Shown in pieces: positions 1 through 64,000 of a stretch of DNA of 64,000 bases; position 1 is the stretch's first letter; every line of letters begins with the position of its first letter. Under the pieces are notes generated by a model. The model made no database searches. It saw nothing but the letters and a program-made list of their open reading frames with translations, and had not been told where the DNA came from. The DNA is from Polynucleobacter sp. 71A-WALBACH. Its GTDB lineage: Bacteria > Pseudomonadota > Gammaproteobacteria > Burkholderiales > Burkholderiaceae. Location of the stretch: contig NZ_JACVOP010000001.1 in NCBI RefSeq assembly GCF_018882365.1, positions 848,449 to 912,448 of the forward strand, read 5' to 3'. Made by a program: the position numbers and the translations under genes.

Positions 1-402
1 AACACCAGCAAAGGCATCACTAGTGATATTGCGAATACAGTTGCCCGATGTCTGAATCGCATGCATCTCTACCTTGGCTAACTCCGCCAAAATATCCGGA
101 GTCTGCTCTAGCTCTACCCAGTTGTATTGAATATTTTGACGAGTAGTGAAGTGCCCATAACCGCGGTCGTACTTATCTGCAATGAAGGCTAGGGTACGTA
201 ATTGTTTAGCGCTCAGCAGCCCATAAGGGATGGCAACGCGCAACATGTAAGCATGGCGCTGATGGTAGAGGCCATTTTGCAACCGGAGCGGGCGAAACTC
301 TTCTTCGGCCAAGGTGCCGTTTAGGCGTCGCTCAACCTGGTCTCGAAATTGGGTAACCCGTTGATCTACAAGGGTTTGGTCAATATGGTCATATTTATAC
401 AT
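1..402 (-). CDS. cysI: Nitrite/sulfite reductase hemoprotein, N-terminal part (runs off the window)
   Basis: The first 134 codons are present, from an ATG at 402 to the window edge. The translation starts MYKYDHIDQTLVDQR and carries the ferredoxin-like half-domain typical of siroheme sulfite/nitrite reductases: RPLRLQNGLYHQRHAYMLR, then GHFTTRQNIQYNW, then TSGNCIRN. The family reduces sulfite to sulfide (or nitrite to ammonia) with siroheme and a 4Fe-4S cluster. The cluster-ligand cysteines lie beyond the window. In betaproteobacteria this branch normally serves assimilatory sulfate reduction, so CysI is preferred over a nitrite reductase, but the choice cannot be proved from this fragment. 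It diverges from the serine hydrolase gene. Confidence 0.8.
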   Translation of the reverse strand, partial: MYKYDHIDQTLVDQRVTQFRDQVERRLNGTLAEEEFRPLRLQNGLYHQRHAYMLRVAIPYGLLSAKQLRTLAFIADKYDRGYGHFTTRQNIQYNWVELEQTPDILAELAKVEMHAIQTSGNCIRNITSDAFAGV

Positions 403-583
403 AGACCCGTATTGTCGAGGGGTAATGTTATTTCTACAAATAATTAAATATTGAGTCTATATAACCAAATTGATATAAAGAAATCACTTTTACTGGAAAG
501 GCAAACTCTGCTTAAATAGGCCTCAATCCACTGGCAATCATGAAGCCGAGGGATTACCTAAAAAAACAATAATCGGAGACAAA

Positions 584-1861
584 ATGAAGAAAGTGCTTAT
601 GGCGAGCATGCTTGCTAGCCTATTGGTCAATTCTGCGGCAGTTAGTGCGCAATCGACTAAACCACCATTACCTATGGCAAATTCAGCTGGACAGGGCTTT
701 TCTCAAGAGGGCTTAAAGCGAATTGACACCTTCTTTGCAGACCAAGTAGCCAATAATCAAATGGCAGGGGCTGTTCTGGCCGTGGCCAAAAATGGCAAAT
801 TAAGCATCTATAAGCCTTATGGTTATCTAGATAAAAGTACGCAAAAGCCAATGACAACGGATGCCATCTTTAATTTGGCATCGATGACTAAGGTGATGGC
901 TTCAGTAGGGGCTCTCACGTTTTATGAAGAGGGTAAGCTGCCCTTAAATGCGCCAATCTCCGATTGGCTTCCGCAGTTCAAGGACATGAAGGTGGGGCAG
1001 GTTGATGCGGATGGCAAGCTCACCACAGTTCCTGCCAAGAATCCAATCACGGTTCAGGATTTAATGCGTCACACCAATGGATTGACTTATGGGGGTCGAG
1101 GGGCAACTCCGATACACAAGTTCTATCCAGCTGGCTCAGCGCCTGCTGCGGCCAATTACACATCAGAAGAATTTATTAATAAGCTTGCGGCAGCGCCATT
1201 GTTATACGAGCCAGGAACCGCTTGGGACTATGGCTTTGGTATTGATGTGCTTGGTCTGATTGAGGAAAAAATTTCTGGTAAGTCATTGGGCGGCGTTTTA
1301 CAAGAACGCGTTTGGAGTAAGGTTGGAATGCCCAATACGGTTTTCCAGTTAGCTGAAAAAGATCGCCCTCGTTTAGCGCAACCACTACCGATGGACCCTC
1401 TAACTGGTAAGCCCCAAAAGGTGGATATCCATACTCAGCAAGTGAAGTTTGATTGCGGAGGTTCGTGTGCTTATTCCACAGCAGGGGACTATGTTCGCTT
1501 TGGACAAATGTTGTTGAATGGTGGAAGTATTGATGGCAAGCGAGTCCTGGGGCCCCAGACAGTGGCCTTCATGACATCGAATCACCTCAACAAAGATATC
1601 AAAAATAATGTGAGTGGTACTGAGCCTGCCCGATTGGGGTATGGATTTGGTTTGGGTGTAGCGGTTCGAACTGAGCGTGGCCTGTCTGCCAATAATGGCA
1701 ACATTGGCGACTACTCTTGGAATGGTGCTTACGGCACTATTTTCTGGGTTGATCCAAAGGAGCAATTAGTAGTCGTGATGATGGGCGTTGCTCCAGGCGA
1801 GATTCGGAAAATCCATCGTGAGAAGTTAAATGCTTTGATTTATGGTGCGCTTGAGAAATAA
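584..1861 (+). CDS. Secreted serine hydrolase of the beta-lactamase class C / esterase EstB family
   Basis: A 425-aa protein with a Sec signal peptide (about residues 1-22, ending AAVSAQ). The nucleophile motif S-M-T-K sits at residues 100-103, a conserved Tyr follows near 216 in WDYGFG, and a WNGAYG segment near the C-terminus stands where class C enzymes have their third motif. These are the catalytic elements of penicillin-binding-protein-like hydrolases; many such enzymes are esterases or peptidases rather than resistance enzymes. The ATG follows a good Shine-Dalgarno (CGGAGAC). The gene stands alone and ends in a strong terminator. The substrate cannot be told from sequence, and a resistance role is not implied. 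Confidence 0.85.
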   Translation: MKKVLMASMLASLLVNSAAVSAQSTKPPLPMANSAGQGFSQEGLKRIDTFFADQVANNQMAGAVLAVAKNGKLSIYKPYGYLDKSTQKPMTTDAIFNLASMTKVMASVGALTFYEEGKLPLNAPISDWLPQFKDMKVGQVDADGKLTTVPAKNPITVQDLMRHTNGLTYGGRGATPIHKFYPAGSAPAAANYTSEEFINKLAAAPLLYEPGTAWDYGFGIDVLGLIEEKISGKSLGGVLQERVWSKVGMPNTVFQLAEKDRPRLAQPLPMDPLTGKPQKVDIHTQQVKFDCGGSCAYSTAGDYVRFGQMLLNGGSIDGKRVLGPQTVAFMTSNHLNKDIKNNVSGTEPARLGYGFGLGVAVRTERGLSANNGNIGDYSWNGAYGTIFWVDPKEQLVVVMMGVAPGEIRKIHREKLNALIYGALEK

Positions 1862-1885
1862 ATTTATACAGTAACGCTGGTAATT

Positions 1886-1913
1886 AAAAAGCCCCGATCA
1901 GTCGGGGCTTTTT
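1886..1913. terminator. Intrinsic terminator, probably bidirectional
   Basis: GCCCCGA and TCGGGGC form a perfect stem around a TCAG loop, flanked by A5 on one side and T5 on the other. It lies between the convergent ends of the serine hydrolase gene and the small membrane protein gene, so it can serve both. Confidence 0.9.
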
Positions 1914-1933
1914 AATGGAAGCTATTACTCGCT

Positions 1934-2305
1934 CTAGAAACTAAATTCTCTGTAATGCCGATAGAGGTTGGCAATCGATGCAAAGCCCAGTACGACGATT
2001 AGTACTGCAAATAAGTAGTCGATGGTCAGGTAGGTAAAGATGCCCGTCTGAATAGCAACTGCGGCAGCAATAAAGGCGGCAAGTGCGCCCAATACAACTA
2101 GCTTGAAGTTCGGTATAAAAGCGCCCAGAGTAATGGCAACAAACAACAGAATGAGATCAGAAACCAGCTGATCAGCGATTAAGAAAATACTATTAGTGAA
2201 CTCGGGATTAGTCAGCTTACCAACAATCGCGAGTACCAGAATGCTACCAAGTACTGCAAAGTTCAGCTTTGCTTTCTTGAGAATCGTGAGGAGTTGATCA
2301 TTCAT
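1934..2305 (-). CDS. Small hypothetical membrane protein
   Basis: I do not recognise a named family. From the ATG at 2305 the product is 123 aa and begins MNDQLLTILKK, followed by three to four hydrophobic segments (GSILVLAIVGKL, LILLFVAITLGAFI, VVLGALAAFIAAAVAI, LFAVLIVVLGFASI). An upstream in-frame start at 2374 would add 23 residues and overlap the preceding gene by about 45 nt. I prefer 2305, which lies 23 nt after that gene's stop, although no clear Shine-Dalgarno precedes it. It is probably co-transcribed with the small membrane protein gene at 2329-2556. Confidence 0.6.
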   Translation of the reverse strand: MNDQLLTILKKAKLNFAVLGSILVLAIVGKLTNPEFTNSIFLIADQLVSDLILLFVAITLGAFIPNFKLVVLGALAAFIAAAVAIQTGIFTYLTIDYLFAVLIVVLGFASIANLYRHYREFSF

Positions 2306-2328
2306 GATGGCGTAGCGCTTAAAGTATT

Positions 2329-2556
2329 TTAATAATTCGGGCTGCCATTGAATACCAGGCTGATACCAATCCACAAAAGAATAAAGGCGATCAAAATAGT
2401 AAAGCCAATTTTCTTTAGGAAGTATTCCAAAGTATCCATATAGGCTTCATCATTACGACCAAAGTATTTGTCAAAGCGCTTCCATACTAAGCGCCCTACG
2501 ACGAGTGGCAGAAGCATAGCGATGATGCCGAAAACAACGGTAAAAGTAGTATCCAT
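2329..2556 (-). CDS. Small hypothetical membrane protein (75 aa)
   Basis: A 75-aa protein with two predicted transmembrane helices, one at the N-terminus (VVFGIIAMLLPLVVGRLVW) and one near the C-terminus (ILIAFILLWIGISLVF). They are joined by a charged loop (KRFDKYFGRNDEAYMDTLEYF). No family is recognised. It is followed closely by a second membrane protein gene on the same strand, suggesting a two-gene unit. Confidence 0.6.
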   Translation of the reverse strand: MDTTFTVVFGIIAMLLPLVVGRLVWKRFDKYFGRNDEAYMDTLEYFLKKIGFTILIAFILLWIGISLVFNGSPNY

Positions 2557-2596
2557 GTGAAGCTGCTATTCCTTATTGCTCAATTTAGTCATATTC

Positions 2597-3496
2597 CTAG
2601 CTGAAGGCAGGGAAGTCATACAGGATACAGGGGTTATTCACCAGAATGGTTTTTCTGAGGGCCGGGTCTTCCACCCATGAGCCAAAGAGGTCGCAGAGGT
2701 CTGCATCATGCGGCATTTGCTTTTTGACCATCACGTGCGGCCAATCGCTTCCCCAAACCAATCTGTTGGGATTGGCGTCTATGACCGCCTCATTGAATGG
2801 GCGCATATCGGCGTATGGAAGGTCTCCATCGCAAATACGATAAGGACCGGTCATTTTGACCCAAGCTTTTTCCTCGCGGAGTAATTGAAGTAGTCCTTGA
2901 AAGCCTGGATTATTTATCCCATGTTTCGAATGGGTATATCCAAAATGCCCGAACACCACATCGACTGGAAAATTCGTAAAGGTTTTTGCTAGGTCAGGAT
3001 ATTCATTGGCATGCATGAGTAATTCCAAATGCCATCCAAGCGGTGCAATTCGCTCCGCCAAATAAGTCAGCTCTTGTATGGGTAGACCAGCAGACTTATC
3101 GGCAACATCGACGACATTACAACGAATCCCTCGAACGCCAGATTGATGAAGCTTTTCAAGTTCAGCATCTGCAATATCGCTATCGATTACTGCAACTCCC
3201 CGAAATTTTTCAGGATTGGAGGTGAGTGCCGCTAGCATTGCGCGGTTATCAGTTCCATAGACGCTTGGTTGAACTAGTACCGAGCGATCAACGCCGAGCA
3301 TGCGTAATAGGAAGTCGTATTGCTCTACGGTAGCATCTGGCGGCGTATAGATCCGCTCGCTTGAATAGGGGAATTGCTGCTCGGGGCCGCACACATGAGC
3401 ATGGCAATCTACTGCACCCGCTGGAAAGACAATTTTTGGAGATCGAATTTCTGGATCGGGTGCCTGGCAGGGAGGTGCGGAGTGAGTTGAGTTCAA
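2597..3496 (-). CDS. Amidohydrolase family protein (2-pyrone-4,6-dicarboxylate lactonase-like)
   Basis: A TIM-barrel metal-dependent hydrolase of about 300 aa. The metal-binding HxH is in AVDCHAHVCGP near the N-terminus, and the C-terminal signature WGSDWPH supplies the conserved Asp. The profile resembles the LigI/amidohydrolase-2 family, which opens lactone or amide rings of aromatic breakdown products. The start is uncertain: an ATG at 3562 gives 321 aa but overlaps the upstream gene by 65 nt, while a TTG at 3496 lies just after that gene's stop and trims a poorly conserved leader. It pairs with a TctC-type binding protein, a common arrangement of uptake receptor plus hydrolase for an organic acid. 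Confidence 0.75.
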   Translation of the reverse strand: MNSTHSAPPCQAPDPEIRSPKIVFPAGAVDCHAHVCGPEQQFPYSSERIYTPPDATVEQYDFLLRMLGVDRSVLVQPSVYGTDNRAMLAALTSNPEKFRGVAVIDSDIADAELEKLHQSGVRGIRCNVVDVADKSAGLPIQELTYLAERIAPLGWHLELLMHANEYPDLAKTFTNFPVDVVFGHFGYTHSKHGINNPGFQGLLQLLREEKAWVKMTGPYRICDGDLPYADMRPFNEAVIDANPNRLVWGSDWPHVMVKKQMPHDADLCDLFGSWVEDPALRKTILVNNPCILYDFPAFS

Positions 3497-3497
3497 T

Positions 3498-4490
3498 TTA
3501 CTGAGGTTCGATGTTTGCGTCTTTAGCAATTTTTTGATACTTAGCCATTTCATCACGCACAAATTTACCGAATTCTTGCTGACTCATTGGTGTGGCTTTA
3601 ATACCCTTGGAGTCGTAAGCAGTTTTTACTTCAGGACTTTGCATTGCCAAATTAATGTCTTGGTTAATCTTTTTCACAATCGCCGGCGGGGTCCCTGCAG
3701 GAGCCCACACACCAAACCAGAGGCCAATCTCAAAGTTAGCGTAGCCTTGCTCAGCAATGCTCGGAATCTCTGGAACTGCAGCATTACGTGTTTTGCTAGT
3801 CACGCCTAGTGCGCGCAGTTTGCCGCCCTTAAGTTGACCAATTGCGGTATCGAGTGGCGCCATATAAAAAGCGGTTCGCCCTGACATGGTGTCCTGAATC
3901 GCTTCAGGGGAGCCTTTGTAAGGAACATGGATTAATTTGATGCCCATCATCTGATTGAAATACTCAGCCGCTAGATGGGTTGAGCTACCAACACCTGCTG
4001 AAGCAAAAGTAATTTCATCAGGCTTAGATTTGGCTGCAATCACAAGGTCTCGAATCGTCTGATAAGGGCTATCTGCGGCGGTGATCATGACATAGGGAGT
4101 TTGACCCAGAATAGCTACATCAATCAAGCTTTTGAGTGGGTCATATGGGAGCTTCTTATAGATTGCTGGATTAGCCGCATAGGAGGCCGACTGCACTAGC
4201 AAGGTATAGCCGTCTGGTTCGGCATTCACCACTACCCCGGTACCAATTAAACCTCCGGCACCAGGCCGGTTCTCAATGATGACGGATTGTTTCCAGGTTT
4301 CGGTCAAACTTTTAGCGACAACGCGTCCTGCAATATCGGCACCAGAGCCAGTAGTTAAAGGAACTACCATTTTGACTGTGCGACTTGGAAAGCTTTGGGC
4401 ATAAGCTGCACCACCTATGAGGCTGATGCTGGTAAGTGCAGTGAATAGCAGATTGGGAATGCGACGGACTAAACGGCTTGAGGTCAGCAT
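3498..4490 (-). CDS. Tripartite tricarboxylate transporter substrate-binding protein (Bug/TctC family)
   Basis: A 330-aa periplasmic binding protein with an N-terminal signal peptide ending near AAYAQSFPS. Family hallmarks are the FPSRTVKMVVPLTTGSGAD segment, ENRPGAGGLIGTGVV and HVPYKGSPEAIQD. Bug proteins deliver carboxylates to TctAB permeases, but no TctA or TctB is encoded in this window, as is usual for the many orphan Bug genes of Burkholderiales. The ATG follows a strong Shine-Dalgarno (AAGGAGACATC). It is read just before the amidohydrolase gene, which probably acts on the bound compound. Confidence 0.9.
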   Translation of the reverse strand: MLTSSRLVRRIPNLLFTALTSISLIGGAAYAQSFPSRTVKMVVPLTTGSGADIAGRVVAKSLTETWKQSVIIENRPGAGGLIGTGVVVNAEPDGYTLLVQSASYAANPAIYKKLPYDPLKSLIDVAILGQTPYVMITAADSPYQTIRDLVIAAKSKPDEITFASAGVGSSTHLAAEYFNQMMGIKLIHVPYKGSPEAIQDTMSGRTAFYMAPLDTAIGQLKGGKLRALGVTSKTRNAAVPEIPSIAEQGYANFEIGLWFGVWAPAGTPPAIVKKINQDINLAMQSPEVKTAYDSKGIKATPMSQQEFGKFVRDEMAKYQKIAKDANIEPQ

Positions 4491-4609
4491 GATGTCTCCT
4501 TAATATAATTTTTATAGTTTCGTTGGATAATCTAACACGCTCCTCTCGAGATCTCCATGATCAAGATGGGGTAAATAAAAATAGTCAAAAAGATGGGAAA
4601 CAGAGACAA

Positions 4610-5425
4610 ATGAGCCAGACACCAGAAAAACAGATCATTCAGGTAAACGGGATTGATATTGCTTATCGTCTTGACGGGCCAGAAAATGGTCACGTCATCT
4701 TGATGGCCAATAGCCTGATGTCTGATTGCAGCATGTGGGACTGGAATGTTCCGGCGCTAGCAGATCGTTATCGAGTACTGCGCTTCGATAAGCGAGGACA
4801 TGGTGGTTCTGAGACAACGCCTGCGCCGTATAGCATTCCTCAGTTGGCTGATGACACGGTTGCTTTGTTGGATGCACTCAAGATTGATAAGGTGCATTTC
4901 ATTGGCCTATCGATGGGCGGCATGATTGGTCAGCAATTGGGTGCTCGCTACCCAGAGCGTGTTTATTCCCTATCTTTGTGTGACACCGCTAGTGAGATGC
5001 CTCCTCGCGCTCTGTGGGAGAATCGTTTTGCGATCGCCCGTAAGGAGGGTATTGCTGGTTTGGTAGACGGCACGATTCAGCGTTGGTTTACTGCGCCATT
5101 TATCGCTCGCGCACCAAAAGACATAGAAAAAGTACGCCAGATGATCTTGGGTACTGAACTTGAGGGTTATTTAGGTTGCGCAAGTGCAGTACGAGATATG
5201 GCGCAAACTACGATGCTGCTCAAAATTAAGGCGCCTACACTGATTTTGACTGGACGCCAAGATCCAGCCTGTACGGTAGATCAGGCAATTGTGCTCAACC
5301 GTATGATTGACGGCTCTAAGATGGTTATTTTGGAAGATGCGGCACATTTATCCAATATTGAGCAGCCTGAATTATTTAATCGTACAGTCCGAGAATTTAT
5401 TGATACAGTAGATGACACTTTGTAG
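4610..5425 (+). CDS. pcaD: Alpha/beta hydrolase, probable 3-oxoadipate enol-lactonase
   Basis: A 271-aa alpha/beta hydrolase. The nucleophile elbow GLSMGGMIG puts the catalytic Ser near residue 101, the acid Asp is in TGRQDPACTV and the His in EDAAHLSNIEQP. The pattern around these residues (RFDKRGHGGSE, ADDTVALLDAL) is that of PcaD, which hydrolyses 3-oxoadipate enol-lactone in the protocatechuate branch of the beta-ketoadipate pathway. No other pca gene is in the window, so a different ester or lactone substrate is possible. I chose the ATG at 4610; an earlier in-frame start at 4523 would add 29 hydrophilic residues with no homology value. An HdeD-like gene follows after 9 nt. Confidence 0.75.
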   Translation: MSQTPEKQIIQVNGIDIAYRLDGPENGHVILMANSLMSDCSMWDWNVPALADRYRVLRFDKRGHGGSETTPAPYSIPQLADDTVALLDALKIDKVHFIGLSMGGMIGQQLGARYPERVYSLSLCDTASEMPPRALWENRFAIARKEGIAGLVDGTIQRWFTAPFIARAPKDIEKVRQMILGTELEGYLGCASAVRDMAQTTMLLKIKAPTLILTGRQDPACTVDQAIVLNRMIDGSKMVILEDAAHLSNIEQPELFNRTVREFIDTVDDTL

Positions 5426-5434
5426 GAGATTGAA

Positions 5435-6013
5435 ATGACTGAATTATCCGTAGCCCAAATTAAAGAAATTCGTACCGCTGTTCTCGGCGCTGCCGCAAAA
5501 GTACCTGGCGCACTCATTGGCATGGGAATTCTTTTTATTGCTTTAGGCATGATTGGCGTTGCAGGTCAGACCTTGTTCTCATTTGTCACGATTAATATCT
5601 TGGGTGCATTCTTGATCTTTGGTGGTGCATTGCAATTTGCTCATGCACTGAAGTCATCAGGCTGGAAGAGTGTTTCTATTCAGGTGGTTTTAGCAATTCT
5701 TTATATTGCTGCTGGTATTTATACCTGGGCCTTTCCTATCCCCGCTTTAGAGGCAATTACTTTGTGGCTAGCTGCCATCTTTTTTGTAACTGGCTTCTTG
5801 CGCTTGATCTCCGCATTTCAGCACCGTCATTTCCGTGAATGGTTCTGGTTGGTATTGTCTTCAGCGATCTCCATCTTGATGGGCGTGCTCATCATGAATG
5901 GCTACCCACAAACCAGCTTGTGGTTGCCTGGCTTGCTCATCGCAATTGAATTGCTTTTGCAGGGCTGGTCTTTATTGTTCTTGGGCTTGGCAGCACGCTC
6001 AATAACCAAATAA
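5435..6013 (+). CDS. HdeD-like (DUF308) membrane protein
   Basis: A 192-aa protein with about six transmembrane helices in three paired repeats (GALIGMGILFIALGMIGV, ILGAFLIFGGALQFAHAL, VVLAILYIAAGIYTW, ITLWLAAIFFVTGFLRL and so on), the layout of the HdeD/DUF308 family. HdeD is tied to acid resistance in Escherichia coli, but most homologues are uncharacterised. The start follows a good Shine-Dalgarno (TAGGAGATTGAA), 9 nt after the lactonase stop, so the two genes are probably co-transcribed. Confidence 0.8.
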   Translation: MTELSVAQIKEIRTAVLGAAAKVPGALIGMGILFIALGMIGVAGQTLFSFVTINILGAFLIFGGALQFAHALKSSGWKSVSIQVVLAILYIAAGIYTWAFPIPALEAITLWLAAIFFVTGFLRLISAFQHRHFREWFWLVLSSAISILMGVLIMNGYPQTSLWLPGLLIAIELLLQGWSLLFLGLAARSITK

Positions 6014-6029
6014 GTAAAGTTACATTGCA

Positions 6030-6212
6030 ATGAAAAAAACCGACCTCTATAAAAACCTAGCCCTGGCAACTGCACAGCGCATGAAAAATGCGACCAAGGT
6101 GCCCAAGCCAGGTGCAGCGGAGGATGTCGCCAAGACCAAGAAAGAGCTCGCTGATAGCAATCCCTTGCTTGCTTCTTTAATGGGTAAGGCAAAGTCCAAG
6201 GAATCCAAATAG
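6030..6212 (+). CDS. Small basic hypothetical protein (60 aa)
   Basis: A lysine-rich 60-aa protein (MKKTDLYKNLALATAQRMKN at the start, GKAKSKESK at the end) with no membrane segment. It sits 16 nt downstream of the HdeD-like gene. No family is recognised. The codon pattern and placement are reasonable for a real gene, but its shortness and the lack of a strong ribosome binding site leave doubt. Confidence 0.5.
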   Translation: MKKTDLYKNLALATAQRMKNATKVPKPGAAEDVAKTKKELADSNPLLASLMGKAKSKESK

Positions 6213-6252
6213 TCACTCAATTGCTTAAATTGAGCGGCAACCCAGTTCTACT

Positions 6253-7329
6253 TTGAAGCAAGTCAAATCACTTTTCTTAATTGATTTTCTTAAGGTCTTC
6301 GCAGCTCTTTTGATTATTCTGCATCATCTATCTAGCTATGGTCAGATAGCGGTAGATGCGCGCTTAGTATTGCCAGGAATAATGACTTACTTATTTGAGT
6401 ATGGTCGTTATGCAGTGCAGATCTTTTTGGTGATGGCGGGGTATTTAGCAACCCAGTCGCTGACAAGATTTACGAATGCGAAATTCAGTAGCCAAAATTT
6501 ACTACGCGTGATCATTAATCGGTATCTGCGTTTGTTTGCGCCTTATATTGCGGCTTTGATTTTTACTATTCTCTGCGCCTGGACTGCCCGCTTTTGGGTT
6601 AATGATGAATTTGTTGGTCAGACAGAGACCTTGGGCCAATTTATCGCCCACTTATTTTTCTTGCAAGGCATCCTAGGTCTTGACTCGATCTCTGCTGGTG
6701 CTTGGTATGTGGCAATCGATTGGCAGCTTTATTCTGTATTGGCTGTTCTCCTGATTTCTTTTTCTTCGTATCAGGCTTTCATTTGGCTCATCAGTATTGC
6801 AGCGGTAAGTTCCTTGCTGTACTTCAATCGCTCTGATCAATATGAGGCTTACTTTATTTATTTCATTGGCTCTTACGGCCTAGGTGTCTTGGCTTATCTC
6901 GCTAAGAACTTTGCTGACAAGAAGATCCAGGGCCTAGCTAAGTTTTCGCTCATTGCTATCGGGGTGATTATTGCGCTCTCTACATTGCAACAGGTTTGGC
7001 TACGCAACTTCTTGGCCTGGTTTGTGGCCTTACTATTATTTGTCTGGGGTAATGCTACTTATCCGAGTGTTAGGGCTTCGGCTCATGGGGTGCAAGCATG
7101 GGCACTACGAGCTATTGCCTGGGCTAGCCCACGCTCTTACTGCGCGTTTTTAATTCACTTTGCTTTTATCTTGTTGGCGAATACTTTATATATTGCTTCT
7201 GGGTTGCATGCTCATGAGAGTGGGTTAATTGCAATTAGTCTTATGTTGGTAGTGCTGGTGTGTAGTGGTATTGCGGCAAACTATTTATATCGCTGGGTTG
7301 AGATTCCCTCAGCCAAACTCAAGATCTAA
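6253..7329 (+). CDS. Acyltransferase 3 family membrane protein (OafA/YrhL-like)
   Basis: A 358-aa polytopic protein with around ten hydrophobic helices. The N-terminus reads IDFLKVFAALLIILHHLSSYG, where the HH pair matches the essential histidine motif of acyltransferase 3 enzymes, and GRYAVQIFLVMAGYLA matches the usual FFVLSGYL segment. Such proteins move acetyl or other acyl groups across the inner membrane to modify surface polysaccharides or lipids. The start appears to be TTG, since no ATG lies before the first helix. There are no surface-sugar genes nearby to indicate its target. Confidence 0.8.
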   Translation: MKQVKSLFLIDFLKVFAALLIILHHLSSYGQIAVDARLVLPGIMTYLFEYGRYAVQIFLVMAGYLATQSLTRFTNAKFSSQNLLRVIINRYLRLFAPYIAALIFTILCAWTARFWVNDEFVGQTETLGQFIAHLFFLQGILGLDSISAGAWYVAIDWQLYSVLAVLLISFSSYQAFIWLISIAAVSSLLYFNRSDQYEAYFIYFIGSYGLGVLAYLAKNFADKKIQGLAKFSLIAIGVIIALSTLQQVWLRNFLAWFVALLLFVWGNATYPSVRASAHGVQAWALRAIAWASPRSYCAFLIHFAFILLANTLYIASGLHAHESGLIAISLMLVVLVCSGIAANYLYRWVEIPSAKLKI

Positions 7330-7338
7330 GGCAACAGC

Positions 7339-7866
7339 TTAAATTCCCATGTCCTTTAGTACGCGGAAAATTTCTCGATAAGCCTTAGGGGGTTTATTGG
7401 TTTCTTTTTCTTTGCGGGCATTGCGGATGAGAGTGCGCATGTTCTGAATATCCATGTCGGGATATTCTTCGATCATCTTAGTGAATGTTTCATCATTAGC
7501 AATCAAACGGTCGCGATAAGACTCCAGATAGTGGAGTTTGGCGGTTTCTGCTTTGCTCACGCCTTGAATGGCGTCTAAACGCTTTTGAATGGTATCTAGC
7601 TCTTCATCATCTAGAAAGCGCATCAGCTTACCAAGGTACTGCTTGTGACGACGAATCGCCTCAAAACTTTTAATCTTGTTGGTTTCCGCAATTGCAGCCT
7701 TGATAGCCTCATCCATAGGAATCGTCTTTAAAGCATCACTACTGAGCGCTGCCAGAACCTCGGCCAGCTTTTGGCGCTCAGTCATCTGGCGCTTTAGCTC
7801 GGATTTGCTGGGCCCCTGATCAGGATCTTCTTTCTTGGGGGTTCGGTTCTTTTCATTGACATGCAT
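7339..7866 (-). CDS. darP: Ribosome biogenesis factor DarP (YjgA, DUF615)
   Basis: A 175-aa, highly charged cytoplasmic protein. The family signature is clear: GPSKSELKRQM near the N-terminus, ALKTIPMDEAIKAAI, then RRHKQYLGKLMRFLDDEEL, and a basic C-terminal half. DarP/YjgA associates with late 50S precursors and promotes maturation around the peptidyl-transferase centre. It is convergent with the acyltransferase gene (9 nt between stops) and divergent from the GMC oxidoreductase gene. Confidence 0.88.
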   Translation of the reverse strand: MHVNEKNRTPKKEDPDQGPSKSELKRQMTERQKLAEVLAALSSDALKTIPMDEAIKAAIAETNKIKSFEAIRRHKQYLGKLMRFLDDEELDTIQKRLDAIQGVSKAETAKLHYLESYRDRLIANDETFTKMIEEYPDMDIQNMRTLIRNARKEKETNKPPKAYREIFRVLKDMGI

Positions 7867-7980
7867 AGGACTATTTTAGACGGGTATTTGCTATTTCAAG
7901 CTGAATTGCCCAATTTCTTCCCATCTATAGAAGATGGTAAATAATAGAGCTTGAAAATAGGCATCTATAAAATTAGAGAC

Positions 7981-9615
7981 ATGAGTACAGTAAGCCAACA
8001 AAATACCTACGACTTCATCATCATTGGCGCCGGTAGCGCCGGCTGCATGTTGGCCAAGCGCCTGACTGAGAGCCCCGCTAAACGCGTGCTCTTAATTGAG
8101 GCTGGTAAGAATGACAACTACATTTGGATACATGTACCTGTAGGTTATTTGTACTGCATCGATAATCCAAGGGCAGATTGGCGCTTTAAGACTGCTGCTG
8201 AAAAAGGCTTAAATGGGCGCTCACTACTCTATCCACGTGGCAGAGTACTCGGTGGCTGTTCATCTATCAACGGCATGATCTATATGCGGGGTCAAGAGGG
8301 TGATTACGCCACTTGGGTTAATGCGACGGGTGATGAGTCTTGGTCCTGGGAGAATGCCTTAAGACGCTATAAGTCATTTGAGGACTATCACGGTGCTGCT
8401 AATCAATGGCACAGTAAAGGCGGCGAGTGGACGGTATCTCGGCAGCGTTTGCGCTGGCCCATCATGGATATCTTTAAGCAAGCAGCTGTGGAGGCGGGTA
8501 TTCTGGCATCGGATGACTTTAACCAAGGCGATAACTTTGGCGTGGGCTACTTTGATGTGAGTCAGCGCAAAGGCTGGCGGCTCAATACCTCCAAAGCATT
8601 TTTGCGTGATGCAGCTAAGCGATCCAATCTCACTGTGATTACTGAGGCTGTAGTGAATAAGTTATTGATCGATCCCAATAGTAAAGATTGCTACGGAGTT
8701 CAATACATCAAAGATGGCAAAACTACTGAAGCGCTTTGCGATGTCGACAATCAAGGCGAAGTCATTCTAAGTGCAGGTGCAATCGGTAGCGTGCAGATCT
8801 TAGAACGCTCGGGTATCGGTTCAGCTGCGCATCTCAATAAGCTGGGGATTGCGGTGAATGCTGATTTGCCAGGTGTAGGTGAGAATTTGCAAGACCATCT
8901 GCAATTGCGGATGATTTACAAAGTCAATGGTATTCAGACTTTAAATACTAAAGCGAACTCCCTGTTAGGAAAGTTGCTCATTGGAATGGAGTATGTGTTT
9001 AAGCGCTCAGGCCCGATGTCAATGGCTCCTTCACAGCTTGGTGCTTTTGCCTATAGCTCACCCGATCAACCTTCAGCAAATTTGGAGTATCACGTTCAGC
9101 CTTTATCGCTGGAGAAATTTGGTGAAGACTTGCATGCCTTTAATGCAATTACTGCGAGCGTTTGCAACTTGCGCCCGACATCTCGCGGTAGTGTGCACAT
9201 CAGCTCGCTTGATCCGGAGGCGCCTCCAATCATTGCGCCCAACTATTTATCGACAGATGAGGATCGTCAGGTCGCCGCAGACTCATTGCGTCTTACGCGC
9301 AAGATTGTGGAGAGTCCCGCACTGAAGCCGTATATGCCAGATGAATATAAGCCCGGCAAACAATATCAAACTGATCAAGAATTAATTAAGGCTGCTGGCG
9401 ATATTGGAACGACTATTTTCCATCCAGTGGGCACATGCAAGATGGGGCGCGCTGACGATCCAATGGCTGTACTGGATTCTGAGCTGAGAGTCAGAGGAGT
9501 TCATCATCTCAGAGTGGTTGATGCATCTGCGATGCCAACCATCACCTCGGGGAACACTGCGGCGCCCACCATGATGATTGCGCAACGCGCCGCGGAATTA
9601 CTCACTGGTGAATAA
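7981..9615 (+). CDS. GMC family oxidoreductase (choline/alcohol dehydrogenase-like)
   Basis: A 544-aa flavoenzyme from the ATG at 7981. It has the FAD-binding Rossmann motif IIGAGSAGCMLAKRL, the first GMC signature in RGRVLGGCSSINGMIYMRG, the second in SAGAIGSVQILERSGIG, and the C-terminal active-site block with FHPVGTCKMG and SGNTAAPTMMIA. Enzymes of this family oxidise choline, long-chain or aromatic alcohols; the substrate cannot be fixed here. A TTG at 7951 could add ten residues, but the glycine motif lies at the expected distance from 7981. An EamA-type exporter gene overlaps its end. Confidence 0.88.
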   Translation: MSTVSQQNTYDFIIIGAGSAGCMLAKRLTESPAKRVLLIEAGKNDNYIWIHVPVGYLYCIDNPRADWRFKTAAEKGLNGRSLLYPRGRVLGGCSSINGMIYMRGQEGDYATWVNATGDESWSWENALRRYKSFEDYHGAANQWHSKGGEWTVSRQRLRWPIMDIFKQAAVEAGILASDDFNQGDNFGVGYFDVSQRKGWRLNTSKAFLRDAAKRSNLTVITEAVVNKLLIDPNSKDCYGVQYIKDGKTTEALCDVDNQGEVILSAGAIGSVQILERSGIGSAAHLNKLGIAVNADLPGVGENLQDHLQLRMIYKVNGIQTLNTKANSLLGKLLIGMEYVFKRSGPMSMAPSQLGAFAYSSPDQPSANLEYHVQPLSLEKFGEDLHAFNAITASVCNLRPTSRGSVHISSLDPEAPPIIAPNYLSTDEDRQVAADSLRLTRKIVESPALKPYMPDEYKPGKQYQTDQELIKAAGDIGTTIFHPVGTCKMGRADDPMAVLDSELRVRGVHHLRVVDASAMPTITSGNTAAPTMMIAQRAAELLTGE

Positions 9616-10534
9616 CTCACCCCATCTCACCACAAAGCAAAGCTATCAATTACCAGCTAGCCATTTACTGCTAGCGTTAGCGATTGTCGCGGTATGGGGT
9701 ACTAACTTTGTAGTCATTAAAGTTTCATTAGCAAGCTTTCCACCTTTTTTGTTTGCGGCATTGCGGTATACCTTTGCTTTGTTACCCCTAGTCTTTTTTA
9801 TGCCTAGACCAAAGGTTTCCTGGATGAACCTTTGCGTTTATGGACTTGCAGTTGGAGTGGGGCAGTTCGGTGTGTTGTATTTTGCGATTGATGGCCGCAT
9901 TTCCCCTGGGTTGGCTTCCTTGGTGATTCAGACACAAGTATTTTTTACTATTGGCTTTGCCATGTTCTTTGCAAAAGAGGGGCTGAGGCGCTATCAGGCC
10001 GTAGCGGTTTTAATAGCAATGACGGGTCTTGGAATTATTGCGCTGCACACAGATGCGACGACTACTTTCCTAGGGCTGGCTTTGGTGGTGTTTACCGGGT
10101 TTTCTTGGGGTGTTGCCAATACCACTAGTCGTCGGGCCGGCTCAATCAATATGCTCTCTTATGTGGTTTGGGCTAGCGCCTTTGCTATTCCACCCTTGTT
10201 TGCCATCTCCCTAATGTTTGAAGGCGGGTTGGAACAGATGAGCCTCTCAATAGTTGAAGCCCCTTTGGGGGCATGGGCTGGCGTGCTTTGGCAGTCGTGG
10301 GGCAACACCTTGTTTGGCTATGCGGCTTGGGGCTGGTTACTCTCTAAACATCCAGCCGCAGTAGTTGCCCCGGCCCCACTCTTAGTACCCATTTTTGGAA
10401 TGGGGGCTTCAGCCTTCTTTTTAGGTGAAGCCTTACCAAGCTGGAAAGTGATGGCCGCAGGTTTAGTGATCGCTGGACTTGTGGTGAATCTCTTTTGGCC
10501 CAGTTTGCGGGTACAAATTGCTAAGTATTTTTAG
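9608..10534 (+). CDS. eamA: EamA family drug/metabolite transporter (cysteine/O-acetylserine exporter-like)
   Basis: A ten-helix DMT-superfamily permease of about 308 aa built from two EamA repeats. Segments such as LAIVAVWGTNFVVIKVSL, SPGLASLVIQTQVFFTIGF and APAPLLVPIFGMGASAFFL closely follow E. coli EamA (YdeD), which exports cysteine-pathway metabolites. The likely start is a GTG at 9608 that overlaps the preceding stop by 8 nt, pointing to translational coupling; a TTG at 9578 is the alternative. The substrate is an inference by similarity only. Confidence 0.8.
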   Translation: MNNSPHLTTKQSYQLPASHLLLALAIVAVWGTNFVVIKVSLASFPPFLFAALRYTFALLPLVFFMPRPKVSWMNLCVYGLAVGVGQFGVLYFAIDGRISPGLASLVIQTQVFFTIGFAMFFAKEGLRRYQAVAVLIAMTGLGIIALHTDATTTFLGLALVVFTGFSWGVANTTSRRAGSINMLSYVVWASAFAIPPLFAISLMFEGGLEQMSLSIVEAPLGAWAGVLWQSWGNTLFGYAAWGWLLSKHPAAVVAPAPLLVPIFGMGASAFFLGEALPSWKVMAAGLVIAGLVVNLFWPSLRVQIAKYF

Positions 10535-10679
10535 AAACGACTTTATCTTCTTGGGCTAATGTAAAACCCTAATACAAACCCCTTTTTTTGCCCCTGCATT
10601 GACTGTAAGATGGATATTCGTTTCAAGTTGTACCTAAAAAAGATTTTATTTAATTAGCATTTTTAGTCATGGAGACTTT

Positions 10680-11864
10680 ATGAATATTCGTCATCACATT
10701 TTTGCAGTAGCTGCAGCTGCAATGCTCACAACCGGCGCATATGCTGCCGATATTAAAGTTGGTGTTATTGGCCCATACACAGGTGGCTCATCCTCAATGG
10801 GTGTGAGTATGCGTGATGGTGTGCGTCTTGCTACCAAGGAAATCAATGCTGCTGGTGGTATCAATGGCAACAAGATTGTTTTAGTTGAGCGTGACGACGA
10901 AGCTAAAAACGAGCGTGGTGTACAAATCACCCAAGAATTTATTAATAACGAAAAAGTAGTAGCTACTCTTGGTTACATTAATACTGGTGTTGCTTTGGCT
11001 TCACAGCGTTTCTATCAAGAAGCGAAGATTCCAGTGTTGAACAACGTTGCTACGGGTTCGTTGATTACTCATCAATTCCCTAATGCATCAGAAAACTACG
11101 TTTTCCGTAATGCGGCTGCCGACAATATTCAGGCTCCAATGATCGCTAAAGAAGCAGTTGAGAAGCGTGGCTTGAAGAAAGTGGCGATTTTGGCTGATTC
11201 CACAAACTACGGCCAGTTGGGCCGCGAGGACTTAGAAAAGGCTTTGAAGGGCTATGGCGTAACTCCAGTTGCTGTTGAGAAATTCAACATTGGTGACGTG
11301 GATATGACTTCACAGTTGCTCAAAGCAAAAAATGCTGGTGCTGATGTAGTTTTGACTTACGCAATTGGACCTGAGTTGGCGCAAATTGCTAACGGTATGG
11401 CGAAATTAGGCTGGAAAAAGCCAATGATTGGTTCTTGGACTTTGTCTATGGCTAGCTTTATTGATACTGCTGGTAAGAATGGTAACGGCGCAACAATGCC
11501 ACAGACTTATATTCAAACGCCAGCAACGACTGCTAAGCGCAAAGCCTTTTTGGATGCTTACTTGAAAGAGTTCAAGCCAAAAAATAACAACATCGCTTCC
11601 CCAGTATCAGCAGCTCAAGGTTACGACTCTGTTTACCTCTTGGCGGCTGCTATTAAGCAAGCTGGCAGCACAGAGGGACCAAAGATTTTGGCTGCACTTC
11701 AGGATCTCAAGGCTCCGGTTGATGGTGTTGTGATTACTTACAACAAGCCATTTAGCGCGACTAATCACGAGGCTATTTCTGCTAAAGACGTAGTGATGGG
11801 CGTGGTTGAGAATGGTCGTGTCGAGTTCTTGAATGCTGAGGATGCAACAGCTAAGAAGAAGTAA
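10680..11864 (+). CDS. livK: Branched-chain amino acid ABC transporter substrate-binding protein
   Basis: A 394-aa periplasmic protein with a signal peptide cleaved near TGAYAADIKV. It has the Leu/Ile/Val-binding fold: KVGVIGPYTGGSSSMG, then DGVRLATKEINAAGGINGNK and VERDDEAKNERG. The ATG follows a strong Shine-Dalgarno (GGAGACTTT). It is the first gene of the liv cluster; permease and ATPase genes follow on the same strand after a 149-nt gap containing a hairpin that probably sets a high ratio of binding protein to membrane parts. Confidence 0.92.
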   Translation: MNIRHHIFAVAAAAMLTTGAYAADIKVGVIGPYTGGSSSMGVSMRDGVRLATKEINAAGGINGNKIVLVERDDEAKNERGVQITQEFINNEKVVATLGYINTGVALASQRFYQEAKIPVLNNVATGSLITHQFPNASENYVFRNAAADNIQAPMIAKEAVEKRGLKKVAILADSTNYGQLGREDLEKALKGYGVTPVAVEKFNIGDVDMTSQLLKAKNAGADVVLTYAIGPELAQIANGMAKLGWKKPMIGSWTLSMASFIDTAGKNGNGATMPQTYIQTPATTAKRKAFLDAYLKEFKPKNNNIASPVSAAQGYDSVYLLAAAIKQAGSTEGPKILAALQDLKAPVDGVVITYNKPFSATNHEAISAKDVVMGVVENGRVEFLNAEDATAKKK

Positions 11865-11925
11865 TTGAAGTTAAAAGCTGCGGGCAAGATCATTATTTAT
11901 TTTGCACTGCAACATTTGTGAGATC

Positions 11926-11952
11926 AAAGCGCCGCCCAAAAAGCGGCGTTTT
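11926..11952 (+). terminator. Terminator-like hairpin after the binding-protein gene
   Basis: CGCCGC and GCGGCG pair around a CCAAAAA loop and are followed by TTTTGCTT. It lies between the binding-protein gene and livH, where partial termination is common in ABC operons and would keep the binding protein in excess. Confidence 0.7.
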
Positions 11953-12013
11953 GCTTACAATGTCGAATTCGTTAATAAAACAGTTTTAAGTATTTTCTTT
12001 TAGGCCAATAAAA

Positions 12014-12892
12014 ATGGACATGCTTGCACAAATCCTCTCAAGCGGTATCGCGGTGGGGATGATCTATGCGGTTATCGCTTTCGGTTTCCAGCTAACTTTT
12101 GCCACTTCTGGCACATTGAACTTCGGACAAGGCGAGGCGCTGATGTTGGGTGCTTTGGTTGGTCTAACTTGTGTGGACACTTTTGGCATGAACTATTGGG
12201 TCATGATTCCAGTGGTTTGCTTGTTCGGAATGATTCAAGGTAGTTTTGTTGAATTGATTGGTGTGCGTCCAGCAATCAAAATTAAGTCCGAGTTTGGTTG
12301 GATTATGTCCACCATCGCTCTCGGTATTATTTTCAAGAACGTAGCTGAAAATATTTGGGGTCGCGATGCGTTGCCATTCCCATCACCACTCGATATGGAG
12401 CCAATGAGCTTCTTGGGTGCGAATATTCTGCCAATGGAAATCTTGGTAGTAGTTGGCGCCTTGGTGATGATGTTGTTAGTGGAATTTTTCAACCGTAAAA
12501 CGATTTACGGTAAAGCGGTTGTTGCAACTGCCAACGATCGCGATGCGGCTGGCTTGATGGGTATCAATACCAGCCTGGTGATTACTTTCTCATACGCTTT
12601 ATCTTCGTTGACTGCTGCTTTCGCAGGGGTATTGATTGCACCATTGACTTTGACTGGCGCAACTATGGGCGGCGCTCTCGGCTTAAAGGCTTTCGCAGTA
12701 GCGATCATCGGTGGCCTCTCTAGCGGCCTTGGCATCATTGTTGGCGGTTTGATTTTAGGAATCGTTGAGACTGCCACTGGTTTCTATGTCTCTACTGGCT
12801 ATAAAGATGTGCCAGGTTTGATCTTGCTCTTGCTAGTGCTTGCATACAAACCATCCGGCCTCTTCGGTAAATCTGCGATTAAGAAAGTTTAA
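12014..12892 (+). CDS. livH: Branched-chain amino acid ABC transporter permease LivH
   Basis: A 292-aa inner-membrane permease with about eight helices. The N-terminal LSSGIAVGMIYAVIAFGFQL and GTLNFGQGEALMLGA are typical of LivH, as is the coupling-loop region containing NDRDAAGLMGINT. With the fused LivMG and LivF it forms the importer for the substrate captured by the upstream binding protein. Its TAA stop shares one base with the ATG of the next gene (TAATG), indicating tight coupling. Confidence 0.92.
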   Translation: MDMLAQILSSGIAVGMIYAVIAFGFQLTFATSGTLNFGQGEALMLGALVGLTCVDTFGMNYWVMIPVVCLFGMIQGSFVELIGVRPAIKIKSEFGWIMSTIALGIIFKNVAENIWGRDALPFPSPLDMEPMSFLGANILPMEILVVVGALVMMLLVEFFNRKTIYGKAVVATANDRDAAGLMGINTSLVITFSYALSSLTAAFAGVLIAPLTLTGATMGGALGLKAFAVAIIGGLSSGLGIIVGGLILGIVETATGFYVSTGYKDVPGLILLLLVLAYKPSGLFGKSAIKKV

Positions 12893-14823
12893 TGATGAAA
12901 TTGAAGTCTCTATTACCTCTATTAATTGCAATTGTGGGGCTGTTTTGCTTGCCCCTATTTGTTCATAATCCTTACTACATTCACTTAGCTGAAACGATTC
13001 TGATCTACGCCATTCTCTTGTTTGGTTTGGACATCGTGGTGGGTTATGTAGGCCAGGTTTCACTAGGGCACGCAGCCTTATTCGGGATTGGTTCCTATAC
13101 CGCTGGTGTGCTGTTCTTCCATTTTGGACTTCCCATTTGGGCAACCCTGCCAGCTTCAGTAGTGGTGACTGCTATTTTCGGTGGCATCTTAGCGCTTCCA
13201 GCACTCAAGGTGATTGGCCCGTATCTGGCGATGGTGACCTTAGCGTTTGGAACCATTGCACAGATCTTGATTAATGAAATGACTTGGTTGACTGAAGGCC
13301 CCTTGGGCATCAAGATTCCAAAGCCAGAGCTCATGGGCGTTCCGATGACCAAGGCAGAGTATTTCTGGTTGGTATCGATCGTTCTGATCCTTGCTTTGAT
13401 TGTGGTGGATCGTTTTGTGAAATCACAAATGGGTCGTGCGTTTGAGGCCTTGCGTGACAGCCCGATCGCTTGTGACTGTATGGGTGTTTCTGTATATCGC
13501 TTTAAGGTAATCGCATTTGTGATCAGTGCCGGCTTTGCTGGTTTAGCTGGTTGCTTGTATGCCTACTCCGAGCAATATATTTCTCCAAACACTTATAACA
13601 ACGAACTCGCTGTTCTGTTCCTGCTCGGCATCATCATGGGTGGCCGCAAGTCACGCCTCGGTGCAGTGATTGGCGCTGCCATCATCGTGCTGTTGCCAAA
13701 ACTCTTGGATGACATCAACCTGTTTCGTATTGTTGCCTCGATCATTGCGATCGTAGTGGTGGTTGGTGCTGCGATGGCCTTGTCAAAAAAGGTCACGACT
13801 CCACGCCGCGTTGCAATTCCAATCGCAGGCGTGGTTGGCTTGGCAGCATTCTCATTCTGGCTCAACAGTATTTCAGATTGGCGCCTGAGTATTTTCGGCT
13901 TCATGATTTTGTTGGTGGTCTATTACTTGCAAAACGGTATCGTTGGCTTTACTAAGAGCTTTTACCAATCTATTGCTGGTAAGACCAAAACTACTCGTGG
14001 CGATCAAGTTGAGGTAGTGGATGACTCCATTAGTTTCATCAGTACCGTTAAAAATCAAAATACAGGTGCTGAACTCCTGAAGGTGGATTCAGTGTTGATG
14101 CAGTTTGGTGGCCTGAAGGCTCTGAACAATGTGGATCTCAGCATCAAGCGTGGCACGATTCATGGTCTGATCGGTCCTAACGGTTCTGGTAAGAGCACGA
14201 TGATGAACGTCTTGACCGGTATTTACGTGCCTACCGCTGGTAACGTTTTATTTTCTGGACAAAGCGTAGTCGGCCGCACTTCTTCTGACATTGCTCTTTC
14301 TGGTATTGCGCGTACTTTCCAAAACGTTCAGCTCTTCGGTGAAATGACCGCCATCCAAAATATTTTGGTTGGTTTACATCACACCTTTAAGTCCAACATG
14401 GTGGAAATTGCATTACATCTGCCGCGTTATAAGCGTGAAGAAGCTGAAGCACATGCTCGCGCAATGGCTCTACTGAAGTTCGTTGGCTTGGATGACTTGG
14501 CAAATGAAGAGGCGCGTAACTTGCCATACGGTAAGCAACGCCTCTTGGAAATTGCTCGTGCCTTGGCCTTGGATCCAGAGTTGCTCTTGTTGGATGAGCC
14601 AGCTGCTGGTTTGACAGCGCCTGACATTAAAGAACTCTTGCGAATTATTCGTAAGATCCGCGATAGCGGTATTACCTTCATCCTGATTGAGCATCACATG
14701 GATGTGGTGATGTCAGTATGCGACACCGTTTCTGTATTGGACTTCGGTCAGAAGATTGCAGAAGGTAAACCAGCTGAAGTTCAGGCAGACGAGAAGGTGA
14801 TTCATGCCTACTTGGGTACTTAA
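12892..14823 (+). CDS. Fused branched-chain amino acid ABC permease and ATPase (LivM-LivG)
   Basis: A single 643-aa reading frame. Residues 1 to about 350 form a LivM permease with multiple helices (PYYIHLAETILIYAILLFG, GYVGQVSLGHAALFGIGSY, DCMGVSVYRFKVIAFVISA). After a linker of about 50 residues comes a complete LivG ATPase (about 396-643): Walker A GPNGSGKST, an unusual signature region LPYGKQRLLEIARAL, Walker B LLLLDEPAAG and the switch His in LIEHHMD. LivM and LivG are usually separate. I found no good internal ribosome binding site before the ATPase half, so a true fusion protein is likely. livH precedes and livF follows. Confidence 0.9.
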   Translation: MMKLKSLLPLLIAIVGLFCLPLFVHNPYYIHLAETILIYAILLFGLDIVVGYVGQVSLGHAALFGIGSYTAGVLFFHFGLPIWATLPASVVVTAIFGGILALPALKVIGPYLAMVTLAFGTIAQILINEMTWLTEGPLGIKIPKPELMGVPMTKAEYFWLVSIVLILALIVVDRFVKSQMGRAFEALRDSPIACDCMGVSVYRFKVIAFVISAGFAGLAGCLYAYSEQYISPNTYNNELAVLFLLGIIMGGRKSRLGAVIGAAIIVLLPKLLDDINLFRIVASIIAIVVVVGAAMALSKKVTTPRRVAIPIAGVVGLAAFSFWLNSISDWRLSIFGFMILLVVYYLQNGIVGFTKSFYQSIAGKTKTTRGDQVEVVDDSISFISTVKNQNTGAELLKVDSVLMQFGGLKALNNVDLSIKRGTIHGLIGPNGSGKSTMMNVLTGIYVPTAGNVLFSGQSVVGRTSSDIALSGIARTFQNVQLFGEMTAIQNILVGLHHTFKSNMVEIALHLPRYKREEAEAHARAMALLKFVGLDDLANEEARNLPYGKQRLLEIARALALDPELLLLDEPAAGLTAPDIKELLRIIRKIRDSGITFILIEHHMDVVMSVCDTVSVLDFGQKIAEGKPAEVQADEKVIHAYLGT

Positions 14824-14854
14824 TCACTAGAACTATATTGAATCGGTAAATACC

Positions 14855-15583
14855 ATGTTATCTATTAAGAATCTTGAAGCAGGCTACGGCAAAGTAAAAG
14901 TTCTGCACGGCATCAATATTGATGTTCCTAAAGGACAGGTGATTACTTTGATCGGCTCCAACGGCGCCGGCAAAACAACCACTATGCGTGCTATTACTGG
15001 GATGATCAAGCCTACTGCTGGCGAAGTGATCTTGGGCGGTGAAAAAATTGATGGTTACGACTCTCATAAAATTGCCCGCCTTGGATTAGCGCATAGCCCA
15101 GAAGGTCGTCGCGTGTTTACGACGATGTCTGTAAATGACAATCTTTTGTTAGGCGCATTCCCACGCTTTACAGGTAGCCGTCCAAAAGGCGATATCAAGA
15201 ACGATCTGGAGCGCGCTCTAGAAATGTTCCCTCGCTTAAAAGAGCGTCGCAACCAGTTGGCTGGAACATTGTCAGGTGGTGAGCAACAGATGTTGGCAAT
15301 GGCTCGCGCCGTGATGTTAAATCCAGAGATTATTCTCTTGGACGAGCCTTCCATGGGTCTTGCGCCAATTTTGGTTGAGGAAGTATTTAAGATTATTTCT
15401 AACCTTAAATCTCAAGGCGTGACGATGTTATTGGTTGAGCAGTTTGCTGCCGCAGCTCTGAATGTTGCTGACTATGGTTATGTGCTGGAGAACGGCAAGA
15501 TTGCAACTCATGGCCCAGCCGATAAGTTGATGCATGATCCTGCTGTGAAAGCGGCTTACTTAGGTGGTGCTGGCAGTCACTAA
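14855..15583 (+). CDS. livF: Branched-chain amino acid ABC transporter ATP-binding protein LivF
   Basis: A 242-aa ABC ATPase. It has Walker A GSNGAGKTT, the signature LSGGEQQMLAMARA, Walker B IILLDEPSMGL and the switch region LLVEQFAAAAL. The opening LSIKNLEAGYGKVKVLHGI is typical of LivF. It begins 31 nt after the LivM-LivG stop and closes the liv operon ahead of a strong terminator. The two ATPase halves of the importer would be LivF and the C-terminal part of the fusion. Confidence 0.93.
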   Translation: MLSIKNLEAGYGKVKVLHGINIDVPKGQVITLIGSNGAGKTTTMRAITGMIKPTAGEVILGGEKIDGYDSHKIARLGLAHSPEGRRVFTTMSVNDNLLLGAFPRFTGSRPKGDIKNDLERALEMFPRLKERRNQLAGTLSGGEQQMLAMARAVMLNPEIILLDEPSMGLAPILVEEVFKIISNLKSQGVTMLLVEQFAAAALNVADYGYVLENGKIATHGPADKLMHDPAVKAAYLGGAGSH

Positions 15584-15625
15584 GTCATTGCTTTTTCAGT
15601 AATGCATTAGTAAATCTTGTTTGTT

Positions 15626-15651
15626 AAAAAGCCCTCGATTGAGGGCTTTTT
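15626..15651. terminator. Intrinsic terminator of the liv operon
   Basis: GCCCTC and GAGGGC pair around a GATT loop, flanked by A5 and T5. It is the end of the liv operon and may also serve the minus-strand gene ending at 15683. Confidence 0.92.
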
Positions 15652-15682
15652 CTATTGGGGTGTAAGTAAGGCATTCGCCCAA

Positions 15683-16243
15683 CTAGCCCTGGAGTAATGA
15701 GATCGCCTCACGAACCAGTAAGGCGCGGTAGCCCATATAGATGGCTACACCTACAAAGCCCAGCAGAAAGAGCTTAGGCACTAAAGCACCCTCAGCTACT
15801 AACTCTGAATTGAGGAGCCCGAGAGCTACAGCTAAGAAGAATATAGCGCCTAAGCCTAGGACAATCCAATTTTCATGCTGACTGACTTGCCGTGTTTGAT
15901 TGGCGTAAGCCAGCACCTGAAAGCGATTGCCTTTGGAGTAGCCAGATACTGTAACCCTATCACCATTAGTGACCACCATGGGTGATGAGAATTTAGCTTC
16001 AATTGCACGATCATCTAAATTAAACGTAGAGATATAGAAGCGTTGGTAATACACCGAGGAATGGTCATGAGTAGGTTTTTCTGGATTCACATATTCCAGG
16101 AGCTCATGATTGAGATTGCTGACCGTTCCAGAAAGAGCGCTCACTGAGCTGGTTAAAAAAGAACTGGGTTTCAGAGTCATGAGTAAAGCTCCCGATATTG
16201 CGAGAGAAAAAATAAGAAGAAAGGATGGTATTGGACGTTTCAC
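15683..16243 (-). CDS. Hypothetical membrane-anchored protein downstream of TauE
   Basis: A 186-aa protein of no recognised family. It has an N-terminal hydrophobic anchor (SFLLIFSLAISGALLM), a middle extracytoplasmic part with a beta-rich, OB-like stretch (VVTNGDRVTVSGYSKGNRF), and two C-terminal helices (WIVLGLGAIFFLAVALGLL, LFLLGFVGVAIYMGYRALL). Its GTG start overlaps the TGA of the TauE gene by four bases, so it is probably translated with the exporter. The coupling suggests a role beside TauE in sulfur compound handling, but this is only inference. Confidence 0.7.
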   Translation of the reverse strand: MKRPIPSFLLIFSLAISGALLMTLKPSSFLTSSVSALSGTVSNLNHELLEYVNPEKPTHDHSSVYYQRFYISTFNLDDRAIEAKFSSPMVVTNGDRVTVSGYSKGNRFQVLAYANQTRQVSQHENWIVLGLGAIFFLAVALGLLNSELVAEGALVPKLFLLGFVGVAIYMGYRALLVREAISLLQG

Positions 16244-17064
16244 AGATTCAAAGTTAGCACACCTTTGACTAGCAGACTGATGGCAATCACTAAGGTGAAG
16301 ATAGAGAAAATGAGTTGGGTATGCGGACCGCTGAGTTTTTTACCCAAGAGAAGCCCAATGAATAGCCCGCCCAATGCTGCTAGCGCAAATGGCGCAGCAA
16401 GCCAAATATTTAGGTTGCCACTGACGGCCGAGAAAATCGCTCCGCCACTAGTAATAATGGCAAGCACTCCAAGAGAGGTGGCAACAATGGATTTGATTGG
16501 TAAGTCGCTATAGCGCCTGAGGGCTGGGACGATGATAAAACCGCCGCCAACACCAAGCAAGCCAGACAGAAAGCCCGCGATGCTACCAGCGAATATTAGG
16601 GCGCGTGCGCAGGGGAGAGTCCATTGGAGCTTTCCAATAGCGGGATTGATTAGACAGGGAGGTGGTTTTCTGTTTGTCTCTGGGATGCCATTAATCTGAT
16701 TGCGGGCCTCACCCAATAAGCGCATGGCTACATATAAGAGGATCAAGCTAAATAAAATCTGTAATGGGGCATTCGGAATCTTTGGAGCAAGCCAGAGTCC
16801 TATGGGCGATAACGCTAAACCAAAGATCGCCATAAAACCAGCTGCTTTATAGCGCAAAACCTTATTTCTGAGGCCCATGATCGCTCCAATACTGGAAGCT
16901 AAGGCAACGGCACATAAGGCAATTGGGGCTGCCTCTGCAATGGGTAGACCAAGGAAGAAGACTAATAAAGGGACCGATAAAATCCCGCCACCAGCACCAG
17001 TAAGGCCCATTAGGATGCCTACGAGGATGCCAAGTGCTGGGCTGATAAGGGGTGAGTAGTCCAT
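16240..17064 (-). CDS. TauE/SafE family sulfite/sulfonate exporter
   Basis: A 274-aa membrane protein with two TauE/SafE repeats. The N-terminal ALGILVGILMGLTGAGGGIL and the second-half FLSGLLGVGGGFIIVPAL carry the glycine-rich signatures of the family. Members export sulfite, sulfoacetate or thiosulfate-like anions. It is divergent from the persulfide-dioxygenase-like gene across a 66-nt spacer holding an AT-rich palindrome, the layout of BigR-controlled sulfide-detoxification clusters. Confidence 0.88.
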   Translation of the reverse strand: MDYSPLISPALGILVGILMGLTGAGGGILSVPLLVFFLGLPIAEAAPIALCAVALASSIGAIMGLRNKVLRYKAAGFMAIFGLALSPIGLWLAPKIPNAPLQILFSLILLYVAMRLLGEARNQINGIPETNRKPPPCLINPAIGKLQWTLPCARALIFAGSIAGFLSGLLGVGGGFIIVPALRRYSDLPIKSIVATSLGVLAIITSGGAIFSAVSGNLNIWLAAPFALAALGGLFIGLLLGKKLSGPHTQLIFSIFTLVIAISLLVKGVLTLNL

Positions 17065-17080
17065 TGCAATTTATTTTAGA

Positions 17081-17112
17081 TTAATATAGTATATAAATAT
17101 ATATAATATTAA
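17081..17112. promoter_or_regulatory. AT-rich inverted repeat, candidate operator of the BigR-like ArsR regulator
   Basis: TTAATAT (17081-17087) and ATATTAA (17106-17112) flank an AT-only core that continues the symmetry imperfectly. The element is centred between the divergent TauE and MBL-hydrolase starts. BigR and SqrR bind AT-rich palindromes at such promoters. A dimeric ArsR protein encoded two genes on is the obvious ligand, but binding is an inference. Confidence 0.55.
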
Positions 17113-17130
17113 TGCAATTGGGAGAATATT

Positions 17131-18003
17131 TTGACCATACAGCACAATGCCCTAATTAAGCACTTTTTTGATCCAGAAACTGGGACCTATACCTATGTGG
17201 TCTATGAGGGGGATGCTAGCCCCTGCATCATCATCGACTCGGTACTGAACTATGACCCTAAATCGGGCAGAACTAGCACCAAATCCGCTGATGAGGTGAT
17301 TGCCTTTGTTCAGTCACATCAGCTGCAAGTGAGTTGGATTCTGGAGACTCACGCCCATGCGGATCATTTAACGGCAGCCCCCTATTTACAAAGTCGCCTA
17401 GGCGGCAAGTTAGTGATTGGCGATCACATCACGAAAGTGCAGACAGTCTTTAAGGGAGTTTTCAATCTAGATGATCGATTTCAGGTGGACGGGAAACAGT
17501 TTGATTATTTATTAAAAGAAGGCGAGTCACTCGCTTTTGGAAATCTTTCCTTGAAAGCGCTTTTTGTACCAGGTCATACCCCTGCTTGTATGGCTTATGA
17601 AATCGGAGATGCGATCTTTGTGGGTGATACCTTATTTATGCCAGATGTCGGCACAGCTCGCTGTGATTTTCCAGGTGGCGATGCAAAGATGCTCTATCGC
17701 TCCATCCAAAAGATCTTGTCATACCCTAGCCAGACCAAGCTGTATCTGTGCCATGACTACCCTCCAACTAGCCGGCCTGTCGCTTGTATGAGCACCGTTG
17801 CCGATGAGAAGGCAAATAATATTCATGTGCATGATGGCGTTACTGAAGAGCAGTTTGTACAGATGCGTACCGAACGAGATAAAACCTTAGAGATGCCCGT
17901 GCTAATTTTGCCGTCTATTCAGGTCAATATTCGGGCAGGGCATTTTCCTGAGCCAGATAGTAATGGCGTTGCCTATCTAAAAATTCCTTTAAACACACTC
18001 TGA
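17131..18003 (+). CDS. MBL-fold persulfide dioxygenase-like hydrolase (ETHE1/Blh type)
   Basis: A 290-aa metallo-beta-lactamase-fold protein. The metal motif THAHADHLTA, then VPGHTPACM, GDTLFMPDVGTARCDF and LYLCHDYPP match ETHE1-type persulfide dioxygenases in order and spacing. These mononuclear iron enzymes oxidise glutathione persulfide to sulfite. The start is TTG with GGGAGAA just upstream. A BigR-like repressor gene follows after 13 nt and a TauE sulfite exporter is divergent, consistent with a pathway of persulfide oxidation and sulfite export. The protein is longer than ETHE1 because of a roughly 60-residue C-terminal extension. Confidence 0.8.
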   Translation: MTIQHNALIKHFFDPETGTYTYVVYEGDASPCIIIDSVLNYDPKSGRTSTKSADEVIAFVQSHQLQVSWILETHAHADHLTAAPYLQSRLGGKLVIGDHITKVQTVFKGVFNLDDRFQVDGKQFDYLLKEGESLAFGNLSLKALFVPGHTPACMAYEIGDAIFVGDTLFMPDVGTARCDFPGGDAKMLYRSIQKILSYPSQTKLYLCHDYPPTSRPVACMSTVADEKANNIHVHDGVTEEQFVQMRTERDKTLEMPVLILPSIQVNIRAGHFPEPDSNGVAYLKIPLNTL

Positions 18004-18016
18004 TAGGGGGATAACA

Positions 18017-18334
18017 ATGAATATGCCGATCTCCAAAGCGGAGCTCAAGAAGATGCAGTCATCGGCAGATGATGCCTGCAAGCTAATGAAGGTCTTGTCT
18101 AACCGGGATCGCATGATGCTCTTATGTGAAATTGGACAGGCGGAAAAATGCGTTGGAGAGCTGGAGGCTGCGCTAGATTTACATCAGCCAACCCTCTCTC
18201 AGCAATTGACCGTGTTGCGCAAGGAGAATTTAGTTAAGACCCGTCGAGAGGGTAAGCAAATTTACTACTCTCTATCAAGCCAGATTGCCGTATCCGTCAT
18301 GAGTTTGCTCTACAAGCATTACTGCAAGAAGTAA
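18017..18334 (+). CDS. bigR: ArsR-family sulfide/persulfide-responsive regulator (BigR/SqrR-like)
   Basis: A 105-aa winged-helix repressor: ACKLMKVLSNRDRMMLLCEI, a recognition helix in LHQPTLSQQLTVLRKEN, and a wing in VKTRREGKQIYYSL. Cys37 and Cys103 are 66 residues apart, the same spacing as the redox pair of BigR (Cys42 and Cys108 in the Xylella protein), placing it with the persulfide sensors rather than the metal-sensing ArsR proteins. Extra cysteines are at 21 and 45. The Shine-Dalgarno is AGGGGG. It probably represses its own operon and the divergent TauE gene through the palindrome at 17081-17112. Confidence 0.8.
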   Translation: MNMPISKAELKKMQSSADDACKLMKVLSNRDRMMLLCEIGQAEKCVGELEAALDLHQPTLSQQLTVLRKENLVKTRREGKQIYYSLSSQIAVSVMSLLYKHYCKK

Positions 18335-18374
18335 GAGTAATAAATCATTTAATCGTTTTTAAAGGGAGTTCAAT

Positions 18375-18584
18375 ATGAAATGTAACGTCGGTGGTATCGA
18401 TCGTATTTTAAGAATCTCAGTAGGTATTGTGCTGGTCGCGCTTGCAGCTAACGGTATCGTGGGCTGGTGGGGTTGGCTCGGACTACTTCCTTTGGCTACT
18501 GGTATTTTCCGTTTCTGCCCAGCCTACCCATTGTTAGGAGTGAGTTCTTGCGGGACATCTGCTGGCGATTCTTGCTGTAAGTAA
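18375..18584 (+). CDS. DUF2892 (YgaP-like) small membrane protein
   Basis: A 69-aa protein with two helices. The start MKCNVGGIDRILRISVGI and the middle WWGWLGLLPLATGIFRFCPAYPLLG are hallmarks of DUF2892, the membrane domain found in YgaP and in many sulfide-detoxification operons. It ends in a cysteine-rich tail (SSCGTSAGDSCCK). A good Shine-Dalgarno (GGGAG) precedes the ATG. The neighbours suggest a role with sulfane sulfur, but the function of the domain is not established. Confidence 0.85.
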   Translation: MKCNVGGIDRILRISVGIVLVALAANGIVGWWGWLGLLPLATGIFRFCPAYPLLGVSSCGTSAGDSCCK

Positions 18585-18602
18585 GTCTTTTTCAGCATCA
18601 TC

Positions 18603-18636
18603 AAGGCGTATTGAGAAAAGTCACTCGATGCGCCTT
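18603..18636. terminator. Terminator-like hairpin between convergent operons
   Basis: AAGGCGTATTGAG can pair with CTCGATGCGCCTT over 13 positions including two G-U pairs, around an AAAAGTCA loop. The U-run after it is weak. It separates the sulfide operon from the end of the flavin operon on the other strand. Confidence 0.6.
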
Positions 18637-18644
18637 ATTACCAT

Positions 18645-19070
18645 CTAAGGCAGTGGCTTTTTAACATAAACACCATGCAGTAAAAAGATGGCAAAGAATG
18701 CCAGGCCAATTACCCAGTGTGTTGTGATGACTGTATCTCGAATTTCTTCAGGGCCGTAATACAACAAGGCGCCCGATATTAATAAGGTAGTTAAAAAAGC
18801 CAACTGGCCCAGTCCACTCCATAACTTTCTTTTGGATTTCAGGCCCGCTTTAATGTGAAAAGGTAAGACTGAGCCTAAAGCCATCGTAGCTATCATGGCG
18901 GCAACCCCATGCCACATCAAAATCGAGTGGGCGCCCAGCACAGTGCGTTCAATATGAAATTCATGGCCGAGTAAGTAGGCTGTACCAGTAAGAGAGCAGC
19001 TCAACATGCCAGTTAGGACGAAAGGTCTTTGCCATGCCGGCATCTTACCGAGGCGACTAGTATTTTTCAT
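18645..19070 (-). CDS. Four-helix membrane protein, possible cytochrome b-type partner of the flavin operon
   Basis: A 141-aa protein with four predicted helices. Histidines sit in or near membrane segments (His48 and His54 in the second, His118 and His132 in the last), a pattern compatible with b-type heme ligands; heme binding is an inference. The start codon overlaps the ApbE stop (ATGA), so the gene is translationally coupled to flavin transferase and FMN-protein genes. A membrane electron carrier feeding a periplasmic flavoprotein is the natural reading. No specific family is recognised with confidence. Confidence 0.7.
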   Translation of the reverse strand: MKNTSRLGKMPAWQRPFVLTGMLSCSLTGTAYLLGHEFHIERTVLGAHSILMWHGVAAMIATMALGSVLPFHIKAGLKSKRKLWSGLGQLAFLTTLLISGALLYYGPEEIRDTVITTHWVIGLAFFAIFLLHGVYVKKPLP

Positions 19071-19894
19071 ATGGTGGGGGTGTTAGGGATTCTGATTGCT
19101 TGGGCAGAAAAATGCTTCAAGCAGGGGTGGTGGATATTTTTGGTGATGCTGATCACCTTGGTTAAGGCATCTGCATAGACGCATTCATTTGCAATGACTG
19201 AGTAAGACTCTTCAAACTCAATATGCTCATGATTAAGAGGATTTATTAAATAACTTTGCGAATTGGCATCGCGCTTTGCAAAGTAGAGGCTGCTAGTTGC
19301 AATCGCACCCGTCTGCATGCTACCAATCTGGATAAGTTCATGGGGATTAAATGGATTACGAATTTGAATATCTTGTGCGCGATCTCCAAAGACTCGTATA
19401 TCGCCACCTGCATTGACTGATCCAACGCTAATCTTATGAGCTTGTAGAATTTCAATGGCCTTATCAACTGCATACCCTTTAGCGATGCCACCAAGATCAA
19501 GACAGAGTGGTAGCTGAGAGCGAACCAGATTTTCTTCAATAAAGTCTAGATCTTCAATGCCTCCGAATGAGTGATCGCCTAGACTGAAATGATTAGGCAG
19601 AAGTCCCGCTTCTACTAAGCGATGCCCAACTCCGCAATTAAATACCCCTTGAGACTGAAGATAAATCTCCTTGGAGATGGCAAGTACTCTAGCGGTCCAG
19701 GGATGAATACAAACTGGCTCTAGATAAGATCTGGCATTAATTTGGGAAAGCTCACTATCTGGATGATGAAAACCCATTAAAGACTGCACTTTTTCAATAG
19801 CCAAAAAGGCCTCGCTCAGAGCCTGAGAAGATTGCGCATCATCCTCAATCATGATTTCTACGAAGGTGCCTAAGAGCGGTTTGCAGCGAATCAT
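19067..19894 (-). CDS. apbE: FAD:protein FMN transferase (ApbE)
   Basis: A 275-aa ApbE-family protein. It has the start MIRCKPLLGTFVEIMIEDD, the central LDLGGIAKGYAVDKAIEIL and SVNAGGDIRVFGD, and a C-terminal ADALTKVISI segment. ApbE attaches FMN covalently to Thr/Ser in target proteins such as NqrC, RnfG and other FMN_bind proteins. The target here is very likely the FMN_bind protein encoded immediately upstream, whose stop overlaps this ATG. No obvious signal peptide is visible at this start, unlike many periplasmic ApbE proteins; an upstream start would intrude further into the neighbour. Confidence 0.88.
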   Translation of the reverse strand: MIRCKPLLGTFVEIMIEDDAQSSQALSEAFLAIEKVQSLMGFHHPDSELSQINARSYLEPVCIHPWTARVLAISKEIYLQSQGVFNCGVGHRLVEAGLLPNHFSLGDHSFGGIEDLDFIEENLVRSQLPLCLDLGGIAKGYAVDKAIEILQAHKISVGSVNAGGDIRVFGDRAQDIQIRNPFNPHELIQIGSMQTGAIATSSLYFAKRDANSQSYLINPLNHEHIEFEESYSVIANECVYADALTKVISITKNIHHPCLKHFSAQAIRIPNTPTI

Positions 19895-20445
19895 TTTGCT
19901 TTTAGGGCTAAGGCCTGATTTTTCAAGGTAATGTCGTATAAGACTGCAACGCGCTTTACACCGTCGGTGAGATGCTTGCAGGAGAGGGTTGCCCCACCAA
20001 TATTCTGAATATCTTGGTTGAGCTTGATTGGATCAGCCGCTGTCTTACCGATGAACTGGTTTCGCCACTGAACTTCACCTACTTCATAACCATAGGACTC
20101 TACATAGTCTAGGATCTCGATTCCAGTTACTGCGCCTGATGGACTCAGTGCAACAGCATAGGTAATCATTTCGTGTTTACCAACTACCTCATCTACGATG
20201 AACCAACTTCCATCGGCCGCTTTCCAAATTCGGTCTCCTTGAAAAGGATGGCGAATGCTAGAAGCGGAGCGCATTTTGTCTTGTAGTTCATCGGTGATGA
20301 TGATGGGATTTTTAGTAAGTGATTTATTGGGTATGAGTATCTTTTGAGCTTGTTCAACTGATACATAAATCTTGGCATGCGCCACTATTGGTGTCGTGAC
20401 TGCGGTTAGACCAATGATGAATAGGGGGTTGGGTTTCCAATACAT
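19891..20445 (-). CDS. FMN-binding domain protein (NqrC/RnfG-like, periplasmic)
   Basis: A 184-aa protein with a signal peptide (about residues 1-24, ending VAHAKIYVS) and a C-terminal FMN_bind domain. The flavinylation motif is read as NIGGATLS, with Thr153 in the place of the FMN-bearing Thr of the usual SGAT/TGAT motif; the residue three before Thr is Gly rather than Ser or Thr. Upstream segments VALSPSGAVTGIEILDYVESYG and WRNQFIGKTAADPI are typical of the fold. The protein should sit in the periplasm and carry electrons on covalent FMN added by the adjacent ApbE. Confidence 0.82.
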   Translation of the reverse strand: MYWKPNPLFIIGLTAVTTPIVAHAKIYVSVEQAQKILIPNKSLTKNPIIITDELQDKMRSASSIRHPFQGDRIWKAADGSWFIVDEVVGKHEMITYAVALSPSGAVTGIEILDYVESYGYEVGEVQWRNQFIGKTAADPIKLNQDIQNIGGATLSCKHLTDGVKRVAVLYDITLKNQALALKAK

Positions 20446-20480
20446 AGCTTGAATTCGTTGGCTTAAGTAGGTTGTATAAA

Positions 20481-20660
20481 TTAATTAGCTAGCAGCGCAT
20501 TAGCCTGAGAGCAAAGCTCATCAAGCTCTTGATTGCTTTCGTTTAGCTGAGCTAAGGCCTCGAACATCATCAAGGCCCGTTCTCTCGCAGTTACACAGTG
20601 GGTGGACTGAAATTTAATCAGGTAAATGAGTGCTGCCATTAATAAATTTTGCTTTTCCAT
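20481..20660 (-). CDS. Small hypothetical protein (59 aa) inside the Fur-linked flavin operon
   Basis: An ATG at 20660 preceded by AAGGAAACC opens a 59-codon frame that starts MEKQNLLMAALIYLIKFQS and ends in an acidic helical stretch (NESNQELDELCSQANAL). It lies 33 nt after the outer-membrane protein stop and 35 nt before the FMN-binding protein start, so it fits neatly in the operon. There is a short hydrophobic N-terminal segment and two cysteines (positions 22 and 50). No family is recognised. Confidence 0.6.
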   Translation of the reverse strand: MEKQNLLMAALIYLIKFQSTHCVTARERALMMFEALAQLNESNQELDELCSQANALLAN

Positions 20661-20693
20661 GGTTTCCTTAAAATGAAGACTGCGAGAGATTGT

Positions 20694-21608
20694 TTAGTTA
20701 AGTGGGAAACCGACTTTAACGATGAATTCATTGACTGAGTGGCTATCCCAAACGCGGGCATTGGAGCACTCCGCGGTTCCATCACCCATGCAGGTATTGC
20801 CCTTAAGCTGATAGCGCCAAGCTCCAGTGACCCACCAATTTTTTTCTGCATAGTGCAAATTGGGACCAACAAAAGTTGCCCTTTGTACTTGATTTTGTAG
20901 GTTGTAGCTAGAGTAGTCATTGTGAAAGCGAGCTTCAACACCACCTGACCACTTGGGCGCAAATCGATAGCTTGCTCCCACTAAGAAATCGAGCATTGAC
21001 TCTGGGACATTGCCATTGCCGACAAACTTCAATTGCTCATTTGCCACAACTACGTTTCCAGCCAAAACTAACTTGTCATCTATGAAGTTAGATTGCAGTA
21101 GTAAACGTGCCTCTATCTCATTCTTATTCTTACCAATGGTTGGCTCTAAATAGAGTCCCACGCCTACTGGAGAGGTAACTGGATTGGTTATTCGGTAAAT
21201 TGCCTCCAGTGACCCGCCTTCAATGCCACTCTTTCTGTAAGGTGAGGCTGGATTATGTGATTCCGGGACAGGTTGTCCTCCTGTGCATGAGGGGCTATCG
21301 CCACATGCCTCTGGGTTGGTGTAATTTTGATTTGCGTTGACGTAATAGGCATTGAGATAGCCGGCCAACTGAAAATCGTTAGTTACTCCATATTCCAGCT
21401 CAGAACGAGAGAACCAGGCGTTATATGACCCTGCAGCTTGCTGCTTATTCAGTTGTAAGCGCTGTTCAAACTCTAGCTTTCCTTTTGGCTGGAGATCTAG
21501 GGTGTAGATCCAACCAAATGCACCTTCACCCGCATTGGCGAAAGAGAAGTGTAGGGCTGTAGCCAGCAGGGCGGCAAACAGGGCTATTCGTTTGATAGTC
21601 AGTTTCAT
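20694..21608 (-). CDS. Outer-membrane beta-barrel-like protein (DUF6662-like)
   Basis: A 304-aa protein with a signal peptide (MKLTIKRIALFAALLATALH onward, cleaved after SFANA). The mature part begins GEGAFGWIYTLDLQPKGKLE and shows the alternating strand pattern of a barrel (KLEFEQRLQLNKQ, AWFSRSELEYGVTNDFQLAG, ATFVGPNLHYAEKNWWVTG). I believe it belongs to the DUF6662 group of uncharacterised outer-membrane proteins. It is the first gene after overlapping Fur-box-like sequences, so it may be an iron-related outer-membrane component. Confidence 0.72.
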   Translation of the reverse strand: MKLTIKRIALFAALLATALHFSFANAGEGAFGWIYTLDLQPKGKLEFEQRLQLNKQQAAGSYNAWFSRSELEYGVTNDFQLAGYLNAYYVNANQNYTNPEACGDSPSCTGGQPVPESHNPASPYRKSGIEGGSLEAIYRITNPVTSPVGVGLYLEPTIGKNKNEIEARLLLQSNFIDDKLVLAGNVVVANEQLKFVGNGNVPESMLDFLVGASYRFAPKWSGGVEARFHNDYSSYNLQNQVQRATFVGPNLHYAEKNWWVTGAWRYQLKGNTCMGDGTAECSNARVWDSHSVNEFIVKVGFPLN

Positions 21609-21639
21609 TGTGATTGTGGGTTGGTTGATAAAAGTAATT

Positions 21640-21688
21640 GATAATGATTCTCAATATACAGCAAATGAGAATTATTCTCAATTGAGAA
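21640..21688 (-). promoter_or_regulatory. Cluster of Fur-box-like operators
   Basis: Three overlapping elements lie upstream of the flavin operon. The stretch 21640-21658 matches the 19-bp Fur consensus at 15 positions. 21666-21680 is a perfect 7-1-7 inverted repeat (TGAGAAT-T-ATTCTCA), two changes from the Fur 7-1-7 model. 21675-21688 (TTCTCAATTGAGAA) is a third perfect palindrome sharing a half-site with it. The nearest start codon is that of the outer-membrane protein at 21608; the DUF3820 gene is divergent at 21757. Confidence 0.78.
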
Positions 21689-21756
21689 AATGACCACATT
21701 TCTTTTGGTGTTGAGATTTACCCAGAGGGCTTGCTGAGCTTGTAAGATCCATAGTT

Positions 21757-21999
21757 ATGGATTCGGAAGCCTTGGTGAAGCTGGTCACAATGAAGATGCC
21801 TTATGGCAAGCATGCCGGTCGCGCGCTTGCGGACTTGCCGGGTAATTATTTGGCGTGGTTTGCTCGTGAAGGATTTCCTAAGGGCGAGCTTGGTCAGCTT
21901 CTGGAGTTAATGCACACCCTAGATCACAATGGTTTGCGCGGCCTATTGGCGCCCATTCAGCGCGCCCATGGAGTTCCTGCTCGTACGCGCGAATACTAG
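21757..21999 (+). CDS. DUF3820 family protein
   Basis: An 80-aa protein with the DUF3820 core: TMKMPYGKHAGRALADLPG, then YLAWFAREGFPKGELGQLL. The family is small, widespread in proteobacteria and linked by annotation, not by mechanism, to quorum-controlled factors. It diverges from the Fur-controlled operon and could share the regulatory region. It is convergent with the nuclease gene, two bases apart. Confidence 0.82.
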   Translation: MDSEALVKLVTMKMPYGKHAGRALADLPGNYLAWFAREGFPKGELGQLLELMHTLDHNGLRGLLAPIQRAHGVPARTREY

Positions 22000-22001
22000 G
22001 T

Positions 22002-23021
22002 TTATTTAGAGCGCACTATCGCTGTCACGCGATTCCGCTCGTAACTCACATTAGGTGAATCTGGTGGACTGCTTTGGGAAAGGGTGACCTGCATTGAGCT
22101 TTGCGCTTGAATCTCTTGCGCTAGGTTTTGAGCCAATTTGAGATTGCGGTCATATTGAATCTCGATACTAGCTACTCTTCCCGCCTTAATATTGGAGATG
22201 ATTGCTGCCACCTTCTCAGGTGAGTATTGATCAAAAAACACGGGATACCAAGCGCCTATTAATTGCCTTGGCTCAGTTGCACCCTTTTCAACGGGTTTGC
22301 TGAGCTTACTTTCGCCGATATCTGTAGGTAAGCGAAAGTCGATGCCAGTTTTCTGAACTAGTTCTGCGTAAGAGATCGGTGGGCTCATTTGTGCATCATC
22401 GGTGTTCTCAACCCAATAAGCCCAGGCCAGGTTTTTATTAGGGTCATAGATCAGCTTATAGAGATGGCTCGGAATGGTGACCCTACTTTTGCCAATGCTG
22501 CCCGCATGACCAACTGATCCAGTAAAGACATAGACGTCGCCCTGAGCGCGCTTGATATACATCCTAGTGGGCTCTTCAACCCGTTTTGCCCAGATACCCT
22601 GATTGTTTTGCCTGGCCTGCGGCATCATATTTGCCAGGGAGAATGACTGTGCCATGCCCCGTTCGCGGGTCATATCGCCAGCCGGTACGTTGTGCCCACG
22701 GTCATACCCACTGCCGCGATAGTCTGTCAGGAGAGCCCGCTCATTCCAAGGTAGTCTGGCTTCTTCATAAAACTGATTGGTGCGACGAGGATGGGGCGCT
22801 TGAAGTTGCTCGCCATTTAATCGTTCAACTGTATAGATCGGTTTTTTATCTGAAGGTGAGTAGTAGATCGCGAAATCATCAAAGCAAAGATCCCGCCCCA
22901 GCTGAGTTGTACTGGGGACTTGCTGGGCTGGGAATAGATCTTTGCATTGATCAAAGAAAGCAAAGGCACTCGACGCCAGCCAGAGGGTACTTAATAGGAG
23001 TAGCTTAGCCAGTGATTTCAT
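22002..23021 (-). CDS. Secreted DNA/RNA non-specific endonuclease (NucA/NucG-like) with C-terminal extension
   Basis: A 339-aa protein with a signal peptide (residues 1 to about 21). The nuclease core covers roughly residues 45-250 with the catalytic motif YDRGHNVPAGDM, where the His is the general base, and FSLANMMPQARQNNQGIW supplies the metal-binding Asn. Such beta-beta-alpha-metal enzymes cut DNA and RNA outside the cytoplasm for nutrition or biofilm turnover. About 90 extra residues follow the nuclease domain, ending YERNRVTAIVRSK; I do not recognise that part. Confidence 0.85.
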   Translation of the reverse strand: MKSLAKLLLLSTLWLASSAFAFFDQCKDLFPAQQVPSTTQLGRDLCFDDFAIYYSPSDKKPIYTVERLNGEQLQAPHPRRTNQFYEEARLPWNERALLTDYRGSGYDRGHNVPAGDMTRERGMAQSFSLANMMPQARQNNQGIWAKRVEEPTRMYIKRAQGDVYVFTGSVGHAGSIGKSRVTIPSHLYKLIYDPNKNLAWAYWVENTDDAQMSPPISYAELVQKTGIDFRLPTDIGESKLSKPVEKGATEPRQLIGAWYPVFFDQYSPEKVAAIISNIKAGRVASIEIQYDRNLKLAQNLAQEIQAQSSMQVTLSQSSPPDSPNVSYERNRVTAIVRSK

Positions 23022-23540
23022 TGGGTGTCAGTGTAATGAGTGGCACCCAGTGAAAGTAAAATTTTTGCTCTTTTTGGGTAAGTGAGTTAGCTCTAGAGCT
23101 AGTACTTATCAGGGTTTTAGAGTCTTTTACTGATTTCTTATATTGCATCATCAAGCACAAATAGCATTGGAGTTAGGGTTGGTAGCGTTACTTGAAATAA
23201 CACTACCAGTAGAAAATCTAGCAACACAAAATACTAGATGTATGGGTTGAGGACTCCTTGTGAAGTTCAAAAAAGGTAAAAAAGTTGGATTTTGAGCACT
23301 TTTTTATTATATGAAATAAGTCCTCACTAACTTCTTTAAGTTATTGAAATTAAAGGGAAAAATATCAAAACTGGGGGAATACCTAGGGATCATCCTTATT
23401 TCAAGACCTATAAGTTATGGAAATCCAGTTCTTTATTCTTGACTTGATATAAGAACCTTCTTAGGATGACCCATGTTTATTACTTATTGCATCGCAACAT
23501 AAATCTGAACTTTGATTTTTGGTGTGCCGCAAGACCATGA
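23022..23540. other. Long intergenic region without a recognisable gene
   Basis: About 520 nt between the divergent nuclease and transglycosylase genes, AT-rich and with no credible reading frame. A hairpin is present at 23180-23208: GGTAG-C-GTTA pairs with TAAC-A-CTACC around CTTGAAA. GGGATCATCCTTA near 23387 and TAGGATGACCC near 23463 form a distant imperfect inverted repeat. A small RNA or a long leader is possible but not shown. Confidence 0.5.
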
Positions 23541-24524
23541 ATGATTAAATGTTTTTCTGCCAATTCGAGTGACTTACAACTAGCGCCAGCCACAACGGCG
23601 AGCGCGAAAGAGTTGTTAGCCCATGCTCTATCTCCAGTGTACCGGGTGATGAATGGTTTATTGATCGTGACAGTTTTCATGATCGTGGGACTCTGGCTTT
23701 CCGGCAATGGAACTCAAGCAGGTGCATTTGATTTAGCTCGCATCTTAGTTCCAGATGAAGCGCGGCATATAGTTTGGCAAAACGGTTTTGGAATGCTCGA
23801 TCAGTATCAAGAGGAGACTCCAAAGGCGCAGGCTGATAAGGAGATCGCTAATGTGATCTACGGAAAAGCTTCGAACAGTCCTCATAGTGGCTTAACTAGC
23901 GCCAAGCAGCAAACTGTCGCCCTCTTGATGCCTTCGGTAGCCCATGCCCAGGTCAAGCCGATTTCACACTTGTCGGATCGCATCCCAACCTCAAAAATTG
24001 ACCCTCAAGCGCTCGATTCGAAGTTGATGGTGTCTATTCAGAACCAACGGGCTGTTGCTGACTTCTTCGAGAAAAAATACAACTTGGATCGTGCCAAGAT
24101 TGAAGAATACGTCTCCAATACTGTGTTGATCGCGAAAGAGGTCAACATTGACCCCGTCTTGTTGTTGGCTGTGATTTCAGTAGAGTCAAACTTTAATCCA
24201 CTGACCAAAAGTCATGCTGGCGCTGAAGGTTTGATGCAGGTGATGACTGCTATCCATAAAGATAAATATGCTTTGTACGGTGGCACTACAGATGCTGTTA
24301 AGCCTGAAGTGAACATTCGGGTAGGTGCTTATATTCTGAAATACCTGATTGCCACTAGTGGCTCATTGCGCAATGGCTTGAAATATTATGTGGGCGCTGC
24401 AAACGCTGAAAACGATGGTGGCTATACCGATAAGGTGATGGCGGAAAGAAATCGTTTGATTGGTTTGTGTCAGCCAGCGACGCAAAATAAATTAACCCTG
24501 AATGGTAAAGATTTGCGTTCGTAA
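23541..24524 (+). CDS. Lytic transglycosylase with SLT domain
   Basis: A 327-aa protein. A single N-terminal membrane anchor (MNGLLIVTVFMIVGLWLSG, about residues 37-55) is followed by a long linker and a C-terminal SLT domain. The catalytic Glu is in LAVISVESNFNPLTKSHAGA, followed by GLMQVM and later YYVGAANAENDGGYTDKVM. It would cleave peptidoglycan glycan strands in the periplasm, in wall remodelling or envelope assembly. The gene follows the 520-nt non-coding region and ends in a strong terminator. Confidence 0.88.
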   Translation: MIKCFSANSSDLQLAPATTASAKELLAHALSPVYRVMNGLLIVTVFMIVGLWLSGNGTQAGAFDLARILVPDEARHIVWQNGFGMLDQYQEETPKAQADKEIANVIYGKASNSPHSGLTSAKQQTVALLMPSVAHAQVKPISHLSDRIPTSKIDPQALDSKLMVSIQNQRAVADFFEKKYNLDRAKIEEYVSNTVLIAKEVNIDPVLLLAVISVESNFNPLTKSHAGAEGLMQVMTAIHKDKYALYGGTTDAVKPEVNIRVGAYILKYLIATSGSLRNGLKYYVGAANAENDGGYTDKVMAERNRLIGLCQPATQNKLTLNGKDLRS

Positions 24525-24550
24525 GATCTGCAGCAGTACTCTGGGAAAAA

Positions 24551-24578
24551 TAAAGGCCACTCATTGAGTGGCCTTATT
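24551..24578. terminator. Bidirectional intrinsic terminator
   Basis: AAGGCCACTC and GAGTGGCCTT form a ten-pair stem with an ATT loop, between the convergent transglycosylase and FKBP genes. Confidence 0.85.
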
Positions 24579-24600
24579 GCTTGCAGATGGAGCTACGGAA

Positions 24601-24948
24601 TTAATTCACTCCATGTAGTTCTACGTCAAATACCAATGTTGCATTTGGGGGAATTACGCCACCAGCACCACGTGCGCCATAGCCCATTTCAGAGGGGATG
24701 ATGAGAGTACGCTTGCCACCAATCTTCATGCCTTGTACGCCCTGATCCCAGCCCTTAATGACATGACCAGCACCCAAAGGAAAGCTGAACAGTTGACCGC
24801 GGTCTAGCGAGCTATCAAACTTTTGCCCTTTATGATCGGGCGCCTTCTCGTCAAACAACCACCCGGTGTAATGCACGTCTACATGATTACCGGCAGTAGC
24901 TTCCTTGCCATCACCAACAACGGTATCTATTTTTTGGAGTTCGCTCAC
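24601..24948 (-). CDS. FKBP-type peptidyl-prolyl cis-trans isomerase
   Basis: A compact 115-aa FKBP: GDGKEATAGNHVDVHYTGW, DSSLDRGQLFSFPLGAGHVI, GWDQGVQGMKIGGKRTLIIP and GYGARGAGGVIPPNATL hold the conserved prolyl isomerase pocket. I place the start at a GTG (24948) with Shine-Dalgarno AGAGGAAG; starting upstream at 25083 would add 45 residues with no family match. There is no signal peptide, so a cytoplasmic foldase is expected. Confidence 0.88.
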   Translation of the reverse strand: MSELQKIDTVVGDGKEATAGNHVDVHYTGWLFDEKAPDHKGQKFDSSLDRGQLFSFPLGAGHVIKGWDQGVQGMKIGGKRTLIIPSEMGYGARGAGGVIPPNATLVFDVELHGVN

Positions 24949-25023
24949 GTTTATCTTCCTCTTTGGCTGAAATTGAGGGGCTAGTATATTCTGAGCGTAA
25001 TCTTTTTGTTCGAGCAAACCAAC

Positions 25024-26040
25024 ATGACAAACTTCTGGCCCCATTCTGCGTATAAAACCCTTTCGGTGGGGTCTGATAAGCAATTGCTCGTGACAGATGA
25101 TTTTCTGCGTGCTTACTTGTCGCGTCCAGAATTAAACCTCGTCCCTGAATCCTGTGATGTAGAGCGTGCCTTACATCAGCGTTTAAACGAGAATCCTCGG
25201 GCAGTCATTGCCGATCAAGAAATTACCGCAATGGCAGATCCCGATATTCAGGTGAACTATCAAGTTTGGCTTAGGTATCGAGCTAAGTTATTGGCAGCCA
25301 GCTCTTTGGAAAATTTTTATATGAGCTTATTTAAAGGTGATGGCGTAGATGTGCCACCTTTATTTATCTCTCAGTTGGCTCAAATCTTCATCCGGCACAT
25401 CTTGGGCGAAGATTGCCACCCCTTAGATGCGCGCATGGGTGAGCTCTTCTTTCGGGTTCAGAAGATCACCGTGCTAGAGGACAGTGTTGTGATGGGCGCG
25501 GACGATGAGGTGGTTACTCGCAATGCGCAGGCAGGGGAGACCGGCAACATCATGGATCTGCTCAAGGGGAAGTCGATGTCCATGCGATCAATCGATTTGG
25601 ATGTGTTGCATGAGGAAAATGCCGATCTCTATTGGGATAAGAGCGAGGATCATGACTTTGCAGTGCAACTGAACTTTGGTCAGCCCCCCATCAATCATTT
25701 TTGTCGCGTCCTTGAAAAATGGGTGCAGCACTTTTTAGGTGCTCAGGTACGCATTACCCCAATGCAGCAAATCACTGACCCTAAATGGTCTTGGCATGTT
25801 GGTCTAGATGCTGCTGCGACCGATATTTTGAATAAGCTGTACAACAAAGAACCAGTGGACACTGACGAACTTGAGAAAGTGATTTGTTTATTCCGTCTGG
25901 ACTTTATTGATGAGGCTGCCCTTACTCAATCTCAGGCCGGTAAGCCGGTGTACCTAGGCATTGCTATGAATGATGAAAAGCAATTAAAGCTTAAGCCACA
26001 AAACCTACTCTTTAATCTACCCTTGGCTAAAGTTTCCTAA
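25024..26040 (+). CDS. Conserved hypothetical protein (DUF6352-like)
   Basis: A 338-aa soluble protein from the ATG at 25024, beginning MTNFWPHSAYKTL. I believe it belongs to DUF6352, a betaproteobacterial family of unknown function. Its most conserved-looking parts are NYQVWLRYRAKLLAASSLE, HILGEDCHPLDARMGELFF, and DPKWSWHVGLDAAATDILN. No catalytic motif, signal peptide or membrane helix is evident. It overlaps the convergent MFS gene by four bases. Confidence 0.7.
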   Translation: MTNFWPHSAYKTLSVGSDKQLLVTDDFLRAYLSRPELNLVPESCDVERALHQRLNENPRAVIADQEITAMADPDIQVNYQVWLRYRAKLLAASSLENFYMSLFKGDGVDVPPLFISQLAQIFIRHILGEDCHPLDARMGELFFRVQKITVLEDSVVMGADDEVVTRNAQAGETGNIMDLLKGKSMSMRSIDLDVLHEENADLYWDKSEDHDFAVQLNFGQPPINHFCRVLEKWVQHFLGAQVRITPMQQITDPKWSWHVGLDAAATDILNKLYNKEPVDTDELEKVICLFRLDFIDEAALTQSQAGKPVYLGIAMNDEKQLKLKPQNLLFNLPLAKVS

Positions 26041-27239
26041 GCGGTAGAGGAGGCGCTACTCTTCTTGCGATTAGCGCTAAGCCAAATCAAAGCACCTGCT
26101 GTGACTGCTACGGGAAGCAGCGATCCCAGATTCAGAATATTCCAGCCCTGTGAGGTAATGAGGGCGCCAGAGCCGAAGGAGGTAAAGGCCATGGTTCCAA
26201 AGACGAAGAAGTTAATGGCAGCCTGAGCCTTATCGCGCTCTTCGGGTCGGTAGGCTGTCATCGCTAGGGAGGTCGAGCCGGTAAATAAAAAGTTCCAGCC
26301 AACACCCAATAAAAATAGTGCAATTAAGAATTGATGAAAGTCGACACCAGTTAAGGCTATCGCAATGCAGAGAAGATTCAGGGCGACACCGACACCCATG
26401 ATCTTGAGTGTGCCAAAGCGCTGAATCAGTGAGCCAGTAAAAAATCCTGGCGCGAACATACCAATCACATGCCATTCCAATACCAGCGCCGTGTCAGAAA
26501 AAGGTAGCCCGCAAATTTGCATGGCAAGCGGAGTAGCTGCCATCAGGAGATTCATGACACCATAGCCCAGAGAGGCGCCGATCACGGCAACCATAAAAAC
26601 AGGTTGCTGCAAGATGGTTTTGAGACCCCTGCCATCCGAAAGCGAGTGTTGGGTTTTGAATTCTTCTGGAAAATGGATGAACTGCATCACGATGACGCCG
26701 ATAAAGCCGGCTATCGAGAGGGTCAGGTAAGCCCCCAAGAATGCCGTATCAAAGAAATCCTTGGTCCACGAAGCCAGGTTGGGTCCAATGACGGCCCCAA
26801 GGATTCCACCAGCTAATACCCAAGAAACCGCCTTATCTCTTTGGCTGGCAACTGTCAGCTCAGCCGCCGCAAATCGGTAGAGTTGTCCATTAGCGCTGTA
26901 GTAGCCCGCGATAAAGGTGCCGAGTACCAGAAGCCAGAAGTTTTTGGAGATAGCGGCATACGCGCACAGAAGCGCTGAAAACACGGCCACCAAGAGACCC
27001 AGCTGAAAAGAAATCTTCCTACCAAAGTAATTTTGGGTTTTAGCCACAATCGAGGTTGAGAAGGCGCCCCCTACAACATAGCCCATTACGGGCAAGGTAG
27101 CCATCCAGGCTACTGGACTTAGACTGAGCCCAACTAGGCCATTAATGGCTATGAAGGTCACATTATTGGTTAAAAACAAGCCCTGGCAGAGAATCAACAG
27201 TACGAGGTTTTTGTTCAGTAAGGGGTGCTTGTTGCTCAT
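26037..27239 (-). CDS. MFS transporter
   Basis: A 400-aa, twelve-helix major facilitator protein. The loop between helices 2 and 3 reads KTQNYFGRKISFQLG, the family's conserved loop, and helix 4-5 contains GTFIAGYYSANGQLYRF. The charge pattern and length fit a small-molecule or drug exporter, but no substrate can be assigned. It stands divergent from the isocitrate dehydrogenase gene. Confidence 0.82.
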   Translation of the reverse strand: MSNKHPLLNKNLVLLILCQGLFLTNNVTFIAINGLVGLSLSPVAWMATLPVMGYVVGGAFSTSIVAKTQNYFGRKISFQLGLLVAVFSALLCAYAAISKNFWLLVLGTFIAGYYSANGQLYRFAAAELTVASQRDKAVSWVLAGGILGAVIGPNLASWTKDFFDTAFLGAYLTLSIAGFIGVIVMQFIHFPEEFKTQHSLSDGRGLKTILQQPVFMVAVIGASLGYGVMNLLMAATPLAMQICGLPFSDTALVLEWHVIGMFAPGFFTGSLIQRFGTLKIMGVGVALNLLCIAIALTGVDFHQFLIALFLLGVGWNFLFTGSTSLAMTAYRPEERDKAQAAINFFVFGTMAFTSFGSGALITSQGWNILNLGSLLPVAVTAGALIWLSANRKKSSASSTA

Positions 27240-27439
27240 GTATTGCAGTTTACGTTGTAAGTAGATGGAAGATTGGCTTGGTGGATTCCCTTAGATTGAC
27301 TGACTTCAGCCAATTTGGTGCCTAAAACCCCTTAAATTACTAGGGTCGATGATTTAAAATAGTCGTCTCGGTCCAGTGCGTGAAATTACACCCAAGTCAG
27401 CCAAAAGCGTCTGAAGTGTTGCGTGCGGAATGCGGGAGT

Positions 27440-27460
27440 GGTTCGGTATAAGGCCGAGCC
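27440..27460 (+). promoter_or_regulatory. Hairpin in the leader of the isocitrate dehydrogenase gene
   Basis: GGTTCGG and CCGAGCC pair (one G-U) around TATAAGG, 30 nt before the start codon. It is not followed by a T-run, so it is more likely an mRNA leader structure than a terminator. Confidence 0.35.
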
Positions 27461-27490
27461 CTAATATTTATCCATATCGAGGAAACATCA

Positions 27491-29728
27491 ATGGCTTCAG
27501 AGAAATCAAAGATCATTTACACGCTGACAGACGAAGCACCCTTGTTGGCGACCTGTGCATTTTTGCCAATCATCCGTACTTTTACAGCGCCAGCTGGAGT
27601 GCAGGTTGTAGAGAGCGACATTTCTGTTGCGGCACGTATCTTGTCGGAGTTCTCTGATTGCTTAACTGCTGAGCAGAAAGTGCCTGATAATTTGGCTGAG
27701 TTAGGTCGCATGACTTTATTGCCTGATACCAACATCATCAAGTTGCCTAATATCAGCGCTTCAGTACCTCAGTTGCTTGCTGCGATTAAAGAATTGCAGT
27801 CTAAGGGTTACAAGATCCCTGATTTTCCAGAAGATCCTAAGGACGATGCTGAAAAATCGATTCGTACTCGTTATTCCAAATGTTTGGGTAGCGCCGTAAA
27901 CCCCGTTTTACGCGAAGGTAACTCTGATCGCCGTGCGCCAAATGCAGTAAAGCGTTATGCCCGCAAGAATCCGCATTCTATGGGTGAGTGGAGCCAAGCT
28001 TCCCGTACCCACGTATCTCATATGCACGGTGGTGACTTCTACGCAGGTGAGAAGTCCATGACCATGACCAAGGCATGTGATGTGAAGATGGATTTGGTAA
28101 CGAAGAGCGGTAAGACTATTGTGCTTAAGCCAAAAGTCTCTTTACTTGCTGGTGAGATTATTGACAGCATGTACATGAGCAAAAAAGCGCTGTGTGAGTT
28201 CTACGAAAAAGAAATTGAAGATGCTTATAAGACAGGCATGATGTTGTCATTGCACGTCAAGGCAACCATGATGAAGGTGTCACACCCAATCGTGTTCGGT
28301 CACGCTGTAAAGATTTTCTACAAAGATGCATTTGAGAAGCATGCTAAATTGTTTGATGAGTTGGGTGTGAATCCAAACAACGGTATGAGCAGCTTGTATG
28401 ACAAGATCAAAACTTTGCCAGAATCCAAGCGCGAAGAAATCATTCAAGATTTGCACGCTTGTCACGAGCACCGTCCAGCATTGGCGATGGTGGACTCCGC
28501 CAAAGGCATTACCAACCTGCATTCACCAAGCGATGTAATCGTGGATGCCTCTATGCCAGCGATGATTCGGGTTGGCGGCAAGATGTGGGGTGCGGATGGT
28601 CGTTTGCATGACACTAAGGCAGTCATTCCAGAAAGTACCTTTGCCCGTATTTACCAAGAGATGATTAACTTCTGCAAAACTCACGGCAACTTTGATCCAA
28701 AAACCATGGGTACAGTGCCCAATGTGGGCTTGATGGCTCAGCAGGCTGAAGAGTACGGTTCACATGACAAGACTTTTGAGATTCCAGAGGCTGGCGTAGC
28801 CCGCATCGTTGCGGATGACGGCACAGTACTGCTGGAGCAGAATGTTGAAGAGGGCGATATCTGGCGTATGTGTCAGGTTAAAGATGCGCCGATTCGTGAC
28901 TGGGTTAAGTTGGCGGTAAACCGTGCGCGTTTATCTAATACCCCAGCAGTATTTTGGTTGGATGAGTACCGTCCACACGAAGCTGAGTTGATCAAGAAGG
29001 TGCAAACCTATTTGAAAGATTACGACTTAACAGGTGTAGATATTCAGATCATGTCTCAGACTCGTGCGATGCGATTCACGCTAGAGCGCGTGATTCGTGG
29101 AAAAGATACGATTTCTGTGACAGGTAATATTTTGCGTGACTACCTCACTGACTTGTTCCCGATTATGGAGCTCGGTACTAGTGCCAAGATGTTGTCTATC
29201 GTGCCTTTGATGGCGGGTGGCGGCCTCTTTGAAACTGGCGCAGGCGGCTCCGCTCCCAAGCACGTTCAACAATTAGTTGAGGAGAATCATTTACGTTGGG
29301 ATTCCCTTGGTGAGTTCTTGGCCTTGGCTGTTTCTCTGGAAGATATCGGCGATAAAACCGGCAATCAAAAAGTGAAGATTTTGGCCCGCACTCTAGATGA
29401 GGCAACTGGTACATTGTTGGATAACAATAAGTCACCATCACCACGTACTGGTGAGTTGGATAACCGCGGTAGCCAGTTCTATTTAGCAATGTACTGGGCT
29501 CAAGCTTTAGCTGCGCAAACCGAAGACAAAGAATTGCAAGCTCACTTTGCTCCGATTGCCAAAGCTTTGACGGACAACGAGCAAAAAATTGTTGCCGAGT
29601 TCAAAGCGGTACAAGGTAAGCCAGTAGACATTGGCGGCTACTTTATGCCTGATCAAGCAAAGTTCAAAGCGGTGATGTGTCCAAGCGCCACGCTCAATGA
29701 CATCTTGAAAACAGCTTCAGCAGCTTAA
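27491..29728 (+). CDS. icd: NADP-dependent isocitrate dehydrogenase, monomeric type
   Basis: A 745-aa enzyme of the monomeric IDH family, unrelated in length to the 420-aa dimeric form. Recognisable stretches are [20 protein letters not shown], the [18 protein letters not shown] substrate-binding segment, and [20 protein letters not shown]. It converts isocitrate to 2-oxoglutarate with NADPH production in the TCA cycle. The ATG has a clear GAGGAAA site. A strong terminator follows. Use of the monomeric enzyme is common in Burkholderiales. Confidence 0.95.
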
Positions 29729-29744
29729 GTTCAGCTGGTCTCAC

Positions 29745-29776
29745 AAAAAAGGCAAACCAGACGGTTTGCCTTTTTT
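29745..29776 (+). terminator. Intrinsic terminator after icd
   Basis: GGCAAACC and GGTTTGCC pair around AGAC, with A6 before and T6 after. Confidence 0.92.
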
Positions 29777-29819
29777 CTTAAGCGCTCCTGTATTGGCAAA
29801 GTTTTAAGTAACTTTCAAA

Positions 29820-30476
29820 CTAGAGTGCCTGAGTATTCATGTATTGATCTTCTCGATAAGTGCTGACCCATTGTGGTCTGTACACGAGCAGGATAGCTAG
29901 CAGCATTCCAGAGAGTGACCCTTCCATAAAGGATAGGATAAGCAAGCCTAAAAACCAGCCCAAAGGATCGGTTGTTCCAAAAGAGGTCATTTGAAATATC
30001 TGCTGTATGCAGAAGATTAATAGCCCCGTTAGAAAGGTGCTGATGAAAGCAGCTAAATAGCCGTTACCCAAAATAAGAATAAATAAATGTTTTGGTAGGA
30101 GTCTTTGAACAGCCTTGATGACGCCAAAAGCAATGAGTGCAGGAACAATGCTTACTAAAACGTAATGTCTTGAAGCTTCCACTAAATCGCCGCTGATGCC
30201 AAATACCCCAATTAAGGCGACTATGAACAGCAGGGTAATGGCGCTCCAGAATCCGAATAAGGCAACCAAGAGTGAGGCTCCAAAAAAGTGAAAGGAGAGA
30301 TCGATTAAGTTATCGATATTGCTACTGGGAAGATGGGCGCGAATATTCCAGGCGAGGGCCAGCAGCAAGATGCAGGAGATGAAGATGTTTCTGAGGCGTG
30401 GTTGTAGTAAGACGCCATGACGGCTTTTAAAAATACCTAACAAGAAAATGGCGGTAGCAGACAAAATCCAAGCCAT
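29820..30476 (-). CDS. Polytopic membrane protein resembling CbiM/energy-coupling-factor permeases (COG3235-like)
   Basis: From the ATG at 30476 the product is about 218 aa with six to seven helices. RLLPKHLFILILGNGYLAAF and LILSFMEGSLSGMLLAILL recall the CbiM-like membrane proteins annotated as energy-coupling-factor permeases, but this assignment is tentative. I chose 30476 because GAGG lies at the right distance before it; the longer frame from 30623 would add 49 hydrophilic residues. No ECF ATPase or T-component lies nearby. It diverges from msrP. Confidence 0.55.
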   Translation of the reverse strand: MAWILSATAIFLLGIFKSRHGVLLQPRLRNIFISCILLLALAWNIRAHLPSSNIDNLIDLSFHFFGASLLVALFGFWSAITLLFIVALIGVFGISGDLVEASRHYVLVSIVPALIAFGVIKAVQRLLPKHLFILILGNGYLAAFISTFLTGLLIFCIQQIFQMTSFGTTDPLGWFLGLLILSFMEGSLSGMLLAILLVYRPQWVSTYREDQYMNTQAL

Positions 30477-30642
30477 ATCAGCCTCATATAGGGGATAAAG
30501 ACTTGATTTAACTGGTTTCTTTGCCACTGTGCTATTGGATTTAACCCTATTGCCTAGATAGAGGTTCAGCAATAAATCCCTAGGCGTAGGAGAATGAACA
30601 TTATTCATCATGCAGCCTGGCATCCATCAAAGAGATATTGAT

Positions 30643-31605
30643 ATGTATACAAATGACTCAAAGCAGCTTTCTCAGGAAATCACCCCCAAGGCAGTTTTTG
30701 AGGGGCGCCGTGACTTAATTAAAAGTGCTGCTGCCGGAGCATTTGGTCTGGCACTCGCGCCTTGGTTCTCACGCGAGGCGCTGGCAAATAATTCTCAAAA
30801 GTTACTCGCGACACCAAATCCAAACTTTATCCTCAAAGAGGAATCGACTAGTTACAAATACGTGACTGGCTATAACAACTTCTATGAGTTTGGTACGGAT
30901 AAATCAGATCCCGCTGCTTATGCGGAGAGTTTGCAAACGCGGCCATGGACCGTCACTATTGAGGGCTTGGTTAAAAAGCCCATGACCTTGGATATAGACG
31001 CATTACTCAAGCTCGCTCCGATGGAGGAGCGCATCTATCGCATGCGCTGTGTTGAGGGATGGTCAATGGTCATTCCGTGGGATGGTTATTCCTTATCTAA
31101 GTTACTTAATCAGGTTCAGCCTTTAGGCTCCGCCAAATATGTTGAATTTATTTCCCTGGCGGATCGTAAGCAAATGCCCGGCCTTAAGAGTCAGGTTATT
31201 GATTGGCCTTATCGCGAAGGCCTGCGCTTGGATGAGGCAATGAACCCCTTAACTTTACTGACCTTCGGCCTTTATGGAGAGACGCTACCAAAGCAAAATG
31301 GAGCGCCCGTTCGGATTGTGGTGCCCTGGAAGTATGGTTTTAAGAGCGCTAAATCCATTGTCAAAATTCGTTTGACAGAAGAAATGCCTAAGACTAGCTG
31401 GAGCCAGTTCGATGCAAGGGAATATGGGTTTTACTCCAATGTGAATCCTTTGGTAGATCACCCACGCTGGAGTCAGGCTACCGAGCGTCGCATTGGGGAT
31501 CCTAAAGGCGTCTTTGCTCCCAAAATGAAAACCCAAATGTTTAATGGCTATGGCGATCAAGTGGCGAGCATGTATTCTGGGATGGATCTGAAGAAATTTT
31601 ATTGA
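30643..31605 (+). CDS. msrP: Methionine sulfoxide reductase catalytic subunit MsrP (YedY)
   Basis: A 320-aa molybdopterin oxidoreductase with a twin-arginine signal ([20 protein letters not shown]). The cofactor-binding Cys is in [20 protein letters not shown], and [20 protein letters not shown] completes the sulfite-oxidase fold. MsrP repairs oxidised methionines in periplasmic proteins, taking electrons from MsrQ, encoded next. The start at 30643 has a modest GAGA site; an upstream frame from 30610 is less likely. Confidence 0.93.
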
Positions 31606-31628
31606 TGCTAAGTGATAAGTAAAGTTTG

Positions 31629-32216
31629 ATGAAGTTATTGATTTTTCTGCTAGCGCTCTTGCCTTTGGATCGCTTGATTTTCTTAGGTTTTACTGATGGC
31701 CTGGGTGCCAATCCCATTGAATTTATTACGCGTTCAACGGGGACATGGGCGCTAGTCTTCTTATGTTTGACGCTAGCGATGACGCCATTACGTTTGCTGA
31801 CAAGTTCAACGTCGTGGATTCGGTATCGCAGAATGTTGGGTTTATTTAGCTTCTTCTATGCATCTTTACATTTTGCAATCTGGCTTTGGCTAGATCAGGA
31901 TTTTGATTTAGCTGAAATGCTGAAGGATGTGCTGAAGCGGCCATTTATTACGATGGGCTTTATCAGTTTTGTTTTGCTGATTCCTTTGGCCTTAAGTTCT
32001 ACCCATTGGGCGCAAAGAAAACTGGGTCGTCGTTGGGCGCAATTGCATCGGCTGATCTATCTCATTGCCTGTACTGTCATCCTGCATTATTGGTGGCATA
32101 AGGCGGGAAAGAACGATCTGGATACCGTGACAATCTACGCAGTCGTTTTGCTATTGCTGTTATGTTGTAGGATTCCTTATATCCGCAAGCTTTTGGGCAA
32201 GCGATCTACCATTTAA
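31629..32216 (+). CDS. msrQ: Heme-binding membrane subunit MsrQ (YedZ)
   Basis: A 195-aa ferric-reductase-like membrane protein of about six helices. Heme-ligand histidines are seen in FFYASLHFAIWLW, QLHRLIYLIACTVILHYWW and nearby, and the FITRSTGTWALVFLCLTLAM segment is characteristic. It passes quinol or flavin-derived electrons to MsrP. It starts 23 nt after msrP, forming the usual msrPQ operon. Confidence 0.92.
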   Translation: MKLLIFLLALLPLDRLIFLGFTDGLGANPIEFITRSTGTWALVFLCLTLAMTPLRLLTSSTSWIRYRRMLGLFSFFYASLHFAIWLWLDQDFDLAEMLKDVLKRPFITMGFISFVLLIPLALSSTHWAQRKLGRRWAQLHRLIYLIACTVILHYWWHKAGKNDLDTVTIYAVVLLLLLCCRIPYIRKLLGKRSTI

Positions 32217-32229
32217 TACCACCCCTCCT

Positions 32230-32805
32230 ATGACTCTGTTTTCATATCCTCGCGCTTCATTGATTTCTATCTCGGGCTTCATACTGATTGCTGTTGGTTC
32301 TTCGCAAGCCATGGCCCAACAAGGCGACCAGAGTGTGAAGACTATTGCGGCTTTGGACGTCCCTCGCTATCTGGGTACCTGGTATGAGATTGCGAAATTC
32401 CCAAACTGGTTTCAGAAGAAATGTGTTTCTAATACCAAGGCCGTTTATACCGCTAAGTCTGATGGAAATCTTCGGGTGCTAAATAGCTGTAAAACTGCTG
32501 GTGGAGAGACTTCAGAAGCAGAGGGCTTAGCTCGCCAAATCGGTGCAAAGGATTCGCCAAAATTAGAAGTGCGCTTTGCCCCAGAGTGGCTTTCCTTTCT
32601 CCCGTTAGTATGGGGTGATTACTGGGTGATTGATTTAGATCCGCAATATCAGGTAGCGGCCGTGAGTGATCCAAGAAGGGAATATCTCTGGGTCTTATCC
32701 AGAACGCCCCAGCTTGATCCTCAAGTCTATGCTGATTTACTGCAGCGCTTGAAGCAGCAGCAATTTGATATTCAAAAGCTTGAACTCACTTCTCAGAAAA
32801 ATTAA
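32230..32805 (+). CDS. Lipocalin family protein (Blc-like)
   Basis: A 191-aa exported protein with a signal peptide ending in SSQAMAQQ. It carries the bacterial lipocalin signature DVPRYLGTWYEIAKFPNWFQ, with GTWYE the conserved GxW motif, then WGDYWVIDLDPQYQVAAV and YLWVLSRTP. Family members bind lipids in the envelope. Unlike E. coli Blc no lipobox Cys is evident at the cleavage site, so it may be soluble in the periplasm. It follows msrQ by 13 nt. Confidence 0.85.
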   Translation: MTLFSYPRASLISISGFILIAVGSSQAMAQQGDQSVKTIAALDVPRYLGTWYEIAKFPNWFQKKCVSNTKAVYTAKSDGNLRVLNSCKTAGGETSEAEGLARQIGAKDSPKLEVRFAPEWLSFLPLVWGDYWVIDLDPQYQVAAVSDPRREYLWVLSRTPQLDPQVYADLLQRLKQQQFDIQKLELTSQKN

Positions 32806-32806
32806 C

Positions 32807-33745
32807 GTGCCTGAAAAGCGTATTGGCAATTACTTGCTCCCACCCGGAATCGATATCTTCGAGCGTGGGTGGTTATCGGCGAATAATATTTTGCTTTACT
32901 GTGATGCGGATGTTTCGCTTGTCGACACTGGCTACTGCGCTCATCAGCAGATGACTGTGAACTTGGTTACGAATGCGCTTGAGCAGCATCAATTAACAGG
33001 TCTTAATAAAGTGGTGAATACCCATCTGCATTCGGATCATTGTGGTGGCAATGCTGCGCTATCCACAATATTTGATAGCGAGATATGGATACCAGAAGCC
33101 GAGGCAATTGCAGTGCAGGACTGGGATGAAAATTTACTCAGTTTCCAGCAGCTGGGACAAGAGTGTCCGCGCTTTATGCATCAAGCCCTCTTGGTGCCCG
33201 GTGAAGAAATTGTCTTGGGCCCTTATCGCTGGCAAATTCTAGCGGCCCCTGGCCACGACAACCATTCCATCATGTTGTATCAAGAGCAACATCAAATCTT
33301 AATATCGGCTGATGCGCTATGGGAGGAAGGTTTTGGTGTCATCTTTCCCGAGCTCTGGGGTGAGGCTGGTTTTGAGGGGGTAGCGCAGACGCTGGAGCTG
33401 ATTGAGGGGCTCTCAGTAGCCTTAGTCATTCCGGGGCATGGCAAGCCTTTTACAGAGGTAAAGACGTCGATCGAGACTGCGAAATCCCGACTTGATTACC
33501 TTTCAAGTGATGCCGATCGTAATGCCCGTCATGGCGCTAAGGTACTTCTAAAGTACAAGTTGTTGGAATGGCAAAGTCAGGAGATGGCAAAGGTCAATCA
33601 GTGGATTTTAGGTACGCCAGCACTGGAAAGTATCCGGCAGCAAATGAATCTCAGCGATGAAGATTTTCAAGGCTGGTTAGTGCAGGCTCTAGTGAAGTCG
33701 AAAGCTGCTGTTATTGAACAGGGTATGCTGGTTAATCTGGATTAA
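32807..33745 (+). CDS. MBL-fold metallo-hydrolase
   Basis: A metallo-beta-lactamase-fold protein of about 312 aa. The HxHxDH motif is in VNTHLHSDHCGGN, followed by LAAPGHDNHSIML, ISADALWEEGFG and IPGHGKPF. The most likely start is a GTG at 32807, one base after the lipocalin stop; a TTG at 32765 is the alternative. It has the C-terminal helical domain of LACTB2-like hydrolases, but the substrate is unknown. It ends the msrPQ-lipocalin group. Confidence 0.8.
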   Translation: MPEKRIGNYLLPPGIDIFERGWLSANNILLYCDADVSLVDTGYCAHQQMTVNLVTNALEQHQLTGLNKVVNTHLHSDHCGGNAALSTIFDSEIWIPEAEAIAVQDWDENLLSFQQLGQECPRFMHQALLVPGEEIVLGPYRWQILAAPGHDNHSIMLYQEQHQILISADALWEEGFGVIFPELWGEAGFEGVAQTLELIEGLSVALVIPGHGKPFTEVKTSIETAKSRLDYLSSDADRNARHGAKVLLKYKLLEWQSQEMAKVNQWILGTPALESIRQQMNLSDEDFQGWLVQALVKSKAAVIEQGMLVNLD

Positions 33746-33805
33746 CAGTTCAACAAGCGTTTAATATTCATTACCAATATATTTAAATAAAAGAACAAAG
33801 AGCAT

Positions 33806-34582
33806 ATGGAACATACAGTTTTAGTAACCGGCGCTACAGCTGGCTTTGGAGAAGCAACCGCAAGACGTTTTCTGGCAAATGGCCATAAAGTCATTGCTTT
33901 AGGAAGAAGGATCGAGCGCTTGGAGGCTCTGAAAGCATCACTTCCTGCAGAGCAGCAGAAAAAGTTACTGAACTTAGCCGTTGATGTTTGCGATAGCACG
34001 AAGGTCGATAGTCTTGCGGCTGCCTTGCCTGCTGAGTTTGCCAAGGTGACAGTACTAGTCAATAACGCTGGATTGGCTTTAGGGTTAGAGCTAGCGCATC
34101 AAGCGTTGCTCTCGGACTGGGACCAGATGATTGATACTAATATTAAGGGTCTAGTTCATATGACGCGCGCTTTCTTGCCTGGAATGGTGGAGCGCAACTG
34201 TGGGCATGTCATCAACATTGGCTCGGTAGCGGGTTCCTATGCTTATCCTGGTAGTAATGTGTATGGCTCCACCAAAGCATTTGTAAATCAATTTAGCTTG
34301 AACTTGCGAGCTGATTTGGCAGCAACATCATTACGGGTAAGTTGTATAGAGCCTGGATTGAGCTCTGGTACTGAATACTCCAATGTACGCTTTAAGGGCG
34401 ATGACGAAAAAGTGGAGAAGGTATATGAGGGCGTCCAAGCACTGAGTCCGCATGATATTGCTGAGGCTATTTATTGGGCTGCAACTCTGCCTAGTCACGT
34501 CAACATTAATGTCATGGAGCTGATGCCAGTTCAGCAGTCATTTGGCGGAACCGTAATTAATCGAAACGCCTTGAAGAATTAA
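33806..34582 (+). CDS. SDR family oxidoreductase (YdfG-like 3-hydroxy acid dehydrogenase)
   Basis: A 258-aa short-chain dehydrogenase. The nucleotide motif is VTGATAGFGEATARRF, followed by VLVNNAGLALGLELA, the catalytic Ser in INIGSVAGSYAYPGSN and YxxxK in VYGSTKAFV. An Arg pair after strand 2 (ALGRRIERL) suggests NADP. The closest known pattern is YdfG, which oxidises serine and 3-hydroxy acids. It overlaps the convergent DUF2889 gene by four bases. Confidence 0.87.
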   Translation: MEHTVLVTGATAGFGEATARRFLANGHKVIALGRRIERLEALKASLPAEQQKKLLNLAVDVCDSTKVDSLAAALPAEFAKVTVLVNNAGLALGLELAHQALLSDWDQMIDTNIKGLVHMTRAFLPGMVERNCGHVINIGSVAGSYAYPGSNVYGSTKAFVNQFSLNLRADLAATSLRVSCIEPGLSSGTEYSNVRFKGDDEKVEKVYEGVQALSPHDIAEAIYWAATLPSHVNINVMELMPVQQSFGGTVINRNALKN

Positions 34583-35112
34583 GGCCGCCAGCGATAAAAC
34601 TTGGGATAGACGCGAATCACTACCGGCCCGTCAAAGTCCCAGGATTTACAAGTTCCTAAATAGAGTGGCGGCTTGTTGTCATCCGGATCAAAGAGCGCTC
34701 CAGGAATAGCTTGAAAAGCAGCGGTAGCAATATTGCTTAGGAGCTCTCGTAAGTGCGTGCATCCCTTAATTCCGCCAAGGTGTTCATTGATGGTTTTACG
34801 CCAACCTTTGCCAATTTGCGCTCCAATGAGCGCATCCATCGGAGGTATGACTTGAGGACACTCTGGGTGAGGGTGACTATCCATTGTTACCTCAATAGCT
34901 TGAATTACCAATTGCCTATCGACAGTAATGCGAGCCCACATATCGTGGAAAGCCTCGCCTGGTTCCCAAGTTTTATCTCCAGTAACAAAGGGATTAAATT
35001 TAAAATCTCGTAAATGGGCTTCAATATCCCATAGGCCATCCTCTCGGGCGTAGCCCTGAAAAGTAATTTCACGGGTATGGAGGGGATTTCTAGGTACTGG
35101 GGTAGAGAGCAT
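34579..35112 (-). CDS. DUF2889 family protein
   Basis: A 177-aa soluble protein. PVPRNPLHTREITFQGYARE and DGLWDIEAHLRDFK at the start, then CPQVIPPMDALIGAQIGKGW and GCTHLRELL, are the signature of DUF2889. The family is common in betaproteobacteria and of unknown function. Its genes are often beside aromatic or alcohol metabolism genes; no such link is seen here. Confidence 0.87.
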   Translation of the reverse strand: MLSTPVPRNPLHTREITFQGYAREDGLWDIEAHLRDFKFNPFVTGDKTWEPGEAFHDMWARITVDRQLVIQAIEVTMDSHPHPECPQVIPPMDALIGAQIGKGWRKTINEHLGGIKGCTHLRELLSNIATAAFQAIPGALFDPDDNKPPLYLGTCKSWDFDGPVVIRVYPKFYRWRP

Positions 35113-35213
35113 GGCGGTAGACAGTAAGAAACAATGTGACGGTATATGTCAATCATAACGGCTTCAATTCACGGTCACTTAGTAGACCGGCTTTGTAGTA
35201 TTCTCGGCAACAT

Positions 35214-35954
35214 ATGGCCAAACCGATCTCTCTCGAAAAAATATTATTTAGCCAAGGATTTGGCACCAGGCGCTATTGCAGCGATTTAGTCCATGCTGAC
35301 CTAGTCAAGGTCAATGGTGTTTTGGCGGAAGATCCAGAGCAGCGAATTTCTACGGAGTCTTTGATGCTCAATGTAGAGGGTAAGGACTGGGAATTTCATG
35401 AAAAGGCCTATATTGCCTTTAATAAACCCCCTAACTATGAGTGCTCCCACAAGACTACGCATCATCCAAGTGTCTATAGCTTATTGCCTAAGCCTTTTGT
35501 AGAGCGGGGTTTGCAATGCGTTGGGCGTCTAGATTTTGATACGACAGGCTTAATTTTGATTTCAGATGATGGTCAATTTATTCATAAGATGACCACTCCA
35601 AAGAAAAATATTGGCAAGGTATATGAAATCACTACTCCTGAGCCTATCACTCAAAAACAGATCGAGCACTTGCTAAATGGGGTTGTGCTGGACGATGATC
35701 CAAAACCCTGTTTTGCCACAGCATGCAAGCAGCTGAGCGAGCATGTATTGGCAATGACTATTGTTGAGGGTCGCTACCATCAGGTGAAGCGGATGATGGC
35801 TGCAGTGGGTAATCATGTTGCCAAACTGCACCGTAGCGAAATTGGTCAATACGCCATGCCTACTGATTTGGCTGAGGGTGAGTGGCGCTGGCTTTACCCA
35901 GCAGATTTACAAAACTTATCTAAAAGTGTGGATGCCCCCATTGTCAAAACCTAA
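35214..35954 (+). CDS. rsuA: 16S rRNA pseudouridine synthase RsuA family
   Basis: A 246-aa protein with an N-terminal S4 RNA-binding domain (KILFSQGFGTRRYCSDLV) and a pseudouridine synthase domain. The catalytic Asp is in CVGRLDFDTTGLILISDDG, and EGRYHQVKRMMAAVGNHV is the second conserved block. RsuA makes pseudouridine 516 in 16S rRNA. RluE/RluF-type specificity cannot be fully excluded. The pterin dehydratase gene overlaps its 3' end. Confidence 0.88.
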   Translation: MAKPISLEKILFSQGFGTRRYCSDLVHADLVKVNGVLAEDPEQRISTESLMLNVEGKDWEFHEKAYIAFNKPPNYECSHKTTHHPSVYSLLPKPFVERGLQCVGRLDFDTTGLILISDDGQFIHKMTTPKKNIGKVYEITTPEPITQKQIEHLLNGVVLDDDPKPCFATACKQLSEHVLAMTIVEGRYHQVKRMMAAVGNHVAKLHRSEIGQYAMPTDLAEGEWRWLYPADLQNLSKSVDAPIVKT

Positions 35955-36243
35955 ACTACTTTCAAACGATTTTGATTTTACAAAGATGTTGCCCGAATGG
36001 CAGGTGAATCAGAGTTCTCAAGAATTAGTGCGAGTCTTTGAATTTAAAGATTTTAAGAGCGCCTTTGAGTTCATGACGCTTTGTGCAAACTTGGCTGAGG
36101 AGTTAGATCATCACCCAGATTGGTCTAATGCTTGGAATAAGGTATCAGTGCGCTTGAGTACCCATTCAATGAAGGCTTTAACTGAGTTGGATATTGCCAT
36201 GGCAAGTGCCATGGATCAATATGCCCTTCAAGTATTGGGTTAA
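35932..36243 (+). CDS. phhB: Pterin-4a-carbinolamine dehydratase
   Basis: A protein of about 103 aa. The active-site block ELDHHPDWSNAWNKVSVRLS is the dehydratase signature with its paired histidines, preceded by FEFKDFKSAFEFM. The enzyme recycles the pterin cofactor of phenylalanine hydroxylase; no phhA is in this window. I place the start at ATG 35932, overlapping rsuA by 23 nt. A TTG at 35941 is possible, and the longer frame from 35815 is out-of-frame sequence of rsuA. Confidence 0.85.
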   Translation: MPPLSKPKLLSNDFDFTKMLPEWQVNQSSQELVRVFEFKDFKSAFEFMTLCANLAEELDHHPDWSNAWNKVSVRLSTHSMKALTELDIAMASAMDQYALQVLG

Positions 36244-36249
36244 CTCCTT

Positions 36250-36468
36250 TTACTGGACTTCCTCATCCTCTTCATCTTCCGAGGTAATGCTCATGAGGAT
36301 GGTTGCTAATAGACCATAAACAACTTCAGTAGCGATCATGCCATCTTCATCAAGCTCATCAATCAGATCATTCAAGCAATCTTCTGTCGGCTCATTTAAG
36401 AGTGTCATGGCGCATTCGCACCCATAGTCAAAATCTTCGTCGTTTTGGGTTTGAGTGTCGTTTGTCAT
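36250..36468 (-). CDS. Small highly acidic hypothetical protein
   Basis: A 72-aa protein with strongly acidic ends (NDEDFDYG near the N-terminus, TSEDEEDEEVQ at the C-terminus) and one moderately hydrophobic segment (VVYGLLATILMSI). Cysteines are at 17, 19 and 31. No family is recognised. It stands alone, convergent with the pterin dehydratase gene. Confidence 0.6.
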   Translation of the reverse strand: MTNDTQTQNDEDFDYGCECAMTLLNEPTEDCLNDLIDELDEDGMIATEVVYGLLATILMSITSEDEEDEEVQ

Positions 36469-36526
36469 AGGAATCCTTTAAGTGATGCTGCAGAATAGCA
36501 AATAAAGCCTCACTAGCCCAGCTCTA

Positions 36527-37084
36527 TTATTTCAGTAGTGCAAGAACTTCTTTGAAGACTGGATTTTGCGCACTCTTTAGCCACTCAAATCCCAGCATTT
36601 CTGCAGTAATCAGTCTAGCCCCGGCAACTTGCAGTCGTTCAAGAGCAATTTGCTTATCGAGCGCTCGGCGTGAGCCAACCCCATCTACTATCACTGAAAC
36701 ATCGTAACCTTCTTCTATAAGTTTGAGCGCTGTTTGCATTAAGCAGACGTGCGTCTCGCATCCCATCAGAATGCATTGCTGGCGATTACTGGGGATTGCT
36801 GCAGTGAGGCCGTCGGCACAGGCATTGAAATACTCTTTGCGAATTGTTTTACTGCAAAAGGATTTAATAGGCTCAATATTGCTCCCTAGGCTAATTGGGC
36901 TTTGCTCAGTGCCGATAATCGGAATCTCGAGCAGTTGGGCAATCTTGGCAGTGCGGATGCAGAGATTCAGGATTGCCTCACCTTGATCAATTGCCGGCAT
37001 AAGGCGTCCTTGCAAGTCGATCAAGATCAAGATTGATGACTCAGAATGAATTTGATTGGATGTGTTCATCGCTATTGAGTTCAC
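36527..37084 (-). CDS. Isochorismatase-like cysteine hydrolase
   Basis: A 185-aa protein of the isochorismatase-like fold. The catalytic triad is visible: Asp in ILILIDLQGRLM, Lys in TIRKEYFNAC and Cys in CILMGCETHVCLMQTA. The latter segment is typical of the YcaC-like nicotinamidase-related hydrolases. The ATG overlaps the stop of the acetyltransferase gene (ATGA), so the two are coupled. The substrate is unknown. Confidence 0.83.
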   Translation of the reverse strand: MNSIAMNTSNQIHSESSILILIDLQGRLMPAIDQGEAILNLCIRTAKIAQLLEIPIIGTEQSPISLGSNIEPIKSFCSKTIRKEYFNACADGLTAAIPSNRQQCILMGCETHVCLMQTALKLIEEGYDVSVIVDGVGSRRALDKQIALERLQVAGARLITAEMLGFEWLKSAQNPVFKEVLALLK

Positions 37085-37611
37085 AATAAGAGGCTGACAG
37101 TTTTAAAGTCGGGATCATCGTTGAGGTTGGTGATCTCAAAGCCCAGATCTGAAACCAGGTGCAACATTTTAAGGTTCTTGCTTAAAACATATCCGAGCAT
37201 TTCTTGTAACCCATTTTCTTTTGCATGCGCAATCAGGTCAAGCATCAAATGCGTGCCAATTCCATGCGCTGTATGACTATCGCTCACGCTGAGAGAGAAC
37301 TCGCAAATGCTTTGATTGGGTGGGGTCACATAACGTGCAATACCAACAATCTCTTCGGCAGCATTTTGACTTTGAATCACTGCAACTAGCGCCATTTCTG
37401 TTGTGTAGTCTAGGTGCAGGATGTCATCTAGGAAATCATCTGGCAACTTCGAGATTGCGTGGGCAAAGCGGAGGTAGCGGCTCTCAGGGGAGAGGTGGTT
37501 GAACAGCTCAACAATGCGATCTCGATCATCTGCTTGAATAGGCCGAATAAGGTAGTGCCCTCCATCGTCAAGCGCATAAGTCTTATTGGAAAATGAAATC
37601 GGTTTCTTCAT
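37081..37611 (-). CDS. GNAT family N-acetyltransferase
   Basis: A 176-aa acetyltransferase. IRPIQADDRDRIVELFNHLS at the N-terminus and the acetyl-CoA loop SDSHTAHGIGTHLMLDLIAH (a variant of the R/Q-x-x-G-x-G/A motif) define the fold. ESRYLRFAHAISKLPDD resembles the acetyltransferase domain of protein lysine acetyltransferases such as Pat, here without a CoA-ligase partner. It is the first gene of a pair with the isochorismatase-like hydrolase. Confidence 0.82.
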   Translation of the reverse strand: MKKPISFSNKTYALDDGGHYLIRPIQADDRDRIVELFNHLSPESRYLRFAHAISKLPDDFLDDILHLDYTTEMALVAVIQSQNAAEEIVGIARYVTPPNQSICEFSLSVSDSHTAHGIGTHLMLDLIAHAKENGLQEMLGYVLSKNLKMLHLVSDLGFEITNLNDDPDFKTVSLLL

Positions 37612-37721
37612 GAACTGGAGATGGGCAAGGTTCGATACCTTAGGATACCTTTTTATATGGGCTCTCGGAGTCTTTTGGACCTAAAATAAGCTTCCACCCT
37701 ATCGCACTTGGTAATTCCCTC

Positions 37722-38495
37722 ATGATTTCTTTGGTTCAGGCCTTTAACGACCACTCTTTAACCTTCTTCGTGTTGGCGACTATTAGCGTCCTTATTGTGG
37801 GGATCTCTAAAAGTGGATTTGGTGCTGGCCTGGGCGTATTGTCGCTACCGCTGATGGCAAGTCAATCAAGTATTAATGAAGCCTTGGCTATCTTATTGCC
37901 ACTCTTGATTGCAATTGACTTGGTAGGGTTGCGACGTTTTTTAAGAAATGCTGATTGGCGAATCTTGAAGTTGATCTTATTGCCTGCTGCATTCGGGATG
38001 CTTTTGGGTTGCCTCTTCTTTTCTGCCATCACACCCAAAATTCTATCGCTCTCTATCGGTATTTTTACTTTACTTTTCTTAATCCAAAGTTTAGTAATGT
38101 CACGCTTAAATTTGAATGAAGCTAAGCCATTCCCGTGGCTTGGAAGATTGATGGGGGGCGTTTCAGGTTTTACTTCTTTTGTTGCTCATATCGGGGGGCC
38201 ACCGATTACGATCTATATGTTGAGAGAAAAGGTCTCACCGATAGTCTATACATCAACATTAGGCATATTTTTTACTTTGATCAATTTTGGGAAATTGCTT
38301 CCCTACGCCTATCTTGATTTGCTCAATTTTAATCAGCTAGCCACTTCTATTCTGTTCTTGCCTTTGGTGCCAGTGGGGGTGTATTTGGGCTTTTATTTAG
38401 CCAAAAAGATTTCAGCTAAGTGGTACTACATCGTTGTCCAATTTTTCTTATTGGTCGCCAGTATTAAATTAATTGCTGATGGCTTGCTTGCCTAA
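37722..38495 (+). CDS. TauE/SafE family membrane protein (second copy)
   Basis: A 257-aa, eight-helix transporter. SVLIVGISKSGFGAGLGVLS and the second-half GGVSGFTSFVAHIGGPPITI carry the family motifs; the latter form is typical of TSUP-type permeases. It is distinct from the sulfur-island TauE at 16240-17064 and has no sulfur genes around it, so its anion is unknown. Confidence 0.85.
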   Translation: MISLVQAFNDHSLTFFVLATISVLIVGISKSGFGAGLGVLSLPLMASQSSINEALAILLPLLIAIDLVGLRRFLRNADWRILKLILLPAAFGMLLGCLFFSAITPKILSLSIGIFTLLFLIQSLVMSRLNLNEAKPFPWLGRLMGGVSGFTSFVAHIGGPPITIYMLREKVSPIVYTSTLGIFFTLINFGKLLPYAYLDLLNFNQLATSILFLPLVPVGVYLGFYLAKKISAKWYYIVVQFFLLVASIKLIADGLLA

Positions 38496-38514
38496 GTACA
38501 ACCCAGAAAGAGTT

Positions 38515-38832
38515 ATGAATAAGCCCATTCAGTTCAAAGTGATTCTGATGCTCGGAATTAGTTGCAGTGTTGCGCTCTCAATGACTGCTATTGCGCAGAC
38601 TTTTTCACCCTACACTCCTGCGCAAATACAGGAATTTAATAATCAAGCTATTGCGCCAATGGAGACCCCTGCGGGCCCGGTTTACATGGAAGCGCCGCCC
38701 GTCAGTCAGAAGCCTAAGGTCCCGCTGGATGCTCGCTATGTCAAGAATCCAGAGGGTGAAGAGCAGGCCGAAGCCCAAGGCGCTGAATCAGCTGCGCCAT
38801 TTGAACCAATCCCTGCAACCTTCACTTTTTAG
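38515..38832 (+). CDS. Hypothetical secreted protein
   Basis: A 105-aa protein from the ATG at 38515, which has an AGAAAGAG ribosome binding site. A signal peptide (about 1-28) ends at SMTAIAQTFS. The mature part is proline- and glutamate-rich and probably disordered (PMETPAGPVYMEAPPVSQKP, EGEEQAEAQGAES). It precedes a periplasmic PpiC-type isomerase gene by 49 nt and may be co-transcribed. No family is recognised. Confidence 0.62.
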   Translation: MNKPIQFKVILMLGISCSVALSMTAIAQTFSPYTPAQIQEFNNQAIAPMETPAGPVYMEAPPVSQKPKVPLDARYVKNPEGEEQAEAQGAESAAPFEPIPATFTF

Positions 38833-38881
38833 TGATGGCTTGCTGTTAATATTGCCTCTACATTTTAGAAAAGAGTTATAG

Positions 38882-39700
38882 ATGAACTTACATTCCATTC
38901 GTTTTCTTGCAAGCGCTGTAATAGCCCTAGGCTTTGTAACAGCTGCACATTCCCAGAATTCATTGCCGGTCAATGCGGCTGCCTCCGTTAATGGAGTCGT
39001 GATTTCTAATGATGCTGTTGAGCAAGGCATTCAAGCGGCATTGTCTCAGGGCCAAAAAGATTCTCCTGAACTTCGTAAAGCAGTCCTAGGAAAAATGATT
39101 GAAATTTCCCTCTTATCGCAACAGGCTGATAAAGATGGACTTGCCAATTCTGATAGAGCTAATAGTCAGTTGGCTTTGATTCGTCAAAACTATTTAGCAG
39201 ACTTAGAGCTCTCAACTTATATGTCTAAAAATCCTGTGAGTGACGCTGATGTCGAGGCGGAGTACAACCGCGAGATTGCCTCTCTAGGATCTCAAGGCAT
39301 GATTGTGGAATATAAAGTTAGTGATATCGCAGTTGCTACTGAGGCAGATGCACAAGCCGCCTTAGCCAGAATTAAAAAAGGCGAGTCTTTTGATAAAGTG
39401 GCTAAGAGTGTTTCATTAGCCCCAAATAAAGTTCAAGGCGGGGCTGTAGGTTGGGTGCAGGCAGGGCAGACCTTGCCACAAATTACTAGCGTACTGACAA
39501 CCCTCTCTAAAGGTCAGGTGTCTCCAGCGCCGATTCAGATGCCTCAGGGCTGGTATTTAATTAAGCTTGAGGATAAGAAGTCGACTAAGCCACCTACTTT
39601 TGAGCAGTCTAAGGCGGTAATCCGCAATGGCTTGATACAGAAGAAGCAATTTGAGTTCTTGTCCCAATTACGTCAGGGCGCGAATATCGTCGTACGCTAA
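38882..39700 (+). CDS. Periplasmic peptidyl-prolyl isomerase (PpiC/parvulin type)
   Basis: A 272-aa protein with a signal peptide cleaved near AAHSQNSLP. A SurA-like N-terminal helical part (VNGVVISNDAVEQGIQAALS) is followed by a parvulin domain (VEYKVSDIAVATEADAQAAL, KVAKSVSLAPNKVQGGAVGW, SPAPIQMPQGWYLIKLED). It should assist folding of exported proteins. The length resembles the PrsA/PpiC-like foldases common in betaproteobacteria. Confidence 0.88.
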   Translation: MNLHSIRFLASAVIALGFVTAAHSQNSLPVNAAASVNGVVISNDAVEQGIQAALSQGQKDSPELRKAVLGKMIEISLLSQQADKDGLANSDRANSQLALIRQNYLADLELSTYMSKNPVSDADVEAEYNREIASLGSQGMIVEYKVSDIAVATEADAQAALARIKKGESFDKVAKSVSLAPNKVQGGAVGWVQAGQTLPQITSVLTTLSKGQVSPAPIQMPQGWYLIKLEDKKSTKPPTFEQSKAVIRNGLIQKKQFEFLSQLRQGANIVVR

Positions 39701-39727
39701 GCCAAGATATATCAAGCTTGCTTGATT

Positions 39728-39754
39728 AAAAAGGGCGCCTGAGGGCGCTCTTTT
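39728..39754 (+). terminator. Intrinsic terminator after the PpiC gene
   Basis: GGGCGCC and GGCGCTC form a seven-pair stem (one G-U) around TGAG, with A5 before and T4 after. Confidence 0.8.
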
Positions 39755-39848
39755 GCATTTATGTCGGTCTCTAGTGGTATTTCTCTATCTTCATGCCAAT
39801 CATTCGGGAGTAGATTAAAAAAATCACTGATGACATAAGGGAGCGTAA

Positions 39849-40418
39849 ATGAGCAAGAATCCATTTGATTTGGGTGCAATGGCAAATCAGGCTAAAGGCA
39901 TGCAGGCTGCCAAAGCAGTAGGCCAAGCGGCGCTGACAAGCGCTCAGGAGATTGCCCAATTAAATCAGCGGGCCGCACAAGAGCTTTCCTCGCGATTGCA
40001 AAGTAAAGTGGCGGAGCTGATGAAAACGCAGGATCCCAAGGCGGCATTTGACTATGTGCATGCTGAGGTCTTGCAAGAGGCGGCAAAAGAAGTAGCTGAT
40101 TATCAAGCTCAACTTTTCCAAGCCTTAGCTAGTGGAAATAAGGAACTGGCAAAAATTGCAGAATCGATGATCAAAGAGTCTCAGAGTGACTTAATTCATT
40201 TTGTAAATGAAGCTACTCAAAATGCCCCAGCAGGAACTGAGCCATATACTTCCGTGTTCAAAGCCTCATTTAACAACGCACTTCAGAATTTTGAATTAAT
40301 CCGTGCGGCAATGGCAGACTCATTTGCGAGCTTTGAGAAGAGTGTAGAAAATATGAGTCAGTTTTCAGCTGTACAAAAAAATAACGCTGCACAAAAGCCG
40401 AAAAAGAAATCCACTTAA
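39849..40418 (+). CDS. phaP: Phasin family protein
   Basis: A 189-aa, amphipathic, alpha-helical protein without signal peptide. The composition (Ala, Gln, Glu, Lys) and segments such as AQEIAQLNQRAAQELSSRLQ and FDYVHAEVLQEAAKEVADYQ fit the phasin_2 family of polyhydroxyalkanoate granule surface proteins. A basic AAQKPKKKST tail ends the protein. The Shine-Dalgarno GGGAG is clear. No PHA synthase gene is in the window. Confidence 0.82.
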   Translation: MSKNPFDLGAMANQAKGMQAAKAVGQAALTSAQEIAQLNQRAAQELSSRLQSKVAELMKTQDPKAAFDYVHAEVLQEAAKEVADYQAQLFQALASGNKELAKIAESMIKESQSDLIHFVNEATQNAPAGTEPYTSVFKASFNNALQNFELIRAAMADSFASFEKSVENMSQFSAVQKNNAAQKPKKKST

Positions 40419-40436
40419 AAAATTTCAATCATTGAA

Positions 40437-41279
40437 CTATGGGTTGCAGTGCCCACATAGAGAGGGATTGGCAAATTGAAGCACCTTGATCCCCTCTATG
40501 TCGCGATGTTCGCACTTGAGGCATCCCCAGATTTTTGCCACCTCCTGATTGGTGGGCATGCCACAGGCATTACAGGGTAGCCCGCGCTGAATATCTTTAA
40601 TCCAGTAGCCTGGGGTCTTGCATGCTGGGCATAAGGAATTCACTTTATTGGCAAGGTCTATAGTTGCCTGCCGAATATTTTCCATTCGAGTTGGGTTTGC
40701 AAAGGCTCTGAGATCATTTTCAACATAAACAATCCCTTTTGACGAGTGCGCTGAAGCCCATTCAAAAGCATCCTTGAGTTGCTTGAGATCACTAATATTT
40801 TTGATCGATTGTGGGTGATATTCATCCGTAGGTTTAATCACGAGATGATGGGATGGAAAAAGTGCAGTATGTGCAAATTTTTCTAACTCCTCCCAGCGGC
40901 TTACATAGGCATGGGCATTTTGAGCGGGCGCGCTATAGAACCCAGTCATTTCTATTTGGTGCACTTGGTCAATGAGAATAACTAATTCATGATTCCATGA
41001 CAGCATCCCAGTGTATGGGTCGGCGACAAAGGCCCCTTCATTTGCTAGACCTAGATCTGTGCCGACAAGTTCCATGCCTATCTTGGCTTTCTTTCGAGCG
41101 GCATCTAGCTGGCTGCCATATCTTGGTATTTCTAAAGTAAACGTCCCCAGTAAATCAGTGTCGTAATCATCGGTATGTTTTACCTTAAGCCCAGTTCTGG
41201 AGTTAAGGACCTCGTTAAGCACAAGCTCTTTGCCATGCTTGGTTAAAACGCTTGCTGTTCTATCGAAATAAATATTCAT
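40437..41279 (-). CDS. Zinc-ribbon conserved hypothetical protein (DUF6671-like)
   Basis: A 280-aa protein. The N-terminal two-thirds is a conserved soluble domain (LTKHGKELVLNEVLNSRTGL, MELVGTDLGLANEGAFVADP). The C-terminal part has four CxxC pairs: CPAC, CNAC, CLKC and CGHC, suggesting two zinc ribbons. I believe it is in the DUF6671 family of unknown function. It lies 32 nt after sbtA on the same strand, so it is probably part of the LysR-SbtA operon. Confidence 0.7.
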   Translation of the reverse strand: MNIYFDRTASVLTKHGKELVLNEVLNSRTGLKVKHTDDYDTDLLGTFTLEIPRYGSQLDAARKKAKIGMELVGTDLGLANEGAFVADPYTGMLSWNHELVILIDQVHQIEMTGFYSAPAQNAHAYVSRWEELEKFAHTALFPSHHLVIKPTDEYHPQSIKNISDLKQLKDAFEWASAHSSKGIVYVENDLRAFANPTRMENIRQATIDLANKVNSLCPACKTPGYWIKDIQRGLPCNACGMPTNQEVAKIWGCLKCEHRDIEGIKVLQFANPSLCGHCNP

Positions 41280-41311
41280 TTGAATATTACTAAATAGGGC
41301 TCATGGAATGA

Positions 41312-42280
41312 CTACATTACGAGTTTTGCAATCATGGCATAAAGAGGAATGCCCAAAATAATATTAAATGGGAAGGTGATGCCTAGGGACATTCCCATGT
41401 AGAGGGCTGGGTTTACCTCGGGTAATGCATGTCGTAAAACGGCTGGCACGGCAATATAAGAAGCGCTTGAAGCAAGCACCATCAGCAAAATAGTATTACC
41501 AAGTGGCAGGCCGATTAGCTTGCAGAGAGCTAATGCGATGAGCGCGTGCGAGAGGGGGGAAGCAATCGCATAGAGGAGGGTGATAGGGGGCTTACCATGC
41601 AGACCTTTAATATTTCGAGCTGCCATTAAACCCATGTCTAGCAGAAAGAATGCGAGCATTCCCTTGAAAAGATCAATAGAAAACGGCGCCATTAATTTTT
41701 GACCAGCATCGCCGCTGACTAGCCCAACCACCATTGACCCCAGCAGTAACAGCTGCGCGCCATCGGTGAAGGACTCATGTAGTATTTTTGAGATCCCCGT
41801 TTGCGCAAGCCCAGCTGGATTTTGGCTTGCATGCGCAGCCCTTGCCTTGTTTGCCAAGACGATGGCTAAGATGATCGCTGGAGACTCCATGAGCGCCATC
41901 GCTGCTGCCATGTGACCACCATAGCTGATATTGAATTGATCTAAGTATTGGGTGGCAGTAATAAATGTCACAGCACTGACGGAGCCATAGGTAGCAGCAA
42001 TAGCTGCCGCATCAAAGGCATTCAGTTTAGTCCTGAGAATTTGATAGCCAATGATAGGGATCAGGACAGCTAAAAATATTGCAAGACCAAGTGAGAGCGC
42101 GATTTCTGTCGTAAAGCCTGACTTGTGAAGGGCAAAGCCTCCCTTGAGACCTAATGCCATTAATAGGTAGAGAGATAGAAATCGAGCAATCGGCTGCGGA
42201 ATTTCTAGGTTTGATTTAACGGCGCCAGCAAATGCGCCAAATATAAAAAACAGGATTGCTGGATCTAAAAAATTTGCCAT
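41312..42280 (-). CDS. sbtA: SbtA-type sodium-dependent bicarbonate transporter
   Basis: A 322-aa, ten-helix permease. The N-terminal DPAILFFIFGAFAGAVKSNL and PQPIARFLSLYLLMALGLKG, and later ATYGSVSAVTFITATQYL, are the SbtA/DUF897 pattern. SbtA imports bicarbonate with sodium in cyanobacteria; homologues in heterotrophs may supply anaplerotic carbon. There is no adjacent SbtB regulator. The gene is preceded by a LysR regulator and followed by the zinc-ribbon protein on the same strand. Confidence 0.85.
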   Translation of the reverse strand: MANFLDPAILFFIFGAFAGAVKSNLEIPQPIARFLSLYLLMALGLKGGFALHKSGFTTEIALSLGLAIFLAVLIPIIGYQILRTKLNAFDAAAIAATYGSVSAVTFITATQYLDQFNISYGGHMAAAMALMESPAIILAIVLANKARAAHASQNPAGLAQTGISKILHESFTDGAQLLLLGSMVVGLVSGDAGQKLMAPFSIDLFKGMLAFFLLDMGLMAARNIKGLHGKPPITLLYAIASPLSHALIALALCKLIGLPLGNTILLMVLASSASYIAVPAVLRHALPEVNPALYMGMSLGITFPFNIILGIPLYAMIAKLVM

Positions 42281-42320
42281 GATGATATTTTTTTATTAAC
42301 TTATTAAAGGTCTTCTGAAT

Positions 42321-43193
42321 CTAGCGCCTAATGATGACCTCCACCAATGGGTGCTGAATTTTCTTCTCTGAGCGGATGGCGTAAAAATATTCATAGATAT
42401 CTTCACACTTACCAATCATTTCAATGTGATAGGTTTCTTTTAAATCTTTTTTGATGCTCTCCCCAGCTGGAAACACCCCAAGGCCACTGGCTGCAAACGT
42501 TTTTAGTAGGGCGCTATCCTCGAACTCCCCTGCAATATTAGGGTTTATGCCATTTTCAGCAAACCACTGGTCTATCAAGTGACGAACCTTTGAGTGCGAG
42601 GTTGGCAGCAGGACGGGTAGCTCATTAAGACATGCGGGAAACGCTTTTTTGGATAGCTTGAGTAATTTCTTGGGGCTAAACCAAGCAATCGATGACTTCA
42701 TTAATTCTTCGCTATAAACATGAAGATTTTTATTGATCGGGGCGGGCCTGTCAGCAAGCACAATGTCTAATCTATGTAAGGCTAGGTCTGCCAAGAGATC
42801 TTCAAATTCACCTTCGTGCGCAATCAATTGCACATCATTTTTCTCTAGAATGGGTTCTAGTAGCTGTTTAGTAACCAGCTTGGGGAGGCCATCGGATACA
42901 CCCACCGTAATTTTGGTCTTAGGAGAAGTTGCAGCTTCTCTGACTGCTTCAGGCAGTCGCTCGCCTAAAAGAAAAATTTGATCAGCAATTCCTAGCGCCG
43001 CAAAACCAGATTCGGTGAGGGTGATTCCGCGTCCAGCTGGCTTGAATAGTAAATAACCGAGTGATTTCTCCAATTCATGCACTTGGGCGCTGATCGTCTG
43101 AATCGCGATATTGAGGCGTTCAGCAGCCTTGGACATGCTGCCTTCTTTGGCCACTACCCAGAAGTAGTAAAGGTGGCGGTAGCTATAGAGCAT
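42321..43193 (-). CDS. LysR-family regulator (NhaR-like)
   Basis: A 290-aa LysR protein whose N-terminal helix-turn-helix reads YRHLYYFWVVAKEGSMSKAA and LNIAIQTISAQVHELEKSL. The HLYYFW opening is typical of the NhaR branch, which responds to sodium in enteric bacteria. It is transcribed in the same direction as sbtA, 40 nt ahead, unlike most LysR genes that diverge from their targets. Control of the sodium-coupled SbtA is an attractive but unproven reading. Confidence 0.85.
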   Translation of the reverse strand: MLYSYRHLYYFWVVAKEGSMSKAAERLNIAIQTISAQVHELEKSLGYLLFKPAGRGITLTESGFAALGIADQIFLLGERLPEAVREAATSPKTKITVGVSDGLPKLVTKQLLEPILEKNDVQLIAHEGEFEDLLADLALHRLDIVLADRPAPINKNLHVYSEELMKSSIAWFSPKKLLKLSKKAFPACLNELPVLLPTSHSKVRHLIDQWFAENGINPNIAGEFEDSALLKTFAASGLGVFPAGESIKKDLKETYHIEMIGKCEDIYEYFYAIRSEKKIQHPLVEVIIRR

Positions 43194-43317
43194 TCTGATT
43201 ATCAGTTTTTTACGAAATTATCATCAATATATCTCTGCTTTTAGTTAAATGCAAATCGGCCTACAGTAACCCCATAGAAATCCATGGAATTCATGGGTAG
43301 TTAATGAGGAGACGAAA

Positions 43318-44583
43318 TTGGAACTGTTTAGCCCGGAATTTTTTTCGGCATTGCTAGCGATTATTGTGATTGACTTAGTGCTAGCAGGCGATAACGCCAT
43401 TGTGATTGCAATGGCCGCTAGAAACCTCCCTGCACATCTACAGAAAAAAGCGATTGTCTGGGGTGCTGTAGGTGCAATTGTAGTTAGAAGCGCTATGACT
43501 CTATTGGTTGTCTATTTGCTGAAGATCCCTGGTTTGATGCTGATAGGTGGCTTGCTACTAGTTTGGATCGCCTACCGGCTGTTAAATCCGACGCAAGAGG
43601 GTGATGAGCATGGCAATGCTTCCACTACCTTTTGGGGTGCGATGAAAACCATTGTGATTGCAGATGCTGTTATGGGGCTGGATAACGTTCTAGCAGTCGC
43701 AGGGGCATCGCACGGCAGTTATGTGCTGGTCATATTGGGATTATTGATCAGTATTCCTGTGGTTATTTGGGGATCTACGCAAATACTAAAGTTGGTTGAG
43801 CGCTATCCTTCGGTTACTTTTTTGGGCGCTGGCGTGCTCGCATGGACGGCTTCAAAGATGATGGTCTCCGAGCCCATTTCTCAAGAATGGCTAGCTTCTC
43901 AGAGCCCAGCTTTGGAATATGTAATTCAAGTGGCTGTTGTATTGGGCGTATTAACTAGTGGCTTTATTAGAAGTAGGCGTGCGCTTGAAGGCGTGATAGC
44001 TCCCTCGGTTGTTGTTCCGGAGTCTGAAAATGTCGTTTCACCACAGCAGTCCCCTAATTTTGGAGAAATCAAAATGAATAAAATTCTTATTCCAGTAGAT
44101 GGTTCTAAAAATTCAGATATGGCAGTCAAGCATGCTGCAAAGACTTATGGTCAGGATCCTGATACACATTTTTACTTATGCAATGTTCAGCCTACCCTCT
44201 ATCGCCATATTGGAAAATTTTTAAGTAAGCAAATGATTAATGAGTGGCGTGCTGAGCGGGCGGCTCAGGCTGCGGTGTCCGCATCAGCCTATCTCGAAAA
44301 GGAGGGTTTGAACTTTTCCTTTGCCTGCGTCAGTGGCGACAAAGGCACCGCCATTCGTGATGAGGCAACGCGGCTGGAATGCAATCGTATTGTGATTGGC
44401 ACTTCAAAGAAAAACTCTCTAAGCCGTTTATTTGAAAACTCAACCACCGCGAAGCTACTAGAAATCAGTGATATTCCAGTAGAGGTGGTAACCGGTAGCT
44501 CCCTACCCGCGCTTGAGCGTTGGGGTATTCCAGCCTTAGGTGCTGGCGCAGCAACAGCGCTGATGGCAGTAGTGATAGATTAG
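43318..44583 (+). CDS. TerC-family membrane protein fused to a universal stress protein domain
   Basis: A 421-aa frame starting at a TTG with a strong GAGGAGACG site. Residues 1 to about 220 are a TerC/YjbE-like membrane domain with the acidic helix motifs DLVLAGDNAIVIAM and IADAVMGLDNVLAVAG, which bind or move manganese in related exporters. Residues 253 to about 395 form a Usp domain starting MNKILIPVDGSKNSDMAVKH. A last hydrophobic stretch (IPALGAGAATALMAVV) may be a C-terminal anchor. A second ribosome binding site and ATG lie inside the gene at the domain boundary. It ends in a strong terminator. Confidence 0.88.
   Translation: MELFSPEFFSALLAIIVIDLVLAGDNAIVIAMAARNLPAHLQKKAIVWGAVGAIVVRSAMTLLVVYLLKIPGLMLIGGLLLVWIAYRLLNPTQEGDEHGNASTTFWGAMKTIVIADAVMGLDNVLAVAGASHGSYVLVILGLLISIPVVIWGSTQILKLVERYPSVTFLGAGVLAWTASKMMVSEPISQEWLASQSPALEYVIQVAVVLGVLTSGFIRSRRALEGVIAPSVVVPESENVVSPQQSPNFGEIKMNKILIPVDGSKNSDMAVKHAAKTYGQDPDTHFYLCNVQPTLYRHIGKFLSKQMINEWRAERAAQAAVSASAYLEKEGLNFSFACVSGDKGTAIRDEATRLECNRIVIGTSKKNSLSRLFENSTTAKLLEISDIPVEVVTGSSLPALERWGIPALGAGAATALMAVVID
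44061..44076 (+). promoter_or_regulatory. Internal ribosome binding site and ATG at the TerC-Usp boundary
   Basis: TGGAG at 44061-44065 precedes an in-frame ATG at 44074-44076 by eight bases, exactly where the Usp domain begins (codon 253). Separate translation would give a free 169-aa Usp protein as well as the fusion. Confidence 0.6.
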
Positions 44584-44607
44584 TTTTAATCCAGCTGTTC
44601 TCTTTTT

Positions 44608-44634
44608 TGCCCTCTTTTTTGAGGGCATTTTTTT
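44608..44634 (+). terminator. Intrinsic terminator after the TerC-Usp gene
   Basis: TGCCCTC and GAGGGCA pair around T6 and are followed by T7. Confidence 0.93.
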
Positions 44635-44738
44635 GACTGTATATTCAGTTAAATACTGAATTAAAGTCAATTAAAGTCTGCTTTATTAGGAATAAATAAT
44701 AATCTATTCTGTGCATGTGTTTAACAAAGGAGATGTCA

Positions 44739-45071
44739 ATGAATGTAATTTTAGATACGAGGGATGAGCTTGAGCCAGAGTTAAAAGTCTTCACAGAGAA
44801 TCGGGTGAAGTTCTCCTTGAAGCGACTTTTTTGGATGGTGCGAAAAATCAAGATTCAATATTCTGCCGTTTCGTCTTCAAAGACAATTGGCAAGCAAAAC
44901 TGCATGATTAGCTTAGAGACATTTGATCACCATCAAATTGAGGTGACTATGACTGCTAGAGATAGGCGGATGGCTCTGGAGATGTGCCTCAAGAAAATCT
45001 ACAAGCTTGTGCAGAAGGCTTTTCATAAGAGTCAACAATATGGGCGATTTTCAAAGCATGTCTACGTATGA
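44739..45071 (+). CDS. HPF/RaiA-like ribosome-associated protein
   Basis: A 110-aa basic protein beginning MNVILDTRDELEPELKVFTE. The beta-alpha pattern, with VRKIKIQYSAVSSSK, QIEVTMTARDRRMALEMCLK and a terminal basic helix, resembles HPF/YfiA ribosome-hibernation domains, as found in short RaiA-family proteins of betaproteobacteria. I chose the ATG at 44739, six bases after AAAGGAG; the ATG at 44733 would overlap the ribosome binding site. The assignment is by fold impression, so moderate only. Confidence 0.6.
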   Translation: MNVILDTRDELEPELKVFTENRVKFSLKRLFWMVRKIKIQYSAVSSSKTIGKQNCMISLETFDHHQIEVTMTARDRRMALEMCLKKIYKLVQKAFHKSQQYGRFSKHVYV

Positions 45072-45132
45072 GAAATTCATCCCTCATTAGATTTATTCAT
45101 CATAAGTATGATCTAATTAACAATGTACCTAT

Positions 45133-45245
45133 GGGGAGTAGCCCGCTCAGTCTCCTGAGTCCTTTATGCCGACAATACGACTCTTGGGTCCGGTGTAAGG
45201 GTGAGTCAATCTCAGGGCAAGACCATTTTAATTTTTATAAATGGT
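45133..45245 (+). promoter_or_regulatory. Candidate yybP-ykoY (manganese) riboswitch in the leader of the RND efflux operon
   Basis: GGGGAGTAGCC (45133-45143) and GGGCAAGACC (45215-45224) match the two most conserved ends of proteobacterial yybP-ykoY elements, and ACAATACGACTC lies where the second conserved loop (usually near CAACATACTC) should be. The right helices can form: CTCAG/CTGAG at 45146-45159 and GACTC/GAGTC at 45179-45207. A hairpin at 45222-45245 (ACCATTT with AAATGGT), followed by TATCTTTT, shares three bases with the GACC end and could be the expression platform. yybP-ykoY elements sense Mn2+. The loop deviation keeps this a candidate. Confidence 0.58.
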
Positions 45246-45386
45246 TATCTTTTGAATTTGCAGCCCCAATACTTGATTTGCCTTCTCAAAATCGTACCCA
45301 GATCACTGATTTGGGGAATTTCACCTCTTTTTACTTCCTCCGGGGCAGATAATAAGGGATCGATCTATTTTTTTAAAGCTGCTGTA

Positions 45387-46652
45387 ATGCATCGCCTAAC
45401 CTCTACATTGCTACTAGCTATTTGCATCCTGTTTGCGGGTGGTGTTAGTGCGCAAGGTCAAAAGCCACTAACGCTAAATGAGCTCATTGGAATTGCATTG
45501 GAGTCTAGCCCTCAGGTGTTAGCTGCGCGAGACCAATCGAAGGCGATCAAAGGTCAGCTCTCTTCAGCGCGTGCAATTCCCAATCCTGAGTTTGAATTGA
45601 ATGCCGGGCAACAAAGGTCGGTATCTGGCCCATTGACTACCGGCAATGTGTCATCGTGGTCAGTAACGCAACCACTAGACATGCCGTATACGCGCTATCC
45701 CAGAGTGAATGCTGCGGAGGCCAATGTACGCGCTGCGGATGCAGCGCGCATTGCATTTGAAATTGAAATGATTTCAAGAGTACAGCAGCGTTTTTATGAA
45801 TTAATGCGTCGGGATGCAGAGCTCAAAGCTGCTGAAGAAGATCTGGGATTGACTAAGCAAATCCGCGATCGTATGCAAATTCGCTATGACGTTGGCGAGA
45901 CTGCTCGATTTGAATTGATTCGTGCACAGACAGAATTTCTGAATGCGCAAATTAATGCGGAATCCAGCAAGCTGAGGGTTGAGCAGGCTAAAGGTCAGCT
46001 CAGACAGGCAGTCGGCCACAACTTACCAACTGACTATGAGGTAGTTTCACAAACACTCAAGATAGAGCCTTTACCTCCTTTGCCAACCTTGCTTAGTGAG
46101 CTACATGCCCAAAGTCCTGAGTTACAGCGGGCGAAAGCAGAGGTTGAGGCAACCGAATCCAAGCTTAGCTTTGAGCAGAACTCTCGCTTGCCTCGGCTCT
46201 CTATTAAGGCGCAACAATACAACGACCCTAACTTCACTGACCGTCAGTATGGCCTGGTGGTCAGCATTCCTATCTGGGACTTTAAGGGTGGCCAGATTGC
46301 TGAGGCTGAGGCCAATGCATCTAAAGCTAAAAATCAATTTAATGCTCAAAGTCAAAGTCTTGAGCAGCAGTTGGAGACGGCTTATAAGCTTTATCAAATG
46401 ACAAGCTATCAGGTAAAAATCTTAGATCAAGATGTTGTTCAATTGGCCTCGAGTGCAAGGCGCATTGCAGAAGTTTCGTATCGCTATGGTGAGCGAGGCA
46501 TGCTTGAATATTTGGATGCGCAAAGAACATTTAGGGTGGCTCGTAATGACTTGATTAAGGCGCGATTTGATTTAGCTTCAGTCGTTACAGAGATTCAGCG
46601 TTTAAGGGCAACTCCAGAGTGGATTGCAAAAATTGAGAGTGGAAAGCAATGA
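45387..46652 (+). CDS. TolC-family outer-membrane channel of an RND metal efflux system (CzcC-like)
   Basis: A 421-aa outer-membrane factor from the ATG at 45387, with a signal peptide ending GVSAQGQ. Two OEP repeats are seen: KPLTLNELIGIALESSPQVL with the first coiled-coil pair, and PTLLSELHAQSPELQRAKAE with the second. The upstream in-frame extension to 45201 is leader sequence. Its stop overlaps the start of the adaptor gene (ATGA). It would form the exit duct of a CBA-type pump. Confidence 0.85.
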   Translation: MHRLTSTLLLAICILFAGGVSAQGQKPLTLNELIGIALESSPQVLAARDQSKAIKGQLSSARAIPNPEFELNAGQQRSVSGPLTTGNVSSWSVTQPLDMPYTRYPRVNAAEANVRAADAARIAFEIEMISRVQQRFYELMRRDAELKAAEEDLGLTKQIRDRMQIRYDVGETARFELIRAQTEFLNAQINAESSKLRVEQAKGQLRQAVGHNLPTDYEVVSQTLKIEPLPPLPTLLSELHAQSPELQRAKAEVEATESKLSFEQNSRLPRLSIKAQQYNDPNFTDRQYGLVVSIPIWDFKGGQIAEAEANASKAKNQFNAQSQSLEQQLETAYKLYQMTSYQVKILDQDVVQLASSARRIAEVSYRYGERGMLEYLDAQRTFRVARNDLIKARFDLASVVTEIQRLRATPEWIAKIESGKQ

Positions 46653-47995
46653 AGCAAGAATTCACGGTAGTGGTTGGAAAATTAAAGGAGCTCTACGTTC
46701 GCTATCGAGAAATCGCGAAGGTCTATGCACGGGAATGGATTGCTGTTGTTATTAAGACCCAGAACGATTGGTATGCGCTGACCCATCAGTGGTTTAGCAC
46801 GCACCTACCTCGCGTAGCTCAGCAGTACGACAAGAGTCCTCAGTGGACGCAGAAGGGTCTTTTTTACCTTCCTTGGCTTTGTTTATTTCTGATCATCCTC
46901 AATTACTTTAATGTATTTGATCGCAGTCCAACCATTAAATCGGTTCAGGATCCCAACGTAGTAATAGTCAATGATGATTTACGCAAGATGATTGCGGATG
47001 GACGTGTAGCCAATGGCTCTTTTATTGAGGAGCTCCGCGCATCTGGTCGCGTTGATTTCAATGAGCTCTTTTTGTCGCGTATTGGCGCCAATGTGACTGG
47101 ACGCGTTTCCGAGATCTTGGCGATTCCTGGCCAGCCTGTGAAGCAGGGCGATATTTTGGCGAAGATTACTTCTACCGAGTTAACGCAATCGCAACTATCC
47201 TTTTTGAAAGCCAAGAGCGCTAGTCAGTTAGCTGATCAAGCTGCTAATCGCGCCAGAATTTTATATAAAGAAGACGTGATTGCCTTGGCAGAACTGCAAA
47301 GGCGTGAGGCTGAAGCTAGTAGCGCAAAAGCGGAGTATCGGGCGGCTAATGATCAATTACGCGTCCAGGGAATGGATCAGCCCAGCATTGATCGCTTAGC
47401 AAAATCAGGTGTGATTGAGTCAACTAACAATGTGATTGCAACTATTCCAGGTGAAATTGTTGAGCGCAAAATTAATAAGGGTCAGGTGGTCCAGCCTGCA
47501 GATGCCTTATTTACGGTTGCTGACCTGAGTTCTTTGTGGGCCGTTTCAGAGATACCGGAAAGCAATGCCTATTTAATTAACAAGGGTCAAAAAGTCACCC
47601 TGATTATTCCCGCCCTAAGAAATGAACAGATGGAGGGTGTAGTGGCTCATGTGGACTCTATTGTCAATCCGCTAACTCGTACGGTAGTTGTCAGGATGGA
47701 AGTGCCCAATAAAGAGGGTCGGATTAAGCCTGGGATGTTGTCAACCATGCTGATTGAAAGCCAGCCAATAGACAAGTTACTCGTACCCGTCAGCGCTGTC
47801 ATTCGTGAAGATAATCATGATCACGTTTTCATCCGCGAAGATGATGAAACGTATCGAATGATTGCAGTCAAGCTGGGCCCTGAAGGTAAGGGTTATCGCC
47901 CTGTAATTTCTGGTGTTAAGGAAGGTCAAGAGATTGCAATCAATGGTGCATTTCATCTAAACACTGAGCGTAAGCGACAGCTGAGTGGTGGATAG
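46649..47995 (+). CDS. RND efflux periplasmic adaptor subunit (CzcB-like)
   Basis: A 448-aa membrane fusion protein. After a cytoplasmic N-terminus of about 70 residues there is one transmembrane segment (LFYLPWLCLFLIILNYFNVF), then barrel-sandwich/lipoyl halves (NVTGRVSEILAIPGQPVKQG, and ATIPGEIVERKINKGQVVQP) around an alpha-hairpin and a beta-barrel (LSSLWAVSEIPESNAYLINK). The long N-terminal extension before the anchor is unusual for the family, and no His-rich metal-binding segment like that of CzcB is seen. Confidence 0.85.
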   Translation: MKQEFTVVVGKLKELYVRYREIAKVYAREWIAVVIKTQNDWYALTHQWFSTHLPRVAQQYDKSPQWTQKGLFYLPWLCLFLIILNYFNVFDRSPTIKSVQDPNVVIVNDDLRKMIADGRVANGSFIEELRASGRVDFNELFLSRIGANVTGRVSEILAIPGQPVKQGDILAKITSTELTQSQLSFLKAKSASQLADQAANRARILYKEDVIALAELQRREAEASSAKAEYRAANDQLRVQGMDQPSIDRLAKSGVIESTNNVIATIPGEIVERKINKGQVVQPADALFTVADLSSLWAVSEIPESNAYLINKGQKVTLIIPALRNEQMEGVVAHVDSIVNPLTRTVVVRMEVPNKEGRIKPGMLSTMLIESQPIDKLLVPVSAVIREDNHDHVFIREDDETYRMIAVKLGPEGKGYRPVISGVKEGQEIAINGAFHLNTERKRQLSGG

Positions 47996-48000
47996 TTAAT

Positions 48001-51000
48001 ATGATTGAAAAAATTGTTCGCCTTTCACTACAACAGCGACTTTTAGTCGTCATTATTGCGATCGTTCTCATGGTCGCGGGCTTATTAGCCACAAAACGTT
48101 TATCGGTGGATGCGTTTCCAGATGTCACCAATGTGCAGGTACAGATTGCTTCTGAGGCGCCAGGCCGCTCTCCAGAAGAGGTTGAGCGGTTTGTAACGGT
48201 ACCAGTTGAGCTGGGTATGACGGGCTTGCCCGGCCTAACTGAAATGCGCTCTCTCAATCGCAATGGTCTTTCTGTCATTACTTTGGTATTTACAGAAAAA
48301 ACAGATCTCTATTTTGCAAGACAGCTAGTCACTGAGCGTTTAATTGAGGTTGCTGCAAAAATGCCGGTAGGCATTACACCTGTATTGGCGCCACCCTCTA
48401 CAGGTTTAGGTGAGATATATCAGTACACCTTGGATCATCCTTCAGATGGTAAACGTGAGCTTACCGTAGAAGAGTTGGAGGATCGGCGTGCGGTTCAGGA
48501 CTGGATTGTTCGGCCTATACTGCGTTCAGTTTCAGGGGTGGCAGAGATCAATACCCAAGGAGGTTATGCGCGTGAGTACCAGGTATTAGTAAACCCAGAA
48601 AGATTGCGCCATTATCAAATTAGTCTACGTGAGGTATATGAGGCTCTCGCTAGAAACAACGCCAACTCTGGTGGTGGACAACTTCCTTCTTATGCAGAGC
48701 GGTATCTGATTCGAGGCGTGGGTCTCATTACGAAGCCTGAAGATATTGGAAAAATTATTCTCAAGGAAGTAAAGGGTATCCCGGTTTACGTTAGGAATGT
48801 GGCGGAAGTTACTATTGGCAGTGAAATTCGTCAAGGCGCTGCAATTAAGAATGGCTATACCGAAAGTGTTGCCGGCATCATTCAGATGATTCGCGGCGGT
48901 AATGCCCGAGAGGTGGTGAATCGCATCAAGCTAAAAGTTGCTGAGATTAACGAGGGCAAGTTATTGCCCGATGGCCTCCAGATTGTGCCTTTTTACGATC
49001 GTACAGATCTGGTGAATGCCGCCATGTTTAATGTGGCTAAGGTTTTGATTGAAGGCGTCATTCTGGTTGTCATCCTACTGTTTTTATTCTTGGGTGATGT
49101 TCGGTCTTCGCTGATCGTGGTAGCAACCTTAATTCTGACGCCGCTACTCACCTTTTTAGTCATGAATCGCTATGGCATTTCTGCCAATCTCATGTCGCTT
49201 GGAGGTCTGGCGATTGCGATTGGCATCATGGTTGATGGTTCAGTTGTGGTGGTCGAAAATACCTTTGCCAAGCTAGGCGAAAGACTTAAAACAGGTGAGT
49301 CAAAGATTCGTATTATTTTAGAAGCGGCTACCGAGGTTGGTACGCCGGTGCTTTTCGGTGTTGGCATCATTATTTTGGTTTTCATGCCACTGCTGTCTTT
49401 GGAGGGCATGGAAGGAAAAATGTTTGCGCCAATGGCCATTACGATTGCCATCGCATTAACCATTTCACTCATTCTTTCATTTACCTTATCCCCAGTGCTT
49501 TGCTCTTATATTCTGAAAGGCGGGAGCGAAGATGACACAAAAGTTGTGGCTCGTTTACGTGCCCCATATGAGCGTTGGTTGCATTGGAGTTTGGCTAATC
49601 CTAAGTTAGTAGTGAAGCGCTCTTTAATTGCCTTAGCAGTAAGCTTGGTAGGTTTTGTCCTTTTGGGTAAAGCTTTTATTCCGGTAATGCAGGAAGGTTC
49701 CATTACGCCGGTGATCGTGCGTGCCCCAAACATTTCTTTGGATGAGTCTATTAAGTTGGAGTTCGAAGCAATCAAGCGCATCATGACTATCCCAGATGTA
49801 GAGATGGCCGTATCGCGTTTGGGTAAAGGGGAATCTCCAGCAGATCCTGGTCAACCTAATGAGTCTGATCCCATTGTTACTCTCAAACCTCTAGGTGATC
49901 GCAAGCTTAGTCAGGAAGAAATCGCGCAAGAGATCCGTGACAAGCTAAAAACTTTGCCTGGCATTGAGCTATCCATTTCCCAGCCAATTGCTGCACGCGT
50001 AGATGAAATGGTATCTGGCGTACGCTCACAAGTGGCTATTAAGATTTTTGGAGATGACTTAACTGTTTTGCAAAAGTTAGGCGCCCAAATAAGTCAGGTG
50101 CTAGTCAAAATGAAGGGCAGTACCGACTTACGTATTGAGCAAGCTTCAGGACAAAACTATCTCAATATTGTGATTAATAGAGATGCCATCGCGCGCTACG
50201 GCATTAATGTTTCAGATGTTAATGAAGTGATTGAAACTGCGATTGGTGGAAAGCAGGCCAGCACTATCTATGAGGGTGAGAGACGCTTTCCTTTGGTCCT
50301 TCGCTACCCTGGCCCCTATAGAAATAACATAGATGCAATTAGTAATATTATTTTGCATTCATCTGATGGTGCTCAGGTTTTAATGCGTGACTTGGCAGAA
50401 ATTACCTTGGTGGATGGTCCAGCGCAGATTTCTCGTGAGTCTGGTAAGCGCCGTTTAGTGGTGGGTGTGAATGTAGATGGTCGCGATCTGGGTGGTTTTG
50501 TGGAAGAGGCTCAATCGCGTATCGCTAAGGATGTTGAATTACCCCAAGGTTATGTTTTAGAGTGGGGTGGCCAGTTTGAGAATATGCAACGTGCTATGGC
50601 ACGCTTGATGATCATCATTCCATTAACGATTTTAGCGATTTATTTCCTGCTATTTATGCTCTTTAAGTCGCTACGCCTAGCCGGTTTGATTATTCTGGTC
50701 TTGCCGTTTGCTTCGATTGGTGGCGTATTTGGTTTATTTATATCCGGCGAGTATTTGTCTGTACCAGCTGCAGTAGGTTTTATTAATCTCTGGGGTATCG
50801 CAGTACTTAATGGTGTCGTGTTGATTTCATTTATTAAGCAGCTACGTGAAGATGGATATTCAATGGAGGATGCTCTGCTACATGGTTGCGGTCATCGCTT
50901 TAGGCCCGTCATGATGACTGCTTCAGTGGCTATGTTGGCTCTAGTGCCGATGCTCTTTTCCGGTGGGCCTGGTTCTGAAGTGACTCGTCCATTGGCGGCT

Positions 51001-51096
51001 GTGGTTATCTCGGGATTAATTACTTCAACCGCATTAACATTACTGGTACTCCCCGTCTTATATAGATGGTTTGAAGATAAAGAGGTGGAAGCATGA
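48001..51096 (+). CDS. Heavy-metal efflux RND pump subunit (CzcA/HME family)
   Basis: A 1031-aa RND transporter with twelve helices and two large periplasmic loops. SVDAFPDVTNVQVQIASEAP and GRSPEEVERFVTVPVE are HME-family marks. The helix-4 proton-relay motif reads AIAIGIMVDGSVVVVEN: the second acidic pair is kept, but the first Asp of the CzcA motif DFG-x3-DGA is replaced by Ala, so zinc/cobalt specificity should not be assumed. Its stop overlaps the PII-like gene (ATGA). The preceding leader suggests control by manganese. Confidence 0.9.
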   Translation: MIEKIVRLSLQQRLLVVIIAIVLMVAGLLATKRLSVDAFPDVTNVQVQIASEAPGRSPEEVERFVTVPVELGMTGLPGLTEMRSLNRNGLSVITLVFTEKTDLYFARQLVTERLIEVAAKMPVGITPVLAPPSTGLGEIYQYTLDHPSDGKRELTVEELEDRRAVQDWIVRPILRSVSGVAEINTQGGYAREYQVLVNPERLRHYQISLREVYEALARNNANSGGGQLPSYAERYLIRGVGLITKPEDIGKIILKEVKGIPVYVRNVAEVTIGSEIRQGAAIKNGYTESVAGIIQMIRGGNAREVVNRIKLKVAEINEGKLLPDGLQIVPFYDRTDLVNAAMFNVAKVLIEGVILVVILLFLFLGDVRSSLIVVATLILTPLLTFLVMNRYGISANLMSLGGLAIAIGIMVDGSVVVVENTFAKLGERLKTGESKIRIILEAATEVGTPVLFGVGIIILVFMPLLSLEGMEGKMFAPMAITIAIALTISLILSFTLSPVLCSYILKGGSEDDTKVVARLRAPYERWLHWSLANPKLVVKRSLIALAVSLVGFVLLGKAFIPVMQEGSITPVIVRAPNISLDESIKLEFEAIKRIMTIPDVEMAVSRLGKGESPADPGQPNESDPIVTLKPLGDRKLSQEEIAQEIRDKLKTLPGIELSISQPIAARVDEMVSGVRSQVAIKIFGDDLTVLQKLGAQISQVLVKMKGSTDLRIEQASGQNYLNIVINRDAIARYGINVSDVNEVIETAIGGKQASTIYEGERRFPLVLRYPGPYRNNIDAISNIILHSSDGAQVLMRDLAEITLVDGPAQISRESGKRRLVVGVNVDGRDLGGFVEEAQSRIAKDVELPQGYVLEWGGQFENMQRAMARLMIIIPLTILAIYFLLFMLFKSLRLAGLIILVLPFASIGGVFGLFISGEYLSVPAAVGFINLWGIAVLNGVVLISFIKQLREDGYSMEDALLHGCGHRFRPVMMTASVAMLALVPMLFSGGPGSEVTRPLAAVVISGLITSTALTLLVLPVLYRWFEDKEVEA

Positions 51097-51416
51097 TGGA
51101 AGTGAAGGCGGTCATTCGTCCAAATAAGTTAGCTGCCCTCAGAACAGCGTTGCTAGAGACCCCAGGCTTCCCGGGGATGACAGTAAGCAAAGTGGAGGGG
51201 TGTAGCGCTCCCAGTCGAACAGGTAAGTTCAATATCAAAGATGAGCTAACTGACTACTCGGCAAAAGTGAAGATTGAAATTGTGTGCAACGATGAGGTTG
51301 CCCAGGCCCTCATGGACCGGATTGTGAGTATTTGTCAGACTGGTCAAGTGGGGGATGGTGTCGTTTGGTGCACCGAGGTTCCCAAGGCCTTCTTCATCGC
51401 AAAATCCACACCATAA
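51093..51416 (+). CDS. PII-superfamily protein linked to metal efflux (PII-NG type)
   Basis: A 107-aa PII-like protein. VKAVIRPNKLAALRTALLE, then GMTVSKVEG, AKVKIEIVCNDEVAQALM and TGQVGDGVVW align with GlnB from end to end, including the nucleotide-site GDG. The T-loop between about 37 and 55 is short and lacks the uridylylated GlnB tyrosine in its usual setting. PII relatives of this kind (the PII-NG group) are known beside HME-RND operons. Cysteines at 37, 65, 81 and 93 could take part in metal binding. It overlaps the pump gene by four bases. Confidence 0.82.
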   Translation: MMEVKAVIRPNKLAALRTALLETPGFPGMTVSKVEGCSAPSRTGKFNIKDELTDYSAKVKIEIVCNDEVAQALMDRIVSICQTGQVGDGVVWCTEVPKAFFIAKSTP

Positions 51417-51528
51417 GCCAATACAAATTCAGCATATTTGAATAATCTACCAGGAATCACAAATCATCAGAAATTGTTAGAATGTAGAGTGCCCAATAGA
51501 GGGTAAGTGCATCTAACAAGGATTGAAT

Positions 51529-54426
51529 ATGGGTGGTATTTCTCAGTGGGAGCAGCTCAATGTTGAGCTTACGGCTGCTCTTGGAAGCTCTGTTCATTTC
51601 GATACAGCCCATCAGGCTGTTTATGCTTCCGAAGCTTCAAATTACCGCCAAATTCCAATCGGGGTTGTTACCCCTAAAAATACTGAGGAATTTGTAAGGG
51701 GTATCGAGATCTGCCATCGTAATAAGGCTCCGGTACTAATGCGTGGTGCCGGCACCTCCATGAATGGCCAGACAGTGAATAACGCCGTGGTCTTCGATAT
51801 CTCCAAGTACTGCAACCATATTCTTGCTCTAGATCCAGCTGCGGGTACCGCTGTTGTCGAGCCTGGGGTCATTTGTGATTCATTGCGTGATGCCGCTGAG
51901 TTACATGGTTTAACTTTTGCACCAGATCCTTCCACCCATAGCCGCTGTACCTTGGGCGGCATGGTTGCCAATAATTCTTGTGGCGCCCATTCGGTGATGG
52001 CAGGCAAGACGCTGGAGAATACTGAGGCCTTGGAGATTCTGACTTATGATGGCGAGCGTTTTTGGGTTGGCCCTACATCTGATCAAGAGTTGCAAGAGAT
52101 TATTGCCGCTGGTGGACGCAAAGGCCAGATATACCAAGACCTGTTGACCTTGCGCGATCGCTATGCTGATTTGATTCGTGCGCGTTTTCCAAATATTAAG
52201 CGCCGTGTTTCTGGGTATAACTTAGATCAACTATTGCCCGAGAATGGGTTTAACGTTGCGCGAGCTTTAGTCGGTACCGAAGGTACCTGTGCGCTCACTT
52301 TGGCTGCCAAGGTTAGATTGGTCAAGAGTCCTGCCAAAAGGGTAGTTTTGGTGTTGGGCTTTGAAGATATCTATTTAGCGGGCGATGCTGTTCCTGAATA
52401 CCAATCGTTTAATCCAATTGCGATTGAAGGTCTGGACTATAAAATTATCCGTGGCTTACAAGAGCGTAATTTAGCTAAAGCCGAAATTGATTTGCTTCCG
52501 CCTGGAAATGCTTGGGTAGTTGTTGAATTTGGTGATGACACGCTTGAGGGTGCTATAGCTCAGGCTGAAAAAGCAGAGCAGTATTTCAAGGCAAGAACTA
52601 AAGGCCCTCGACCATCGACCTGGCTGGAGCCCGATCCATTAGTACAAAAGCGCATTTGGTCCATTCGCGAGAATGGTGCCTCTGCCACCCACCTGTCTAT
52701 TGATCCCAATTCTCCTGACCCAGTCGTGGGCTGGGAAGATGCTGCAGTAGATCCTGCGCGTTTAGGTGAATATCTGCGAGCCTTCCAGGCGCTAGTCGAT
52801 TCCTACGAGTATGAAACCTCCCTCTACGGTCACTTCGGCGATGGCTGCATCCATGCACGTATTACCTTTAACTTGCGCTCAGCAGAAGGTGTCTCTAAAT
52901 TTAGATCATTTATTCGAGATGCAGCGACTTTGGTTGTAGAGTTTGGCGGCTCACTCACGGGTGAGCATGGTGATGGTCAAGCTAGAGCAGAATTTTTACC
53001 AATTATGTTTGGCGAAGAGTTGATGGGTGCGATGCATGAATTCAAGCGCATTTGGGATCCACAAAACAAGCTCAATCCTGGCAAAGTAGTGCACCCTTAT
53101 CGTGTAGATGAAAACCTCCGTATGGGTCCGGAATATAAAGTTGTCAACATTAAGACCCGCCTGAATTTCTTGAGTCAAGAAGGTAACGGCTTTCAGAGGG
53201 CGGTTGAACGTTGCGTGGGTATGGGCAAGTGCCGTAGTGAAAAAGTTGGCACGATGTGTCCGAGCTACCGCGCTACAAAGGAAGAGCGGTTCTCCACTCG
53301 TGGACGCTCACGACTCTTTTGGGAAATGCTCCAAGGCGAAGTAATTAAAGATGGCTGGGAAAGTAAGGAGCTCAAGGAAGCGCTTGATACTTGCCTCTCC
53401 TGTAAGGGCTGCAAGAGCGACTGTCCGGCCCACGTTGATATGGCCTCCTACAAGGCAGAGTTCTTGTCCCACTATCACGAGACCAATAGCAGGCCACGTC
53501 AGGCTCTAACAATGGGCCGCATTGGGGATTGGGCGCCACTGGCGAGCAAGTTCTCTTGGCTTATAAATGGGGTGATGCAAACACCTATTCTCTCTAGTGT
53601 TGCTAAATGGATTGGTGGGGTGGCGCAAGAGCGCAGTCTACCTAAGTTTGCAAATGAATCTTTCAGAAAGCAATTTCAGCAATCGAAGGGTGTAAGCACT
53701 GGGCATAAGAAAGTCATTCTCTGGGTCGATACTTTCTGCGAGCATTTTCATCCTGAGGTCGCCAATGCGGCAGTAGAGGTTCTGGCTCATGCAGGCTTTG
53801 AAGCAACATTGCCGAAGACCCCTTTATGCTGTGGTCGTCCTTTGTACGACTTTGGTTATCTGGATCTTGCTAAGCAAAAGCTGGAGAAAATTCTGGATGC
53901 TATCGGCAGTGAAATTCAGGTAGATCCGAATTCGCCTATCGCAGTTGTAGGTCTTGAGCCCGGCTGTATGTCGGTATTTAAAGATGAACTGTTGAAATTT
54001 TTCCCTCATGATCCAAGAGCCCAGCTTTTAGCATCTAGCACCTATTTGCTTGGGGATTTCTTGCACGAGCAGGGTTATACGCCACCACCCTTAGACTGCA
54101 ATATCTTGGTTCACTCTCATTGTCATCAGAAGTCTTTATTTGGCACTAAAGGTGATGTGGCCTTATTAGCTGCCTTGGGTGCTAAGGCGAATTACATTGA
54201 TAGTGGTTGTTGCGGTATGGCAGGCTCATTTGGTTTTAATCCCGAGCATGTGGAGATATCTAAGGCGGTTGGTGAGTTGGTGCTATTGCCGGCTGTCCGG
54301 GCTGCCGATCAAGAAACGATCATTCTTACCAATGGCTTTAGCTGTAGGGAGCAGATTGAGCAAGAAACCGGCCGTAAGGTAAAGCATTTGGCTGAGCTTT
54401 TGCAGATGGCTCATCAGGCACAGTAA
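51529..54426 (+). CDS. FAD-linked oxidase / 4Fe-4S dehydrogenase (YdiJ-like D-2-hydroxy acid dehydrogenase)
   Basis: A 965-aa fusion. An N-terminal FAD_binding_4 domain (LMRGAGTSMNGQTVNNAVVF, LGGMVANNSCGAHSV) is followed by the FAD-oxidase C domain (YGHFGDGCIHARI, GSLTGEHGDGQAR), a ferredoxin domain with two cysteine clusters (CVGMGKCRSEKVGTMCPSY and CLSCKGCKSDCP), and a CCG domain (TPLCCGRPLYDFG, SGCCGMAGSFGFNPEH). It matches YdiJ-type D-2-hydroxyglutarate/D-lactate dehydrogenases, which feed electrons to the membrane. The ATG at 51529 has AAGGA at good distance; a TTG at 51523 does not. Confidence 0.9.
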   Translation: MGGISQWEQLNVELTAALGSSVHFDTAHQAVYASEASNYRQIPIGVVTPKNTEEFVRGIEICHRNKAPVLMRGAGTSMNGQTVNNAVVFDISKYCNHILALDPAAGTAVVEPGVICDSLRDAAELHGLTFAPDPSTHSRCTLGGMVANNSCGAHSVMAGKTLENTEALEILTYDGERFWVGPTSDQELQEIIAAGGRKGQIYQDLLTLRDRYADLIRARFPNIKRRVSGYNLDQLLPENGFNVARALVGTEGTCALTLAAKVRLVKSPAKRVVLVLGFEDIYLAGDAVPEYQSFNPIAIEGLDYKIIRGLQERNLAKAEIDLLPPGNAWVVVEFGDDTLEGAIAQAEKAEQYFKARTKGPRPSTWLEPDPLVQKRIWSIRENGASATHLSIDPNSPDPVVGWEDAAVDPARLGEYLRAFQALVDSYEYETSLYGHFGDGCIHARITFNLRSAEGVSKFRSFIRDAATLVVEFGGSLTGEHGDGQARAEFLPIMFGEELMGAMHEFKRIWDPQNKLNPGKVVHPYRVDENLRMGPEYKVVNIKTRLNFLSQEGNGFQRAVERCVGMGKCRSEKVGTMCPSYRATKEERFSTRGRSRLFWEMLQGEVIKDGWESKELKEALDTCLSCKGCKSDCPAHVDMASYKAEFLSHYHETNSRPRQALTMGRIGDWAPLASKFSWLINGVMQTPILSSVAKWIGGVAQERSLPKFANESFRKQFQQSKGVSTGHKKVILWVDTFCEHFHPEVANAAVEVLAHAGFEATLPKTPLCCGRPLYDFGYLDLAKQKLEKILDAIGSEIQVDPNSPIAVVGLEPGCMSVFKDELLKFFPHDPRAQLLASSTYLLGDFLHEQGYTPPPLDCNILVHSHCHQKSLFGTKGDVALLAALGAKANYIDSGCCGMAGSFGFNPEHVEISKAVGELVLLPAVRAADQETIILTNGFSCREQIEQETGRKVKHLAELLQMAHQAQ

Positions 54427-54451
54427 AAAACAGTTTCAGCGCTTGATATTC

Positions 54452-54485
54452 AAAATCCTCCGATTTTTCCCTCGGAGGATTTTTT
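54452..54485 (+). terminator. Intrinsic terminator
   Basis: TCCTCCGA and TCGGAGGA pair around TTTTTCCC, with A4 before and T6 after, directly downstream of the FAD/Fe-S dehydrogenase gene. Confidence 0.92.
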
Positions 54486-54600
54486 ATTGGTAAGTCTCGG
54501 ATTAGACATATCAGCAATATGGGAATCTAGATATCGAGCCAATTGCTCTATCTAGGGCGTAATATGTACTTACGTGATGAAGCCACCCTCTGGAGTATCT

Positions 54601-55875
54601 ATGACTCATGAAATTGCATCGTATTTCGACCCTAAAAATCTTGGGGCCTGGGGCACCTATCTTGAGCAGATCGATCGAGTAACCCCTTACCTTGGACCGC
54701 TGACGCGATGGGTTGAAACCTTAAAGCGGCCAAAGCGTGCTTTGATCGTAGATGTGCCGATTGAATTGGATAACGGCACTATTGCTCATTTTGAAGGTTA
54801 TCGAGTTCACCATAACTTATCCCGAGGTCCTGGTAAGGGAGGCATTCGCTTTCATCCGGAAGTGACGCTTTCTGAGGTCACTGCCTTAGCAGCATGGATG
54901 TCAATTAAGACTGCAGTAGTCAATGTGCCGTTTGGTGGTGCAAAGGGCGGCATTCGAGTGGATCCCAAAAAGTTATCACAAGCTGAATTAGAGAGGATGA
55001 CTAGGCGATTTACTAGTGAGATCAATATGATGATTGGTCCGCAAAAAGATATTCCGGCGCCTGACGTGAATACCAATGAGCAAATTATGGCGTGGATGAT
55101 GGACACCTATTGCGTCAATCAGGGTTACACCACCTCTGGAGTTGTTACTGGTAAGCCAATTTCTCTCGGCGGGAGCTTGGGAAGAAGGGATGCAACCGGT
55201 AGGGGTGTTTTTGTAGTGGCACGAGAGGCTTACGGGCAAATGCATCGTGAGTTGTCGGGAGCGCGAATAGCCATTCAGGGATTGGGTAATGTTGGTGGTG
55301 AGGCTGCCCGACTATTTGCTAAGGCGGGAGCTAAGATAGTGGCGATTCAGGATCACTCTGGTGCCTTGTACAACCCGAATGGTTTTGATGTGGATAGATT
55401 GCTCGAGCATGTGGCAGTTGCTCATGAGATCAATGGTTTTGCTGGTGAAACTATTACCAGTCAACAGTTTTGGTCATCACCCTGCGATATCCTAATTCCC
55501 GCAGCTCTAGAGTCTCAGATTACTTCTGCTAACGCTGGGAGTATTCAAGCAAAACTGATTGTGGAAGGGGCTAACGGACCCACCACTCCAGAGGCGGACG
55601 ATATCCTAAGAGATATGAATGTCACGATTGTTCCTGATGTGATTGCTAATGCTGGCGGAGTAACTGTGAGTTACTTTGAATGGGTGCAAGATTTTTCTAG
55701 TTTTTTCTGGACAGAAGAAGAGATTAATAACCGTCTAGATATTCTGATGGTAGATGCTTTCAAGGGAATTTGTGATGTAGCTCAGAAGCATGGCGTGAGC
55801 TTGAGAACTGCTACCTTTATTGTTGGATGCGAGCGTATTCTCAAGGCTCGGCAGATGAGGGGTCTCTACCCTTAA
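54601..55875 (+). CDS. gdhA: Glutamate dehydrogenase (Glu/Leu/Phe/Val dehydrogenase family)
   Basis: A 424-aa enzyme from the ATG at 54601, which has GGAG five bases upstream; a GTG at 54574 is less likely. The active-site motif [18 protein letters not shown] holds the catalytic Lys, and [20 protein letters not shown] is the dinucleotide-binding segment. The enzyme converts 2-oxoglutarate and ammonia to glutamate or the reverse. The length and motif fit the 430-aa hexameric class with NAD or dual specificity. Confidence 0.93.
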
Positions 55876-55906
55876 TCTTGCATAAACTACTTACCAGCGT
55901 GAAATG

Positions 55907-55934
55907 AAAAAGCCCCGGACTATTCGGGGCTTTT
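55907..55934. terminator. Bidirectional intrinsic terminator
   Basis: GCCCCG and CGGGGC pair around GACTATT, flanked by A5 and T4, between the convergent gdhA and ahpF genes. Confidence 0.88.
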
Positions 55935-55961
55935 CTACATCTAGGTATTGTTATGAAGATT

Positions 55962-57506
55962 TTATGATCGAATCAAATAGTCAAATGCGGAGAGTGAAGC
56001 TTTAGCGCCTTCACCCATTGCAATAATGATTTGCTTATAGGGTACGGTGGTGCAATCTCCTGCGGCAAATACACCTGGCATCGATGTTTCACCTTTTTGA
56101 TCGATGATGACTTCTCCTCGAGGAGATAAATCAATCACCCCTTTTAACCAATCTGTATTCGGTAGCAAGCCAATTTGCACAAAGATACCTTCAAGTGCAA
56201 TGTCATGTATCTGCTGATTGGCGCGATCTTCATATCTCAAGGTTGTGACCTTGCCATCAGCGCCCAACACTTCTTTACTCAAGGCATTCATGATGACAGT
56301 CACGTTAGGCAAGCTGTAGAGTTTCTTCTGTAGCACCGCATCAGCACGTAACTTGGTATCGAATTCAATCAAGGTGACATGGCTCACAACGCCGGCTAAA
56401 TCAATTGCAGCCTCAACTCCGGAGTTTCCTCCACCAATGACCGCCACGCGCTTACCTTTGTAGAGTGGGCCATCACAGTGAGGGCAGTAAGCTACGCCTT
56501 TACCGCGATACTCTTGCTCGCCTGGTACATTCATTTCACGCCAGCGAGCGCCGGTACTTAAAATGACGGTCTTGCTTTTCAGGATGGCGCCATTCTCTAA
56601 GGTGATCGCAATTTCATCGCCAGTCTTACTTAAGCTCTTAGCGGTTTGCAAGTTCATGACATCCACATCGTATTCTTTGACATGTTGTTCAAGCGCCATC
56701 ACCAACTTGGGTCCTTCAGTCTCTTTAACAGAAATGAAGTTCTCAATACCGACAGTATCTGCAACCTGACCGCCAAAGCGTTGCGCTACAACACCAGTTC
56801 TAATGCCTTTTCTGGCGGAGTAGATTGCTGCTGAGGCGCCAGCAGGGCCACCACCAATAATCAGGGAATCATAGGCCGCTTTAGCACTTAATTTTTCTGC
56901 ATCGCGTGCGGAAGAATTGGTATCTAACTTGGCAGCAATTTCTTCCACGCTCATACGGCCTTGACCAAAGACTTCGCCATTCAGAATAACGGTAGGTACC
57001 GCCATGATCTGGTATTGATCAACCAAGCCCTGGAAGAGGGCGCCGTCAATCATTTCATGTTCAATGTTTGGATTGAGGGCAGCCATTAAGTTTAGGGCCT
57101 GCACAACATCTGGGCAGTTGTGGCATGACAAAGAGATAAATGTTTGAAAGCGCTTCTTACCTTCAAGGCCTTTAATGCTATCGATCACATCTTGCTCAAC
57201 TTTGGGTGGATAGCCGCTAGTTTGCAAAATAGCCAGAATGAAAGAAGTCATCTCATGACCCATTGGTAGGCCTGAGAAGGCAATGCGAGCAACCTCGTCC
57301 ACCTTGCTAACGGTAAAGCTAGGAATATTTTTGCTGCTACCGGAGGTCTTCACAGCAATCTTGGCGGATTGTTCGGCAACCTCATTCAATAGCTCCAGCA
57401 TCTGAGCTGACTGCTCGCTGTCATCTAAAGTGGCCTCTAAAACAATGGGGCTCTCAATTTTTTCAAAATAGACCTCGAGCTGGGCCTTGATGTTCGCGTC
57501 TAACAT
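55962..57506 (-). CDS. ahpF: Alkyl hydroperoxide reductase subunit F
   Basis: A 514-aa flavoprotein disulfide reductase from the ATG at 57506 (AAGGAA upstream). The N-terminal thioredoxin-like domain has the CxxC in [13 protein letters not shown]. The thioredoxin-reductase-like part has the FAD motif [19 protein letters not shown], the redox CxxC in [12 protein letters not shown] and the NADH motif [17 protein letters not shown]. It reduces AhpC, encoded upstream on the same strand. Two overlapping hairpins lie between the genes. Confidence 0.95.
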
Positions 57507-57540
57507 GATGTATTCCTTGGTATTGATTCTTGATGAGCCT

Positions 57541-57599
57541 ATTGGGCAGGGTTTCCGCATCTCATCCTGCCCAATAGACTCTCCGAAGAGAGTCTATTG
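57541..57599 (-). promoter_or_regulatory. Two overlapping hairpins between ahpC and ahpF
   Basis: On the transcribed strand, a 12-pair stem (57572-57583 with 57588-57599) is capped by a TTCG tetraloop. Next, a perfect 10-pair inverted repeat (57566-57575 with 57541-57550) has a 15-nt loop. The two stems share bases 57572-57575, so they cannot both form completely. Neither has a T-run, so they are more likely to govern mRNA stability or ahpF translation than to be a full terminator. Confidence 0.7.
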
Positions 57600-57626
57600 A
57601 TTGCTAATTAATGCTGACTTGAATGA

Positions 57627-58190
57627 TTAGATCTTGCCTACGAGATCTAAAGATGGCGTCAATGTCGCTGCGCCTTCTTTCCACTTAGCTGGGCATACTT
57701 CACCTGGGTGAGCTGCCGTGTACTGAGCGGCCTTGAGCTTACGCAATGTCTCAGAAATATCACGAGCGATTTCATTTGAGTGAATTTCAGCTGTTTTGAT
57801 CACGCCTTCTGGATTGATAATGAATGTGCCGCGCAATGCGAGACCTTCTTCTTCAATGTGTACGCCAAAACCACGTGTCAATGTATGTGTTGGATCGCCA
57901 ACCAATGGAAACTTCGCTTTGCCTACTGCAGGTGAAGTTTCATGCCATACTTTGTGTGAGAAATGAGTGTCAGTAGTGATGATGTATACCTCAGCACCCA
58001 TCTTTTGGAATTCAGCATAGTTATCAGCCGCATCTTCAATTTCGGTAGGGCAATTGAATGTGAACGCTGCTGGCATAAAAATCAAAACTGACCATTTGCC
58101 TTTGAGGGTCTCGTCGGAAATAGTAACAAACTTACCGTTATGGAAAGCTTGGGTCTTAAATGGTGGAACTGGTGTGTTAATTAGTGACAT
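57627..58190 (-). CDS. ahpC: Alkyl hydroperoxide reductase subunit C (peroxiredoxin)
   Basis: A 187-aa typical 2-Cys peroxiredoxin. The peroxidatic Cys is in FTFNCPTEIEDAADNYAEF (where most AhpC have VCPTE), and the resolving Cys is in HPGEVCPAKWKEGAATL. The opening MSLINTPVPPFKTQAFHNGK is typical. It detoxifies hydrogen peroxide and organic peroxides with AhpF as reductant. A strong Shine-Dalgarno (CAGGAGA) precedes the ATG. Confidence 0.95.
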   Translation of the reverse strand: MSLINTPVPPFKTQAFHNGKFVTISDETLKGKWSVLIFMPAAFTFNCPTEIEDAADNYAEFQKMGAEVYIITTDTHFSHKVWHETSPAVGKAKFPLVGDPTHTLTRGFGVHIEEEGLALRGTFIINPEGVIKTAEIHSNEIARDISETLRKLKAAQYTAAHPGEVCPAKWKEGAATLTPSLDLVGKI

Positions 58191-58419
58191 GGTTTCTCCT
58201 GAAAAAAATGAAATAGTTGATTCACAACAGCAACCATTCTAGAGACTATTTATTTATTTGCATAATGAATAATTTAGATATTAGTAATCTATTTTTTAGA
58301 TCAATAAAAATGAGCAAGCAGATTGATTGGATTGCTAGCCTGACGGTTCAACTCCCCTCATTGGTGACGATATATGCTAACTTTCTGCGCTTAGACACTA
58401 GAGCGCTATCGGCTTATTA

Positions 58420-59028
58420 ATGACACCAATTTTGTATTCTTATCGGAGATGCCCTTATGCAATGAGGGCTCGTATGGCATTGAAATACGCCGATATTGAA
58501 GTTGAGCATAGAGAAATTGAGCTCAGAAATAAGCCTCAATCCATGCTCCTTGTGTCCCCAAAAGGAACGGTTCCAGTTTTATGCCTTGATGGGCTGATTC
58601 TGGATCAAAGTCTGGATATTATGAGGTGGGCATTAGAGCGGTCTGATCCAGATGGTTGGTTTGCAGTGGATGAGGCTCTCGCAAAATCCTGGATTGAGAA
58701 AAATGATGGGCCTTTTAAGGTCCTATTAGATCAATATAAATACCCAAATCGATACCCCGAACTTGATCAAGAAGAGATTTTAAGAATCGCGTTAGATCTG
58801 ATGCTTAAACCTATGGAGACCTCTTTGCGGTCTACCCAGTATTTATTGGGCAATCAAGTATCTTGGGTGGATGTCGCTATTTTTCCATTCATCAGACAGT
58901 TTTCTAAGGTCAACCCGAAACAGTTTGAGGACTTGCCCTTCGCCTTAACTAAAAAATGGTTGCATCATTTTCTTGAATCCGAGCTATTCAATGCGGTGAT
59001 GCGCAAATACCCAACTTGGATGGGTTGA
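58420..59028 (+). CDS. Glutathione S-transferase family protein
   Basis: A 202-aa protein with an N-terminal thioredoxin-fold domain (LYSYRRCPYAMRARMALKYA; Cys at position 11) and SPKGTVPVLCLDGLILDQSL, whose cis-Pro contacts glutathione. A C-terminal helical domain follows. The CPYA motif and overall pattern recall glutaredoxin-2-like GSTs, so the Cys may be a redox centre. The start ATG shares a base with a short upstream frame (TAATG), but that frame is not convincing. Its nearest neighbour is the divergent ahpCF operon. Confidence 0.82.
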   Translation: MTPILYSYRRCPYAMRARMALKYADIEVEHREIELRNKPQSMLLVSPKGTVPVLCLDGLILDQSLDIMRWALERSDPDGWFAVDEALAKSWIEKNDGPFKVLLDQYKYPNRYPELDQEEILRIALDLMLKPMETSLRSTQYLLGNQVSWVDVAIFPFIRQFSKVNPKQFEDLPFALTKKWLHHFLESELFNAVMRKYPTWMG

Positions 59029-59314
59029 TTAAGACTATTTGAATGGCAATGCCGCATCTACTGGTGAAGTACCCATAAGTGATTAATAGGAAAGTCGCAG
59101 CACATTCCTTTTTTACTTTCGCTGGGTATTTTGACAATTCTTAATTATTAAAATTTCAACACTTATATAAACAAGACACAGAAGTTAACTCGTGGATTGA
59201 TTTATGAGGATATTTTTTAGAGGATTTTGAAATTCTCTACCTCTGCCATCGTGATAACAGTCATTAATTCAGGCGTAGGAATTTTTAGGTGGATCAAATT
59301 GAATTTTTAAGAAT

Positions 59315-59716
59315 ATGAAACTATTAAAGTCGATCGTTTTATGTTTTATTTTATTTGTCACCGACCACGTAGCTTCAGCTGAATGGGTTGGAATTGCAAG
59401 TTCCAATGAGCGTGGTGGTTATGTTGTCTATTTAGATCCTTCTTCAAAGGTGGCACTTAAAGAAATAGTAACTTTTTGGCTTCTTTATGATTTTAAGTTG
59501 CCTCAGAGAACCGGTGGATCATCGTTTTCGTCTTATCAAATTCATTTAGAGGTCGATTGCCGGAAACGTTTGGGTCGAATTTTGGGGTTCCTGGATTTTT
59601 TAGATCGCATGGGTGATGGTGATCCCGTGCGAGTCTCTTCTGCTACACAGGATTGGGTGCCATTAAGCCCTGATGGGAAAGATAAGACCCTTTGGGCTTT
59701 GGCGTGCGCAGGATAA
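59315..59716 (+). CDS. Hypothetical secreted protein (surface-adhesin protein E-like domain)
   Basis: A 133-aa protein with a signal peptide (about 1-22, ending HVASAEW). The remaining domain has the pattern of Adhesin_E-like proteins: EWVGIASSNERGGYVVYLDP, then VTFWLLYDFKLPQ, a Cys in HLEVDCRKRLGRI and a C-terminal Cys (WALACAG) that could form a disulfide. Such small exported domains are common in betaproteobacteria and of unknown role. The gene stands alone in an AT-rich surrounding. Confidence 0.65.
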   Translation: MKLLKSIVLCFILFVTDHVASAEWVGIASSNERGGYVVYLDPSSKVALKEIVTFWLLYDFKLPQRTGGSSFSSYQIHLEVDCRKRLGRILGFLDFLDRMGDGDPVRVSSATQDWVPLSPDGKDKTLWALACAG

Positions 59717-59824
59717 CTTCCTGGATCATCGTTGACGAGATAAGTCATGTGATGTTTGAACTTGAGACCAGGCTTGATTGAACTGATCTTATCGTCATGG
59801 CAGTATCGGAGCTCTGCTGGTGCC

Positions 59825-60751
59825 TTAGGTCAAAATAATATCTAGGCTTTCTCCAAGTAGGTAGTCTTGATTAATCGATGAAATATGCCTTAAGTAGTCC
59901 CATAACTCCGTAACCCTGGCGACATTTTTTCGCTCGCTGGGAGCGATTAACCAGAAGGTTCTATTAAAGCCAGTCTTCTTTGGTAAAACAGGAATAAGGG
60001 CGCGGTGTGGCTTGGCTAAAAAACAGGGTAATACCGCTAGCATTTTTCCTTGAAGAGCAGCATACATTTGGGCATTTAGGCTGCTGCTTCGAAAAGGTAC
60101 ATGAGCGTTTGGGACGAGATTTTTTAGATACTGAAGCTTGGGGCTGAAAGAGTATTCATCGACGTAACCAGTAAATTTATGTTTGTTGAGGTCTTCTAGG
60201 TTTTTAATTTGAGGATGATTGTCTAAATAATCTTGAGTTGCATAGGCCTGAAGCTTGTAGTCCGTTAATTTGCATATGATGTATGGGCCTGTTTCTGGCC
60301 TTTCTATGCTGATTACTAGATCAGCCTCTCGTTTAGATAGGTTGATGAATCGCGGTAATGCCAGCAAGTCAACCGTTAACCCTGAATGTAATTCGCAGAA
60401 GTTTCCTAAATGAGGGGCTAGGAAAGCGCTGCCGAACCCTTCGGTGGATCCCAATCGAATGGAGCCAGTTAATACCTGGCTATCGCCACCCAACTTGCTT
60501 TCCATGGATGAGATGGTACTTTCAATCGTTTCGGCATATTCCAGCAGGCGATGACCATTTGCATTTAGCAGGTGTCCTTGCGAATTGCGAGTAAAGAGCT
60601 CCGACCCAATCTCTTCCTCTAGTTTTTTCAGTCTTCTACTAATAGTGGATTGGTCAATTTTTAGATGGTTGGACGCTTCAAACGCTGACTGAAGCCTTGC
60701 AACGGCCAGAAAGACTCTGATGTTGTCCCAGTTGATTGAGTTGTTATTCAT
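59825..60751 (-). CDS. LysR-family transcriptional regulator
   Basis: A 308-aa LysR protein from the ATG at 60751. The helix-turn-helix is IRVFLAVARLQSAFEASNHL with IDQSTISRRLKKLEEEIG, followed by the substrate-binding part (SIRLGSTEGFGSAFLAPHLG). It is divergent from an ABC binding-protein gene, mmsA and mmsB, and by the usual LysR rule probably regulates them. An in-frame ATG at 60769 is also possible. The intergenic space to the binding-protein start is 135 nt. Confidence 0.87.
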   Translation of the reverse strand: MNNNSINWDNIRVFLAVARLQSAFEASNHLKIDQSTISRRLKKLEEEIGSELFTRNSQGHLLNANGHRLLEYAETIESTISSMESKLGGDSQVLTGSIRLGSTEGFGSAFLAPHLGNFCELHSGLTVDLLALPRFINLSKREADLVISIERPETGPYIICKLTDYKLQAYATQDYLDNHPQIKNLEDLNKHKFTGYVDEYSFSPKLQYLKNLVPNAHVPFRSSSLNAQMYAALQGKMLAVLPCFLAKPHRALIPVLPKKTGFNRTFWLIAPSERKNVARVTELWDYLRHISSINQDYLLGESLDIILT

Positions 60752-60886
60752 GGCTATGCAAATTTGCAAAGTAAATATGCATTTTACTTGATTCTAATTG
60801 TAAAAATACATGGGTAACATCCTTTAAGAATCTAAAAGTAGGTGTGGGCTGGATCAAAAATAAGACTGAAAACTCAGGGGATAAAT

Positions 60887-62107
60887 ATGTTGAAAATGAA
60901 AAAAATATCAGTGCTCTTAGGGGCAATCCTTGCAATGAACGCTGCGCAGGCTGATTTAAGTAATGGCGGAGTAAAGATTGGAGTATTAACTGATATGTCT
61001 GGCCCTTATTCAGGTATGGGTGGCGAGGGGTCTGCTATTGCTGCAAGAATGGCAATAGATGATTGTCTAAAGGCTGAGTGCAAGGGCATGAAGATCGAAA
61101 TGGTCTCTGCCGATAATCAAAATAAGCCGGACATTATGGTCGCTAAGGCGCGTGAGTGGATGGATAAAGATGGGGTCGATGCCATCGTAGACTTAACTAA
61201 CTCTGCCGGCGCATTAGCGGTTCAAAAGTTGATTAAGGAAAAGGGTGGGATTGCGATGTATAGCGGCCCCGCCACAACTCGCCTTACTAATGAAGATTGT
61301 GCGCCCAATGGGTTCCATTGGATGTTTGATACCTATTCATCGGCCTCAGGCCCAGCGTCCGCGATTACTCGTAAGGGCGGTAAATCTTGGTACTTTGTTA
61401 CGGTTGATTATGCTTTCGGACAATCCCTAGAAAAAGAGGCCGGCGATATCGTGAAGGCCAATGGCGGCACAGTCGTGGGTAGTGTGAAGCATCCTTTGAA
61501 TAATAGCGATTTTTCATCTGCACTGTTACAGGCTCAGGCCTCAAAGGCTAACGTCATTGCCTTAGCTAACGGTGCCCAGGATACAGTCAATGCAATTAAA
61601 GCTTCCAAGGAATTTGGTATCGGCACTACTAGTCAACAGCAGGTCGCTGCCTTATTGGTTTTTCTAACGGATGTGCATTCGATGGGCCTGAATACCGCAC
61701 AGGGCCTTTTATTTTCAGAAGGGTTCTATTGGGATCTGGATGATCAGACCCGTGCTTTTTCTAAGAGGTTTGAAAAGCTGCACAAAGGCTTTAAACCAAC
61801 CATGGTTCAGGCTGGAGTCTATTCAAGCACTTACCATTACCTGAAATCAGTTGCGGCAGCCAAATCCGATGACTGGAAGGTGGTTGCACAAACTATGCGT
61901 GACACGCCAATCAAAGATGCGGTCATGCGTAATGCCTCTATTCGCCCAGATGGTCGAGTGATTCATGATGTGTATTTATTTCAAGTGAAGAAACCAAGTG
62001 AGTCTAAGGGACCATGGGATTACTACAACCTAGTAAGCACAATTCCATCTCAAATTGCTTTCAAGCCACTTTCTGAGTCTACCTGCCCATTGGTTAAAAA
62101 GAGTTAA
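60887..62107 (+). CDS. ABC transporter substrate-binding protein (branched-chain amino acid type)
   Basis: A 406-aa periplasmic protein with a signal peptide ending NAAQADLSNG. It has the Leu/Ile/Val-binding fold (VKIGVLTDMSGPYSGMGGEG, MVAKAREWMDKDGVDAIVDL, SWYFVTVDYAFGQSLEKEAG). The ATG follows CAGGGG at a good distance. No permease or ATPase genes lie next to it. Its placement before mmsA suggests the ligand is broken down through a methylmalonate-semialdehyde or similar aldehyde route. Confidence 0.87.
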   Translation: MLKMKKISVLLGAILAMNAAQADLSNGGVKIGVLTDMSGPYSGMGGEGSAIAARMAIDDCLKAECKGMKIEMVSADNQNKPDIMVAKAREWMDKDGVDAIVDLTNSAGALAVQKLIKEKGGIAMYSGPATTRLTNEDCAPNGFHWMFDTYSSASGPASAITRKGGKSWYFVTVDYAFGQSLEKEAGDIVKANGGTVVGSVKHPLNNSDFSSALLQAQASKANVIALANGAQDTVNAIKASKEFGIGTTSQQQVAALLVFLTDVHSMGLNTAQGLLFSEGFYWDLDDQTRAFSKRFEKLHKGFKPTMVQAGVYSSTYHYLKSVAAAKSDDWKVVAQTMRDTPIKDAVMRNASIRPDGRVIHDVYLFQVKKPSESKGPWDYYNLVSTIPSQIAFKPLSESTCPLVKKS

Positions 62108-62143
62108 TTCATTAAACATCATTAATAAAAGTAAAGAGTAAAA

Positions 62144-63655
62144 ATGACAACAACCAAATCAGTTCCAAAAATTCATCACCTCATTGATGGCAAGTCGTAT
62201 GAATCCAAATCTACGGAATGGCGCGATGTAGTTAACCCGGCCACGCAAGAAGTCGTTGCTTCAGTCCCGTTTGCAACGCAGGAAGAGCTCGATATTGCTG
62301 TTGCGTCAGCTAAGAAAGCTTTTAAAACTTGGCGCAACGTCTCACTATCGAATCGCATGCGCATCATGTTGAAATTTCAGCAGCTGATCCGTGACAACGT
62401 GGGCCCATTGGCGGAGTTGATTACAAGAGAGCATGGTAAAACTTTGCCAGATGCTGAAGGTGAGATTAGCCGAGGGCTCGAGGTGGTAGAGCATGCCTGT
62501 TCGATTACTTCATTGCAGCTAGGTGAAATTGCCGAAAATGCAGCGACAGGAGTTGAGGTATTCACATTGATGCAGCCGATTGGCGTTGGCGCTGGAATTA
62601 CTGCATTTAACTTTCCAGTGATGTTGCCGTGTTTCATGTTTCCGATGGCGATTGTCTCTGGAAATACATTCATATTGAAGCCATCTGAGCAAGATCCAAG
62701 CTCTAGCATGCTACTGGCAGAATTAGCGCATCAAGCTGGCCTCCCTCCAGGCGTCTTGAATGTAGTCCATGGTGGTCCTGATGTAGCAAACATGATTTGC
62801 GATCACCCAGATATTAAGGCAATTTCTTTTATCGGATCCACTAAGGTGGGTACTCACATTTATCGCCGTGGCTCAGAAGCTGGCAAGCGTGTTCAGTCGA
62901 TGATGGGTGCAAAAAATCACTGCGTGATCATGCCTGACGCAAATAGAAGTCAAGCAATTAATAATTTACTGGGATCAGCCTTTGGCGCCGCCGGTCAACG
63001 TTGCATGGCCAACTCTGTAACGGTCTTGGTTGGCGATGCCAAAAATTGGATTGATGAAATAGTTCAAAAATCTGCTGCTATGAAAGTGGGGCCAGGAACA
63101 GATAGATCCGCGGATCTCGGTCCTTTGGTGAATAAGCATGCTAAGGCGCGTGCCCTTGCTTTAATCGATTCTGGTGTTGCGCAGGGAGCAAAATTACTGC
63201 TTGATGGTAGAAAATGTGTTGTTCCTGGGTATGAAGAGGGGAACTTTATTGGACCTACGATTTTTAGCGAGGTTAAGCCTGGCATGGATATTTATGACCA
63301 GGAAATATTTGCTCCTGTATTAGATATCGTATGCGTAGATACATTAGATGATGCCATCGCATTTATTAATGCTAATCCAAATGGCAACGGCACCTCTATC
63401 TTTACCTCGAGTGGTTGGTCTGCTAGAAAATACCAAAATGAAATTGATGTTGGCCAAGTGGGAATTAACGTGCCAATCCCAGTTCCAGTTGCTTACTTTA
63501 GTTTCACTGGTTCACGCGCCTCTAAGTTAGGAGATTTGGGACCAAATGGTAAGCAAGCAATTTCTTTTTGGACTCAAACTAAAACGGTTACCTCTCGTTG
63601 GTTTGAGGAAGACAGTCAAAGTGGTGGAGTAAACACCACTATTTCATTGAAATAG
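62144..63655 (+). CDS. mmsA: CoA-acylating methylmalonate-semialdehyde dehydrogenase
   Basis: A 503-aa aldehyde dehydrogenase. The segment AFGAAGQRCMANSVTVLVGD carries the catalytic Cys, and PIGVGAGITAFNFPVMLPCF and GANPATQ-like VVNPATQEVVASVPFAT match MmsA/IolA. The enzyme converts methylmalonate semialdehyde to propionyl-CoA in valine (or malonate semialdehyde to acetyl-CoA in inositol or beta-alanine) breakdown. It follows the binding-protein gene by 36 nt and precedes mmsB. Confidence 0.92.
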   Translation: MTTTKSVPKIHHLIDGKSYESKSTEWRDVVNPATQEVVASVPFATQEELDIAVASAKKAFKTWRNVSLSNRMRIMLKFQQLIRDNVGPLAELITREHGKTLPDAEGEISRGLEVVEHACSITSLQLGEIAENAATGVEVFTLMQPIGVGAGITAFNFPVMLPCFMFPMAIVSGNTFILKPSEQDPSSSMLLAELAHQAGLPPGVLNVVHGGPDVANMICDHPDIKAISFIGSTKVGTHIYRRGSEAGKRVQSMMGAKNHCVIMPDANRSQAINNLLGSAFGAAGQRCMANSVTVLVGDAKNWIDEIVQKSAAMKVGPGTDRSADLGPLVNKHAKARALALIDSGVAQGAKLLLDGRKCVVPGYEEGNFIGPTIFSEVKPGMDIYDQEIFAPVLDIVCVDTLDDAIAFINANPNGNGTSIFTSSGWSARKYQNEIDVGQVGINVPIPVPVAYFSFTGSRASKLGDLGPNGKQAISFWTQTKTVTSRWFEEDSQSGGVNTTISLK

Positions 63656-63664
63656 TATTACGGT

Positions 63665-63696
63665 ATCGCCACCAGCCTCTGTAGGCTCGTGGCGAT
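63665..63696 (+). terminator. Hairpin between mmsA and mmsB
   Basis: ATCGCCAC (63665-63672) and GTGGCGAT (63689-63696) pair, with a further AGCCT/AGGCT inner stem. No T-run follows, so it is more likely a processing or attenuation structure than a full terminator. Confidence 0.45.
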
Positions 63697-63738
63697 TGAT
63701 TGATTTGAGTCGTCTAATCGCGTTTGATGAGGATGAGT

Positions 63739-64000
63739 ATGAAAATAGGATTTATTGGCTTAGGTAATATGGGTGCGCCAATGGCTCAAAATTTACTTAA
63801 GGCTGGCCATGACTTAACAGTCTATGACTTGTCTGAGACGGCTCTTGCGCAATTGAATGGGGCGGGTGCAAAAATTGCACAATCTGCTGTAGAGCTTTCA
63901 AGCATTCCTGGTATGGAAGTCATCATCACGATGCTACCAGCAAGCCAGCATGTGCGATCGGTTTACCTAAACCAAGGCGGTATTTTAGAAGTGGTGGCCA
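63739..64000 (+). CDS. mmsB: 3-hydroxyisobutyrate dehydrogenase, N-terminal part (runs off the window)
   Basis: The first 87 codons are present. The start MKIGFIGLGNMGAPMAQNLL is the classic NAD-binding signature of the 3-hydroxyisobutyrate/beta-hydroxyacid dehydrogenase family, followed by VIITMLPASQHVRSVYL. The ATG at 63739 lies six bases after GAGG; an in-frame ATG at 63733 is too close to it. With mmsA it forms the 3-hydroxyisobutyrate arm of valine catabolism. The catalytic Lys lies beyond the window. Confidence 0.88.
   Translation, partial: MKIGFIGLGNMGAPMAQNLLKAGHDLTVYDLSETALAQLNGAGAKIAQSAVELSSIPGMEVIITMLPASQHVRSVYLNQGGILEVVA

Follow-up and report, generated by a model that had tools for sequence, protein, structure and literature searches.

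The five minus-strand genes at positions 18645-21688 of the window (the whole 64,000-nucleotide stretch of DNA that was analyzed, from Polynucleobacter, a common freshwater genus) probably encode an iron-starvation system for extracytoplasmic ferric reduction that feeds FeoAB, a reading to which we assign a probability of about 0.72. In the proposed mechanism, Fur-Fe2+ on tandem boxes would block the promoter in iron-replete cells, and the operon would be expressed in iron-starved cells. A four-helix membrane protein (4TM) would then draw electrons, presumably from the quinol pool, and pass them through two putative bis-His hemes, tentatively paired as His54/His118 near the periplasm and His72/His132 near the cytoplasm, to an FMN that ApbE would have linked to Thr153 of FMN_bind, a periplasmic protein. 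Once reduced, this FMN would donate electrons to periplasmic Fe(III) chelates, the Fe2+ would be imported via FeoAB, and the DUF6662 barrel would most likely serve as the outer-membrane passage for the ferric substrate. The hemes, the covalent FMN, the quinol donor, the ferric acceptor and the function of the barrel are all predictions, and their strength varies: flavin-heme electron transfer by the operon products is very probable, ferric iron is the likely main acceptor, and the chances that the barrel is the entry route are about even.

Operon layout and Fur boxes

The five open reading frames of the preliminary description were recovered as claimed when their positions were rechecked, in the order DUF6662 barrel, 59-aa protein, exported FMN_bind protein, ApbE and 4TM. 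Its account of the junctions as ATGA overlaps or gaps of about 35 nt was also right in kind, but the number given, three, was too low, since all four junctions qualify (33, 35, -4 and -4 nt). The operon itself contains no iron transporter gene. The features are as follows.

21666..21680, minus strand: Fur box 1, TGAGAATAATTCTCA, perfect match to TGANAATNATTNTCA, overlapping the -35 element
21653..21681, minus strand: sigma-70-like promoter TTGAGA-17-TATATT, by consensus match only, covered by the Fur boxes
21639..21653, minus strand: Fur box 2, TGAGAATCATTATCA, perfect match to TGANAATNATTNTCA, 27 bp from box 1 and abutting the -10 element
20694..21608, minus strand: DUF6662 outer-membrane barrel-like protein, 304 aa, PF20367, with a hydrophobic N-terminal signal region
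20481..20660, minus strand: 59-aa protein without a signal, weakly related to proteins of iron/haem uptake operons
19891..20445, minus strand: exported FMN_bind protein, 184 aa, PF04205, predicted covalent FMN carrier
19987..19989, minus strand: codon of Thr153 (IGGATLS), predicted FMN attachment site, invariant in alignments
19067..19894, minus strand: ApbE, FAD:protein FMN transferase, PF02424
18645..19070, minus strand: 141-aa four-helix membrane protein (4TM) with His54, His72, His118 and His132, predicted diheme cytochrome b

The overlapping palindromes near the Fur consensus that had been noticed upstream of the operon resolved into two 15-bp inverted repeats that match TGANAATNATTNTCA, which we take to be the Fur box pattern, and no other perfect match occurs in the 2.33-Mb genome (reversed control, 0). 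The promoter elements (-35 at 21676-21681, -10 at 21653-21658) agree with the consensus at 10 of 12 positions; promoter-like sites as a class show no enrichment across the region (2 found vs 6.1 expected). For comparison across the genus, identical operons were merged (83 to 69 loci), and the 61 loci with a barrel start call were scanned. In 60 of these 61 loci the 260 nt before the barrel gene contain a site with no more than one mismatch, and in 42 the site is perfect. Perfect boxes numbered 47 per 15,860 upstream bases vs 0 per 608,946 other bases (for the window locus, 6 kb either side), counts that are not independent trials because the loci are kin. Most genus loci also have a second site 27-30 bp away, frequently carrying 1-2 mismatches. 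Outside the genus, Fur-like sites also precede some related operons of other families with different upstream genes; only 7 of 21 barrel loci have, in the 400 nt upstream, a site with no more than one mismatch, and many other loci had no Fur-like site in the stretch examined. The single FUR-family gene of the genome scores as a ferric uptake regulator (171.8 bits vs a curated cut-off of 146). The operon is almost certainly under Fur control, to judge from these sites, and the iron control proposed earlier gains support from the conserved genus boxes together with the iron-gene neighbors described below.

The predicted flavin-heme chain

Invariant residues in two of the products, four His in 4TM and one Thr in the FMN_bind protein, fit a chain from cytochrome b to FMN and support the extracytoplasmic flavin electron transfer first proposed for the operon. 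Genus alignments, with length limits applied, retained 58 4TM, 64 FMN_bind, 59 barrel and 25 59-aa sequences of the 69; broken or shortened frames were seen in operons L069, L075, L085 and L092. The FMN_bind protein matches PF04205 (E 6.2e-9), and its family profile matches the RnfG structures 7zc6_G (E 8.7e-10) and 9eri_G. The FMN-attachment Thr is invariant in the 64 genus sequences and in 60/60 of the order-level set; the motif reads GGAT in the window lineage, its first place departing from [S/T]GA[T/S], and SGAT or TGAT in others. By hydropathy only, with no dedicated predictor, the N-terminus is hydrophobic in 117 of 120 distinct sequences; A-x-A occurs in 101 of the 120, and RR is lacking in the first 15 residues. 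The FMN_bind substrate is, by these features, predicted to be exported. An SCKH sequence considered as a heme site in this protein was dropped, since several relatives read SSKH.

ApbE matches PF02424 at 126 bits vs a cut-off of 25.6 (E 2.1e-36), is the single match in the whole genome and keeps the family positions order-wide. Its N-terminus shows no visible export signal or lipidation by hydropathy in 113 distinct sequences: from the start positions that we called, the [LMA]GT motif lies a median of 7 residues, and at most 24, from the start in 111 of them, and the 12 of the 113 that pass the hydropathy threshold used for FMN_bind do so, in the examples shown, mostly via the LGT region itself. 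ApbE thus seems to lack an export signal that its proposed substrate carries, which is a puzzle. Cytosolic attachment of FMN before export would differ from characterised periplasmic systems.

The four His of 4TM are kept in 62/62 aligned sequences, as in a diheme-b pattern; in the genus set of 58, only the frameshifted L075 lacks any of them, namely two. The 4TM model (pLDDT 74) has helices at 14-37, 47-78, 80-105 and 108-135, and the charge pattern, read by eye, puts both termini inside. The 141-aa protein matches no Pfam family at the curated cut-off (DUF4405, 14.9 vs 26.7 bits) and shows no match to PepSY_TM, and 11 of 30 relatives match DUF4405 at E<=0.01 (best 7.6e-7). Foldseek with the model gave no match at E<=0.001, and a genus-level profile searched against solved-structure sequences gave only matches with E of at least 0.11. 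Superoxide oxidase and hydrogenase cytochrome b folds align with it (5oc0, Z 9.6, rmsd 3.4, 130 aligned; 6g94_A, Z 10.2, rmsd 3.9, 130 aligned), with designed four-helix bundles scoring equally. In VIA-align, hydrogenase cytochrome b, superoxide oxidase, formate dehydrogenase N and b561 stand among designed bundles at like Z, so no heme-b family was assigned from it; FoxB (7ABW) is absent among the VIA-align matches listed. We predict that 4TM is a diheme cytochrome b of an unnamed subfamily. Its ratio of nonsynonymous to synonymous changes was 0.66, a value that may be inflated because this crude count, like those below, used single-change codons in window-length sequences only, without realignment.

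The barrel protein matches DUF6662 (PF20367, 37.6 bits vs a cut-off of 27, E 2.3e-9) over profile positions 213-278 of 308 only, and all 13 proteins of the order-wide barrel set match DUF6662 at E<=0.01. The plug and large barrel domains of TonB-dependent receptors are absent from its 304 aa, where only DUF6662 and a sub-cut-off Autotransporter match were found. Its AlphaFold model is all-beta with low confidence, and the pLDDT of 48 was too poor for a fold search. We considered flavinylation as in DUF3570 at a DxxxGAS sequence (207-213) and rejected it, since the A varies (L076 and L078 read GFT and GVT; other residues order-wide); four Cys, invariant in the 59 genus sequences, were rejected as a general feature of the barrel, being absent from most order-level relatives. 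The 59-aa ORF matches no Pfam or NCBIfam model, and with a nonsynonymous-to-synonymous ratio of 0.39 across 23 distinct sequences (crude count) it behaves as a gene, as far as its sequences tell. A search of 250 genomes found weak relatives (E 5e-5 to 9e-4 per genome) at six loci, two of which have hemP and tonB beside the relative (L283 and L284, by Pfam), one tonB-exbB adjoining (L282, by eye) and one FTR1 adjoining with a cupredoxin beside it (L286; FTR1 by Pfam). The neighbors at the other two loci are unclear.

Conservation, iron context and alternative readings

The gene order, whose loss in relatives had been named beforehand as grounds for rejecting the proposal, is conserved. The survey of the gene set suggested at that time bears out an FMN_bind-ApbE-4TM core in the order and beyond, but the outer-membrane partner varies. 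Of the 58 4TM loci from the order but not the genus, 54 have a same-strand FMN_bind gene within 4 kb and 47 have ApbE, and in genomes outside the order the three genes stand together at 7 of 10 4TM matches. Some loci have the order 4TM-FMN_bind-ApbE, several relatives have a different, porin-like gene before FMN_bind, and the DUF6662 loci L129 and L132 have no FMN_bind within 1.5 kb. The 4TM gene is present in 46 of the 61 genus genomes searched; the 15 without a match, of which 11 are at least 90% complete, imply that the system is dispensable. A second operon copy adjoins a ferritin-family gene in two genomes.

The genome also has Fur, FeoA, TonB and TonB receptors, with feoB seen by eye. 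One-mismatch Fur-like sites precede feoA, tonB and a HiPIP gene; such sites are barely more frequent genome-wide than in the reversed control (11 vs 7), so these three rest on their positions. A TonB-dependent receptor follows tonB and scores 211 bits with a siderophore-receptor model, under the cut-off of 223.5. No PepSY_TM protein was matched in the whole genome. In the excerpts of PMC6629928, the one transcriptome paper found on iron uptake in the genus, only FeoAB-type (ferrous) iron uptake is known for Pn. asymbioticus, whose feoAB and tonB rose under presumed iron limitation without a parallel change in HiPIP, and for which ferric iron in the medium is stated to be unusable. If the operon is a Fur-controlled ferric reductase, it would bear directly on that last claim. 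It would also suggest a likely function for an unnamed subfamily of diheme cytochromes, link the uncharacterised DUF6662 barrel and the small family of 59-aa proteins to iron, and pose the problem of how an ApbE without a signal can flavinylate a protein that is exported.

Fur control would fit equally well if the flavin protein were an iron-sparing carrier that replaces cytochrome c or HiPIP in respiration or redox repair, with an acceptor other than ferric iron. The HiPIP gene with its Fur-like site agrees with this, as does the suggestion in excerpts of PMC8238504 that flavinylation may be advantageous in iron-poor settings. However, the membrane partner seems to require two hemes, judging from the four invariant His, the operon includes an outer-membrane protein, and four of the six relatives of the 59-aa protein adjoin uptake genes; we consider an iron-sparing role rather unlikely. 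The outer-membrane protein could instead hold FMN_bind in a conduit through which electrons reach insoluble or humic-bound iron outside the cell and reduce it, making it a flavin counterpart of the Mtr porin-cytochrome conduits. The barrel gene comes first and has the lowest nonsynonymous-to-synonymous ratio of the five (0.10, crude count), and the porin-like gene before FMN_bind in several relatives points the same way, but one FMN per protein cannot alone span the outer membrane, the swap for porin-like proteins suits a diffusion channel better, and the barrel model is too weak to judge pore size. Such a conduit is improbable, and we rate equally low a nutritional version of it in which the barrel docks FMN_bind, quinol electrons travel via heme and flavin to iron at or outside the outer membrane, and the signal-less ApbE adds the FMN in the cytosol before carrier export.

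An iron-controlled reductase might also serve another substrate (heme, copper, quinones, or oxidised protein thiols or methionine), shared by the diheme peroxidase-like protein that neighbors the genes in some relatives. The cassette of L236 includes CCP_MauG (by Pfam), inspection by eye places such a gene in some other cassettes as well, and hemP beside the 59-aa relatives could indicate heme; yet iron is favored by the Fur boxes and by the associations with ferritin, FeoA and FTR1, and the scanned neighbors, a minority of all, include no copper or sulfoxide-reductase family apart from the L286 cupredoxin, which makes another substrate distinctly improbable. Because 7-1-7 boxes are alike across the FUR family, the regulator could even be of the Zur, Mur or PerR type, and the signal hence not iron, but the only FUR-family gene scores as Fur and feoA has a similar box, so that we give this hardly any weight. 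Extracytoplasmic reduction of ferric iron remains our preferred reading.

Comparison with known systems

Within the literature searched, the statement that no characterised system has this exact gene set stands, and no mention of DUF6662 was found. The general kind, ApbE and FMN_bind with a membrane cytochrome linked to iron, has been published, according to excerpts of PMC8238504 and PMC11334425. The DUF4405/FezC systems (Huang et al. 2024, excerpts of PMC11334425) share a small heme-b membrane protein with four conserved His, whose gene is clustered with apbE and the gene of a flavinylated protein, and a proposed membrane-to-flavin electron transfer; however, DUF4405 is described there with six helices whereas the 4TM model has four, its partner is often a flavodoxin-type domain, and DUF6662 is not mentioned in that text. 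The iron-repressed PepSY-like/DUF2271/DUF4198/ApbE clusters, in the parts of PMC8238504 and PMC3751524 consulted, resemble the operon in their Fur/iron control and in combining ApbE with a flavinylated protein that is exported and a membrane protein for electron transfer, and the Caulobacter CC_3059-3063 ApbE/DUF2271/DUF4198 cluster is placed there among iron-responsive, Fur-regulated genes. These clusters differ in having a PepSY_TM membrane protein and a DUF2271 flavin carrier.

RnfG and NqrC share the FMN_bind domain and the GAT attachment motif, but the operon is without Rnf/Nqr genes and has a membrane cytochrome in place of the ion pump. To our knowledge, FoxB has no partner flavin protein; FrcB stands alone. 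FoxB and FrcB, as portrayed in excerpts of PMC8891985, are likewise heme-containing membrane proteins of four helices, with ferric chelates as the substrates they reduce, FoxB differing by its PepSY domains. Bradyrhizobium FsrB, as described in PMC10760861, shares the periplasmic reduction of siderophore iron for FeoAB.

Operon layout and promoter boxes

The five minus-strand genes run from 21608 to 18645 and, as the preliminary description had stated, are tightly packed, with junctions of 33, 35, -4 and -4 nt:

First gene (minus strand): DUF6662 outer-membrane barrel-like protein (the barrel)
Second gene (20481-20660, minus strand): 59-aa protein
Third gene (minus strand): FMN_bind protein
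Fourth gene (19067-19894, minus strand): ApbE, the sole ApbE found in the genome
Last gene (minus strand): 141-aa four-helix membrane protein, a predicted diheme cytochrome b (4TM)
21666-21680: box 1
21639-21653: box 2

The operon is flanked by genes for an arsR-type regulator and a YgaP-like protein at one end and for QSregVF_b and endonuclease proteins at the opposite end; these neighbours are on the opposite strand or beyond the promoter and do not belong to it. The two boxes are 15-bp inverted repeats on a promoter-like site, with the -35 covered by box 1 and the -10 abutted by box 2. The Fur-like palindromes claimed upstream of the operon were recovered: TGANAATNATTNTCA had two perfect matches in the whole 2.33-Mb genome, both of them the operon boxes, and the reversed control pattern had none.

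Across the genus Polynucleobacter, 103 perfect sites were found in 61 genomes versus 10 for the reversed control, and seven of the 61 genomes had no perfect site. Of 61 distinct genus loci, 60 carry a site with no more than one mismatch within 260 nt upstream of the barrel gene (perfect in 42), and most have a second site 27-30 bp from the first. Perfect sites in these loci numbered 47 per 15,860 upstream bases versus 0 per 608,946 other bases; because the loci are related and are not 61 independent trials, the counts indicate conservation.

Conservation of the gene set

The gene-order check proposed earlier gave a positive answer, since barrel-(59-aa)-FMN_bind-ApbE-4TM was kept between the same neighbours in most genus loci, the 59-aa gene being intact in 25 of 69 distinct loci. 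The 4TM gene was present in 46 of the 61 genus genomes, and 11 of the 15 genomes without it are ≥90% complete and ≤5% contaminated. The operon was broken in a few loci (L069, L075, L085, L092), and one locus (L068) had no barrel gene ahead of the 59-aa gene. Second operon copies were found elsewhere in at least two genomes, adjoining a ferritin-family gene that is divergent from the copy (L065 4811-5260; L066 3285-3740). A divergent 4TM gene also occurs alone, without FMN_bind or ApbE (L070 1193-1573; L072 6153-6533), followed in L072 by a kelch-repeat protein gene.

A profile search of 399 Burkholderiales genomes, among them those of the window's genus, found the barrel in 28 genomes and 4TM in 64. 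Sixty stretches were fetched from outside the genus, 58 of them with a 4TM gene; within 4 kb of it on the same strand lay FMN_bind (54 loci), ApbE (47) and the barrel (19). Some of these loci have the order 4TM-FMN_bind-ApbE, and therefore the linkage outlasts rearrangement. Outside the order, FMN_bind, ApbE and 4TM were all together at seven of ten 4TM matches. A Pfam search for DUF6662 in 369 genomes of the class gave five non-genus loci, three beside FMN_bind and ApbE; at the other two, FMN_bind and ApbE were not found within 1.5 kb.

Where DUF6662 is absent, another likely outer-membrane protein often precedes FMN_bind. In L244 and L246 it passes the Porin_O_P cut-off; elsewhere, coiled-coil proteins with a signal region look similar by eye. 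In L236 a CCP_MauG di-heme protein (Pfam) comes first, and L239, L247, L248 and L251 resemble this layout by eye. Another group of cassettes has no such neighbour. As a separate observation, a CCP_MauG-like di-heme protein and a coiled-coil porin-like protein replace DUF6662 at the cassette start in L236, L239, L247, L248, L251 and L252, the CCP_MauG-like call resting on Pfam in L236 only and on appearance or gene length in the other five.

Sites with at most one mismatch were found within 400 nt upstream of the barrel in seven of 21 outside-genus barrel loci (7 per 8,400 bases versus 1 per 150,055 elsewhere; Poisson 5e-12, relatedness ignored). Perfect sites were also seen in L247, L251 and L252, ahead of the CCP_MauG-like genes and ~2.8 kb from FMN_bind on its upstream side. 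Separately, a one-mismatch Fur-like site was seen at a near-constant ~1.3 kb upstream of FMN_bind in L219, L222, L225, L226, L230 and L235; it stands before an upstream gene, which in L222 resembles a quinone oxidoreductase by eye.

No Pfam or NCBIfam model was found for the 59-aa protein. A search of 250 genomes gave weak relatives in six other genomes (E 5e-5 to 9e-4 per genome; ~0.25 chance matches expected at E≤0.001), four of which have iron-uptake neighbours (hemP/tonB, tonB/exbB or FTR1): hemP and tonB by Pfam in L283 and L284, where exbB scored under the cut-off or was recognised by eye; tonB, exbB and a porin-like gene, all by eye, in L282; and FTR1, cupredoxin and OprB genes by Pfam in L286. 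The surroundings of L281 and L285 showed no clear association, though in L281 a one-mismatch Fur-like site lies ~220 nt upstream. Apart from the Fur boxes, these neighbours point to iron. The 59-aa protein belongs to an unnamed small-protein family and may, more generally, be a small partner in iron uptake across the order.

The core proteins and the place of flavinylation

His54, His72, His118 and His132 of 4TM were invariant in all 62 sequences of an alignment that included 58 from other genera; 29 aligned relatives share 21-33% identity with the window protein. Because these histidines sit on helices 2 and 4 of the model, the protein is suggested to bind two bis-His hemes, and the parallel course of the two helices would pair His54 with His118 and His72 with His132. 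At E≤0.01, Pfam matched 12 of 30 4TM relatives to prokaryotic cytochrome b561 and 11 of 30 to DUF4405; NCBIfam gave stray single matches only. In FMN_bind, whose family profile matches RnfG structures, the Thr of the GAT motif was invariant, preceded before the G by Ser, Gly, Thr or, once, Ala.

The start of ApbE lies a median of seven residues ahead of the LGT motif (maximum 24; 111 of 113 distinct sequences). A hydropathy threshold was reached by 12 of 113 ApbE versus 117 of 120 FMN_bind sequences, a reading of export by hydropathy only, in which the starts of both proteins are our own calls. No twin-arginine motif was found in the first 15 residues of FMN_bind. In the examined sequences, those of the operon and its relatives, an ApbE with no visible export signal is paired with an exported FMN_bind. 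Passages of PMC12052999 describe an early study in which periplasmic location was essential for ApbE, and also cytosolic ApbEs, one of which serves a soluble fumarate reductase. Two routes are conceivable here: FMN attachment ahead of export, in which case Sec must tolerate the modified chain, or entry of ApbE into the periplasm by some other path; we give attachment in the cytosol even odds.

Proposed function and known systems

We favour, with a probability of roughly 0.72, a Fur-repressed module for periplasmic reduction of ferric chelates, the product being taken up by FeoAB. Fur would repress the module, the barrel would admit the ferric substrate, and the diheme cytochrome would pass quinol electrons to the FMN_bind flavin, which would reduce the chelates. 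In the genome, 11 further one-mismatch sites were found versus seven in the control; therefore, a single site means little alone. Such sites start 55 nt before feoA, where the box is part of a longer, 19-bp palindrome-like stretch and an apparent feoB follows (both by eye), and 55 nt before tonB. The latter is followed by a TonB-dependent receptor scoring 211 bits with a siderophore-receptor model, just under the cut-off of 223.5, and four TonB-dependent receptors of the genome exceed the Pfam cut-off. The genome had no match to PepSY_TM, which forms the membrane portion of reductases of the FoxB type. In Pn. asymbioticus, passages of PMC6629928 name ferrous uptake only and report that feoAB and tonB go up under apparent iron shortage.

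An iron-sparing electron carrier, with which Fur control would be equally compatible, is an unlikely alternative; a one-mismatch Fur-like site starts 127 nt before the HiPIP gene (own genome, L117 1501-1936), and HiPIP in Pn. asymbioticus moved opposite to feoAB/tonB in the same passages (PMC6629928). Less probable again is a conduit across the outer membrane; it differs from periplasmic reduction solely in the place of reduction and partly overlaps it, and the probabilities need not sum to one. A reductase for another substrate we consider slightly more doubtful still. Control by a regulator other than Fur is very improbable: the single FUR-family gene of the genome passes the curated cut-off for ferric uptake regulator. 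In many outside-genus loci, Fur-like sites were not found in the scanned stretch; the operators there may be spelled differently, or the genes may be controlled in another way.

No paper on DUF6662 and none matching this gene set was found in the open-licence PMC literature. Related systems are already described in published work: iron-tied flavinylation clusters (PMC8238504), apbE-linked DUF4405 cytochromes (PMC11334425), and a flavinylation cluster under Fur control in Caulobacter and Shewanella (PMC8238504; Caulobacter in PMC3751524).
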